Origin: Euzebya sp. | GTDB taxonomy: Bacteria; Actinomycetota; Nitriliruptoria; Euzebyales; Euzebyaceae | NCBI RefSeq assembly: GCF_964222135.1 | Contig: NZ_CAXQBR010000043.1 | Span: forward strand, 1-42,849 | Length of the DNA stretch: 42,849 nt | Reading direction: 5' to 3' | Shown here: positions 1 through 42,849 of the stretch, in pieces | Position numbering within the stretch: position 1 is the stretch's first letter | Layout of the letters: each line of letters opens with the position of its first letter | Notes under the pieces: model-generated | Seen by the model: the letters and a program-made list of their open reading frames with translations, nothing else | Databases searched by the model: none | Told to the model about the DNA's origin: nothing | Translations under genes and position numbers: made by a program

Positions 1-42
1 ACGACGACGGAGCGAACACTTCAGGCGACCCCACCCCCGGGA

Positions 43-138
43 GGTGGTCCCACGACTGGCAACACGGTGGTCCCATCCATCTGGCAGAACCTGCCTCAGG
101 GTGGTCCCATGCTCATGGCAGCTGACATCAGTGGGACC
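43..138. repeat. Short intergenic repeat cluster, GGTGGTCCCA x3 plus an inverted half copy
   Basis: Three exact copies of GGTGGTCCCA lie at 43-52, 66-75 and 100-109. Each is followed within 3-6 nt by CTGGC or a near match (TGGC after the third). A partial inverted copy, TGGGACC, lies at 132-138, inside a small stem GTGGG-N6-CCCAC (131-146). The spacing of 23 and 34 nt is irregular, so this is not a CRISPR or a simple tandem repeat. No convincing gene occupies 1-233. The function is unknown. Confidence 0.6.
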
Positions 139-219
139 TGGCCCACCGGTGGCGCCCCCTCCGTCGCCCGTGTGACTCCTGTGGCTCAAGTGGCCCTGTG
201 ATGCTCATGAGGTTGTAGT

Positions 220-225
220 TACACT
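220..225 (+). promoter_or_regulatory. -10 element of nadD (leaderless)
   Basis: TACACT ends 8 nt before the ATG at 234, which puts the expected transcription start at or next to the start codon. No Shine-Dalgarno precedes the ATG. This favours ATG 234 over the in-frame TTG at 225, which overlaps the hexamer. Confidence 0.55.
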
Positions 226-233
226 TGGCCGTC

Positions 234-866
234 ATGGCTCGCCGGCTCGGCATCATGGGCGGCACCTTCGATCCCATCCACATGGGGCACCTGGTGACCG
301 CCGAGCAGGCGCGCGTGGACGTCGGGCTGGACGAGGTCGTGTTCGTCCCCGCCGGCGCGCCGTGGCAGAAGAGCGGGGGGCGTGCGGTCTCCGCCGGTGA
401 GCACCGCTACCTGATGACCGTGCTCGCCACCGCCGCGAACCCGTTCTTCAGCGTCAGCCGGATCGAGATCGACCGGGGCGGGCCGACCTACACCGTCGAG
501 ACCCTCCGGTCCCTCCGCGCGAGCCTGACCGACACCGAGCTGTTCTTCATCACCGGTGCCGATGCGATCCTCAACATCCTGACCTGGAAGGACGCCGGTG
601 AGGCGGTCGACCTGGCCTCCTTCGTCGCGGCGACCCGGCCCGGATACGACCTGGCCGCCCTGGAGGAGCACGACCTCACCCGCCAGGTCACCCTGCTCGA
701 CGTCCCCGCGCTGGCGATCAGCTCGAGCGACGTCCGCGCCCGCTTCGAGGCGGGACGACCGGTCCGCTACCTCATCCCGCGCGAGGTCGAGGAGTTCGCC
801 CGCAAGCACGGGCTGTACGGCACCCACGGGCAGGGCCTGGCCGCGGCCGACGTCGGGGTGAGCTGA
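234..866 (+). CDS. nadD: Nicotinate-nucleotide adenylyltransferase NadD
   Basis: This 210-residue protein joins nicotinate mononucleotide and ATP to give deamido-NAD, the penultimate step of NAD synthesis, in the cytoplasm. The N-terminus carries the nucleotidyltransferase signature GGTFDPIHMGHL, with the T/HxGH residues that bind ATP. Near the C-terminus is the family's second motif, ISSSDVRARFEAG followed by RYLIPREVEEF. Length is normal for bacterial NadD. ATG 234 is chosen because a -10 hexamer sits 8 nt upstream; TTG 225 is the alternative and would add three residues. The stop overlaps the next start (TGATG), so the LCP gene and rsfS downstream probably share its transcript. This neighbourhood is the usual one for nadD in Gram-positive bacteria. 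Confidence 0.95.
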   Translation: MARRLGIMGGTFDPIHMGHLVTAEQARVDVGLDEVVFVPAGAPWQKSGGRAVSAGEHRYLMTVLATAANPFFSVSRIEIDRGGPTYTVETLRSLRASLTDTELFFITGADAILNILTWKDAGEAVDLASFVAATRPGYDLAALEEHDLTRQVTLLDVPALAISSSDVRARFEAGRPVRYLIPREVEEFARKHGLYGTHGQGLAAADVGVS

Positions 867-2188
867 TGGACCTCCTCGACCCGCCGGCTCCACCGCCCCC
901 CACCACCGACCGCCCCCGGCACCGTCGTGCCGCCGGTCGCCGCAGCGCCCACCTCGCCCGCAGCCGCCGCACACGCCGGCGGACCAGGTGGCTGCGACGG
1001 GCCCGGCGGACCGGACTGGTCCTGGCCCTGGCGGTGGCCATCGGCCTGGTCGTGTGGGCCGTCCTGCTCCTGACCGGCGGGGACGAGACCGCCGAGGCCC
1101 CCGCGGACGGCCAGGTGACCCCCGCCGGACCGGTGCCGCAGCAGGTGATCGCCTGGGTCCGCACCGCCGAGCCAGGTGGTCCGGCCATCGGCCTGACGCT
1201 GCTCGCCGCCGGCGAGGACGGATCCGCCAACGCCACGTTCGTCCCCTCCACCACCCTCGTCGAGATCCCCGGCGTGGGCATGGACCGGGTCGGCCTGGCC
1301 CACCAGTACGGCGGGCACGCGCTGACCGCCGCGACGCTCTCGAACGCGATCGGCATCGAGATCGCCGGGTCGGTGGCCCTCGACCAGCCCGCGCTCGGCA
1401 CCCTCCTCCAGCGGATCGGCGGGGCGGAGGTCGACGTCCCCGAGCGGCTGGTCGCCCGCGCCGCTGACGGATCCGGCACGGTCGCCTTCGAGCCCGGCCC
1501 GCAGTTCCTGAACGGGGTCAGGCTCGCCGCCTTCTGGGCCTTCGCCGAGCGGGGCGAGAGCGAGCTCGACACCTTCCCCCGCCAGCAGCGGGCGCTCGAC
1601 GCCATGCTGCGGGCGGTGGCCGACGCCGACCCGGCCGCGGTGGCTGACGCGCTCGACCCGCACCGCGCCGACCTCGACCGGACCGTGCTCAGCGACGTGA
1701 TCGGCACCGCCGCGCGGGCCGCGGTGGACGGGCGGATGACCTACCAGCTGCTCCCCGTCGAACCCCTCGGCTCGGCGGACCAGGGCCTCGGCGCCAGCTT
1801 CCAGCTGCTCACCGAGGAGGTGGCGGCCCTCGTCGACGCCGAGCTCCCCGGCGCGGTCCCCGCGGCGGGTGCGACCGGACCGCTGTCGCTGCAGGTGCTG
1901 AACGGCGTCGGCACCCCGGGGATCGGGCAGCAGGTCGACGAGCGGCTGCAGGGGATGGGGCTGCGGATCGTGCGCACCGAGAACGCCCGCAGCTTCGACT
2001 TCCTCGAGACCCAGATCCTGATCTACGACGAGACCCCCGAGCTCCTGGACGCCGCGCGGCAGGTGCAGTCCGCGCTCGGCGTCGGTACGATCCGGGTCAG
2101 CCGCCAGCCACAGAGCGTCGTGGACCTCACCGTGGTGGTGGGCGGCGACTTCATCGGCCGCGGCTCGAGCGCCCCGGCTGGTCTCTAG
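866..2188 (+). CDS. LCP/LytR-family membrane protein with LytR_C domain
   Basis: This 440-residue protein has one membrane span at about residues 50-70, after a Pro- and Arg-rich cytoplasmic tail. An extracellular LytR-CpsA-Psr-like domain follows (about 90-290), then a LytR C-terminal domain (about 330-430, beginning VLNGVGTPGIGQ). LCP proteins transfer glycopolymers from lipid carriers to peptidoglycan. The LCP part here is divergent: I see the hydrophobic fold and a conserved FPRQQRALDAM helix, but the catalytic arginine set was not confirmed by eye. The start overlaps the nadD stop. The position between nadD and rsfS is common for this family in actinobacteria and supports the call. The enzymatic role is inferred from the family. 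Confidence 0.8.
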   Translation: MDLLDPPAPPPPTTDRPRHRRAAGRRSAHLARSRRTRRRTRWLRRARRTGLVLALAVAIGLVVWAVLLLTGGDETAEAPADGQVTPAGPVPQQVIAWVRTAEPGGPAIGLTLLAAGEDGSANATFVPSTTLVEIPGVGMDRVGLAHQYGGHALTAATLSNAIGIEIAGSVALDQPALGTLLQRIGGAEVDVPERLVARAADGSGTVAFEPGPQFLNGVRLAAFWAFAERGESELDTFPRQQRALDAMLRAVADADPAAVADALDPHRADLDRTVLSDVIGTAARAAVDGRMTYQLLPVEPLGSADQGLGASFQLLTEEVAALVDAELPGAVPAAGATGPLSLQVLNGVGTPGIGQQVDERLQGMGLRIVRTENARSFDFLETQILIYDETPELLDAARQVQSALGVGTIRVSRQPQSVVDLTVVVGGDFIGRGSSAPAGL

Positions 2189-2262
2189 CCACCGATCCCC
2201 GACGAGGCGACTTGCCAGCTCCCACGGACACCACTCCCACCGCAGGCAGCACGACCGCTGAG

Positions 2263-2634
2263 ATGGACCTCGCGCAGATCCGCCAGCAGGTCATGACGGG
2301 GGCGTCAGCGGTCAGCGCGAAGAAGGCGACCGACGTGGTGGTCCTCGAGGTGGGCCCGCTGCTCGGCATCACCGACTTCTTCCTGCTGCTGTCCACGGCC
2401 AACGCCCGCCAGCTGAAGGCCGCGGTCGAAGAGGCCGAGCACCAGCTGCGCACCACCCACGGCCGCCGTCCGATCGGCCGCGAGGGATCGCCCGAGGCCG
2501 GGTGGATCGTGCTCGACTACGGCGACTTCGTCATCCACGCCTTCACCGCGGTCCAGCGGGAGGTCTACGGCCTCGAGCGGCTGTGGAGCGACGCGGTCCG
2601 GACCGAGGTCGATGAGGCGGTCGAGGCCCGCTAG
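2263..2634 (+). CDS. rsfS: Ribosomal silencing factor RsfS
   Basis: RsfS (Iojap family) binds ribosomal protein L14 and blocks joining of the 30S and 50S subunits during starvation. The core from DVVVLEVGPLLGITDFF through the Asn-Ala-Arg-Gln segment, then GWIVLDYGDFVIHAF and the ending YGLERLWSDA, is diagnostic. From ATG 2263 the protein is 123 residues, close to actinobacterial homologues. An upstream TTG at 2212 has a nearby GAGG and would add 17 residues, so the start is not settled. It is the third gene of the nadD transcript. The stop codon lies in the left arm of a 7-bp hairpin (2633-2651) that probably ends the transcript. Confidence 0.92.
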   Translation: MDLAQIRQQVMTGASAVSAKKATDVVVLEVGPLLGITDFFLLLSTANARQLKAAVEEAEHQLRTTHGRRPIGREGSPEAGWIVLDYGDFVIHAFTAVQREVYGLERLWSDAVRTEVDEAVEAR

Positions 2635-2651
2635 CCACCGTCGCGGTGGCT
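2633..2651 (+). terminator. Hairpin overlapping the rsfS stop codon
   Basis: AGCCACC (2633-2639) and GGTGGCT (2645-2651) form a perfect 7-bp GC-rich stem with a 5-nt loop. The left arm includes bases of the rsfS TAG stop, and the right arm runs into the promoter of the tRNA gene. There is no T-run, which is common for terminators in high-GC actinobacteria. Confidence 0.5.
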
Positions 2652-2659
2652 GCTACACT
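2651..2659 (+). promoter_or_regulatory. Extended -10 promoter of tRNA-Ala
   Basis: TGCTACACT is an extended -10 (TGn followed by TACACT) located 13 nt before the mature tRNA 5' end. It abuts the hairpin that closes the rsfS transcript. No clear -35 was seen, as expected for an extended -10 site. Confidence 0.5.
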
Positions 2660-2672
2660 CCACCGCCTGCCC

Positions 2673-2745
2673 GGGGCTGTAGCTCAGTTGGTAGAGCGCT
2701 TCAATGGCATTGAAGAGGTCAGGGGTTCGATTCCCCTCAGCTCCA
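2673..2745 (+). tRNA. tRNA-Ala (anticodon GGC)
   Basis: This is a 73-nt cloverleaf. The acceptor stem pairs GGGGCTG (2673-2679) with CAGCTCC (2738-2744), with one G-T wobble, and A is the discriminator base. The D arm contains GCTCAGTTGGTAGAGC. The anticodon stem pairs CTTCA with TGAAG around loop ATGGCAT, so the anticodon is GGC. The T arm is AGGGG-TTCGATT-CCCCT. CCA is not encoded and must be added after transcription. Confidence 0.97.
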
Positions 2746-2764
2746 CTCCCCAGGACCCGCCGCC

Positions 2765-3373
2765 GTGGCTGAGGTCCACGGGGCGGAGGTCGACGAGCTG
2801 GTCGCGGGCGCGACCGCCTACGTCAGCTGCCGCTTCCCCGGTGCGGCGCTCGAAGGCGCCGATCTCACCCGCCTGACCTTCGAGGGCTGCGCGTTCGAGG
2901 CCGCCAACCTGCGCAACGCGCGGTTCCACGACACCCGGCTGACCGACTGCACGTTCGTGGGGTGCGACCTGCTCGGCGTGGACCTGACCGTCCTCGACTG
3001 GCCGCAGTTCGGGCTGGCGGACCCGCCCGCGTTCGTCGACTGCCGCATGGACCACGTCGACGCCCACGGCCTCGCCCTCGACGGGATCGTCCTGTACGGC
3101 TGCGCGCTGGTCGAGGCCGATCTCGAGGGCAGCGCCCTCCGCGGCGCGGACCTCCGCCACGCCGACCTGACGGGGACGAGGCTGTCGGGCACCGACCTCT
3201 CCGAGGCCGATCTGACCGGCGCGGTCGGCTACGACCTGCACCCGGAGCGGACGACCACGACCGGTGCCCGGGTGTCGCTGCCCGAAGGGGCGGCGATCCT
3301 GCGGGCGCTCGGGCTGGTGGTCACCTCGTCGGAGGACCGGATGTCCGCGGTGGAGCGCCTGGCCGACCGCTGA
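2765..3373 (+). CDS. Pentapeptide-repeat protein
   Basis: This 202-residue protein is built mostly of A(D/N)LxX pentapeptides, for example GADLT, AANLR, EADLE, RGADL, HADLT and SEADL. They form a right-handed quadrilateral beta-helix in known structures. The C-terminal segment (LPEGAAILRALGLVV) resembles the dimerisation tail of Qnr/MfpA-type proteins, which mimic DNA and protect gyrase from quinolones. Gyrase protection is only a family-based possibility here; many such proteins have unknown roles. It starts at GTG only 19 nt after the tRNA 3' end, with a weak AGGA upstream and no promoter of its own in between. It therefore may be transcribed together with the tRNA and released by tRNA 3' processing. 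Confidence 0.85.
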   Translation: MAEVHGAEVDELVAGATAYVSCRFPGAALEGADLTRLTFEGCAFEAANLRNARFHDTRLTDCTFVGCDLLGVDLTVLDWPQFGLADPPAFVDCRMDHVDAHGLALDGIVLYGCALVEADLEGSALRGADLRHADLTGTRLSGTDLSEADLTGAVGYDLHPERTTTTGARVSLPEGAAILRALGLVVTSSEDRMSAVERLADR

Positions 3374-3447
3374 CGCCCCACCCCGGCGGCGCCGGCGCCT
3401 GCGCGTGTCAGGCTGGTGGAGCCGCGAGGGAGGGGAACCGCACGCAC

Positions 3448-4812
3448 ATGAGGTCGTCGACGCACGCAACCACCGTGCTGCCATGGCTGGTGATCGCCGT
3501 GCTCGCCGCGGCCTGCAGCGGGGCGGCGGACGGCGACGGCGCGCGGGGCACCGGCCAGGACGGTGGGCAGGCGCTCTCGGGCGAGATCACGATCCTCCAC
3601 GCGTTCACGGCGGAGGCCGACGTCCAGGCGCTGGAGGCGGTGACCGAGGCCTTCGAAGCCCGGCACCCGAACGTGACGGTCACCGAGGAGGGGTCGAACG
3701 ACTTCGGCCAGCTCGCCCGGGCCCGGATCGCCTCGGGGACGCCGCCGGACATCATCCTCCACCCCCAGCCCGGCCTCCTCCGGGACTTCATCGCCCAGGG
3801 CGTCGTCCAGCCGCTGGACCGTCCCACCCCCGCTCGAGAGCAGGATGCGCGCGTCGACCTCGTCGCGGAGGTCGTCGACCTCACCACGGTCGACGGCGTG
3901 CCCTACGCGTTCCCGGTCCGGGTCAGCATCAAGAGCCTGGTCTGGTACGACCTGCCGGTCTTCGAGTCCGCGGGCTACGAGGTCCCCTCCACCTGGGATG
4001 ACCTCCTCGCCCTGACCGAGCAGATCGCCGAGGACGGCCGCCACGCGCCGTGGTGCATCGGCATCGAGTCCGGCGAGGCCACCGGCTGGCCGGCGACCGA
4101 CTGGGTGGAGGACGTGGTCCTGCGCGCACTCGGACCCGAGCGCTACGACGCGTGGGTCGCCGGCGAGCTCGCCTTCGCCTCCCCGGAGGTCCTCGATGCG
4201 GTCGAGCAGCACATGGTGCCGATCTGGACGACCGACGGCTACGTCGCCGGGGGCCGTGAGGCCATCGCCCGGACCGACTTCGGCCAGTCGGTCGCGGGGA
4301 TCCTCGGCGGGTCCGATGCGCGGTGCGTGCTGCACCGGCAGGCGACGTTCATCGAGGGGTTCATCGCCGAGGCCGACCCCGACGCCACCTTCGGCACCGA
4401 CTACGGCGTGTTCGTCCTGCCGCCGATCGACCCCGACCACGGCACGCCGGTGCTCGGCGCCGCCGACCTCGCCGCCCGCTACACCGACACGCCCGCATCG
4501 CGTGCCTTCATGGACTTCATCACGACCCGCGAGGCGGGGGAGGGGTGGGCCCGCGGCGGCTTCCTGTCGCCGCTCGCCGACGTCGATCCCACCGCGTACC
4601 CGACCGACTCCGCTCGCGAGGCCGCGCGGATCCTCGGCGAGGCCGACGTGTTCCGCTTCGACGGGTCCGACCTGATGCCGGGCGATGTCGGTGCCAGCTC
4701 CCGACCGGGGTCGTTCTGGCTCGAGATGACGCGGTGGATCGCCGGCGACGCCACCCTGGAGGAGGCCTTCGCCGCCATCGACCGCCGCTACGCCGAGGTC
4801 GCCGGCGGCTGA
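3448..4812 (+). CDS. Extracellular solute-binding lipoprotein (family 1, sugar type)
   Basis: This 454-residue secreted lipoprotein has a signal peptide with a hydrophobic core ending in LAAACSG, where the Cys at about residue 20 would be lipid-modified. The mature part has the family 1 solute-binding fold. It includes an N-terminal ITILHAFTAEADVQALEAV strand-helix, a region GTPPDIILHPQPG typical of alpha-glucoside and maltose binding proteins, and a C-terminal helix rich in Glu and Ala. ATG 3448 follows a purine-rich GAGGGAGGGG at a workable distance. No permease or ATPase gene lies beside it, so it is an orphan binding protein. The substrate cannot be told from sequence, though AglE/ThuE-like sugars are plausible. 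Confidence 0.85.
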   Translation: MRSSTHATTVLPWLVIAVLAAACSGAADGDGARGTGQDGGQALSGEITILHAFTAEADVQALEAVTEAFEARHPNVTVTEEGSNDFGQLARARIASGTPPDIILHPQPGLLRDFIAQGVVQPLDRPTPAREQDARVDLVAEVVDLTTVDGVPYAFPVRVSIKSLVWYDLPVFESAGYEVPSTWDDLLALTEQIAEDGRHAPWCIGIESGEATGWPATDWVEDVVLRALGPERYDAWVAGELAFASPEVLDAVEQHMVPIWTTDGYVAGGREAIARTDFGQSVAGILGGSDARCVLHRQATFIEGFIAEADPDATFGTDYGVFVLPPIDPDHGTPVLGAADLAARYTDTPASRAFMDFITTREAGEGWARGGFLSPLADVDPTAYPTDSAREAARILGEADVFRFDGSDLMPGDVGASSRPGSFWLEMTRWIAGDATLEEAFAAIDRRYAEVAGG

Positions 4813-4841
4813 GCGACCGGTGGGTGTGCGGGCGACGCCTC

Positions 4842-4847
4842 TAGCAT
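4842..4847 (+). promoter_or_regulatory. -10 element of the aldonolactone oxidase gene (leaderless)
   Basis: TAGCAT is followed by 8 nt and then ATG 4856. There is no Shine-Dalgarno. The hexamer supports this ATG over the in-frame GTG at 4820. Confidence 0.55.
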
Positions 4848-4855
4848 CGGGCCGC

Positions 4856-6196
4856 ATGGCTCACCCCCCGCGCTGGCGAAACTGGTCGGGGTCGGTCCGG
4901 GCGACCCCGCAGCGGATCGCTCGCCCCCGCGACGCCGGCGAGGTCGCCGACCTCGTCCGCGGCCTGGCCGGACGCACCCTGCGGGTCGCGGCCAGCGGCC
5001 ACTCCTTCTCGCCGATCGCCGCGAGCGACGACGTCATGGCCACCCTCGCCGACATGCCCACCCTCGTCGAGCCGGCGCCGGACGGCCGCACGGTGACCGC
5101 GAGCGCCGGCACGACCATCCGCCAGCTGAACGCGCGCCTCGCCGACCACGGGCTGGCCCTGCGCAACGCCGGCGACATCGACCACCAGACCATCGCCGGG
5201 GCACTCGCCACCGGGACGCACGGCACAGGACTCGCGTTCGGGCCGATGCACGCCGACCTGGTCGGCGTCGAGCTGGTCGACGCCCGCGGCGAGATCAGCT
5301 GGATCGACGGGACGGGGACCGACGAGGGGGCCGGCGGGCCGGCGCTCGAGGCCGCCCGCCTCGCCCTCGGGACCCTCGGCGTGGTCACCCGCGTCCGCCT
5401 CGCCGTCGTCCCCGCCTACCGGCTGGCCACGCACGTGTCGCGGGTCCTGCTGGACGACGTGCTGACCGACCTCGACCACCACCTGCGCGACCACCGCCAC
5501 GCCGAGTTCTACTGGCTGCCGCACACCCGCTGGACCCAGCTGAAGCTGGCCGACGCGACCGACGAGCCCGCCCTGCCGACCAGCGCGATGCAGCGGATCA
5601 ACGACGTGGTGCTCGAGAACGCCGCGATCTGGGCCGCGGGGCAGGTCGCGCGGACCTTCCCGGGCGCGTCCGCCGCGGTCAGCCGGCTTCTCGCCCGCGG
5701 CATCGCCGACGTCCAGTCGCGGCTGCCGAGCCACGCGGCGTTCGCGTCGACCCGGTGGGTGCGGTTCCAGGAGATGGAGTACTCCCTGCCCGCCGACGCC
5801 CTCGTCCCCGTCCTCGAGGCGCTCGACGCGCTGATCACCGCCGAGCGGCTGCCCGTCGCCCTGCCGGTCGAGGTGCGGGCGGTCGCCGCGGACCGGACCG
5901 CGTGGCTCTCACCGGCCTGGGGGCCGGAGGGGTCGCACCGGATGTACGTGGCCATCCACGCGTTCCGCGGCATGCCCTACACCCGGTACTTCCGCCGGGC
6001 CGAGGCGATCTTCCGGTCACACGGCGGTCGGCCGCACTGGGGGAAGGTGCACACGCTCGCGGCCGACGACCTGCAGGGCCTGTACCCGCGGTTCGCGGAC
6101 TTCGCGGCCGAGCGCGAGCGATCGGACCCCGACGGGGTGTTCCTGTCGCCGTACCTCGCGCGGATCCTTTCCCCGACCCCGTCACGGTGTGGCTGA
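4856..6196 (+). CDS. FAD-linked sugar-1,4-lactone oxidase (ALO/GULO family)
   Basis: This 446-residue flavoprotein oxidises aldonolactones such as L-gulono-1,4-lactone or D-arabinono-1,4-lactone. The N-terminal half is a PCMH-type FAD-binding domain with the segment RVAASGHSFSP (the His of GHSF is the usual covalent flavin site) and GALATGTHGTG contacting the cofactor. The C-terminal ALO domain ends with the diagnostic HWGKVHT followed by DPDGVFLSPYL. ATG 4856 was chosen from the -10 position. It converges on the tenA pair with only a 10-nt gap and no visible terminator. Which lactone is used cannot be decided from sequence. Related actinobacterial enzymes are often dehydrogenases rather than oxidases. 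Confidence 0.9.
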   Translation: MAHPPRWRNWSGSVRATPQRIARPRDAGEVADLVRGLAGRTLRVAASGHSFSPIAASDDVMATLADMPTLVEPAPDGRTVTASAGTTIRQLNARLADHGLALRNAGDIDHQTIAGALATGTHGTGLAFGPMHADLVGVELVDARGEISWIDGTGTDEGAGGPALEAARLALGTLGVVTRVRLAVVPAYRLATHVSRVLLDDVLTDLDHHLRDHRHAEFYWLPHTRWTQLKLADATDEPALPTSAMQRINDVVLENAAIWAAGQVARTFPGASAAVSRLLARGIADVQSRLPSHAAFASTRWVRFQEMEYSLPADALVPVLEALDALITAERLPVALPVEVRAVAADRTAWLSPAWGPEGSHRMYVAIHAFRGMPYTRYFRRAEAIFRSHGGRPHWGKVHTLAADDLQGLYPRFADFAAERERSDPDGVFLSPYLARILSPTPSRCG

Positions 6197-6206
6197 TGGG
6201 GCGGAC

Positions 6207-6812
6207 TCAGCCGAGGGTCATCGCCCAGAAGGCCGCCTCGTGGCGTGCCACGACCAGGAACGCGTCGGTCGCCGCCGACGTCGGGCCGTCGGGCAGCTCG
6301 CGGTCGACGACCCGCCCGAGATCGGTCACGAACGCGGCGAACGCGTCGTTCGCCCAGTGCGTCACGTACTCGGCGTAGGCCTCCGCGCCGGGCAGCGCCC
6401 GCTGCCACGCGGCGAGGTACGCCGCCTCCACCGCCCACATCGCGGTGATCGCCACCGGGTACGCACGTCCCGCGAGGTCCATGAGGACCTCGTCGTAGGC
6501 GGCGGTGGCGGGCAGCTCCGGACCGTCGAGGTCGAGACCACGCACCGCCGCGATGTCCTCGAACCAGGCCAGCTCGTCTACGAAGGCCCGCATCCCTCCC
6601 ACGAGGAGCCCCATGTCCCGCCGGGGCGCCGACCCGAGGAGCCGGCCCCATGCGCGGACGAGGGTCTCGACGAAGCGGTGGTCCTGCTCGAGCCAGCGGT
6701 CGAAGGCGTCCGCCGGGAGGCTGCCGTCGGCGATGCCGTCGAGGAACGGCGACGTGGTCGCGGCCCGCCAGGCGTCGGGGTGGGCGGTGATCAGCGCGCT
6801 CGAGGTGCTCAC
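6207..6812 (-). CDS. TenA-family protein, Glu class (TenA_E)
   Basis: This 201-residue all-helical protein belongs to the thiaminase II/TenA fold. Asp44 and the C-terminal HEAAFW glutamate are kept. The segment that carries the catalytic Cys in classical TenA reads WAVEAAY here, so the Cys is absent and a Glu sits next to its place. That pattern marks the TenA_E class. In plants TenA_E hydrolyses the formylamino and amino forms of the thiamin pyrimidine to recover HMP. The GTG start overlaps the stop of the Cys-class tenA (GTGA), so the two are translationally coupled. Activity is inferred from class residues. Confidence 0.82.
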   Translation of the reverse strand: MSTSSALITAHPDAWRAATTSPFLDGIADGSLPADAFDRWLEQDHRFVETLVRAWGRLLGSAPRRDMGLLVGGMRAFVDELAWFEDIAAVRGLDLDGPELPATAAYDEVLMDLAGRAYPVAITAMWAVEAAYLAAWQRALPGAEAYAEYVTHWANDAFAAFVTDLGRVVDRELPDGPTSAATDAFLVVARHEAAFWAMTLG

Positions 6813-7447
6813 CGGTCCGTGGCCCCCTCAGCTGCGCTGGCGTGGGCGGAGTCGAAGAACGCGAGCTCGAGCTCCATCGCGGTCTGGTAGCGGTCGGTCA
6901 GCGTGGCCGGGTGCCCGCCCAGGTCGTCGAGGAGCTGCTCGACGGTCGCCGCGAGAACCTCGAAGTCGTCGGCGGCGTAGGTGCGGACCCAGTCGATGTA
7001 GTCCGAGGACGGGTCGGCGTCCTCGGCGAGCTGCTGCCCCAGCCAGGCGTACAGCCGCATGCACGGCGTCATCGCGGCGAGGACGTTCCCGAGCGGCTCC
7101 AGGGCCGCGGTGCGCAGCAGGAAGTCGGTGTAGGCGCGGGTCGCCGCGGTGGGGGAGGGGGTGAGGTCGACGTCCCAGCGCTCGGCGTAGCCGGCGTGGA
7201 GGTCGAGCTCGTCGACCGCGCCGTCGAGCAGGGCCTTGAAGCGCCGCAGCACGTCGCCGTCCGGGGAGCGGGCCAGGCCGAGCGCGTACGCCCGCGCGAA
7301 GGCCTCGAGGAAGAACGCGTCCTGTGCGACGTAGTGGGTGAAGGCGGGCCGGGCGAGCGAGCCGTCGGCGATGCCGCGGACGAAGGGGTGGCCGAGGCAG
7401 GCCTGCGCCGTCGGCTGGGCGGACGCCCACAGGGTTCGTGAGTCCAT
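6809..7447 (-). CDS. tenA: Aminopyrimidine aminohydrolase TenA, Cys class
   Basis: This 212-residue cytoplasmic enzyme hydrolyses aminopyrimidine from degraded thiamin to HMP, feeding thiamin salvage. Residues matching the Bacillus TenA active site are all present: Asp43 in QDAFF, Cys129 in MTPCMRLY, and Glu194 in MELELAFF. ATG 7447 is fixed by the -10 hexamer 7 nt upstream; no Shine-Dalgarno is present. The next gene downstream is a second, Glu-class TenA that overlaps it by 4 nt. Divergently, only 31 bp away, starts a membrane-anchored helix-hairpin-helix gene. No TPP riboswitch fits in the 31 bp, and a leaderless mRNA could not carry one. Confidence 0.9.
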   Translation of the reverse strand: MDSRTLWASAQPTAQACLGHPFVRGIADGSLARPAFTHYVAQDAFFLEAFARAYALGLARSPDGDVLRRFKALLDGAVDELDLHAGYAERWDVDLTPSPTAATRAYTDFLLRTAALEPLGNVLAAMTPCMRLYAWLGQQLAEDADPSSDYIDWVRTYAADDFEVLAATVEQLLDDLGGHPATLTDRYQTAMELELAFFDSAHASAAEGATDR

Positions 7448-7454
7448 CGGGGCG

Positions 7455-7460
7455 ACTGTA
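7455..7460 (-). promoter_or_regulatory. -10 element of tenA (leaderless)
   Basis: On the minus strand TACAGT is followed by 7 nt and ATG 7447. It lies 4 bp from the opposite-facing -10 of the helix-hairpin-helix gene. Confidence 0.55.
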
Positions 7461-7464
7461 GTTG

Positions 7465-7470
7465 TACGGT
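7465..7470 (+). promoter_or_regulatory. -10 element of the helix-hairpin-helix gene (leaderless)
   Basis: TACGGT ends 8 nt before ATG 7479, or 5 nt before GTG 7476. It is back to back with the tenA -10, so the two polymerases would compete for the same DNA. Confidence 0.5.
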
Positions 7471-7478
7471 CTGCGGTG

Positions 7479-8096
7479 ATGCGATCGCGCGCCCTCAAGC
7501 TGCTGTTGTTCCTGCTGGCCGCCGCGGGCGGTGTCGTCGCCTGGCAGCGCCGGCACGAGACGCCGCCGCTGCCGCCGGCCGAGCCGTTCATGGACCCCGC
7601 GCCGGTCAGCGCCGGCAGCGTCGCCACGCCGGTGCGGCCCACCCCGTCCGCCGGTACGGCCCCGGTGGGTGCCACCGGCGCGGCGGCCTCGGCGGTGCGG
7701 GCGGACGAGGCGCCCGGGTCCGAGGCCGTGGAGGAGGTCGACACCGCGGAGCTGCCGACGGCCGCGTCGGCGGAGGCCGTGGAGGGCGGGATCGCCGCGG
7801 ACGCCGGACGCGTGGCAGCTGACCGTGCGCCGGACGCCGGCGACGCACTGCCGACACCCCCGCACGGCCCGTTCACGACCGCTCCCGACGGGCCGGCTGA
7901 CGACCTGAAGCAGATCGCGGGCATCGGCCCGGCGATCGAGCGGGCACTCAACGCGCAGGGCATCACGACGTTCGCGCAGCTGGCCGGGTTGAGCGACGAC
8001 GACGTCGACGCGCTCCAGAAGCGGCTCCCGCAGCTCCCCGGCAGGATCCGCCGCGACGACTGGGTCGGCCAAGCTGCCCGCCTCGCCGCGGGGTAG
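7479..8096 (+). CDS. Membrane-anchored helix-hairpin-helix protein
   Basis: This 205-residue protein has an N-terminal membrane anchor (about residues 5-22, KLLLFLLAAAGGVVAW). A long Ala/Pro/Glu-rich linker without evident structure follows (about 30-135), then a C-terminal helix-hairpin-helix domain beginning DDLKQIAGIGPAIERAL. This HhH type, with a GIGPAIE hairpin and TFAQLAGL, is widespread as a DNA- or protein-binding module. The layout matches that of ComEA: anchor, linker, then HhH outside the membrane. It lies just before the comEA-comEC operon, separated by a 365-bp repeat-rich gap. A role in DNA handling at the membrane is an inference. The topology signal (RSR before the span, RRH after) is weak. 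Confidence 0.75.
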   Translation: MRSRALKLLLFLLAAAGGVVAWQRRHETPPLPPAEPFMDPAPVSAGSVATPVRPTPSAGTAPVGATGAAASAVRADEAPGSEAVEEVDTAELPTAASAEAVEGGIAADAGRVAADRAPDAGDALPTPPHGPFTTAPDGPADDLKQIAGIGPAIERALNAQGITTFAQLAGLSDDDVDALQKRLPQLPGRIRRDDWVGQAARLAAG

Positions 8097-8147
8097 CCCA
8101 GGGCACGCGGAGCGGTCGCGGGAGGGCCGGGCTGGGCGCCACCCCGT

Positions 8148-8351
8148 GGATGGATTCGACACCGTGGTGGCCGGCCCGTGGATGGATTCGACACCGTCGT
8201 CGCCGGCCGTTGGATGGATTCGACACCGTCAGCGACCACATGGACCACGGTGAGCCGCAGTTCCCGCGTTGCGCCACACCGAGACGCAGTGACCGGCCAC
8301 GGGGATGTCGATTCCATCCCGTGCCGTCCCGTGAGCGTGTCGATTCCATCC
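8148..8351. repeat. 32-bp-period repeat array with inverted copies
   Basis: Three exact 18-bp copies of GGATGGATTCGACACCGT lie at 8148-8165, 8180-8197 and 8212-8229, exactly 32 bp apart. The 14-bp spacers are themselves similar. After a 77-bp gap, two opposite-facing copies of GTCGATTCCATCC lie at 8307-8319 and 8339-8351, again exactly 32 bp apart. Paired with the direct copies, the inverted ones leave one central T-T mismatch. The array fills the otherwise gene-free 8097-8461 between the helix-hairpin-helix gene and comEA. The units are too short and too regular for a CRISPR. Function is unknown. Confidence 0.85.
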
Positions 8352-8461
8352 GTGTGGGTGGTGAACCGGTGGGGAGGGGTGGAGCGGCCGTCGGGCCGGG
8401 TTATCCCCAGGGTCGGTGACATGCGCCGCGGCGGCCACGTCAGCGACGGCATCCTCCGCGT

Positions 8462-9136
8462 GTGCGCTCCCACCTGGCGCGGCTGCGCGAGTCCCTGGAA
8501 CCGGTCGGCATCGCGCCGGCGGAGGCGCTGGCTCTGCTCATCCTGCTCGCCGGCGCCGCCGCCCTCAGCGGGGTCGTGTGGTGGACCAATGAGTCCGCCG
8601 CTCCCGCGCCACCGGTCGCCTCGACCGTCGAGGAGCGCCCCGGCCCGCTCGAGGTGACCCCGGACGCCCCGCGCGGGCCCCCTCCCGGTCCTGCGACCCC
8701 CGCCGGTGATGTCGTCGGCCACGTCGCCGGCGCCGTCGCACGGCCCGGGGTCCTCACGCTGCCGGCCGGGTCCCGGGTCGCCGACGCGGTCACGGCCGCC
8801 GGCGGCCCCACCCCCGACGCGGTGACCGGGGCGCTGAACCTCGCCCGTCCGCTCGAGGACGGCGAGCAGGTCCACGTGCCCGCTGCCGGGGAGGACCCGC
8901 CCCCGAGCGCCCCGCCTCCGCCCTCCGCTGCGGGCGACCCCCCCGGCCCGCTGGACCTCAACACCGCGACCACGGCCCAGCTGGAGGCGCTGCCGGGGGT
9001 CGGACCGGTCATGGCCCAGCGGATCGTCGAGCACCGCGAGGCGATCGGCGGGTACCTGGACGTGACCCAGCTCCTCGAGGTGCCGGGCATCGGCCCCGGG
9101 CGGTTCGCCGAGCTCGAGCCGCTGGTCTCGGTGTGA
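8462..9136 (+). CDS. comEA: Competence protein ComEA
   Basis: ComEA is the membrane-anchored receptor that binds double-stranded DNA and feeds it to the ComEC channel during natural transformation. The 224-residue protein has a transmembrane helix near residues 23-42 (ALALLILLAGAAALSGVVW) and a Pro-rich linker. An SLBB domain follows (about 80-140, GAVARPGVLTLPAGSRVADAV), then a second Pro-rich linker and a C-terminal helix-hairpin-helix pair (LDLNTATTAQLEALPGVGP onward). That domain order is classical. The GTG start at 8462 has no clear Shine-Dalgarno, and the in-frame GTG choice nearby is uncertain. comEC follows after 10 nt, so the two form an operon. Confidence 0.93.
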   Translation: MRSHLARLRESLEPVGIAPAEALALLILLAGAAALSGVVWWTNESAAPAPPVASTVEERPGPLEVTPDAPRGPPPGPATPAGDVVGHVAGAVARPGVLTLPAGSRVADAVTAAGGPTPDAVTGALNLARPLEDGEQVHVPAAGEDPPPSAPPPPSAAGDPPGPLDLNTATTAQLEALPGVGPVMAQRIVEHREAIGGYLDVTQLLEVPGIGPGRFAELEPLVSV

Positions 9137-9146
9137 CGGGGACGCG

Positions 9147-11477
9147 GTGACGACCACCACCGCCGCGCTCGTGCTCGCCTGCGCGTGGGTCGGTGCGCTC
9201 GTCGGCGCGGCCATCCCCCTCGTCGCGCCGATCGGACTCGTGGCGGGGGTGGCCGCGGTGGCGGGAGCCGCCCTCGCCGCGATCGGCCGCCGCGGACGTC
9301 CGCTGCTCGTCGCCGTGGTCCTCGCCGTCGCGGCGACCGCCGCGCGCGGGGCGAGCGTCCGGACCGTCGCCGTGGCGGAGGGCGTCCTCGCACGGGCGGT
9401 CGACGAGCGGGTGACGGCGACGGGGGGTGGGCTCGCAGTCTCGGTCGACCTCACCGCGGTCGACGACCCGCGGACCACCCGGACCGGTGGCCGGTGGGTC
9501 CTCGCGCGGCTCAGCGCCGTCGAGGTGCCCGCCGACGCGCGGACCCCGACCCCCTCCACGAGATGTGCCGCAGCGCCGGAGCAGGGGCCCGGGTGCACCT
9601 CGGCGGCCTCGGCACCGCGGCGGACCCGCGAGCGGGTGGTCCTCCGGTTGCCGGCTGACGTCCGGGCGCCGTTCGACGCCCACCTCCGCGTCCGGGGGCT
9701 CGCCACGCCGATCGAGGGCGCGGCGGCGGGGTGGTTCGAGGGACTCGGCGCGGTCGTGCAGATCGACCCCGTCCGGACCGAGCCGATCGCTGACCCGCCG
9801 GGATGGCGGGCGGCCACCACCTGGCTGCGGGTCCGGACCGGCGCCGCCGCCGGCACGCACCTGGGACGAGCCCCCGCGGCGCTGCTCGCGGGCCTGGTGA
9901 CCGGCGACGTCGAGGACCTGCCGGAGGCGACGGCGGACCAGGTCCGCGACGCCGGGCTCAGCCACCTGGTGGCGGTCTCCGGATCGAACGTCGCGCTCGT
10001 CGTCGCCGGGGTCCTCGGCTTCGCGGGCCTCGTCGGCGTCGGTCGTCGGGGTGGCTGGTGGCTCGCCCTGGGTGCGGTGTGGTGGTTCGCCGTGCTCGTG
10101 CGCGTCGAGCCGAGCGTCGTCCGTGCCAGCGCGATGGCCACGCTGGTCCTCGCCGCGCTCCTCGTCGGCCGCGTCCGGTCCACCGGGCACCTGCTGTGCA
10201 CCGCCGGTGCGGTGGTGCTGCTGGTCGATCCGATGCTCGCCAGGCGGCTGGGGTTCGTGCTGTCGATGTCCGCGACGGCCGGTGTCGTGCTGATCGCGCC
10301 TGCGCTGGCGGCCCGACGTCCGACGTGGCTGCCACGGCCGGTCGCGGCGCTCGCGAGCGCGACCGTCGCCGCCCAGGTGGCCGTCGCCCCGGTCCTGCTG
10401 GTCGGCGGGGACGGGGTCCACGCGGCGAGCATCCCGGCCAACGTCCTCGCGGTCCCCGCCGCGGGCGCCGCGAGCCTCGTCGGTGCCGTGGCGGCGGTCG
10501 TCGCGGTGATCGACGTCGAGGCGGCCGGCGTGGTGGCGGCCGTGGCGCGGCCGGCGCTGTGGCTCGTGCTGGCGAGCGCTCGCTGGTTCGCCGACCCGGC
10601 CGTCCGCCAGGCGGTGGAGGTCATCGGCGCGCTCGCGGCGGCGGGGCTGCTCGCGATCCTGGCGTGGCGTCGCCTGCCGCACCGCGTCCGCGTCGTCGGC
10701 CCCGTCGTCGTGGCGGTGGTCGCCGCGATGCTCGTCGGTCGCGGACCCACGTCCACCGGCGCGCCCGCGTCGCCGGTCCTCATCGCCCTCGACGTGGGCC
10801 AGGGGGACGCGATCCTCCTCGGCGACCCGAGCGGCGGGTGGGTCCTCGTGGACGGCGGGCCCGATCCCGCTGCGGCGGCGGACCGCCTCGCGGACCGCGG
10901 GATCACCCGGCTCGCCGCGGTCGTGGCGAGCCACTCCGACGCCGACCACGTCACGGGCCTCCCGGCGGTGCTGCGCGCCGTCGACGTCGGGACCGTCATC
11001 ATCGGCCCGCGCGGCGAGGCGGCCGCGGACCTGCTGGCAGCGGCCCGGTCCGCCGGCACGCGGGTGACGACGGTCGCCGCCGGCGGGTCGTGGCAGCACG
11101 GGACGACCGCGATCCGGGTGCTGTCCCCGCCCCAGACCGGCCTCGGCGAGGACCCGAACGACAACAGCCTGGTGCTCCGGGTCGACGTGCCGGGTGGGCG
11201 GAGCGCGCTGCTCACCGGTGACGCCGAGGTGGTTCCGCAGTCCCTCCTGATCGACGACCCGCTGGTTGACGTGGACGTCCTCAAGGTGCCCCACCACGGG
11301 GGTGCCACCAACGCGCAGGGCTTCCTGGCCGCGACCACCCCCGAGGTGGCGGTCATCAGCGTCGGCGCGGACAACGACTTCGGCCACCCCCACCCGGACG
11401 TGCTCGCCGACCTGGCCGGGATCGATCTGCGGCGTACCGATGAGGACGGTGACGTGGTCATCATCCTGCGGCCGTGA
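9147..11477 (+). CDS. comEC: DNA uptake channel ComEC/Rec2
   Basis: ComEC forms the inner-membrane channel for single-stranded DNA in transformation. The 776-residue protein has hydrophobic segments at the N-terminus, a DUF4131-like soluble part (about 70-230) and the Competence membrane domain (about 235-540). That domain includes the conserved DAGLSHLVAVSGSNVALV near residue 270. A C-terminal metallo-beta-lactamase domain starts at VLIALDVGQGDAILL and holds HSDADHVTGL as the metal-binding motif. Later it has LLTGDAE and VPHHGGATN. Length and order are standard, and nothing suggests truncation. It starts at GTG 9147 after GACGGGGACG. In many bacteria holA follows directly; here 2.4 kb of accessory genes intervene. 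Confidence 0.95.
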   Translation: MTTTTAALVLACAWVGALVGAAIPLVAPIGLVAGVAAVAGAALAAIGRRGRPLLVAVVLAVAATAARGASVRTVAVAEGVLARAVDERVTATGGGLAVSVDLTAVDDPRTTRTGGRWVLARLSAVEVPADARTPTPSTRCAAAPEQGPGCTSAASAPRRTRERVVLRLPADVRAPFDAHLRVRGLATPIEGAAAGWFEGLGAVVQIDPVRTEPIADPPGWRAATTWLRVRTGAAAGTHLGRAPAALLAGLVTGDVEDLPEATADQVRDAGLSHLVAVSGSNVALVVAGVLGFAGLVGVGRRGGWWLALGAVWWFAVLVRVEPSVVRASAMATLVLAALLVGRVRSTGHLLCTAGAVVLLVDPMLARRLGFVLSMSATAGVVLIAPALAARRPTWLPRPVAALASATVAAQVAVAPVLLVGGDGVHAASIPANVLAVPAAGAASLVGAVAAVVAVIDVEAAGVVAAVARPALWLVLASARWFADPAVRQAVEVIGALAAAGLLAILAWRRLPHRVRVVGPVVVAVVAAMLVGRGPTSTGAPASPVLIALDVGQGDAILLGDPSGGWVLVDGGPDPAAAADRLADRGITRLAAVVASHSDADHVTGLPAVLRAVDVGTVIIGPRGEAAADLLAAARSAGTRVTTVAAGGSWQHGTTAIRVLSPPQTGLGEDPNDNSLVLRVDVPGGRSALLTGDAEVVPQSLLIDDPLVDVDVLKVPHHGGATNAQGFLAATTPEVAVISVGADNDFGHPHPDVLADLAGIDLRRTDEDGDVVIILRP

Positions 11478-11614
11478 TGTCACCACGTCTGCGGACCCTT
11501 GGCCCTAGTGCCTCCTGGTCCGCGACGTCGGTGCGCAGGATGGCTCGGCACGAGCAGCCCGACACGTCGTCGTGGTCGCGTCAGATGGGACCCCATGCGT
11601 GGTCGAGTCGCGTG

Positions 11615-12007
11615 TCAGGCGACCACCTCGACCTGGCACCGTAGACCCGGCGTCCGAGCGAACTTCGCGTCCACCGTCACAAGAGGCACGTCGAGGACCT
11701 CGGCCAACGCGACGAAGGCTGCGTCGTAGGGCCACATGTTGTCGCGCAGCTGCCAGATGCGGTCGGTCAGCGGGGCGATGTCGTAGCGGCGGAGGTCCAG
11801 CTGCTCCATCAGGAGCAGCGCCCGACGACCGTCCTCCGGCGAGACCTTCCCGCCCAGCACCAGACCCCGGAGTCCGGAGATGACCTCGAGGTCGAGTCCA
11901 TGCGGAGCGGCCAAGGGGACGCCGGTGATCCGGTCTCTCAACCGCATGGCATCGTCAGCGGCGCTCGTGAAGTACTCGATGAGGGCCGCGGTGTCCACGA
12001 CGATCAT
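11615..12007 (-). CDS. vapC: VapC-type PIN-domain ribonuclease toxin
   Basis: This 130-residue PIN-domain protein is the toxin of a type II toxin-antitoxin pair; VapC toxins cut tRNA or rRNA when freed from the antitoxin. All four acidic metal-binding positions are present: Asp5 (MIVVD), Glu41 (DLEV), Asp95 (PYDAAF) and Asp113 (TVDAKF). It therefore looks active. ATG 12007 overlaps the vapB stop by one base (TGATG), so translation is coupled. The closest subfamily by eye is the set with a FitA-like antitoxin. The 137 bp between its 3' end and comEC hold no other gene that I can support. Confidence 0.92.
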   Translation of the reverse strand: MIVVDTAALIEYFTSAADDAMRLRDRITGVPLAAPHGLDLEVISGLRGLVLGGKVSPEDGRRALLLMEQLDLRRYDIAPLTDRIWQLRDNMWPYDAAFVALAEVLDVPLVTVDAKFARTPGLRCQVEVVA

Positions 12008-12243
12008 CAGGTCTCGCGTCTTCGAGCCGCGTCGATCGCGTCAAGGACGTCCTGCCTGGTCACCGCGGATCGTGACGCGATCTGCCGGGCTCGCTCCGCG
12101 ACCTCCTCGGGGGACATGATCGCGGCCTCCCGATCGAGGAGCTGGCGTACGAAGGCCTGCACGGACTGTCCGGCCCGAGCCGACTTCTGCTTCAAAGCGG
12201 CCATGGTCTCGTCTGGCACATCGCGGACGTGAAGAACGGCCAT
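12007..12243 (-). CDS. vapB: VapB/FitA-type ribbon-helix-helix antitoxin
   Basis: This 78-residue antitoxin has an N-terminal ribbon-helix-helix domain (AVLHVRDVPDETMAALKQKSARAGQSVQAFVRQLL). The DVPDET turn and the RAGQSVQAF helix are typical of FitA-like antitoxins. The C-terminal third, rich in Arg and Glu, would wrap the toxin. Such antitoxins dimerise and repress their own operon. ATG 12243 is supported by a TACCCT hexamer 6 nt upstream. A perfect 9-bp palindrome lies only 18 bp upstream of the start codon, as expected for an autoregulatory operator. An in-frame upstream start at 12330 would read through the operator and is rejected. Confidence 0.92.
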   Translation of the reverse strand: MAVLHVRDVPDETMAALKQKSARAGQSVQAFVRQLLDREAAIMSPEEVAERARQIASRSAVTRQDVLDAIDAARRRET

Positions 12244-12249
12244 GCACAC

Positions 12250-12255
12250 AGGGTA
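12250..12255 (-). promoter_or_regulatory. -10 element of vapBC (leaderless)
   Basis: On the minus strand TACCCT is followed by 6 nt and ATG 12243. The operator palindrome occupies the spacer region just upstream, so bound VapB would block polymerase. Confidence 0.55.
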
Positions 12256-12261
12256 CGACCG

Positions 12262-12282
12262 ATGCAAGCACGATGCTTGCAT
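12262..12282. promoter_or_regulatory. Palindromic operator of vapBC
   Basis: ATGCAAGCA (12262-12270) and TGCTTGCAT (12274-12282) are perfect inverted repeats around a 3-nt spacer. The site is relatively AT-rich for this genome and sits directly upstream of the vapB -10. It is the natural candidate for VapB-VapC binding. Confidence 0.75.
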
Positions 12283-12374
12283 GGGGTGGTGGCCTGCGCG
12301 CGATGATGTCCGGACCGTGGTGACGTCCACCCGGGGGACGCGGCCACCGGGGCCGCTGGACGAGGAGCGACGAG

Positions 12375-12719
12375 ATGGCGCGGTACCTGATCTCCTTCGA
12401 CGACGGCTCGATGGACCACATAGCCGACGAGGACTGGCCCGCGGTCGCCGAGGCGTCGCACGCGGTGGTCAGGGAGGCGAAGGCGGCCGGCGTGTGGATC
12501 TTCGGCGGCGGCCTCGAGCGCCAGCGGGCGAGCGTCGTGGCACCCGACGGGTCGGTCGCCGAGAGCCCGTTCCCCGAGACCAAGACCGTCATCGGCGGCT
12601 TCTCGATCATCGAGGTCGACTCGCGTCAGGAGGCGCTCGACTGGGCCGCCAGGATCGCCGACGGGTGCCGGTGCGCCCAGGAGGTCCGGGAGATCATGTA
12701 CGACCCGGAGTCGTGGTCA
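12375..12719 (+). CDS. YCII-related (DGPF-type) protein lacking a stop codon
   Basis: The first 113 residues are a clear YCII-related domain. It opens MARYLISFDDGSMDHI, has the central FGGGLERQRASVV and ETKTVIGGFSIIEV, and ends ALDWAARIADGCRCAQEVREIMYDP, where homologues stop within a few residues. Here no in-frame stop follows. The frame stays open antisense through the whole convergent CWB2 gene and into holA (to 14354). Bases 12717-12719 are a Ser codon on this strand and the stop of the CWB2 gene on the other. ATG 12375 has a good GGAG 8 nt upstream. The family is of uncertain function. A lost stop, a frameshift, or an assembly or sequencing error are all possible. The end given is where homology ends. 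Confidence 0.65.
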
Positions 12720-13751
12720 GCAGGGCGCGGCCAGCGCGTCCCGGACCGCCTGGCTGACGACGTCCGGTCCGCCGATGACCATCGAGTCGGCTCTGGTGCC
12801 GCCGTCGCAGAGGGCCTCGTCGGTCTCCGTGGGCAGGCGGTCGGTCTCGACCAGCAGGAGCGGTCGGTTCAGCTGGGCCCCGAGGCCTGCGGCGGCGAGG
12901 CCGTAGGCCCACCCGTCCACGGCGTTCCCCGACGTGATCAGGCGGTCGCCCGACGCCGATCCACCCCACAGCTGCGTGGCGATCGCGACCGCCGTGGCGT
13001 AGCGGTTGGTGCCCTGGATCCGGACCGGTGCGGTCCCGGCGGCAGCGGCGCCGCTCTCCACGTCGGGGCCGAGCGCCGCCTCGCCACCGAACAGGTAGGT
13101 CGTCTCCGGCGCCCGCTCGCGGAGGTACTGCTCGACCGCCGGGTGCAGACCGGATGTCGGGTTCAGGATGACCGGCACCGCCTGGTCCGCCGACCACGTC
13201 CCTGCGGTCACCGAGTCCGCCCACGCCGCGGTGGGGTTGTCCGCGGGGCCATCGGCCCTGGCGAGCCCGACCCTGCCGGACCCGCCGATCTCGGACACCT
13301 GCTGGGCGATCGCGAGGGACGTCTCGATCCTGGACGGTCCCGCCAGCCGCACGGGGACGAACCCGGCTGCCTCGACCGCGGCCTCGACCTCCGCCGACAG
13401 GGCGCTCGGGCCGCCGAGCAGGAACACCCGGTCCCCCGGGGGGAGGACCCGGTCCAGCTCGTCCAGCGAGGCGGCATCCATCGCGTCGGGGGCGGTGAAC
13501 AGCAGCGGTCCGGCGCCGGTCAGCCCGGATCCGGACAGGGAGTCGGCGAAGACGCCCGTGCGCGCCAGCACCCCCCACGCCGCCCGCGGGATCGTGGTGC
13601 CCGCGAACGCGTGGTCGCCGAAGCGCTGCTGGCTGATCGCGATGGCGGTGTCGATCACGGCCTGGTCGTCGGCCGAGGCGGCCGACGGGGTGAGGGTGAC
13701 GGCGAGGACTGCCGCGACGAGCAGGGCGAGGGATCGGGGTGCGCGTGGCAT
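12717..13751 (-). CDS. Secreted protein with three cell-wall-binding repeat 2 modules
   Basis: This 344-residue protein is exported by a signal peptide (about 1-28, SLALLVAAVLAVTLTPSAASA). It consists almost entirely of three CWB2 modules, marked by RLAGPSRIETSLAIAQQV and RIQGTNRYATAVAIATQLW and by repeated VFLLGGPSALS-type loops (LLGGPSALS, LFGGEAALG, VIGGPDVVS). CWB2 modules anchor proteins non-covalently to cell-wall polymers. No catalytic domain is visible, so it may be a surface scaffold. Start ATG 13751 is fixed by TAGCGT 7 nt upstream; an upstream in-frame start at 13784 would read through the promoter. Its 3' end collides with the stopless YCII gene. Confidence 0.85.
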   Translation of the reverse strand: MPRAPRSLALLVAAVLAVTLTPSAASADDQAVIDTAIAISQQRFGDHAFAGTTIPRAAWGVLARTGVFADSLSGSGLTGAGPLLFTAPDAMDAASLDELDRVLPPGDRVFLLGGPSALSAEVEAAVEAAGFVPVRLAGPSRIETSLAIAQQVSEIGGSGRVGLARADGPADNPTAAWADSVTAGTWSADQAVPVILNPTSGLHPAVEQYLRERAPETTYLFGGEAALGPDVESGAAAAGTAPVRIQGTNRYATAVAIATQLWGGSASGDRLITSGNAVDGWAYGLAAAGLGAQLNRPLLLVETDRLPTETDEALCDGGTRADSMVIGGPDVVSQAVRDALAAPC

Positions 13752-13758
13752 GGGGAGG

Positions 13759-13764
13759 ACGCTA
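13759..13764 (-). promoter_or_regulatory. -10 element of the CWB2 gene (leaderless)
   Basis: On the minus strand TAGCGT is followed by 7 nt and ATG 13751, with no Shine-Dalgarno. Confidence 0.55.
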
Positions 13765-13791
13765 GCCCCACCCGACGTCCGCACGGGGGCG

Positions 13792-13838
13792 CGCCGTCCC
13801 CGTCGTTAGCCGACCGTTGGCGAGGTGCGGGGACGGCG
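13792..13838. repeat. 11-bp inverted repeat between the divergent CWB2 and holA genes
   Basis: CGCCGTCCCCG (13792-13802) and CGGGGACGGCG (13828-13838) are perfectly complementary with a 25-nt loop. They lie upstream of both promoters. This could be a regulator site or a cruciform. In this GC-rich background some such repeats arise by chance. Confidence 0.4.
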
Positions 13839-13855
13839 ACGTCCCACCCCCTGCG

Positions 13856-13861
13856 TAGACT
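13856..13861 (+). promoter_or_regulatory. -10 element of holA (leaderless)
   Basis: TAGACT is followed by 9 nt and ATG 13871. No Shine-Dalgarno is present. Confidence 0.5.
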
Positions 13862-13870
13862 CCCGCACCG

Positions 13871-14857
13871 ATGGCCCGCCCCCCCGCGTACCTCTTCACC
13901 GGCCCCGAGCACCTGCTGGTCCGGCGGGCCGCCGACCAGCTGCTCGACGAGCTGCGGGAGGAGGCGGGGGGCGAGCTCGACATCACCGAGGTGCGGGGCA
14001 GCGACCTCGGGGAGGACAACCTGCCGGACCTGCGGACCGCCTCGCTGTTCGCGATCCCCCGCGCCTACGTCGTCCGCGATGCCCAGCTGCTCCCCAAGGT
14101 GGCGGCGCGGGCGCTGCAGCGCGAGGTCGAGGGCGCGACGGCGGAGGCGACGATCGTGCTCCTGTCCAGCGGCACCAAGCCGATCCTCGGCCTCGCGAAG
14201 GCGATCAAGGCCGCCGGCGGTCGGATCGACACCGCCCCGCCGAAGGAGTGGGAGGACAAGGCCTGGCGGCGCCTCGTCATCGACGAGTTCCGACGCCACC
14301 AGCGGGTGCCGACCGACGACGCCGTCGATGCGGTCCTCGACGCCTCGGGCCTGACGGTCAACGGGATCGCCGAGAAGGTCGCCCAGGCCAGCGCCGCAAC
14401 CGAGAAGGGCACGACGGTCAGCCGGGAGGACGTCGAGCAGGTCGTCGTGGGGCACGGCTCCCGCGGTGCCTTCGCCGTGGCGGACGCGATGTGCGCCCGC
14501 GAGCCGGCCGAGGCGCTGCGGCTGCTCCGGGGCTGCCTCGAGGCCGGCGACCACCCCGTCATGGTCCTCGGGGCGCTGACCTACAAGATGCGCCAGCTCA
14601 TCGCGGTCGCGGCGGGACTCGACGGCAAGGCGGTCGGCCTCAGCCTCTCCCGCCCGCAGGTCGCCCGCCTGCAGTCCGCGCGGTCCCGGTTCGGGCCGGG
14701 CGAGCTGACAGCTGCGGTCCAGCACCTCGCGGCCTGCGACCTCGAGATCAAGTCCGGCGACCTCGACCCCGCGCTGGCCGTGGAGCGCGCGGTCCTGGGC
14801 GTCGCCTCCACCGAGCGGCTGCCCGTGCCCGACCCCGACCGGGAGATCCTTCGCTAA
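13871..14857 (+). CDS. holA: DNA polymerase III subunit delta HolA
   Basis: The delta subunit opens the sliding clamp as part of the clamp-loader complex. The 328-residue protein has an N-terminal P-loop-like domain opening YLFTGPEHLLVRRAADQLL and no functional Walker A, which is normal for delta. A middle DNA_pol3_delta region follows (LFAIPRAYVVRDAQLLPK), then a C-terminal helical collar (HPVMVLGALTYKMRQLIAVAAGL) that holds the pentamer. Length is standard. It usually follows comEC directly. Here it keeps its own promoter, and a toxin-antitoxin pair, a YCII gene and a CWB2 gene have come between. Its TAA overlaps the TAG stop of the convergent MFS gene by two bases. Confidence 0.93.
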   Translation: MARPPAYLFTGPEHLLVRRAADQLLDELREEAGGELDITEVRGSDLGEDNLPDLRTASLFAIPRAYVVRDAQLLPKVAARALQREVEGATAEATIVLLSSGTKPILGLAKAIKAAGGRIDTAPPKEWEDKAWRRLVIDEFRRHQRVPTDDAVDAVLDASGLTVNGIAEKVAQASAATEKGTTVSREDVEQVVVGHGSRGAFAVADAMCAREPAEALRLLRGCLEAGDHPVMVLGALTYKMRQLIAVAAGLDGKAVGLSLSRPQVARLQSARSRFGPGELTAAVQHLAACDLEIKSGDLDPALAVERAVLGVASTERLPVPDPDREILR

Positions 14858-16182
14858 GCCCCCGCGCGGGTCGACCGGCTCCGCGTCACCCACAACCCGG
14901 CCGCGCCCACGCCGGCGACGCTGCCGGCGAGCGCCATCGCCACCGGGACGCCGGCCGCGTCGGCGACCACGCCGTCGAGCCCCGCCGCGACCGGGCGGAC
15001 GCCGAGGAACGCCACGCTCCACAGCGCCATCACGCGTCCCCGGACCCGGTCGTCGACGTGGAGCTGCAAGGCGGTGTTCAACTGCGAGACGGCCTGGATG
15101 AACCCGGCGCCGGCCACCGCCATGGCGACGAGCAGCAGCGGGACGGTCGGGGCGGCCCCGCCGGCGGCCATGCCCGCCCCGACGCCGACCAGGCCGAGGA
15201 TGGCGGTCGGGCGGCTGCCGATCGCCTCGCGCAGCCGCTTGTTGAACACCGCGCTCAGCGTGGCGCCGCCCCCGAACGCCGAGCCGATCGCGCCGACCAG
15301 CCAGTCGCCCTCGCCCAGCCGCGCGGCGAGGGCCGGCGCGAGCGTGTTGACCGGGTCCGAGGCGAACCCGACCGCCACCGTCCCGAGGAGGACCGTCAGC
15401 ACGACCCGGTCCTGCCGCGCCAGCCGGAGGCCCGCCAGGGCGGAGGCGTCCTGGTCGCCACCGGCCCGGCCACCCGAGCCCTGGTCGTCGGCGGGCGCGG
15501 CGGGTGGCGGCACGCGCCCGAGCACCACCAGCACGGCGGTGAAGATCGCGAAGCTGAGGGCGTTCACGCCGAAGGACCACCCGGCGCCGACCCCCGCCAC
15601 CAGGGCACCGGCGGCCGCCGGCCCGATCGCGCGGGCGAGGTTGAAGGTCACCGAGTTCAGCGCGATCGCCTGCGGCAGGTCGACGCTCGGGACCAGGGAG
15701 GGCACGTAGGCCTGGATCGTCGGCACCGACACCGCGTAGCCGATCCCGATCACCGCCGTCGCCGCCACCACCGGCCACACCCCGCCCGCCCGATCGAGGC
15801 CGACGGTGAGCGCCACCACCGCCAACCCGACGGCCCCGACGAGCCCGATCACCTGCCCGCCGAGCAGCAGCCGGCGACGGTCGACCCGGTCGCCCAGGCT
15901 GCCGGCGTAGGGTGCCAGCACGAGCATGAACACGAACTGCAGACCTCCGACGACCCCCACCAGGGTGTTCGACCCGGTCAGCTCGAACACCACGATCCCC
16001 GCGGCCACGTTGTGGAACCAGTTGCCGGTGTTCGACAGCCACTGGCCGACGACGTAGGAGCCGAAGCGACGATCTCGGACGAGCGCCCCGGACCCCCGGG
16101 CCGTGGCGGCGGGGGCGGGATCGGTCGCCGGGGCGGGGGAGGGGTCGGCAGGAGCGGGGTCTGCGGTCGGCACGACGCCCAC
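14854..16182 (-). CDS. MFS transporter (EntS/DHA3-type exporter)
   Basis: This 442-residue membrane protein has about 12 hydrophobic helices after a Pro/Ala-rich cytoplasmic N-terminus. The signature GSLGDRVDRRRLLL between helices 2 and 3 and the N-terminal FGSYVVGQWLSNTGNWFHNVA place it in the MFS_3 group. That group includes enterobactin exporter EntS and several drug exporters. The substrate is unknown. It starts at GTG 16182 (or GTG 16173) after GGGGAGCGGGCAGGG. A 48-nt gap separates it from the stop of the upstream CWB2/hydrolase gene on the same strand, so the two may share a transcript. Stops of this gene and holA interlock. Confidence 0.88.
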   Translation of the reverse strand: MGVVPTADPAPADPSPAPATDPAPAATARGSGALVRDRRFGSYVVGQWLSNTGNWFHNVAAGIVVFELTGSNTLVGVVGGLQFVFMLVLAPYAGSLGDRVDRRRLLLGGQVIGLVGAVGLAVVALTVGLDRAGGVWPVVAATAVIGIGYAVSVPTIQAYVPSLVPSVDLPQAIALNSVTFNLARAIGPAAAGALVAGVGAGWSFGVNALSFAIFTAVLVVLGRVPPPAAPADDQGSGGRAGGDQDASALAGLRLARQDRVVLTVLLGTVAVGFASDPVNTLAPALAARLGEGDWLVGAIGSAFGGGATLSAVFNKRLREAIGSRPTAILGLVGVGAGMAAGGAAPTVPLLLVAMAVAGAGFIQAVSQLNTALQLHVDDRVRGRVMALWSVAFLGVRPVAAGLDGVVADAAGVPVAMALAGSVAGVGAAGLWVTRSRSTRAGA

Positions 16183-16230
16183 CCTGCCCGCTCCCCACGG
16201 GACCGACCCCGTCCCTCTCCCGCCACCACC

Positions 16231-17925
16231 TCAGGGGAGGGTGGCCAGCACCTCGCGGAAGACGAGCTCGAGGGTCTCGGTGGCGTAGGCGTGCGACGGG
16301 CTCGAGGTCGTGGTCACCGCCACGCTGACCACCGCGCCGGAGGCGTGCTCGAGGCGGACCGACTGGTGGTCGACCGACCCGGTGCCCGACCCCCAGCCGC
16401 CCTTGAACCGGACCACCCACCCCGGCAGGTCGAGGGTGCCGATGCCCCAGCGCTGCTCGGGGACGATCCGGGTCAGCAGGTCGAGGGCGTACGCGCGGTG
16501 CCGCTCCGGCAGAACGTCGGGCAGCGCCGCCATGAGCCGGACCTGGTCGCGGGCGGAGGTGCGGGTGTTGCCCCACGGCCGGGTGTAGGCGAAGTCCTGC
16601 ATGCCCACCTCGGCTGCCAGTCCGTCGAGCGGGCCGGATCCGAGCCGGTTCGCGATCGTCGTGGCGGGTGCGTTCTCCGAGCGGGTGATCATCGGCTCGA
16701 GCAGCCCGAGGTCGTCCGCGGTCAGGTCCCGCTCGGCGACCGCGGGCTGGCGCAGGTACGCGACCAGGAACATCACCTTGAGGGTGCTCGCCGCCGCGAC
16801 GGGGCGCTGGGGCTGGTGGCCGGCCTCGCTCCCGGCGGTGCCCCGGACCGCGATGCTGACGTGACCGGCGCGGGACCGCGCCGCGGCGATCGCGGGACCG
16901 AGGTCGGGCGCGGGCCACCGCAGGGTCGTGTCCACGCCCAGCAGGCGGGCGTCCTCGGCGGCGACCGCCGGTCCGGCCGCGAGCGCATCGACCCAGTCAG
17001 ACCCCGTGACCGCGTACGCGACCCGGCTGCCACCGGGACGCGCGTGGGCGTCGATCGCCGCGGCGGTCTCGAACCGGTCGTCGCCCGCGATCCGCTGCAC
17101 CTCGGCGCCGGTCAGCGCGGCCACGTGGTCCGCGACCGGAGCGGACACCGCGGCCGTCCCGCCCAGCACGACGACGCGGTCGGGCGCCAGGCGACGCAGC
17201 TCGTCGACGGTCGCCGTCGGCACGTCACCGCCGCGCGTCAACACGAGACCCGCGTCCTCCGCGTCCACGACCGGCATGGCCGCGAGGGCGTCGGCCCATC
17301 CCTCCCCGGACGCCACGACCACCGTCTCGGCCCCGTCGGGCAGGGTCGCAGCCGAGACGGCGGCGGCCGTCGCGTAGCGGTCCTCCCCGGCGATGCGCTC
17401 GGGCGCGACGCCGGTCAGGGCGCGGGCTCGGGCGACGACGTCGGGGCTGACCGCCGCGGACCCGCCGAGGACCACCACCCGGTCCGGCGCGAGCCGCTCG
17501 AGCTCCTCCGCCGTCGACGCGGGCACCGCGTCGCGGTCCACGAGCAGCAGCGCCGTGCCGGGCCGGGCCAGGAGCGGCCCGGCGGCGAGGGCGTCGGCGG
17601 GATCGCGGCTCGTCGCCAGCACGACGACCTCCGCTCCGTCGGGGTGGATCCGCTGCGACACCGCGATCGCCGTGGCGTGGCGATCTCCGCCGCCGAGCAC
17701 CTGGGGCTCCACCCCGGTCGCGGCGCGGATCCGCTCGAGGACCTGGGCGTGCATGACCCCAGGACCGCCGAGTGCGAGTGCCTCCTCGACCGCCTCCTGT
17801 CCGCGCGCAGGTGCCGGCACCAGCACCCCGGCGAGCAGCACGGCCACCACGACGGCCGCAGCGACGGTCACCACGTCGTGGTGGGTCGGCCTGTCCGGCC
17901 GAGGTGGTGGACGTCCCCCGTTCAC
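16231..17925 (-). CDS. CWB2-module protein fused to a serine beta-lactamase-like domain
   Basis: This 564-residue surface protein has a membrane or signal segment (VVTVAAAVVVAVLLAGVLVP), three CWB2 modules (about 70-320, with RIAGEDRYATAAAVS and RIAGDDRFETAAAID) and a class A-like serine hydrolase domain (about 335-560). The hydrolase has the Ser-x-x-Lys motif (STLK), an SEN triad (RSENAPATTI) and KGG (VRFKGGWGSGTG). Between SEN and KGG I see no omega-loop Glu as in true beta-lactamases; the segment reads RPWGNTRTSARDQVRL. It may therefore be a penicillin-binding or peptidase-like enzyme held on the wall, rather than a resistance enzyme. GTG 17925 is chosen by TAGGGT 7 nt upstream; GTG 17934 overlaps that hexamer. 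Confidence 0.85.
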   Translation of the reverse strand: MNGGRPPPRPDRPTHHDVVTVAAAVVVAVLLAGVLVPAPARGQEAVEEALALGGPGVMHAQVLERIRAATGVEPQVLGGGDRHATAIAVSQRIHPDGAEVVVLATSRDPADALAAGPLLARPGTALLLVDRDAVPASTAEELERLAPDRVVVLGGSAAVSPDVVARARALTGVAPERIAGEDRYATAAAVSAATLPDGAETVVVASGEGWADALAAMPVVDAEDAGLVLTRGGDVPTATVDELRRLAPDRVVVLGGTAAVSAPVADHVAALTGAEVQRIAGDDRFETAAAIDAHARPGGSRVAYAVTGSDWVDALAAGPAVAAEDARLLGVDTTLRWPAPDLGPAIAAARSRAGHVSIAVRGTAGSEAGHQPQRPVAAASTLKVMFLVAYLRQPAVAERDLTADDLGLLEPMITRSENAPATTIANRLGSGPLDGLAAEVGMQDFAYTRPWGNTRTSARDQVRLMAALPDVLPERHRAYALDLLTRIVPEQRWGIGTLDLPGWVVRFKGGWGSGTGSVDHQSVRLEHASGAVVSVAVTTTSSPSHAYATETLELVFREVLATLP

Positions 17926-17932
17926 CCCGCGC

Positions 17933-17938
17933 ACCCTA
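17933..17938 (-). promoter_or_regulatory. -10 element of the CWB2/hydrolase gene (leaderless)
   Basis: On the minus strand TAGGGT is followed by 7 nt and GTG 17925. It lies 12 bp downstream of the tesB stop, giving the gene its own promoter. Confidence 0.5.
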
Positions 17939-17949
17939 CCCGCAGGCGG

Positions 17950-18771
17950 TCAGATGACCCGGGCCAGTCCCTCCTGCGCGGTGGTCACCAGCAGTGTGCC
18001 CCGCTGGTCGTAGATGCGGCCCAGGCCCAGGCCCCGGGATCCGCCGGCGGCGGGCGACGTCGTCTCGTACAGCATCCACCGGGTGCTGTCCGGCATCGGC
18101 TGGTGGAACCACATCGCGTGGTCCAGCGACGCCATCATCAGGTCGGCGTCGCCGAACCACCGGCCGTGGCGCGTCAGGATGTTGCCGAGGAGGGTGTGGT
18201 CCGACGCGTAGGTGATGATCGCCGCGTGGACCAGCGGTCCGCCGTCGACCTCCCCGCTGGCCCTGAACCAGTAGCGCGTCGGCGCCTCGGGGTCCGCCGA
18301 CCGCGGGGCGATGCGGAAGTCGAGGGCGGTGATCTCGCCCATCCCGTCGGGGTCGGCCCCCACCTCGCTCACGAGCGTCGGGAGCCCCTCGGGGTCCGGG
18401 GGGTCCGGCGCCACCGGCTGGTGCCGCAGGCCGTCGGGTTCGATGACGTGGAAGGACGCCTCAAGCGTGAAGATGGCCGTGCCGCGCTGCCGGGCGCGGA
18501 CCCGCCGGGTCGTGAACGACCGGCCGTCCCGCAGGCGGTCCACGTCGTAGACGATCGGGATCCTCGGGTCCCCGGGCCGCATGAAGTAGGCGTGCAGCGA
18601 GTGGACGAACCGGTCGTCGGCCACGGTGCGGCCGGCCGCCACCAGGGCCTGCCCGGCGACCTGGCCGCCGTACACCCGGTCCCGCGCCGCGGTGGAGCAC
18701 TGCCCCCGGTAGAGGTCGACGTCGATCGTCTCGATGTCGAGCAGGCGCAGCAGGTCGGCGAGGTCGGTCAT
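17950..18771 (-). CDS. tesB: Acyl-CoA thioesterase II TesB
   Basis: This 273-residue double-hotdog enzyme hydrolyses acyl-CoA to free fatty acid and CoA in the cytoplasm. The family's catalytic residues are visible: Asp in YASDHTLL, Thr/Ser in MASLDHAMWFH, and Gln in VTTAQEGLARVI at the C-terminus. The N-terminal RVYGGQVAGQALVAA and SLHAYFMRPGD are diagnostic. Length fits the family. ATG 18771 is supported by TACGGT 8 nt upstream. It is the first of three minus-strand accessory genes between rpsT and holA, with no evident metabolic partner nearby. Confidence 0.93.
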   Translation of the reverse strand: MTDLADLLRLLDIETIDVDLYRGQCSTAARDRVYGGQVAGQALVAAGRTVADDRFVHSLHAYFMRPGDPRIPIVYDVDRLRDGRSFTTRRVRARQRGTAIFTLEASFHVIEPDGLRHQPVAPDPPDPEGLPTLVSEVGADPDGMGEITALDFRIAPRSADPEAPTRYWFRASGEVDGGPLVHAAIITYASDHTLLGNILTRHGRWFGDADLMMASLDHAMWFHQPMPDSTRWMLYETTSPAAGGSRGLGLGRIYDQRGTLLVTTAQEGLARVI

Positions 18772-18779
18772 CGCCGCGC

Positions 18780-18785
18780 ACCGTA
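18780..18785 (-). promoter_or_regulatory. -10 element of tesB (leaderless)
   Basis: On the minus strand TACGGT is followed by 8 nt and ATG 18771, with no Shine-Dalgarno. Confidence 0.55.
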
Positions 18786-18879
18786 CTGGACCACCCCGGG
18801 GCGGCGTCGCCCCACGCGCAGACGGCGGACGGCCACCCGCGGCGTGGCGGGGGGCCGTCCGGAGGCTGGCTGTGCGGCG

Positions 18880-19140
18880 CTACGCGGAGGGGATCCGCGC
18901 GGCCAGGCGCGACTTCTTGTTCGCAGCCTTGTTCTGGTGGATCACGCCGGCGGACGCGGCCTTGTCCAGGCGGCGGGCGACCTCGCGGTACGCCTCGCCG
19001 GCCGCGGCGGCGTCACCGGACTCGACGGTCGCCTCGAACCGCTTGATCGCGGTCTTGAGCGAGGTCCGCTTCGCCTTGTTGCGCTGGCGAGCGGCCTCGT
19101 TCTGGCGGTTGCGCTTGATCTGGCTCTTGATGTTGGCCAT
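18880..19140 (-). CDS. rpsT: 30S ribosomal protein S20
   Basis: This 86-residue basic protein opens [23 protein letters not shown] and has the helical hairpin of S20, including [18 protein letters not shown] at the C-terminus. It binds 16S rRNA helix 44 and the 5' domain early in 30S assembly. Unlike most genes here it has a real 5' leader of about 70 nt, with GAGGAAAG as a weak Shine-Dalgarno and a 10-bp palindrome CTCGTACGAG (19156-19165) overlapping it. S20 represses its own translation in E. coli, so the leader palindrome could be a control site. It is divergent from lepA, the usual arrangement. Confidence 0.97.
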
Positions 19141-19218
19141 GGGTGGAGAGCTTTCCTCGTACGAGAGGGCGGGAGTGGGGGCGCGACAGGACCGCCGCTC
19201 ACTCGGCAGGGACCGATG

Positions 19219-19247
19219 AGGGTACCAGCGGCCCGCAGGCGTGTCAC
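19219..19247 (-). promoter_or_regulatory. rpsT promoter with -35 and -10
   Basis: On the minus strand GTGACA (19247-19242) and TACCCT (19224-19219) are separated by 17 nt. This is the best two-box sigma-A type promoter in the window and suits a highly expressed ribosomal gene. Confidence 0.6.
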
Positions 19248-19279
19248 CGCCCGACCGGCCCCGCCAGAGCGGCCGCGGC

Positions 19280-19285
19280 TACCCT
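19280..19285 (+). promoter_or_regulatory. -10 element of lepA (very short leader)
   Basis: TACCCT is followed by 10 nt and ATG 19296. An out-of-frame ATG at 19288 lies in between. No Shine-Dalgarno is seen. Confidence 0.45.
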
Positions 19286-19295
19286 CGATGGCCAC

Positions 19296-21101
<1,806 letters not shown>

Positions 21102-21105
21102 CGCG

Positions 21106-22236
21106 GTGGCCATGCCGGACGCCGCCGCGGGCCGGCGGGGGCAGGGCATCTACGTCCACATCCCCTTCTGCCTCCGCCGCTGCGACTACTGCGACTTCAC
21201 CACCTTCGCCGACCGGGACGAGGCGATCCCCGCCTACGTCACGGCGCTCCGCACCCACATCGAGCGGACGGCGGGGGAGTGGGCACCGTTCTCGTCGGTG
21301 TTCGTGGGGGGAGGGACCCCGACGTACCTCCCCGCTGACGACCTCGCCCGGATCCTGACCGCCCTCCGCCGGTCGTTCCCGTTCACCGAGGACGCGGAGT
21401 GGACCGTCGAGGCGAACCCGGAGACGGTGACCCGGGCGATGGCCGAGGCGCTCGCCGCCGCCGGCGTCACCCGCATCAGCCTGGGCGCGCAGTCCTTCGA
21501 CAGCCAGGTGCTGTCGACGCTGGGGCGCTGGCACGACCCCGAGTCGGTTCCGACCGCCGTCGGCCGGCTGCGTCAGGCCGGGATCGGTCAGCTCAGCCTG
21601 GACCTGATCTACGGGACGCCCGGTGAGACCGACGCGTCCTGGCAGCGATCCCTCGATGCGGTCATCGACCTCGGCGTCACCCACGTCTCCGCCTACGCGC
21701 TGACCGTGGAGCCGAACACGCCCTACGCGGCCAGGGTGCGCGCGACCCCGACCCTCGAGCCCGACGAGGACGTGCAGGCCGCCCGGATGGGGGCCGCCGA
21801 GCAGCGCCTGACGGCTGCCGGGCTGCGCCGCTACGAGGTCAGCAACTGGGCGGTCCCCGGCCGCGAGTCACACCACAACCTGATGTACTGGCGCGGGGGC
21901 GACTGGCTGGCGTTCGGGTCGGGCGCGCACGGGTCGTGGGGCGACCGGCGCTGGTGGCTGGTCCGCGACCCCGAGCGGTACGCCCGCCTGGTCGCCGGGG
22001 GAGTCGAGCCCCTCGGCGGCGAGGAGCACGTGGACGCCGGCGGACGCCGCCTGGAGCGGTTGATGATGGGCCTGCGGCTGGTCGAGGGCGTCGAGCGGGC
22101 GGACGTGGACCCCCTCGACGGGGACGCCCTCCGGCGGGTCGTGGACCGGGGACTGGTCACGGCCGACCAGCACCGGCTGGCACTCACCGCGGACGGCATG
22201 GCCCTGGCCGGCGCCGTGATCCGCGAGCTGGCCTGA
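21106..22236 (+). CDS. hemW: Radical SAM haem chaperone HemW
   Basis: This 376-residue protein resembles oxygen-independent coproporphyrinogen III oxidase but belongs to the HemW group, which transfers haem to respiratory proteins. The radical SAM cluster motif is CLRRCDYC (Cys22, Cys26, Cys29). FVGGGTPTYL and EANPETV are the SAM-binding loops, and YEVSNWAVPGRESHHNLMYWRG holds the HNxxYW motif of the family. The C-terminal HemN_C domain has MMGLRLVEGV. GTG 21106 lies 4 nt after the lepA stop. hrcA would normally be next; a sugar transport operon and a diguanylate cyclase gene separate them here. Confidence 0.93.
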   Translation: MAMPDAAAGRRGQGIYVHIPFCLRRCDYCDFTTFADRDEAIPAYVTALRTHIERTAGEWAPFSSVFVGGGTPTYLPADDLARILTALRRSFPFTEDAEWTVEANPETVTRAMAEALAAAGVTRISLGAQSFDSQVLSTLGRWHDPESVPTAVGRLRQAGIGQLSLDLIYGTPGETDASWQRSLDAVIDLGVTHVSAYALTVEPNTPYAARVRATPTLEPDEDVQAARMGAAEQRLTAAGLRRYEVSNWAVPGRESHHNLMYWRGGDWLAFGSGAHGSWGDRRWWLVRDPERYARLVAGGVEPLGGEEHVDAGGRRLERLMMGLRLVEGVERADVDPLDGDALRRVVDRGLVTADQHRLALTADGMALAGAVIRELA

Positions 22237-22269
22237 CACCTGCCCGACCCGCTGAATTCGTCCGAGCTC

Positions 22270-22299
22270 TTGCACGTAACCCGGTGTCAGGACTAGCGT
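22270..22299 (+). promoter_or_regulatory. Promoter of the ROK regulator gene (leaderless)
   Basis: TTGCAC (22270-22275) and TAGCGT (22294-22299) are separated by 18 nt. The hexamer ends 7 nt before GTG 22307, so transcription should begin at the start codon. Confidence 0.6.
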
Positions 22300-22306
22300 C
22301 CCGCCG

Positions 22307-23533
22307 GTGAGCCAGGGCCGAGGTGGAGCGCTGGGCGCGCTCCGGGCGCGCAACCGCGAGATGATCGTCGAGCGCTTGTCGCAGGGACCGACCACGCGCC
22401 CGGATCTGTCGCGCACGACCGGGCTGAGCAAGACGACGGTCTCGACCCTGGTCGCCGAGCTGATCGACGAGGGGCTCGTCGAGGAGCGCGCCGGCGCGCG
22501 ACCGGAGGGGAGCCGAGGGCGCGGCCGCCCCGCGGTCCAGCTGGGCCTGACCGCCGGGCACGGCTGGGTCGTCGGCGTCGACTTCGACCACGACCGGCTG
22601 CGGGTCGCCTACGCCGACCAGCAGGCCGCGACGTTCGAGGAGCAGATGCTCACCGACCTCGACATCGCGACCGCCGCGGACAGCGCGATCGACGCGGCCG
22701 CCGACATGGTGCTCGCGGTGCTCCGGCGCGCCGCCGACCGGGGCGTGCCGATCCGCGGCGTGGTCATGGGCATCCCGGGCCCACTCGACGTGATCAGCGG
22801 CACGATCGGCTCGGCGGTCATGCTGCCCGGCTGGCAGACCGCCGCACACGGAGAGCAGATGGCCGCGCGCATCGAGATGCCCGTCGCGGTGGAGAACGAC
22901 GCGAACCTGGCCGCCCTGGGGGAGCTGCAGTTCGGCGCGGGCCGAGGGGTGGGCGACTTCGTCTCGGTCAAGGTGGGCACCGGCATCGGCGCAGGGCTGG
23001 TGCTCGACGGCCGGCTCTACCGCGGGGCCCGCGGCACGGCCGGGGAGATCGGCCACGTCACCGTCGAGGACGGGGGGCGCGTGTGCCGCTGCGGGGGGCG
23101 CGGGTGCCTGGAGACGCTGGTCAGCGTGCCCCGGCTGGTCGCCGCCCTGCAGCCCGCGCACGCGCGGCCGCTCGGCCGCGACGACCTGGTCGCGCTCGCG
23201 ATCCAGGGCGACCCCGGCGCCACCCGCGTCCTGGCCGACGCGGGCCGCACGATCGGGCGGGTCCTGGTCGACCTGTGCACCAACCTCAACCCGGACGCGG
23301 TGATCGTGTGCGGTGACCTCGGTGATGCGCTCGAGCCCCTGGTCGACGGCGTCCGCGAGTCCGTCGACCGCTACGGCCAGCCCGGGATGTCCTCAGCCGT
23401 CGAGGTCCGCCGGGGGACGCTCGGCTCCCGCGCGGCGATCCTCGGCGCCCTCGTCCGAGCCCACGAGCTGTCGGGCCTCCCCGGTGCCGGACCGACGTGG
23501 GCACCCCACGATTTCGGACGTAAATCGGTATAA
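22307..23533 (+). CDS. ROK-family transcriptional regulator (XylR-like)
   Basis: This 408-residue protein has an N-terminal winged helix (about 15-75, with LSRTTGLSKTTVSTLVAELIDEGLVEE) and a C-terminal ROK sugar-kinase-like domain. The ROK domain has ENDANLAALGE and the sugar/zinc segment GEIGHVTV followed by CRCGGRGCLE, the usual zinc-binding motif GHx9CxCGxxGCxE. Such regulators repress sugar genes until the sugar binds. Its position just upstream of a xylose-type ABC transporter suggests it controls that operon, with xylose or a related sugar as inducer. Its last codons overlap an inverted repeat (23509-23527) that may be one of its operators. Confidence 0.9.
   Translation: MSQGRGGALGALRARNREMIVERLSQGPTTRPDLSRTTGLSKTTVSTLVAELIDEGLVEERAGARPEGSRGRGRPAVQLGLTAGHGWVVGVDFDHDRLRVAYADQQAATFEEQMLTDLDIATAADSAIDAAADMVLAVLRRAADRGVPIRGVVMGIPGPLDVISGTIGSAVMLPGWQTAAHGEQMAARIEMPVAVENDANLAALGELQFGAGRGVGDFVSVKVGTGIGAGLVLDGRLYRGARGTAGEIGHVTVEDGGRVCRCGGRGCLETLVSVPRLVAALQPAHARPLGRDDLVALAIQGDPGATRVLADAGRTIGRVLVDLCTNLNPDAVIVCGDLGDALEPLVDGVRESVDRYGQPGMSSAVEVRRGTLGSRAAILGALVRAHELSGLPGAGPTWAPHDFGRKSV
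23509..23527. promoter_or_regulatory. Candidate operator upstream of the sugar ABC operon
   Basis: CGATTT and AAATCG are inverted with a 7-nt spacer. They lie in an AT-rich stretch (23509-23545) that stands out strongly from the GC-rich surroundings. The stretch overlaps the end of the ROK gene and precedes the transporter promoter by about 55 nt. Binding by the ROK protein is inferred. Confidence 0.4.
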
Positions 23534-23582
23534 ACAAGACGACAATACCGGCCAGAACGGCCGAGGAATCGCCGAAATGCCC

Positions 23583-23612
23583 TTGACGTCAGCTGGTCCA
23601 CAGCGATACGAC
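23583..23612 (+). promoter_or_regulatory. Promoter of the sugar ABC operon
   Basis: TTGACG (23583-23588) and TACGAC (23607-23612) lie 18 nt apart. They give a 5' leader of about 125 nt before ATG 23745. The leader ends in a hairpin GTCGCC-N6-GGCGAC (23713-23730) directly against the Shine-Dalgarno AGGAG (23731-23735). Confidence 0.55.
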
Positions 23613-23744
23613 TCCCGTCGTAGGGCGGAGCCGATAGCCGTCCGGTCCTGGACCGCCGCGGACGTGGTGGGCGCGGAGTCGCACGACCCCGACCAGGGCT
23701 TCGGAGCCGATCGTCGCCGACGCAGGCGACAGGAGACACCTGCC

Positions 23745-24974
23745 ATGAGGAAGAACGTGCTGACGCGTCTCATCGTGCTGCTCGCAGCCCTGGCGCTCGC
23801 CGCCACGGCCTGTGCGAGCGACGACGGGGGGTCGGACGAGGAGACCGAGGCCGCGGGCGCCGCGGAGGACACGGCCGCCACCGAGGAGGAGCCGGCCGAG
23901 GAGGAGCCCGCCGCGACCGAGGAGGAGCCGGCGGAGGAGCCCGAGGACACCGAGGCGGCTGACGGCGGGGAGGCCAGCGGTGAGGGCCTGATCGCGGTCC
24001 TGCTGCCGGACAGCGCGTCGTCGTCGCGGTGGGAGTCCGACGACCGCCCGGCGTTCGAGGCCGCGTTCGAGGAGCTCGGGCTGTCCCCCGACGACTACCA
24101 GATCCAGAACGCCGAGGGTGACGCCGTCGCCCAGCAGCAGCAGGCCGAGCAGGCCATCACCAACGGCGCGAGCGTCATCGTGATGACCAACCTCGACTCC
24201 GGCAGCGGCGCCGCGATCCACCAGATGGCCCGCGACGCCGGCGTCGCCGTCATCGACTACGACCGCCTGACCCTCGACTCCACGGCCGACTACTACGTCA
24301 GCTTCGACAACGAGGCCGTCGGCCGCCTGCAGGGCGAGACGCTGGTCCAGTGCGTGGAGGACCAGGGCATCGAGAACCCGGCCGTCGCCGTGCTGAACGG
24401 CTCTCCGACGGACAACAACGCCACGCTGTTCAAGAACGGCTACGACGGCGTGATCAACCCGCTCTTCGACTCCGGTGACTGGACCGAGGTCGACGACCAG
24501 TCGGTCCCGGAGTGGGACAACCAGCAGGCGCTGCAGATCTTCGAGCAGATGTACACCGCCGCCGGTGGTGAGATCGACGCGGTCCTCGCGGCCAACGACG
24601 GTCTCGGCAACGCGGTCGTCCAGGTGCTGCTCACCAACGACGCCGCCGGCATCCCGGTCACCGGCCAGGACGCCACCGTCGAGGGCCTGCAGAACATCGT
24701 GCAGGGCTACCAGTGCATGACCGTCTACAAGGCCATCCCCCAGGAGGCCACCGCGGCCGCCGAGCTGGCCGTCGCCCTGCGCAACGGCGAGGAGGCCGAG
24801 ACCAACGCGAGCGTCGACTCCGGCGCCGGCGAGGTCCCCTCGGTCCTGCTCGAGCCGACCGCGGTCACCGCCGACAACATCATGGACACCGTCGTCGCCG
24901 ACGGCTTCCGCACCGTGGAGGAGATCTGCACCGGCCCGGTCGCCGAGACCGACTGGTGCACGGAGAACGCCTGA
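23745..24974 (+). CDS. xylF: Xylose-type sugar ABC transporter, substrate-binding lipoprotein
   Basis: This 409-residue lipoprotein has a signal peptide ending LAATAC, with lipid-modified Cys at about 23. A striking 45-residue Glu/Ala/Thr-rich acidic linker follows (about 25-75), then a Peripla_BP_4 sugar-binding domain. Features shared with XylF include VIVMTNLDSGSGAAI, VIDYDRLTLDSTADYYVSFDN, LAANDGLGNAV, PVTGQDATVEGLQNI and QCMTVYK. D-xylose is therefore the likeliest ligand, though other pentoses or hexoses are possible. AGGAG lies 9 nt before ATG. It is the first gene of a three-gene CUT2-type operon. The acidic linker may hold the domain away from the membrane and wall. Confidence 0.85.
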   Translation: MRKNVLTRLIVLLAALALAATACASDDGGSDEETEAAGAAEDTAATEEEPAEEEPAATEEEPAEEPEDTEAADGGEASGEGLIAVLLPDSASSSRWESDDRPAFEAAFEELGLSPDDYQIQNAEGDAVAQQQQAEQAITNGASVIVMTNLDSGSGAAIHQMARDAGVAVIDYDRLTLDSTADYYVSFDNEAVGRLQGETLVQCVEDQGIENPAVAVLNGSPTDNNATLFKNGYDGVINPLFDSGDWTEVDDQSVPEWDNQQALQIFEQMYTAAGGEIDAVLAANDGLGNAVVQVLLTNDAAGIPVTGQDATVEGLQNIVQGYQCMTVYKAIPQEATAAAELAVALRNGEEAETNASVDSGAGEVPSVLLEPTAVTADNIMDTVVADGFRTVEEICTGPVAETDWCTENA

Positions 24975-24982
24975 TCCCATCC

Positions 24983-25765
24983 ATGGCCTCTCCTGAGACC
25001 CCCCTGCTCGAGCTCCGAGGCGTGTCCAAGCGCTTCGGGGCCGTGCAGGCCCTGAGCGGCGTCGACTTCACCCTGCACGCGGGTGAGGTCGTCGCCCTCG
25101 TCGGCGACAACGGCGCCGGCAAGTCCACCCTCATCAAGGGCATCGCCGGGATCCACCCCTACGACGACGGCGAGGTGTTCTTCGAGGGCCGTCAGGTCCA
25201 CATCCACAGCCCGCGGGACACCGCCGACCTCGGCATCGAGGTCGTGTACCAGGACCTCGCGCTGGCCGACAACCTCGACGTGGTGCAGAACATGTACCTC
25301 GGCCGGGAGCGTCGGGGCCGCCTCGGGCTCCTCGACGAGGAGGCGATGGAGTCGGCCGCCAAGGACACGATGGCCGGCCTCGCCGTCACCACCCTCGGCA
25401 GCGTCCGCCAGCGCGTCGCCGGCCTGTCCGGCGGCCAGCGGCAGTCGGTGGCCGTGGCCAAGGCCGTCATGTGGAACTCGAAGGTCGTCATCCTCGACGA
25501 GCCCACCGCGGCCCTCGGCGTGGCCCAGACCCGCCAGGTCCTCGAGCTCGTGAAGCGCCTCGGCCACCAGGGCCTCGGCGTGATCGTGATCACCCACAAC
25601 CTGCACGACGTGGCCGAGGTGGCCGACCGCATCGCGGTGCTCCGCCTCGGCCAGATGGTCGCGACCTTCGACGCGGGCGACACGACCCAGCAGGAGATCG
25701 TCCAGGCCATCACCGCCGGCGAGCTGAAGGCGGTCCCCGGCATGACCACGGCGGAGTCGACGTGA
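24983..25765 (+). CDS. xylG: Sugar ABC transporter ATP-binding protein (single ABC domain)
   Basis: This 260-residue ATPase powers sugar uptake. Walker A is GDNGAGKST, the Q-loop is VYQDLAL, the signature is LSGGQRQS, Walker B is VVILDEPTAAL and the switch His is in VITHNL. E. coli XylG has two fused ABC domains of about 500 residues. This one has a single domain and must dimerise, as is common in actinobacteria (FrcA-like). It starts at ATG 24983, 8 nt after the xylF stop. Its TGA stop overlaps the permease GTG start (GTGA). Confidence 0.88.
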   Translation: MASPETPLLELRGVSKRFGAVQALSGVDFTLHAGEVVALVGDNGAGKSTLIKGIAGIHPYDDGEVFFEGRQVHIHSPRDTADLGIEVVYQDLALADNLDVVQNMYLGRERRGRLGLLDEEAMESAAKDTMAGLAVTTLGSVRQRVAGLSGGQRQSVAVAKAVMWNSKVVILDEPTAALGVAQTRQVLELVKRLGHQGLGVIVITHNLHDVAEVADRIAVLRLGQMVATFDAGDTTQQEIVQAITAGELKAVPGMTTAEST

Positions 25766-27096
25766 GCGAGACCTCCAACCCCTCCCAGCAGGCCGCCACC
25801 GAGGTCACCGACCAGACGGCCGCCGAGCACGACACCGCGGCCGCCGACCTGGCGCAGGACGAGACCGCGTCGGAGCTCGCCGAGGCCGCCGGCGAGCGCG
25901 AGATCCACCGCAGCGACGCGACGGTCGGCGACTACGCGCGGGCCTGGTTCCAGCGGGTCAAGGCCGGCGACCTCGGCAACCTGCCGATCATCATCGGCCT
26001 CCTCGTCATCACCGTTGTCTTCACGTCGCTGAACGAGCGGTTCCTCAGCTCGATCAACTTCGTCAACCTCATCGTCCAGACGAGCCCGTTCGTGGTCATC
26101 GCCATCGGCGCGGTGTTCGTCCTCGCGATCGCCGAGGTCGACCTGTCCGTCGGCTACCTCTCCGGCGTGTCGATGGTCGTCGCCGCCCGGCTGCTCGGGG
26201 AGGAGGCGTGGCCGTTCCTGCCCACGTTCCTCGCGGTGCTGGCCGTCGGGCTGTTCGCCGGCTTCGTGCACGGCTGGTTCGTCGCGAAGCTCGGCCTGCC
26301 ATCGCTGATCGTCACGTTGGCGGCCCTGGTGGGCTACAACGGCCTGGTCCTGATCCTCATCGGCGGCCGCGGCACGATCGTCATCCAGGACGCCACGGTC
26401 ATCTCGATCGCCAACCGCTACCTGCCGGCCGCGCTCAGCTACGGCCTCGTGGCCGCCTCGGTCGCCGCGTTCGCGGCGGTCCAGCTCACGAGGCGGGCAC
26501 GACGCAGCCGGGCCGACCTCGAGACGACGCCGCTCAGCATCATCGTGATCAAGGTGGCGGCGCTGCTCGTCGGTGGCCTCGCGGCGGTGTACTTCGCCTA
26601 CCGCTCCCGCGGCGTCCCCATGATCGCCGTGATCCTGCTGGTCCTGCTGGTCGCCTTCACCATCGTGTTGATGCGCACCGGCTTCGGGCGCCACGTGTAC
26701 GCCGTCGGCGGCAACCCCGAGGCCGCCCGGCGGGCCGGCATCAGCGTCGACCGCGTCCGCATCGCCGCGTTCATGATCTCCGGCGCCATGGCCGCCATGG
26801 GCGGGCTGGTGTTCGCCTCCCGCCTCCGCTCGGTCGACACCGGCTCCGGCGGCGGGCAGATCGAGTTGAACGTGATCGCCGCGGTCGTGATCGGCGGCGT
26901 CAGCCTCTTCGGGGGTCGCGGCAAGGTGTCCGCCGCGCTGTTCGGGTCCCTCGTCATCGTCGGCGTCGACAACGGGATGGGCCTGCTCGGCCTGTCCTCC
27001 GGCGCGAAGTTCGTCGTCACCGCCGTCGTGCTGCTGCTGGCCGTCCTGGTCGACGCGGTCGCGCGGCGCGGGCGCACCAGATCCGGCGTGGCCTGA
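25762..27096 (+). CDS. xylH: Sugar ABC transporter permease (XylH-like)
   Basis: This 444-residue membrane protein of the BPD_transp_2 family has an unusually long, acidic and Thr/Ala-rich cytoplasmic N-terminus (about 70 residues) before the first helix. It has about 10-12 membrane segments. Conserved pieces include FVLAIAEVDLSVGYLSGVSM, GRHVYAVGGNPEAARRAGISVDRV, the cytoplasmic EAA-like loop, and IELNVIAAVVIGGVSLFGGRG. This arrangement fits XylH. The gene overlaps xylG by 4 nt. Downstream a strong hairpin (27130-27164) probably terminates the operon and is shared with the convergent diguanylate cyclase gene. Confidence 0.88.
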   Translation: MSETSNPSQQAATEVTDQTAAEHDTAAADLAQDETASELAEAAGEREIHRSDATVGDYARAWFQRVKAGDLGNLPIIIGLLVITVVFTSLNERFLSSINFVNLIVQTSPFVVIAIGAVFVLAIAEVDLSVGYLSGVSMVVAARLLGEEAWPFLPTFLAVLAVGLFAGFVHGWFVAKLGLPSLIVTLAALVGYNGLVLILIGGRGTIVIQDATVISIANRYLPAALSYGLVAASVAAFAAVQLTRRARRSRADLETTPLSIIVIKVAALLVGGLAAVYFAYRSRGVPMIAVILLVLLVAFTIVLMRTGFGRHVYAVGGNPEAARRAGISVDRVRIAAFMISGAMAAMGGLVFASRLRSVDTGSGGGQIELNVIAAVVIGGVSLFGGRGKVSAALFGSLVIVGVDNGMGLLGLSSGAKFVVTAVVLLLAVLVDAVARRGRTRSGVA

Positions 27097-27108
27097 CGGC
27101 TCGGCCCG

Positions 27109-28443
27109 TCACGCCACGCCCCCAACCACCACCGGAGCCCGAGGTGCCGCCTCGGGCTCCGGTGCCGTCTCAGCCTGCGGGGTCTCGGCGAGCGGGGCCT
27201 CGGCCACCGGACCCTGGGCGACCACGACGCGGTCCCGCCCCTCCCGCTTCGCGTCGAACAGCGCGACGTCGGCCAGGCGCATCAGCGCCTCGATGTCGAT
27301 CGCCATGGACGAGTGGGCCAGCCCGAAGCTGATCGTGACCTGCGGGATCGCGCCGCCCGACGTCGTGAGGCTCACGCCCTCGCGGAGCCGGTCGACGATC
27401 ACGAGGCCCTGCTCGAGCGAGCAGTCGGCGAGGAGCACGACGAACTCCTCCCCGCCGTAGCGAGCGGCCAGGTCGTTGCCGCGGATCCCCGACGACAGCG
27501 CCTTCGCGGCCGCCCGCAGCGCCTGGTCCCCGGCGTCGTGGCCGTGGGTGTCGTTGATCAGCTTGAAGCGGTCGAGGTCGCCGAGCGCCACGACGAACGG
27601 CGTGCCGGCCGCGGTCAGGCGCTCCACCCTCGACTCGAACGTCCGCCGGTTGGCGAGCCCCGTCAGCTGGTCGGTTGCGGCCTGGAGCTCGGAGTGCGCC
27701 AGCGCGCGCAGCAGCCCGAGGCGCGAGCCGACCTGGTGGACGAGCACCTCCAGCTCGGCGTGGCGCGTCCCGGCCAGCGGCGTGCGGGCCGGGCGGGTGG
27801 TGTGGACCACCCCGATCGTCTGGCCCATGACCGACACCGGGACGCACGTCGCGGCGATCTGCCCGCGGCCGCGGAGGTGCGGGCAGGCGTCCAGGGCCTC
27901 TGCGTCGGTGAACGTCATGGTCCGGCCGAGCCGGGCCGCGGCGCAGTGGCCGGGCGCGCCGACCTCGCAGCCCGCAGGACCCGCTGCCGAGGCGGTCGCC
28001 ACCCGCAGGGATGCCTGGGAGTTGTCGGCCAGCAGGAGCTCGGCCGGCTCGTCCGGCGTGATCATCGACAGGGCGCGGCTGGTGACCTCGAGGACCCCGT
28101 CCTCGGTCGCCGCCATCCCGAGCGCGCGGGACAGGGACGAGTCGAGGTCGCTGACGTGGGCGTCGGCGACGAGCTGCGCCTGCTGGTCCCGCCGTGTCCG
28201 CTCGGCCGCCGCGAGCTGGTGCTGGAAGGGCCGGACCAGCACCGCCCACAGCGCCCAGGCCATGGCCAGGGTGCCGGCGATGGCCCGCAGGATGATCCCG
28301 CCGGGGGAGGAGCCCAGGCCCGCCCGGTCGAGCACGACCCACAACCCCAGGTCCGCGGTCACCGCCGCGAGCCCGATCACCGCGACGACCGCCGCGACCC
28401 GCCAGCGCTGCAGCCACCACAGGCTCCGGTGCTGATCGTCCAT
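27109..28443 (-). CDS. Diguanylate cyclase with GAF and GGDEF domains
   Basis: This 444-residue membrane protein has two helices near the N-terminus (about 15-75), a GAF-like sensor (about 100-255) with three spaced Cys, and a GGDEF domain (about 265-420). The active site is YGGEEF, preceded at the right distance by an RxxD inhibitory site (RGND, five residues before GGEEF) and by DQLTGLANRR. It should make cyclic di-GMP with product inhibition. The last ~25 residues are Pro/Glu/Ala-rich and are encoded partly by a terminator-like hairpin. ATG 28443 has GAGGCGG 7 nt upstream; GTG 28488 would add 15 residues. It separates hemW from hrcA together with the sugar operon. Confidence 0.88.
   Translation of the reverse strand: MDDQHRSLWWLQRWRVAAVVAVIGLAAVTADLGLWVVLDRAGLGSSPGGIILRAIAGTLAMAWALWAVLVRPFQHQLAAAERTRRDQQAQLVADAHVSDLDSSLSRALGMAATEDGVLEVTSRALSMITPDEPAELLLADNSQASLRVATASAAGPAGCEVGAPGHCAAARLGRTMTFTDAEALDACPHLRGRGQIAATCVPVSVMGQTIGVVHTTRPARTPLAGTRHAELEVLVHQVGSRLGLLRALAHSELQAATDQLTGLANRRTFESRVERLTAAGTPFVVALGDLDRFKLINDTHGHDAGDQALRAAAKALSSGIRGNDLAARYGGEEFVVLLADCSLEQGLVIVDRLREGVSLTTSGGAIPQVTISFGLAHSSMAIDIEALMRLADVALFDAKREGRDRVVVAQGPVAEAPLAETPQAETAPEPEAAPRAPVVVGGVA
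27130..27164. terminator. Bidirectional hairpin inside the 3' end of the diguanylate cyclase gene
   Basis: A perfect 15-bp stem pairs 27130-27144 with 27150-27164 (arms CACCGGAGCCCGAGG and its complement) around a 5-nt loop. It lies 33 nt after the xylH stop and within the last codons of the convergent cyclase gene, encoding its Pro/Glu/Ala tail. No T-run follows on either strand. Confidence 0.65.
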
Positions 28444-28516
28444 GGTGTCCGCCTCGCCCTCTCGACCCCGCTCGTCGTGACTGGTCACCGGATCGGCGGG
28501 GCCGCCCCGGAGTTGA

Positions 28517-28558
28517 GCGCTGCGCAGTCAGGTTGCGCTGCGTAGTGCATCCCTACGC
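28517..28558. promoter_or_regulatory. Repeat region upstream of hrcA
   Basis: GCGCTGCGCAG (28517-28527) is repeated as GCGCTGCGTAG (28535-28545) with an 18-bp period. An inverted repeat GCGTAG-N7-CTACGC (28540-28558) overlaps the second copy. It lies between the divergent cyclase and hrcA genes. It does not match the HrcA operator CIRCE. A regulator site is possible but unproven. Confidence 0.4.
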
Positions 28559-28597
28559 GGGGGACGGGCTGCGGGCCGTGGCAGGATTGGATCCGCC

Positions 28598-29731
28598 GTG
28601 AACCCCGATCCCGTCCCGTCGATCGAGCTGGACGAGCGCAAGTCCGCCGTCCTGCTCGCCGTCGTGCGGGCGTACGTCCGCGACGGCGAGCCCGTCGGGT
28701 CGCGTCGGGTCGTCGAGGAGGCCGGGCTGGGCGTGTCCGCCGCGACCGTCCGCAACGAGATGGCGGCCCTCGAGGACGCCGGGTACATCACCCACCCCCA
28801 CACCTCCGCCGGGCGGATACCGACCGACCGGGGCTACCGCTACTTCGTCGATGCGCTGCGCGGGCAGGTCAGCGCCGACCCGGACGTGACCGCCGAGCAG
28901 GTCGCCCTCCTCGACGATCTGCTGAGCGGCGCCGCCGACCTCGAGGACCTCCTGCGACGGGCGACCGGCGCCCTGTCCCGGCTGACGCGGTTCGCCGGGC
29001 TGGTCGCCGCTCCCCGCCTGGACCGGTCGCGGTTGAAGCACATCGAGCTCGTCGGGCTGAGCCCGGTGACCGTGCTGGCCGTGGCGATCCACGACACGGG
29101 CCGGGTGACCAAGCGGATGATCGAGCTGGTCGACCCCATCGGCGACGTGGACGTCCAACGGGCCCGCCACGCCATCAACGGCGCCGCCGCCGGCCTGCGC
29201 GGGCTCGAGGCGCCCGACGCGATCAGCGGGCTGTCCGCCGGTGCGCCGAGCGAGCTGGCCGAGCTGATCGACGGCGTCGCCGAGGCCGTCCGGGCCGGCA
29301 TCGACGACCCCGACGTCCGCTCCTCCGCAGGGCTCTTCGTCGGTGGCACCGCGGCCCTCGCCGACGCGGGCCAGTTCGCCCGCTTGGAGGAGGTGAAGCG
29401 GGTCTACGAGACCCTCGAGGAGCAGGTGGTCGTCCTCCAGGTCCTCCAGGACGCGTTGCGGGATGCCGACCCCGGGGTCAGGATCGGGGCGGAGCTGCCG
29501 CTGCGGGAGCTCGAGGCGTGCGCCATCGTCGCCACCTCCTACGACGCGCCGAGCGACTCGGCCGGCCAGATCGGGGTCCTCGGCCCCAGCCGCATGGACT
29601 ACGCCGCCACGCTCGGCGCGGTCCGGGCGGTCGCCGAGACCCTCGAGCGGGCCATCGCCGGCATGACCGGCCGCCAGGGTCCAAGCGCCCCCTCCACCCC
29701 CACCATCGACGGAAATGCCCACCGTGCGTGA
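28598..29731 (+). CDS. hrcA: Heat-inducible transcription repressor HrcA
   Basis: HrcA represses groE and dnaK-type genes by binding CIRCE. The 377-residue protein has an N-terminal winged helix (EPVGSRRVVEEAGLGVSAATVRNEMAALEDAGYI, then HTSAGRIPTDRGYRYFVD), which is diagnostic. A GAF-like central domain and dimerisation region follow, with GLFVGGTAAL and VLGPSRMDYAATLGAVRAVAE. Length fits the family. It starts at GTG 28598. Its 3' end overlaps dnaJ by 17 nt, which implies one transcript and coupled translation. No CIRCE was found in front of it, so autoregulation through CIRCE is not supported by this window. Confidence 0.95.
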   Translation: MNPDPVPSIELDERKSAVLLAVVRAYVRDGEPVGSRRVVEEAGLGVSAATVRNEMAALEDAGYITHPHTSAGRIPTDRGYRYFVDALRGQVSADPDVTAEQVALLDDLLSGAADLEDLLRRATGALSRLTRFAGLVAAPRLDRSRLKHIELVGLSPVTVLAVAIHDTGRVTKRMIELVDPIGDVDVQRARHAINGAAAGLRGLEAPDAISGLSAGAPSELAELIDGVAEAVRAGIDDPDVRSSAGLFVGGTAALADAGQFARLEEVKRVYETLEEQVVVLQVLQDALRDADPGVRIGAELPLRELEACAIVATSYDAPSDSAGQIGVLGPSRMDYAATLGAVRAVAETLERAIAGMTGRQGPSAPSTPTIDGNAHRA

Positions 29732-30860
29732 TCTCTACGAGGTGCTCGGCGTCGCGAAGGACGCGAGCGACGTCGACATCAAGAAGGCCTACCGCCGGAA
29801 GGCCCGCGAGCTCCACCCCGACCAGGGCGGGGACGAAGAGGCCTTCAAGGAGCTGACGGCCGCCTACGAGGTGCTGAAGAACCCCGAGGCGCGCGCCAAC
29901 TACGACCAGTTCGGCGACCCGCGCGGTCCCGGCGGCGGGATGGGCGGCGGCGACCCGTTCGGCGGGTTCGGCGACCTCAGCGACCTCATCAACGCGTTCT
30001 TCGGCCCCGGCGCGGGCATGGGCGGGGGGATGGGCGGCAGCCGGCGCGGCCGACCGACGAACGCCGGCCGCGACGCGATCGTCGATGTCACCGTCACGCT
30101 CGAGGAGGCGGCCAGCGGGATCGACAAGGAGGTCGAGGTCACCCTCGACCGGACCTGCGCCACCTGCGATGGCAGCGGCGCCGCCGGGTCGAGCGGTCCC
30201 ACGACCTGCAGCACCTGCGGCGGGCAGGGCGTCGTCCAGCGGGTCCGCAACGGCATCTTCGGCCAGATGCTGACCCAGTCGGCCTGCCCGACGTGCGAGG
30301 GTACCGGCACGACCATCACCGACCCCTGCCGCGATTGCCGCGGCGACGGGCGGCAGCGGACGACCGAGACCCTCACGATCCCGATCCCCGTCGGCATCGA
30401 CGACGGGCGCCGCGTGCGCCTCACCGGCCGCGGCGAGGCGGGCCGCAACGGCGGGCCGGCTGGCGACCTGTACGTGCGGGTCAACGTCAGGCCCCACGAG
30501 GTGTTCACCCGCGACGGCGACGCGCTGCACTGCGAGCTGCGGATCGGGATGATCCCGGCGGCGCTCGGGACCAAGCTGAAGCTGCCGACGCTGTACGGCG
30601 AGGCCGAGGTCACCGTCCCGGCCGGCACCCAGTTCGGCGACGTCATCACCCTGCGCCGTGAGGGCATGCCGCGCCTCGGGATGGACGGCCACCAGCGCGG
30701 CGACCTCCACGTGCACTGCCGGGTGGAGACCCCCCGCAACCTCGACGACGAGGACCGCGAGGTCCTGCGCCAGCTCGCGGAGAAGCGCGGCGAGGACGTC
30801 GTCGACGGGATCGGCGGCAAGGGCTTCTTCGGCCGGCTGCGGGACGCCTTCGCGGGCTAG
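29715..30860 (+). CDS. dnaJ: Chaperone DnaJ
   Basis: This 381-residue co-chaperone stimulates DnaK ATPase and holds unfolded chains. The J domain (about 4-68) includes KKAYRRKARELHPDQGGD with the HPD motif. A Gly/Phe-rich linker follows (about 72-110). The zinc domain has four CxxCxGxG motifs (CATCDGSG, CSTCGGQG, CPTCEGTG, CRDCRGDG). The C-terminal substrate domains are of normal length, so it is a type I DnaJ. It overlaps hrcA by 17 nt, and its TAG overlaps the GTG of rsmE. Start could also be GTG 29724. dnaK and grpE are not in the window, so this is the second, hrcA-linked dnaJ typical of actinobacteria. Confidence 0.96.
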   Translation: MPTVRDLYEVLGVAKDASDVDIKKAYRRKARELHPDQGGDEEAFKELTAAYEVLKNPEARANYDQFGDPRGPGGGMGGGDPFGGFGDLSDLINAFFGPGAGMGGGMGGSRRGRPTNAGRDAIVDVTVTLEEAASGIDKEVEVTLDRTCATCDGSGAAGSSGPTTCSTCGGQGVVQRVRNGIFGQMLTQSACPTCEGTGTTITDPCRDCRGDGRQRTTETLTIPIPVGIDDGRRVRLTGRGEAGRNGGPAGDLYVRVNVRPHEVFTRDGDALHCELRIGMIPAALGTKLKLPTLYGEAEVTVPAGTQFGDVITLRREGMPRLGMDGHQRGDLHVHCRVETPRNLDDEDREVLRQLAEKRGEDVVDGIGGKGFFGRLRDAFAG

Positions 30861-31618
30861 TGCGCACCCTCCCCGGAGGCATCGGGTCCGGTGGCCCCGG
30901 CCTGCCGACCACCGGTCCGCACGTCTTCGTCGCCCCCGTCGGCGCCGCGTCGTCGGTCGACGTGACCGGCGGTGAGGGCCACCACCTCGCCGCGGTCCTG
31001 CGCATCCGCGAGGGAGAGCCGGTCAGCCTGGCCGACGACACCGGCTGGGTGTACCAGGCGGTGGCCCGCGGGGTCGGCCGCGACGTCGTGGCCCTCGAGG
31101 TGACCGACCGGTTCGAGGTGCCCGCCGACGAGCCGCGGGTCTGCGTCGTCCAGGCGCTCGGCAAGGGCCGGAAGGTCGAGGAGGTCGTCCAGCGGCTCAC
31201 CGAGGTCGGCGTCGACCGCCTCCGGCCGGTGGTGACCGCCCGCACCGTGAAGCAGGTGGAGGGGGCGAAGGCCGACCGGGTCGCCGAGCGCTGGCGGGCC
31301 GTGGCGCTCGCCGCGGCCCAGCAGTCACGTAGGGCGCGGCTGCTCCAGATCGATCCGGTCGCGGCGTGGCCGGTGGCCGGTGCGGTCGGGGCGGTCCTGT
31401 ACGAGGGCGGTGGGGTCCCGCTGTCAGAGGCCGTCGAGGAGGTGCTCGACGAGGCGGAGATCACCCTCGCGATCGGTCCGGAGGGCGGGTTCGAGCTGCG
31501 GGAGGTGGAGGCGTCCGGCCTGACCCCGGCCACGCTCGGCCAGACGATCCTGCGGACCGAGACCGCCGGGGTCGTCGCGGCGTCCGTCGTGCTCCACCGG
31601 CTGGGCCGACTGGGCTGA
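30860..31618 (+). CDS. rsmE: 16S rRNA (uracil-1498-N3)-methyltransferase RsmE
   Basis: This 252-residue SPOUT-family enzyme methylates U1498 of 16S rRNA. The N-terminal PUA-like part has GGEGHHLAAVLRIREGE. The C-terminal trefoil-knot domain has QALGKGRKVEEVVQRLTEVGV, LAIGPEGGF and LRTETAGVVAASVV, which bind S-adenosylmethionine. Length is standard. The GTG start overlaps the dnaJ TAG, so hrcA-dnaJ-rsmE form one operon. It converges on the TfoX_N gene with a 6-nt gap. Confidence 0.94.
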   Translation: MRTLPGGIGSGGPGLPTTGPHVFVAPVGAASSVDVTGGEGHHLAAVLRIREGEPVSLADDTGWVYQAVARGVGRDVVALEVTDRFEVPADEPRVCVVQALGKGRKVEEVVQRLTEVGVDRLRPVVTARTVKQVEGAKADRVAERWRAVALAAAQQSRRARLLQIDPVAAWPVAGAVGAVLYEGGGVPLSEAVEEVLDEAEITLAIGPEGGFELREVEASGLTPATLGQTILRTETAGVVAASVVLHRLGRLG

Positions 31619-31624
31619 TCCGGG

Positions 31625-31963
31625 TCAGGCCTTCGGGGGGAGGGACCGGACCAGCGCGACGCCGCGGTCCACCCAGGCGGCGAGCTGCGCGTCGGTCTGG
31701 ACCTGCCCGGCGGCCACCTCCAGCCAGCCGCGCATCGGCCGGCCGCGCATCTCCACGACCGTGGCCTGACCGTCGTCGTCGACCAGCGCGTCGGCGGCGT
31801 CCTGGCCGACGCGGACCATCATCCCGCCCGCGTTGATCGCCGCGACGGCCATGTGGCCGCCGAGCAGGAACGCCAGCCCGCCGAACATCCGCTGCTCGGT
31901 CACGTCCGGTTCGCCCGCCAGCCGCTCGCGGATCCGGGTCGCCAGCTCCTCGTCGTAGGCCAT
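31625..31963 (-). CDS. TfoX N-terminal domain protein
   Basis: This 112-residue protein consists only of a TfoX_N domain, recognised by MAYDEELATRIRERLAG, QRMFGGLAFLLGGHMAVAA and MRGRPMRGWLEV. In Vibrio and Haemophilus, TfoX/Sxy controls competence genes. Stand-alone TfoX_N proteins are common in many bacteria and their role is not established, so the link to comEA/comEC in this window is only suggestive. ATG 31963 is fixed by TATGCT 6 nt upstream. It is divergent from a Gfo/Idh/MocA gene with just 22 bp between start codons. Confidence 0.85.
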   Translation of the reverse strand: MAYDEELATRIRERLAGEPDVTEQRMFGGLAFLLGGHMAVAAINAGGMMVRVGQDAADALVDDDGQATVVEMRGRPMRGWLEVAAGQVQTDAQLAAWVDRGVALVRSLPPKA

Positions 31964-31969
31964 CGGCGG

Positions 31970-31979
31970 AGCATAGGCT
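31970..31979. promoter_or_regulatory. Overlapping divergent -10 elements
   Basis: Minus-strand TATGCT (31970-31975, for the TfoX_N gene) and plus-strand TAGGCT (31974-31979, for the oxidoreductase gene) share two base pairs. Each is 6 nt from its start codon. Two polymerases cannot occupy both at once. Confidence 0.6.
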
Positions 31980-31985
31980 CGGAGG

Positions 31986-32873
31986 ATGCGATACGGCGTC
32001 ATCGGCACTGGGCACTGGGCGACGACGGTCCACGCGGCGGGGATCGCGAGGTCGACGTCCGACGAGCTGGTCGGGGTGTGGGGTCGGACGCCCGCCAAGC
32101 GGGAGGCCCTGGCGGAGTCCTTCGGCGTGGAGGCCTTCGCCAGCGCCGAGGCGATGTTCGCCGAGGTGGAGGCGGTCGCCTTCGCCGTGCCACCGGACGT
32201 GCAGGCGCCGCTGGCGGTCGCCGCCGCCGAGGCGGGGTGCCACCTGCTCCTCGAGAAGCCGATCGCGCTGGACACCGGGGCTGCGTCGGCGATCGTCGAC
32301 GCCGTCGAGCGCGCCGGCGTCCGGTCCGTGGTCTTCCTCACCCTGCGGTTCGAGCCGGCGACCGCTGCGTGGCTGGCCGACGTCCGCGAGCGGGACGACT
32401 GGGAGGGGCTGGACGCCGCGTGGCTCGGCGACCTCTACGCCGAGGACAGCCCGTACCGGGAGTCGGCCTGGCGCCAGCGCCACGGGTCGCTGTGGGACCT
32501 GGGCCCCCACGTGCTGTCGCTGGCCATCCCGATCATGGGCCCGGTCGTCGACGTCGTCGCGCGGCGGGGGAGGGGGGACCTCGTCCGGCTGGTCCTGACC
32601 CACCAGTCCGGCGGGACCTCAGGGGTCACCCTCAGCCACACGTCGAGCCCTGCGGCGTCCCGACGCGGCCTGGACCTCCACGGGCCGGCAGGAGGGTCCT
32701 CGATGCCCGAGGGGGAGGGTGCGGACGACGCGTTCCCCGCCGCCCTGGCCGCTCTGGCCGAGAGCGTGCGGTCGGGCCGACCGCACGAGTGCGACGCGGC
32801 GTTCGGCCTCGAGCACGTCCGGCTGCTGGAGGCCGCGCAGGCGGTGCTGGACGAGGTTGCAGGCAGCGCCTGA
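31986..32873 (+). CDS. Gfo/Idh/MocA-family NAD(P)-dependent oxidoreductase
   Basis: This 295-residue enzyme has an N-terminal Rossmann fold opening MRYGVIGTGHWATTVHAAG, with the family motif EKPIAL (Lys and Pro of EKP) near residue 93. A C-terminal alpha/beta domain follows, with LGPHVLSLAIPI containing the usual GxHxxD/L-type His. The family oxidises or reduces sugars and inositols, and the substrate here is unknown. Length is slightly short (family about 330), with a compact C-terminal half. It is preceded by both a -10 (TAGGCT) and GGAGG, so initiation could be leaderless or SD-led. An antisense HNH remnant frame runs into its 3' end. Confidence 0.88.
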   Translation: MRYGVIGTGHWATTVHAAGIARSTSDELVGVWGRTPAKREALAESFGVEAFASAEAMFAEVEAVAFAVPPDVQAPLAVAAAEAGCHLLLEKPIALDTGAASAIVDAVERAGVRSVVFLTLRFEPATAAWLADVRERDDWEGLDAAWLGDLYAEDSPYRESAWRQRHGSLWDLGPHVLSLAIPIMGPVVDVVARRGRGDLVRLVLTHQSGGTSGVTLSHTSSPAASRRGLDLHGPAGGSSMPEGEGADDAFPAALAALAESVRSGRPHECDAAFGLEHVRLLEAAQAVLDEVAGSA

Positions 32874-33378
32874 CCAGCTGGTCCAGCCTGGTCAGGACCC
32901 CGAGCCACTCGTGTGCATCACGGATCGGGGCCGCCCGCGTGGCCGGGAGCGCGGAGATCCACCCGTGGGCGGCGAGGAGCCGCGTCCGCCGTCGGTGGTG
33001 GGCGGCGGGCGCCGACGATCCTGCCGCCTCCTGCGCCGCGCAGCGGTGGGTGGGCTGGGAGTCGGCGGAGATCGTCTGACCGCTGGGGTCGAGCCATCGT
33101 CGCCGTCCGGGCGGACCGGTCAGCCGGTGGCCGTGGCGGGTCTTCTCCCGGTGGTGGGTGGAGCACAGCCAGGCGAGCTGGTCGAGGATCGTCCGATGGG
33201 TCTCGGACCAGGGCTGGACGTGGTCGATCTCGAGCAGGTGGGTGCTGCGGCAGTGCGGGACTTCGCACTCATAGCCCCGAGATTGGAGTGCGGTGCGTTG
33301 GTGGGCGGTGTGGCCTGACGGCTGAGGTGGAGCGTGACCGTGTCCGTGCGGCGGGCCACGTGCTCGTCGTTGTGGCAC
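32632..33378 (-). pseudogene. C-terminal remnant of an HNH endonuclease of the DUF222/13E12 type
   Basis: Within a 248-codon open frame, about 75 residues are clearly an HNH nuclease end. HTAHQRTALQSRGYECEVPHC, then LLEIDHVQPW, then LCSTHHREKTRHG preserve the two zinc Cys, the IDH histidine and the HH pair. Family members carry a DUF222 domain of about 250 residues before this. Here that domain is missing and the upstream 113 bp, before the nuclease gene stop, show only scrambled fragments in other frames. After the HNH part the sequence becomes Arg/Pro-rich and runs antisense into the oxidoreductase gene, so the true end is unclear. I read this as a decayed leftover of a repeated gene family. 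Confidence 0.55.
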
Positions 33379-33491
33379 GTCCAGGGCGGTCAGGGTGGGC
33401 GACGGCGTCGCACGCCGCTGCCGACGCGATGCACATCACGGGGGACCGGACCCTCCATCGGTGCGAACGATGCTTCGACGAACGCCGTGGA

Positions 33492-36400
33492 TCACCGGCC
33501 GCGGTGTGGCGGCCCTCCCTGCCCCGGGGGGTTGCCGCCGTTGCCTCGGCCCGGGGTGTACACCCGGACGGTCGTCGAGTCGGTGTCGGTCTGGCCGGAG
33601 CCGTCCGTCACCTGCACCGACACGGTGTAGGTGCGCGGCGGGCGGTTGCCCCGGAAGGTCGCGGTCGGGCCGTCGGCGTCGTCGAACTCCCCGTCGCCGT
33701 CGAGGTCCCAGGCGAACTCGAGGTCCTCACCGGTCGAGGCCGAGGCGTCGAGCGTGACCGTCCGGCCACCCACGCGCACCTCGTACGGGCCTCCCGCGTC
33801 CGCGACGGGCGCCGGGACCTCGCCACCCAGGTCCAACCCGACGATGACCGGGTCGTGGTCGGATGAGCGGTAGGGGTCGGACTCGTACAGGGGCAGGGCG
33901 GCGGGCTCGCGCTCGAAGCTCTGCTCGCCGGGGTCGAGCACCGTGTCGTTGTAGTCGAACAGCGGCAGCTCGTCGGCGTTGATGTGCCAGGCATCGACGC
34001 CCGTCACCTGGTCGAACAGGCTGTCGTTCGCAAGCGCGTAGTCGAGGTACCCGAGCTGCCCGTCGAACTCGTAGCTGTAGGCCTCGTCACCGATCAGTGC
34101 CTCCAGCAGGTCGACGTAGCCACCCCCCTCGAGGACGTCGATCGGGTCCTCCATCCGGTAGGAGTTCAGGTCGCCCAGGATGAGGAAGTCGGGATCACCA
34201 GACCCGGTGGGGTCGCCGGCGAGGTGGTCGATGATCGCCTCTGCGGCCGCGGTCCGGGTGCCGTTGCAGCTGCCCGCGCCGATCTCCGGGGCGTCATCCC
34301 CCGCACCGCAGCCCGAGCCCTTCGACTTGAGGTGGTTCACCGACGCGGTGAACACCTCCCCGGTCGCGACCTCCCGGAACGTCTGGGTCAGCATCGGGCG
34401 GTTGCGGTCGTCGTCGAACCGGGCGTCGTCGGACGCGTCGAGGAGGTCGAAGTCGCCGACGGGTTCGACGGTCGCGGGCTGGTAGATGAACCCGACCTTG
34501 ATCGCGTCGGTGCCGATCGCGCCGGTGTCGATCTGGGCGTAGGTGCCTGCACCGACCTCGGCGTTCAGCGCGTCCACGAGCGCCTGGACGGCCGTCGCGT
34601 CGTTCTCGATCTCGATCAGGCCGACGATGTCGGCGTCCATCGCCGCGAGGGCGGCGACGATCTTGGCCTCCTGGCGCTCGAACTCCGCCTCGGAGCTCGC
34701 GCCGCGGCAGTCCTGGTTGTCGTCAGGTCCGCAGACGGCCGCCCCGGTGTCCGGTGTCGGGAAGTAGTTGAGGACGTTGAAGCTCGCGACGGTGAGGGTG
34801 CCGCCGGTGTCGGCCGGCGAGGCCGTCCGCGGGTTCGTCGACTCGAAGGTGTACGCCTCGCCGTCGATCGGACGGAGCCGCCAGGCGTCGGTGCCCGACT
34901 GGCCGGCGAACGACCAGTGCATGACCGCGGTCAGGCCGGTGATGGTGTCGCCACCGCGGAAGTAGTCCTCCGTCGACAGCCCGCCATCGGGCCAGGAGGA
35001 GGAGGGGTAGGGGAGGGGCTCGTCGGACTCCGGCCCGTTGACGGCGTCGTTCTGGGTGTTGTTGTCGTCGTCGAGGATGATCCGCTGGGTCGCCAGCTCC
35101 TCGAGGTAGTCGTCGTACTCGGCCGCCGTGGGGGACGGGTCGATGTGGGTGTACTGGTACGGACGGGACTCGTCGGCCAGGACGATCTGTCCGTATCGCG
35201 CGTACTCGAACGTCTCGGAGACCGCGAGGGTGTCGGTGTAGGTGACGACCATCCCCTCGACGGCTTCGTAGGTCGCCGCGTCGGTCGTCGAGCCACCTGC
35301 GGGGAGCGTCAGCTCGACCGCGGTCGGCAGCGCGTTGCCAACCGAGTCGATGATGATGTCGGCGGCGCTCGCCGGCGCGAGCTGGGTCATGCCGAAGTAC
35401 TCATCGACCACGCCGTCGACCGTCACCTGGTCGCCGACGGCGACCTCGGCCAGGCAGAAGCCGCGGCAGAAGACGAAGATGCCCTCTGAGGTGTCCGGGT
35501 CGGTGTCGGCGTCCTCGTCCTCCTCCTGGACGAAGAACCCGTCGGGCTGGTCGCCGGACTCGAACAGCGAGGTCACGATGCCGGACACCTCGACGGTGGC
35601 GCCGAAGAGCGCGGCGTCGGCACCGTCCCCCTGGACCTCGTGGATGAGCGCGGGCGTGCCCTCCAGCGGGTCCTCGCCACCGCCGCCGTCCTCCTCGACG
35701 ACCTCGTTCGGCTCCCCAGGGGTGTTGTAGGCCTCGCCGGGCACCGGCGAGCCCGGGTTGCCCTCGATGCCCGCGAGGTCGAAGTCGTTGCGGACCCAGT
35801 CCTCCGCGGAGTCGGTGTCGACGCCGTCCGGGATGCGGGAGGCGCCGCCCGGTGCGAACGGGAGGCCGTCGTACTCCGCCTCGAGGACCGCCGAGGAGTA
35901 GCTGACGTCGCCGGATCCACCGTCATCGACGGCGACGGAGTCCACGATCCCCGTCCACGGGGTCACGTCGAGCACGCCGTCGTCGTCGCTGTCGAGGTCA
36001 TCGGATGCGTCACCTGTGAAACCCGCGACCAGGAGCAGCGTGATCGTCCCGTTCTCGAATTCGTTCGCCCGCAGGGTGCGGAGGAAGAACCCCGCCTCAT
36101 CCGTCGTGCCCATCGCGACGGCGCTGTCGACCGTGCCGGGGGCAGGCCCATCCCCCTCGATCTCGAGGATCGTCAGGTTCGAGTAGTCGGTGGACGGCTC
36201 GCCGAAGAGCTCCAGGAACTCGACGTCCGTGCCGGTCGTGCTCGCGCTGAACTCGTTGATCACGGGCGCCTGCGGGCCGCTGCACCCGTCGTGGCTGCCG
36301 AGGCCGTCGAACGTGTCCTGGGCGAACCCGTCCCACTCGTCTGCGGGGTCGAAGTCGTCGTCTGCCACCGTGTCGCCGCCGCAGACGTCGTCCATGCGTC

Positions 36401-36884
36401 GGAGGGTGTTGTCGGCCGTGGACGCGTCGCCCGAACCCCACTGGGAGCCCGGGTCGGTGCCCACCTGGCCGATGGAGTCGACCACCTGCCCACCCGCCCG
36501 CAGGACGATCGCGTCGTCCCCGTTCCAGTTCACGACCGAGCTGTTGGTGAAGTCGGCCACGGCGAGGATCGACGGGCCGGCGGACGCGTGCGCCCCCACG
36601 AGGACGTCGCCGGCGGCCACGGTCCCGGCCAGGGCGGTGGACTGGCTGGGGGTGGCCGCCCCGTTGCTGTACAGCTCGAGCACGTAGCCGCCGTCATCCA
36701 GATCGACCGCAGCATCCGTGCCGTTGTAGATCTCGATCGCCTTGTTGAAGGATGATCCCTCCACGTACTCGCTGAAGATCAGGTCGGTCGCCTGCGCACC
36801 GGCCGGCACCACCGGCGCCAGCGCCAGCAGGCTTGCGATCAGGGCGAGCAGGGACAGCAGGCCGAGCGGGCGGCGGAGAGACAT
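33492..36884 (-). CDS. Large secreted nuclease, ExeM/NucH type, with lamin-tail and PKD domains
   Basis: This 1130-residue exported protein has a signal peptide (about 1-31, LLSLLALIASLLALAPVVPAGAQA) and two lamin-tail-like domains. The first starts DLIFSEYVEGSSFNKAIEIYNGT; the second is around PVINEFSASTTGTDVEFLEL. An OB-fold region follows (about 420-560). Then comes an endonuclease/exonuclease/phosphatase domain (about 690-1020) with SFNVLNYF, GLIEIEND, NHLKSKG, LILGDLNSY and SSDHDPVIVGL, which supply the metal and catalytic residues. A PKD domain and a Gly/Pro tail end the protein. It probably degrades extracellular DNA for nutrients or biofilm turnover. No sortase motif is present. ATG 36884 has AGGA 8 nt upstream. 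The protein is strongly acidic, as in halotolerant secreted enzymes. Confidence 0.92.
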   Translation of the reverse strand: MSLRRPLGLLSLLALIASLLALAPVVPAGAQATDLIFSEYVEGSSFNKAIEIYNGTDAAVDLDDGGYVLELYSNGAATPSQSTALAGTVAAGDVLVGAHASAGPSILAVADFTNSSVVNWNGDDAIVLRAGGQVVDSIGQVGTDPGSQWGSGDASTADNTLRRMDDVCGGDTVADDDFDPADEWDGFAQDTFDGLGSHDGCSGPQAPVINEFSASTTGTDVEFLELFGEPSTDYSNLTILEIEGDGPAPGTVDSAVAMGTTDEAGFFLRTLRANEFENGTITLLLVAGFTGDASDDLDSDDDGVLDVTPWTGIVDSVAVDDGGSGDVSYSSAVLEAEYDGLPFAPGGASRIPDGVDTDSAEDWVRNDFDLAGIEGNPGSPVPGEAYNTPGEPNEVVEEDGGGGEDPLEGTPALIHEVQGDGADAALFGATVEVSGIVTSLFESGDQPDGFFVQEEDEDADTDPDTSEGIFVFCRGFCLAEVAVGDQVTVDGVVDEYFGMTQLAPASAADIIIDSVGNALPTAVELTLPAGGSTTDAATYEAVEGMVVTYTDTLAVSETFEYARYGQIVLADESRPYQYTHIDPSPTAAEYDDYLEELATQRIILDDDNNTQNDAVNGPESDEPLPYPSSSWPDGGLSTEDYFRGGDTITGLTAVMHWSFAGQSGTDAWRLRPIDGEAYTFESTNPRTASPADTGGTLTVASFNVLNYFPTPDTGAAVCGPDDNQDCRGASSEAEFERQEAKIVAALAAMDADIVGLIEIENDATAVQALVDALNAEVGAGTYAQIDTGAIGTDAIKVGFIYQPATVEPVGDFDLLDASDDARFDDDRNRPMLTQTFREVATGEVFTASVNHLKSKGSGCGAGDDAPEIGAGSCNGTRTAAAEAIIDHLAGDPTGSGDPDFLILGDLNSYRMEDPIDVLEGGGYVDLLEALIGDEAYSYEFDGQLGYLDYALANDSLFDQVTGVDAWHINADELPLFDYNDTVLDPGEQSFEREPAALPLYESDPYRSSDHDPVIVGLDLGGEVPAPVADAGGPYEVRVGGRTVTLDASASTGEDLEFAWDLDGDGEFDDADGPTATFRGNRPPRTYTVSVQVTDGSGQTDTDSTTVRVYTPGRGNGGNPPGQGGPPHRGR

Positions 36885-37006
36885 GCGCGGGTCCTATGCG
36901 ATCAGGCGGAACCGGACCGCGCGGAGCGGTCGGTTGACGGTCGCGGCGAGTGAACCGCCCCCCGGTGACGCCGCGACCACTGCACCGTAGACGGCGGGTT
37001 GACTAG

Positions 37007-37018
37007 ACCTCAAGAGGT
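37007..37018. promoter_or_regulatory. Small palindrome between divergent nuclease and nucleotidase genes
   Basis: ACCTC-AA-GAGGT is a perfect 5-2-5 inverted repeat, just after TTGACT (36999-37004), in the 179-bp intergenic gap. It may be an operator. No matching -10 at standard spacing was found. Confidence 0.3.
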
Positions 37019-37049
37019 AGTGCGGACGGTCCCCGTCGCACCGGCCGGC

Positions 37050-37055
37050 TACGGT
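37050..37055 (+). promoter_or_regulatory. -10 element of the NT5C-type nucleotidase gene (leaderless)
   Basis: TACGGT is followed by 8 nt and ATG 37064, with no Shine-Dalgarno. Confidence 0.55.
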
Positions 37056-37063
37056 CTCACGCG

Positions 37064-37633
37064 ATGGGATTGCGGCTCGGGATCGACATGGACGGCGTCA
37101 TCGCGGACTTCAACGCGGGCTGGACGCACCACTTCAACGCCCAGCACGGCACGGACCTGTGCGCCGACGACGTGCACAGCTGGGACTGCCTGCCCGAGCT
37201 GGCCGGCCTCCCCGACATGGAGGCCTTCTGGGACTGGGCTCGCGACCTGGGGGACGGCCGCTCGGTGTTCCGCCACCTCGACCCGTTCCCCGGCGCGATC
37301 GAGGCCCTCCACGGCCTCGACGCTGCCGGCCACGACCTCGTGATCATCACCGCCAAGCCCGACTGGTCGATCCCCGACACCCTCAGCTGGCTCGGCGACC
37401 ACCGGGTCCCCGTCCGCGAGGTCCACATCCAGCACGACAAGTGGCGGGTCGAGGCGGACGTGTACCTCGACGACTCCCCACACGTCCTCCGCGATCTCGT
37501 CCGCCACCACCCCGACCGCCACGTCCTGCGGTTCGTCCGGCGCTGGAACGCCCACCTCGAGGGCACCACGGCGGTCCACGACTGGGACGAGGTCATCGAC
37601 GCGGTCAGCCGGATCGCCGAGGTGGCCGCCTGA
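37064..37633 (+). CDS. 5' nucleotidase, NT5C/deoxy type (HAD superfamily)
   Basis: This 189-residue HAD hydrolase matches the 5'(3')-deoxyribonucleotidase group. Motif I is GIDMDGVIADFN, with the nucleophile and acid Asp of DxDGV. Motif II is IITAKPDW, and motif IV lies in VYLDDSPHV, with the paired Asp. It likely dephosphorylates (deoxy)nucleoside monophosphates in the cytoplasm. The stop overlaps the prolyl oligopeptidase start (TGATG), and the TetR gene follows, so the three genes form one operon. How a nucleotidase relates to a peptidase is unclear. Confidence 0.85.
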   Translation: MGLRLGIDMDGVIADFNAGWTHHFNAQHGTDLCADDVHSWDCLPELAGLPDMEAFWDWARDLGDGRSVFRHLDPFPGAIEALHGLDAAGHDLVIITAKPDWSIPDTLSWLGDHRVPVREVHIQHDKWRVEADVYLDDSPHVLRDLVRHHPDRHVLRFVRRWNAHLEGTTAVHDWDEVIDAVSRIAEVAA

Positions 37634-39684
37634 TGGACCACCCGGCCACGCGTCGCGACGAGCTGGTCGAGACCCTCCACGGCCACGACGTGGCGGACCC
37701 GTACCGCTGGCTCGAGGACCAGACGGCCGACGACGTGGCCGAGTGGGTCGCCGCCCAGGGCGCCCACACCGAGGCCTGGCTGGCCGAGCGACCGCACCGC
37801 GATGCCATCCGCGAGCGCCTCGCCGAGATCTGGGACCACCCGAAGGTCAGCCTCCCGTGGCGCCGCGGGGACCGCTGGTTCCAGTCCCGCAACTCCGGCC
37901 TGCAGGAGCAAGCCGTCCTCCACGTCGCCGACGACCCCACGGGGGAGGGGAGGGTCCTCCTCGACCCCCACGAGCTCAGCGACGACGGCACGGTCAGCCT
38001 CGCGGCCACGTCGATCTCCCGCGACGGTCGCCTGCTGGCCTACGGCACCTCCGACGGGGGGTCGGACTGGATCACCTGGCGCGTCCGCGACGTCGCGACC
38101 GGCACCGACACCGGCGACGTGGCCGAGTGGGGGAAGGTCTCCGGCGCGGCCTGGACCGAGGACGCGAGCGGGTTCTTCTACGGCGGCTACGACCCGCCCG
38201 CACCGGGCCACGCCCTCGATGGCAAGAACACCGACCACGAGCTGCGCTTCCACCGCCTCGGCGCCGACGAGCCCGTGCTGGTCCACGCGCGCCCCGACCA
38301 CCCCACCTGGGGCTTCGGCCCGGCGATCACCGAGGACGGCCGTTGGCTGGTGGTCACGGTGTGGGAGGGGACCCAACCGACCAACCGCATCCACCTCGGC
38401 GACCTGACCGGCACCGACGACCCGGCCGCGGTCGAGATCACGCCGTGGCTCGACACCGGCGACGCGGAGTACGACGTCATCGGCAACGACGGCGACACGA
38501 TGTTCGTCCAGACCGACCTCGGCGCGCCGAACGGCCGGCTGCTGGCCATCTCCGCGGCCGACCCGACCGACCGCCGTGAGGTCCTGCCCGCGACCGACCA
38601 CGCCCTCCTCGCCGTCCGCTACGTGGGCGGTCGGCTGCTCGCCCTGCGGATGGTCGACGCGGTCCACCAGCTGACCGTCCACGCCGTCGACGGCTCGATC
38701 GTGACCACCGTCGACCTGCCCGACTCCGCCAGCGTCGGCGGCATCACCGGGCGCCAGGAGGACACGGTGGTCCACCTGTCCCTCTCGTCGTTCACCCAGT
38801 CGATGTCGATCGCCCGCCTCGACGTCACGGACCCGGTGCGCCTGACCGAGGTGCGAGCCCCCGCCATCCGCCTGGACGACGTCGTCACCGAGCAGACCTT
38901 CGTCGACTCGACCGATGGCGCGCGCGTCCCCCTCTTCCTCATCCACCGCCGCGACGCCCCGATCGACGGGTCCAACCGCACGCTGCTGTACGGCTACGGC
39001 GGGTTCGACATCTCCCTCACCCCCGAGTTCAGGCTGTGGTGGTCGGTGTGGCTCGAGCGCGGTGGCGTCGTCGCGGTCGGGTGCTTCAGGGGAGGGGGCG
39101 AGTACGGCCGCGACTGGCACGACGCCGGCCGGCTCGCGAACAAGCCGCACACCTTCGACGACGCCCTCGCCTGCGCCCGCTGGCTGGTCGACGCCGGGTG
39201 GTGCCGGCCGGGGAACCTCGCGATCACCGGCGGGTCCAACGGCGGGCTGACCGCGGCGGCGACGATGCTCCGCGACCCCTCCGCGTTCGGCGCGTGCGTC
39301 CCCGAGGTCGGCGTCCTCGACCTGCTCCGCTTCCACCGCTTCACGATCGGGTGGGGCTGGACCAGCGACTACGGGGATCCCGACGACCCCGACGACTTCG
39401 CCTGGATCAGGCCGATGTCGCCGTACCACGCGGTGCTCGACCGTCCGGGTGAGTACCCCGCCACGCTGATCACGACCGCGGACCGCGACGACCGGGTCGT
39501 GCCGGCCCACAGCTTCAAGTTCACCGCCGCCCTGCAGGCCGCCCAGACCGGACCGGCGCCGATCCTCGCGCGCATCGACACCAGGGCCGGCCACGGGGCC
39601 GGCACTCCCACCTCGAAGCTGATCGACGCCCGCACCGACGTGGTCACCTTCCTCGAGGAGGTCCTCGGTGGGGAGGGGAGCTGA
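37633..39684 (+). CDS. Prolyl oligopeptidase (S9A family)
   Basis: This 683-residue serine peptidase cuts after proline in short peptides. An N-terminal helical piece opens DELVETLHGHDVADPYRWLED, a family hallmark. A seven-bladed propeller follows (about 75-420), then the alpha/beta hydrolase domain. The catalytic Ser535 is in TGGSNGGLTAAA, Asp in TADRDDRVVPAHS and His in TRAGHGAGTPTSK. LLYGYGGFDISLTPEF and GGVVAVGCFRGGGEYG are conserved. No signal peptide is seen, so it is cytoplasmic. Length is normal. The start overlaps the nucleotidase stop, and a TetR regulator follows 3 nt after the stop. Confidence 0.95.
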   Translation: MDHPATRRDELVETLHGHDVADPYRWLEDQTADDVAEWVAAQGAHTEAWLAERPHRDAIRERLAEIWDHPKVSLPWRRGDRWFQSRNSGLQEQAVLHVADDPTGEGRVLLDPHELSDDGTVSLAATSISRDGRLLAYGTSDGGSDWITWRVRDVATGTDTGDVAEWGKVSGAAWTEDASGFFYGGYDPPAPGHALDGKNTDHELRFHRLGADEPVLVHARPDHPTWGFGPAITEDGRWLVVTVWEGTQPTNRIHLGDLTGTDDPAAVEITPWLDTGDAEYDVIGNDGDTMFVQTDLGAPNGRLLAISAADPTDRREVLPATDHALLAVRYVGGRLLALRMVDAVHQLTVHAVDGSIVTTVDLPDSASVGGITGRQEDTVVHLSLSSFTQSMSIARLDVTDPVRLTEVRAPAIRLDDVVTEQTFVDSTDGARVPLFLIHRRDAPIDGSNRTLLYGYGGFDISLTPEFRLWWSVWLERGGVVAVGCFRGGGEYGRDWHDAGRLANKPHTFDDALACARWLVDAGWCRPGNLAITGGSNGGLTAAATMLRDPSAFGACVPEVGVLDLLRFHRFTIGWGWTSDYGDPDDPDDFAWIRPMSPYHAVLDRPGEYPATLITTADRDDRVVPAHSFKFTAALQAAQTGPAPILARIDTRAGHGAGTPTSKLIDARTDVVTFLEEVLGGEGS

Positions 39685-39687
39685 CCC

Positions 39688-40317
39688 GTGGCGCGCATGA
39701 CGGCCCGCGAACGGCGCAACCAGCTCGTGGACGTCGCGAAGGCGGTGTTCGCCGAGCTGGGGTACGACGGCGCCAGCGTCGAGGAGATCGCCGCCCGCGC
39801 CGGGGTCTCCAAGCCGGTCGTGTACGAGCACTTCGGCGGCAAGGAGGGCATCTACGCGGTGGTGGTCGATCGCGAGTCCACGCGCCTGCTCGACAAGATC
39901 ACCGCCTACATCCACGGCGAGGCGGGGGGCCGCCAGATGGTCCACGCCTCCGCACTCGCGTTCCTCCACTACATCGAGGAGGACCCGGCGGGCTTCCGGG
40001 TCCTCACCCGCGACTCGCCCGCGACCGTCGCCGGGCCGGGGATGGCGGGCCTGCTGAGCGACGTTGCGGACAAAGCGACCGGCGTGCTGGTCAGCTTCTT
40101 CACCCGCACCGGCCTCGACCCCGCCACCGCGCCGCTCTACGCCGGGGGGCTCGTGGGCATGGTCGCCTACGTCGGGTCGTGGTGGGCGAACGAGCGCGAA
40201 CCCGCTGCGGAGGAGGTCGCCGCCCACATCACCGCGCTGGCCTACTTCGGGCTGAAGGACCTGCCCTCGGATCCCGTCACCGACCTGGACGTGCCGAGGG
40301 GTCGGAACCCCGGTTGA
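39688..40317 (+). CDS. TetR-family transcriptional regulator
   Basis: This 209-residue repressor has the N-terminal TetR helix-turn-helix: RERRNQLVDVAKAVFAELGY, then ASVEEIAARAGVSKPVVYEHFGGKEGIYAVVV. A C-terminal helical ligand-binding domain follows (HYIEEDPAGFRVLTRDSP is typical of a TetR_C subgroup). The ligand is unknown. GTG 39688 has a GGGGAGGGGAG run upstream; ATG 39697 is an alternative. It is the last gene of the nucleotidase-peptidase operon and may regulate it. Its 3' end overlaps the convergent propeller gene by 41 nt. Confidence 0.92.
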   Translation: MARMTARERRNQLVDVAKAVFAELGYDGASVEEIAARAGVSKPVVYEHFGGKEGIYAVVVDRESTRLLDKITAYIHGEAGGRQMVHASALAFLHYIEEDPAGFRVLTRDSPATVAGPGMAGLLSDVADKATGVLVSFFTRTGLDPATAPLYAGGLVGMVAYVGSWWANEREPAAEEVAAHITALAYFGLKDLPSDPVTDLDVPRGRNPG

Positions 40318-41686
40318 GGTGCGCGGGCGGGCCGGTGTACGAGCCTGCGGTGAGGTCGGGGCCGGGGCTGGACGTGCCCGGCGTCGGGGACCACACGTCG
40401 ATCGTGCGCGGCACGCCGGTCGCGTCGCTCCCGCCGAGCAGCACCAGCCCCTCACCGGTCCAGGCCAGGTCCGCGTCGACGCGCGCGTCGGCCGGGACGG
40501 CGGCCCGCAGGTCCAGGGTCCGCAGGTCCAGGGCCAGCTGGACCGCGGTCGCGTAGCCGACGTGCACCCAGACCGTGTCCTCGCCGTCCCACGCGATCGC
40601 CGGGCTGATCCCGTCGAGGCGTCCGGCCAGCGCTGGCGGCAGGTCGACGGCGACGCTGACCCAGTCGGGCGCGTCGAGGTCCAGCACCGCCAGGCGGAGG
40701 CTCCCCCCGTCCTGACCCGTGCCGACGGCCACGACCCGCCCCTCACCGCCATCGGCTCCGGGGACGTGGACGGCCGCGCGGACGGCGAGGGGAGGGGCGG
40801 GGAGGGCGGTCCAGCCGGCCGCGGTCGCGCCTGCGGGCGACCACCGCGCTGCGGCGAACGCGAGGTCGAAGGGGTCCTCGGGTGTGCCGCTCCCGCCCGC
40901 GTACCGGCTGCCGAGGAGGACGAAGCCGTCACCGAGCGGGAGGGTGCCGCCGTGGGGCAGCTCGAACGGGGCCTCGAGGTCGGTGCGCACGCCGGTCCGG
41001 ACGTCGACCAGGACCAGGTCCGCGTACCCGAAGGACTGGATGTCCTGGGCGACGACCAGGCTCGTCGCGGTCGTCCCGATCAGCGGCCCGCTCGGCACGT
41101 CGGGGATCGTCTGCCACGCGGCGCCCTCCAGGCGGGCCGCGGCCGCACCGGACAGGCCGGTGTCAGGGCCGAGCGGTCGCTGGAGCACGACGACCAGACC
41201 GTCGACGACTGCGCCCTGCCGCGTCGTGCCCTCCGCCCCGGCGATCGGGAGGTCGGGGAGCGGACGCCACACCGCCGCGGCGGGGTCGTAGGCGACGGCG
41301 CTGGTCCGTCCGAGGGCCACCACGCGCTCGCCGTCCCACTCGAGCACCGGGGGCACCGACGGACCGAACTCGTCGTCGGGCAGCCGGATCGGGACCTCCA
41401 CCCACTCGCCGTCGACGGGGAGCGGCGGGACCGACGTCGGCGTGGCATCGGGGGAGGGTGACGGGCTCGGCTCGCGAGGGGCGGTAGGCGTGTCGGCCGT
41501 GTCGGCCGGCCGCGGCTCGGTGAGCTGCGCCTCGGGCACGATGCTCGCCGGCGACCGGACCAGCAGGGCGGCGAGGGCGACCACGCCGAGCACCACGACC
41601 ACTCCGGTCAGGCCCGGACGCCGGCCCCCGTCGTGGTCCCCGCCGGCGTCACCGGCAGGCGGCGGGCTCGTGGGGTCGCCGTCCAC
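40277..41686 (-). CDS. Membrane-anchored kelch-like beta-propeller protein of unknown function
   Basis: This 469-residue protein has a short cytoplasmic N-terminus, one membrane span (about 27-45, GVVVVLGVVALAALLV), and a Thr/Pro/Ser-rich stalk (about 55-90). A large extracellular domain made of repeated blade-like segments follows (GERVVALGRTSAVAYDPAAAVWRPLPDLP and similar), as in kelch or galactose-oxidase-like propellers. No catalytic residues are recognisable. It may be a surface binding protein. GTG 41686 is supported by TACGGT 6 nt upstream. The last residues are Pro/Arg-rich and overlap the tetR 3' end. Confidence 0.7.
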   Translation of the reverse strand: MDGDPTSPPPAGDAGGDHDGGRRPGLTGVVVVLGVVALAALLVRSPASIVPEAQLTEPRPADTADTPTAPREPSPSPSPDATPTSVPPLPVDGEWVEVPIRLPDDEFGPSVPPVLEWDGERVVALGRTSAVAYDPAAAVWRPLPDLPIAGAEGTTRQGAVVDGLVVVLQRPLGPDTGLSGAAAARLEGAAWQTIPDVPSGPLIGTTATSLVVAQDIQSFGYADLVLVDVRTGVRTDLEAPFELPHGGTLPLGDGFVLLGSRYAGGSGTPEDPFDLAFAAARWSPAGATAAGWTALPAPPLAVRAAVHVPGADGGEGRVVAVGTGQDGGSLRLAVLDLDAPDWVSVAVDLPPALAGRLDGISPAIAWDGEDTVWVHVGYATAVQLALDLRTLDLRAAVPADARVDADLAWTGEGLVLLGGSDATGVPRTIDVWSPTPGTSSPGPDLTAGSYTGPPAHLNRGSDPSARPGR

Positions 41687-41692
41687 GCCGCG

Positions 41693-41698
41693 ACCGTA
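41693..41698 (-). promoter_or_regulatory. -10 element of the beta-propeller gene (leaderless)
   Basis: On the minus strand TACGGT is followed by 6 nt and GTG 41686, with no Shine-Dalgarno. Confidence 0.5.
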
Positions 41699-41752
41699 CC
41701 CGCGCCCGAGGAGCGACCACGATGCCCCGGAGGCGACCGCCCCGCGCCACCC

Positions 41753-42562
41753 TCAGCGCCGTGCGACGGTGAAGCGCACGGTGGTGTGGCTGCCGAGCGT
41801 CCCGTCGGGGAGGGGGCGGTCGGCCAGCGCCTCGCCCGCGGCGGCCTTGAACGCGTCGTGGCGGTCGGCCGGGATGGCCTCCAGGGCCGCGCGGCCGCCG
41901 TGGGACCACACCCAGCGCCACCACTGGTCGACGTCGGCGAACCGGATGGGGTGGCGGAGGGTCTCGGCGGTGATCGATCCCAGGTCGGCGGCCCGGAGGG
42001 CGTCGTCCAGCCACACGGGGTCGCGCACGAGTTCGAAGGACGAGGGGCCGTCCGCGGGGGCGGGCGGCTGCTCGGGCAGCCACGAGCTGACCAGGTCGCG
42101 GAACCAGTCGTCGTCGGGGTCCGCCAGGAACGTCGTCAGGCCGAGGCGCCCGCCGGGGGCGACGTGGTCGGCCCAGTGGCGCAGCGTCGCTGCCGGATCC
42201 GGTGTGAAGAACAGGACCAGGCTGGACAGCACCACGTCGAAGGTGCCCAGGTCAGCGGGCAGGGCGGTGGCGTCGCCCTGGCGGACCTCGACGTGCGCGT
42301 GATCCGCGAGCTCGGCGGCGGTCAGCCAGACCATGGTCGGGGCCATGTCGACACCCACCGCCCGCCCGGCCGCGCCGACGGCATCGGCCGCCGGGCCCAG
42401 CACCGCGCCGCGTCCGCACCCGACGTCGAGCACCGACTCGCCCGCCCGCAGATCGGCGAGGGCGACCAGCCGGGCACCGAAGGTGGCGAAGAAGTCGACA
42501 CCGACCCGGTCGTAGGTCGGCGCGGCCCGGTCGAAGACGGCCGCGTGCTCGGTCAGCTCCAT
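41753..42562 (-). CDS. SAM-dependent methyltransferase (class I)
   Basis: This 269-residue protein has the class I methyltransferase fold. Motif I is VLDVGCGRGAVLGPA, the acidic end of strand 2 is GVDMAPTMV, the motif around QGDATALPADLGTFDVVLSSLVLFF covers motifs II-III, and APGGRLGLTTF is the post-III segment. It resembles UbiE/Methyltransf_11 enzymes acting on small molecules; the substrate is unknown. The C-terminal lid is rich in Trp (QWWRWVWSHGG). ATG 42562 is supported by TAGCGT 6 nt upstream. The gap to the next gene downstream is 66 nt. Confidence 0.88.
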   Translation of the reverse strand: MELTEHAAVFDRAAPTYDRVGVDFFATFGARLVALADLRAGESVLDVGCGRGAVLGPAADAVGAAGRAVGVDMAPTMVWLTAAELADHAHVEVRQGDATALPADLGTFDVVLSSLVLFFTPDPAATLRHWADHVAPGGRLGLTTFLADPDDDWFRDLVSSWLPEQPPAPADGPSSFELVRDPVWLDDALRAADLGSITAETLRHPIRFADVDQWWRWVWSHGGRAALEAIPADRHDAFKAAAGEALADRPLPDGTLGSHTTVRFTVARR

Positions 42563-42568
42563 GCCCGG

Positions 42569-42574
42569 ACGCTA
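42569..42574 (-). promoter_or_regulatory. -10 element of the methyltransferase gene (leaderless)
   Basis: On the minus strand TAGCGT is followed by 6 nt and ATG 42562. Confidence 0.55.
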
Positions 42575-42610
42575 CCGCCATCCGTGTGACGGTGGGACCG
42601 GCGTGCTCCG

Positions 42611-42809
42611 TGCGCCCGTGGGGCGATGGCGGTCGAGGGGTGGACGGCCTGGTGTTCGCTATGCGCCCGTGGGGCGATGGCGGTCGAGGGGGGGACGGCC
42701 TGGTGTGTTCGCGATGCGCCCGTGGGGCGATGGCGGTTGCGGGGTGGACGGCCTGGTGTTCGCGATGCGCCCGTGGGGCGATGGCGGTTGCGGGGTGGAC
42801 GGCCTGGTG
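42611..42809. repeat. Tandem 51-53 bp repeat, four units, cut by the contig end
   Basis: Units begin at 42611, 42662, 42715 and 42766 with TGCGCCCGTGGGGCGATGGC, and end in GGACGGCCTGGTGTTCGC or close to it. Periods are 51, 53 and 51 bp. Units 1-2 share TCGAGG at one place where units 3-4 have TTGCGG, so they were duplicated in pairs. The last unit is broken off by adapter sequence. Unit 2 carries a 2-bp insertion, so the array cannot encode an in-frame protein repeat. It is probably longer in the genome. Confidence 0.85.
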
Positions 42810-42849
42810 AGATCGGAAGACACACGTCTGAACTCCAGTCACCGCATAC
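42810..42849. other. Illumina sequencing adapter (artefact)
   Basis: Bases 42810-42842 match the TruSeq read-through adapter (AGATCGGAAGA then CACACGTCTGAACTCCAG and TCAC) with one G missing. The final seven bases look like the start of a sample index. The reverse strand spells MTGVQTC, a known adapter-derived peptide. This is not genomic DNA. Confidence 0.97.

Follow-up and report, generated by a model that had tools for sequence, protein, structure and literature searches.

A helically phased repeat array beside comEA in Euzebya belongs to a dispersed intergenic family with a candidate AbiEi-like partner protein

The gap upstream of comEA in this Euzebya contig holds a regularly spaced, two-sided repeat array, which raises the question of what such an array does and whether it has anything to do with the competence genes beside it. 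The window, that is, the whole 42,849-bp stretch of DNA analysed here, contains three identical copies of GGATGGATTCGACACCG starting at 8148, 8180 and 8212, in steps of 32 bp, and 3' of these two inverted copies that end at 8319 and 8351, also 32 bp apart. Sites 1 (GGATGGATTCGACACC; 8148-8163), 2 (8180-8195) and 3 (8212-8227) are exact plus-strand copies of a 16-bp genome-wide motif, GGATGGAWTCGACAYC, and sites 4 (GGATGGAATCGACATC; 8304-8319) and 5 (8336-8351) match it on the minus strand. Between inverted arms, 14 or 15 of 15 bases can pair, and the middle of the array (8228-8303) carries a core-like TGACC word (GGTCA) at 8289-8293. With up to three mismatches, the window has 7 motif matches compared with 1.35 expected, and none of 100 shuffles reached 7; the direct trio and inverted pair described in the initial annotation are therefore real and far above shuffled expectation.

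The array occupies a 365-bp gap (8097-8461) between a gene for an HHH-domain protein (7476-8096, plus strand; HHH_5, E = 1.2e-5, 26.1 bits, narrowly missing the curated cut-off of 27) and the plus-strand genes comEA (8462-9136; HHH_3, 1.5e-18, and SLBB, 1.2e-13) and comEC (9147-11477; Competence PF03772, 5e-43, plus Lactamase_B). Elsewhere in the window, the minus strand encodes a VapBC-type pair at 11615-12330, consisting of a PIN-domain toxin and a FitA-like ribbon-helix-helix antitoxin, and two overlapping adjacent TenA/THI-4-type genes at 6207-7447, the first identified by Pfam and the second by sequence reading only.

The window array is one of at least 22 similar intergenic arrays, which form a real, phased and dispersed family. 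In the host genome (5.06 Mb in 111 contigs), GGATGGAWTCGACAYC has 67 exact sites, or 83 if one mismatch is allowed, compared with 0 for a reversed-pattern control. All 83 fall in 22 intergenic arrays, with no solitary copies; we refer to arrays of this motif, the window array included, as type 1. The usual layout is two inward-facing copies, a middle of 80-120 bp and two inverted copies, so the third direct site in the window is unusual, most arrays having two on that side. The motif is asymmetric, and plus-facing sites lie to the left of minus-facing sites without exception, such that the motifs point inward. In 85,000 other genomes, the motif matched nothing but chance pairs and simple, unrelated tandem repeats, and viral contigs yielded one simple repeat. 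Alkalicoccobacillus gibsonii has simple tandem arrays of about 20 bp with GGATGGAATCGACGAAGAG (L063:7370-7830 and L060:1520-1715), the resemblance of which to the motif is due to chance.

Neighbouring type-1 sites facing the same way are 22, 32-34, 42-45 or 53-54 bp apart (period 10.6, R = 0.92, n = 39, Rayleigh p ~ 4e-15). These spacings are whole helical turns, which fits protein binding on one face of B-DNA. Phasing at 22 loci, and again in two other array families, lends strong support to the earlier suggestion of a cooperative binding array with all sites on one face. Distances across the middle (82, 93-94, 103-107 and 115-119 bp) were also non-uniform, with a less sharp period (best fit 11.8; R = 0.69 at 10.5). 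Conservation is poor in type-1 middles: neither middles nor flanks are related among copies, whereas the arms are near-identical. GGTCA or TGACC was nevertheless present in 13 of 22 middles, compared with 3.3 expected from shuffles.

By sequence reading, no theme unites the genes next to the arrays, which are ordinary core genes (gyrA, purL, hisF, ileS, etfA, comEA and others). At comEA, three congeners keep the gene order, but their gap is much shorter and holds no array. The link to competence, which the initial annotation had raised, is therefore incidental. A role as DNA uptake or recognition sites was also proposed, but DNA uptake sequences are scattered singly through a genome in hundreds to thousands of copies; this reading is not supported by the 83 copies, all clustered in 22 arrays, and the other arrays examined adjoin unrelated core genes. 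Among 47 called contexts, around 29 arrays lie between tandem genes, 9 between convergent and 9 between divergent genes, and certain arrays end 30-60 bp short of start codons. A G-rich run, GGGGAGGGGTGG or its complement, occurs at 8371 and 4537 in the window and also in intergenic DNA near many arrays.

Type 1 is not the only array family in the host genome. A de novo scan of 368 kb uncovered a second family with arms CACGGATCGACTCCG, the 11-bp core of which has 62 matches genome-wide, part of them outside arrays. Type-2 spacings are mostly whole turns (R = 0.74, p ~ 4e-10), and the distance across the middle is usually 90-91 bp. Many type-2 middles have CTGACCTGC...CCCACGGATGTGCAC in common, and GGTCA was found in 8 of 15, compared with 1.7 expected. 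A possible third type has ACGGATCGACC arms (L032:101-217, L042:5666-6850 and L198:13500-13630); one pair of these arrays brackets a thioesterase-like gene, and no partner protein was found.

Arrays with another arm type, GGAYGGAATCG[AC]CTC or ..CCCC, were present in the congener G001 and in Euzebya pacifica (G003; over the 8 kb compared, its second replicon has the same sequence as NZ_CP031166.1). Their layout is near-fixed, A-22-B-53/64-C-44/45-D(inverted), and in the 64-bp class GCAGGTCAGCG-like words recur at a constant position. GGATGGAWTCG is common to type-1 and E. pacifica arms, whereas type 2 differs. Several arrays occupy the same position in G001 and E. pacifica, and in four such orthologous pairs the arms are 84-91% identical, compared with 36-51% for the B-C and C-D spacers, 48% for the 6-bp A-B spacer and 32-39% for the flanks. 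Because the arms are far more alike than the spacers and flanks, we conclude that they are under selection, and purifying selection on the arms suggests a host role as well.

Array positions nonetheless turn over. Around six host array sites could be checked in a congener, and only L045, which has an array in all three species, is common to both. L140 and L156 seemed empty and hold arrays of another subtype. At L142, only one site remains in G001, suggesting loss and not clean insertion, and L163 is absent from E. pacifica; neither of these two presence/absence cases has a clean border, and we saw no insertion junctions or target-site duplications. In E. pacifica, a gene for a Mutator-family transposase (L138:3898-5130; Transposase_mut, 4e-125) lies between two arrays, and its G001 counterpart, L158, contains array sequence only.

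Which protein might recognize these arrays? On another contig of the host genome, a gene encoding a 334-amino-acid protein, P1 (L049:4266-5270, minus strand), lies between two type-1 arrays. Homologous proteins of around 330 amino acids are encoded between two type-2 arrays (P2, L204:15579-16556) and between two E. pacifica arrays (P3, L144:4218-5216), such that each gene is bracketed by arrays of its own type, one upstream of the start and one downstream. No fourth homologue was found at E ≤ 1e-3 in the 2.8 Mb examined; as this sequence is enriched for array loci, the link between P genes and arrays is an association and not proof. In addition, the thioesterase-like and Mutator-type genes are also bracketed, and the bracketed gene is therefore not always P. 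Searches of plasmids, phages and viral contigs returned no P homologues.

The N-terminal region of P resembles PADLOC AbiEi (E = 2.8e-11 for P1, 7.6e-8 for P3 and a weak 0.0019 for P2), with a match to Pfam AbiEi_4 just under the cut-off. For the C-terminal region, P1 alone matched DUF559 (E = 0.011, under the Pfam cut-off), and residues D240, E251, H257, D262 and D264 are invariant in P1, P2 and P3; this sub-threshold match and residue pattern point to a putative PD-(D/E)XK/DUF559-like nuclease. No convincing sequence relatives of P were found in the PDB. Identity in the winged helix is 52% for P1-P3, 32% for P1-P2 and 26% for P2-P3, an order that matches arm similarity and indicates parallel divergence of arms and winged helix. 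The neighbours of P1 and P3 are, by Pfam, a HAD hydrolase, an aldehyde dehydrogenase, a flavodoxin-like protein and a peptide chain release factor. P2 and P3 lie in different gaps near the same prmC-sua5 genes. No AbiEii/DUF1814 toxin gene was found among the immediate neighbours of P1 and P3 (Pfam) or P2 (sequence reading only), and these are therefore not AbiE type IV toxin-antitoxin loci. A literature search for DUF559 or AbiEi with repeats returned nothing matching, and the partnership of arrays and P was not found described.

We propose that the arrays are probably cooperative platforms for a cognate AbiEi-like/DUF559-like P protein, organized in the manner of REP/RAYT. Each array would dock several copies of one cognate P protein, with P1 the proposed partner of the window array type. 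The winged-helix domains would bind the arms on one helix face and fold the DNA, which would bring the conserved C-terminal half of P to the array middle; there it may engage a second element, the GGTCA-like word that is clear in type 2 and the congeners. P may also disperse the arrays, as proposed for RAYTs (PMC2817692), which would explain the bracketed genes, the species-specific sets and the matching change of arms and protein. Arm binding and array folding by P are predicted by analogy, and nuclease activity or cutting, dispersal by P and any cellular role are likewise putative.

Two known systems share parts of this organization. In REP/RAYT, the gene is flanked on both sides by its own repeats, and cognate repeats are dispersed in the chromosome and change with the protein (PMC2817692). 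The arrays resemble REP/BIME-RAYT in the bracketed gene, in dispersed, intergenic composite repeats that change together with the protein and in having several pairs per genome. However, their arms are asymmetric and lack a REP palindrome with a GTAG head, they are phased by helical turns and their candidate partner is AbiEi/DUF559-like. None of the five genomes searched encoded a Y1-type tyrosine transposase (RAYT, PF01797), although positive controls were detected. Lacking both this transposase and palindromic REPs, the arrays do not have the defining features of REP/RAYT. Among AbiEi proteins, that of Streptococcus agalactiae binds cooperatively to inverted repeats, bending the DNA, and Mycobacterium tuberculosis Rv2827c binds four inverted repeats (PMC7319586). 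Like these, P has a winged helix of the AbiEi type, and its gene lies next to several inverted sites; the repeat spacings of the two known operators differ by 10 bp, which recalls the steps of one turn observed here. P differs in its extra nuclease-like C-terminal region, in the chromosome-wide arrays and in having no AbiEii toxin in the neighbours checked. Stoperators of cluster A actinophages, which are bound by a helix-turn-helix protein, are also asymmetric, dispersed, intergenic motifs, but they occur as single sites in phage genomes, whereas here there are only phased, inverted arrays in a chromosome.

Other explanations account for parts of these data. A sequence-specific protein, P or another, could fold or bridge DNA at arrays that act as immobile chromosome-organizing or insulating sites, as might be expected from arrays that lie between core genes in all orientations and that keep their arms at orthologous G001 and E. 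pacifica positions while the intergenic surroundings are randomized. We consider this unlikely, given that array positions turn over, with L045 alone common among the checkable host sites, and that the best candidate partner is nuclease-like and array-bracketed, which a purely architectural site would not need. Less likely still are regulon operators, through which an AbiEi-like transcription factor would control its own gene and the array-adjacent genes. AbiEi does autoregulate through multiple inverted repeats (PMC7319586), every P start has an array upstream and certain arrays lie close to start codons; however, about one-fifth of arrays are between convergent genes, the neighbouring genes have no common function and every P gene has an array downstream as well.

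It is very improbable that the arrays are MITEs of an unrecognized transposon. Their dispersed, intergenic and species-specific distribution, and the presence and absence of L142 and L163 between close congeners, would suit such elements, but unrelated type-1 middles and flanks around near-identical arms are the opposite of recent copying, no border duplication was seen and the leftover site at L142 in G001 points to loss. It is extremely improbable that the inverted arms pair to form a structured RNA, a reading raised in the initial annotation. Arm complementarity is high, but the spacing follows turns of B-DNA, the arrays have no preferred orientation to genes and also lie between convergent ones, an Rfam search gave no match at E up to 1 and direct-repeat pairs in the congeners are as concordant as inverted pairs. 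Nor does the variable base covary between inverted arms. Motif position 8 is T in 46, A in 34 and C in 3 of the 83 sites, and inverted partners agree there at 0.44, compared with 0.46 when shuffled; the T-T mismatch, which the initial annotation took as a sign of kept asymmetry, does not hold generally.

More tentatively than the platform model itself, the arrays might represent a kind of bacterial DNA element that disperses itself and has not been described before. Such elements would be helically phased arrays of multiple sites, and one genome would hold several arm specificities that exclude one another. Each array would be bound, and perhaps cut at a conserved core, by a cognate fusion of AbiEi and DUF559 whose gene lies between two arrays, with dozens of chromosomal sites under selection. 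If this is right, a REP/RAYT-type partnership of dispersed repeats and bracketed gene has arisen in an unrelated protein family, and a candidate target becomes available for AbiEi-like and DUF559-like proteins that occur alone and have no assigned role. A testable code relating arm sequence to winged-helix sequence is provided by the three protein-array pairs.

Other intergenic inverted-repeat families of alternating orientation, unrelated to the arrays, occur in G001 (L101:16880-17110 and L105:12260-12500) and in E. pacifica (L090:2640-2800); they comprise ACGATTGTGG with a GTGCACCCGTGC centre, and CGTGTCGG...CCGACACG. In G002 (L118:17960-18180), two inverted copies of TGTACCGAGAGT are followed by a tandem repeat with 19-bp spacing, without helical phasing.
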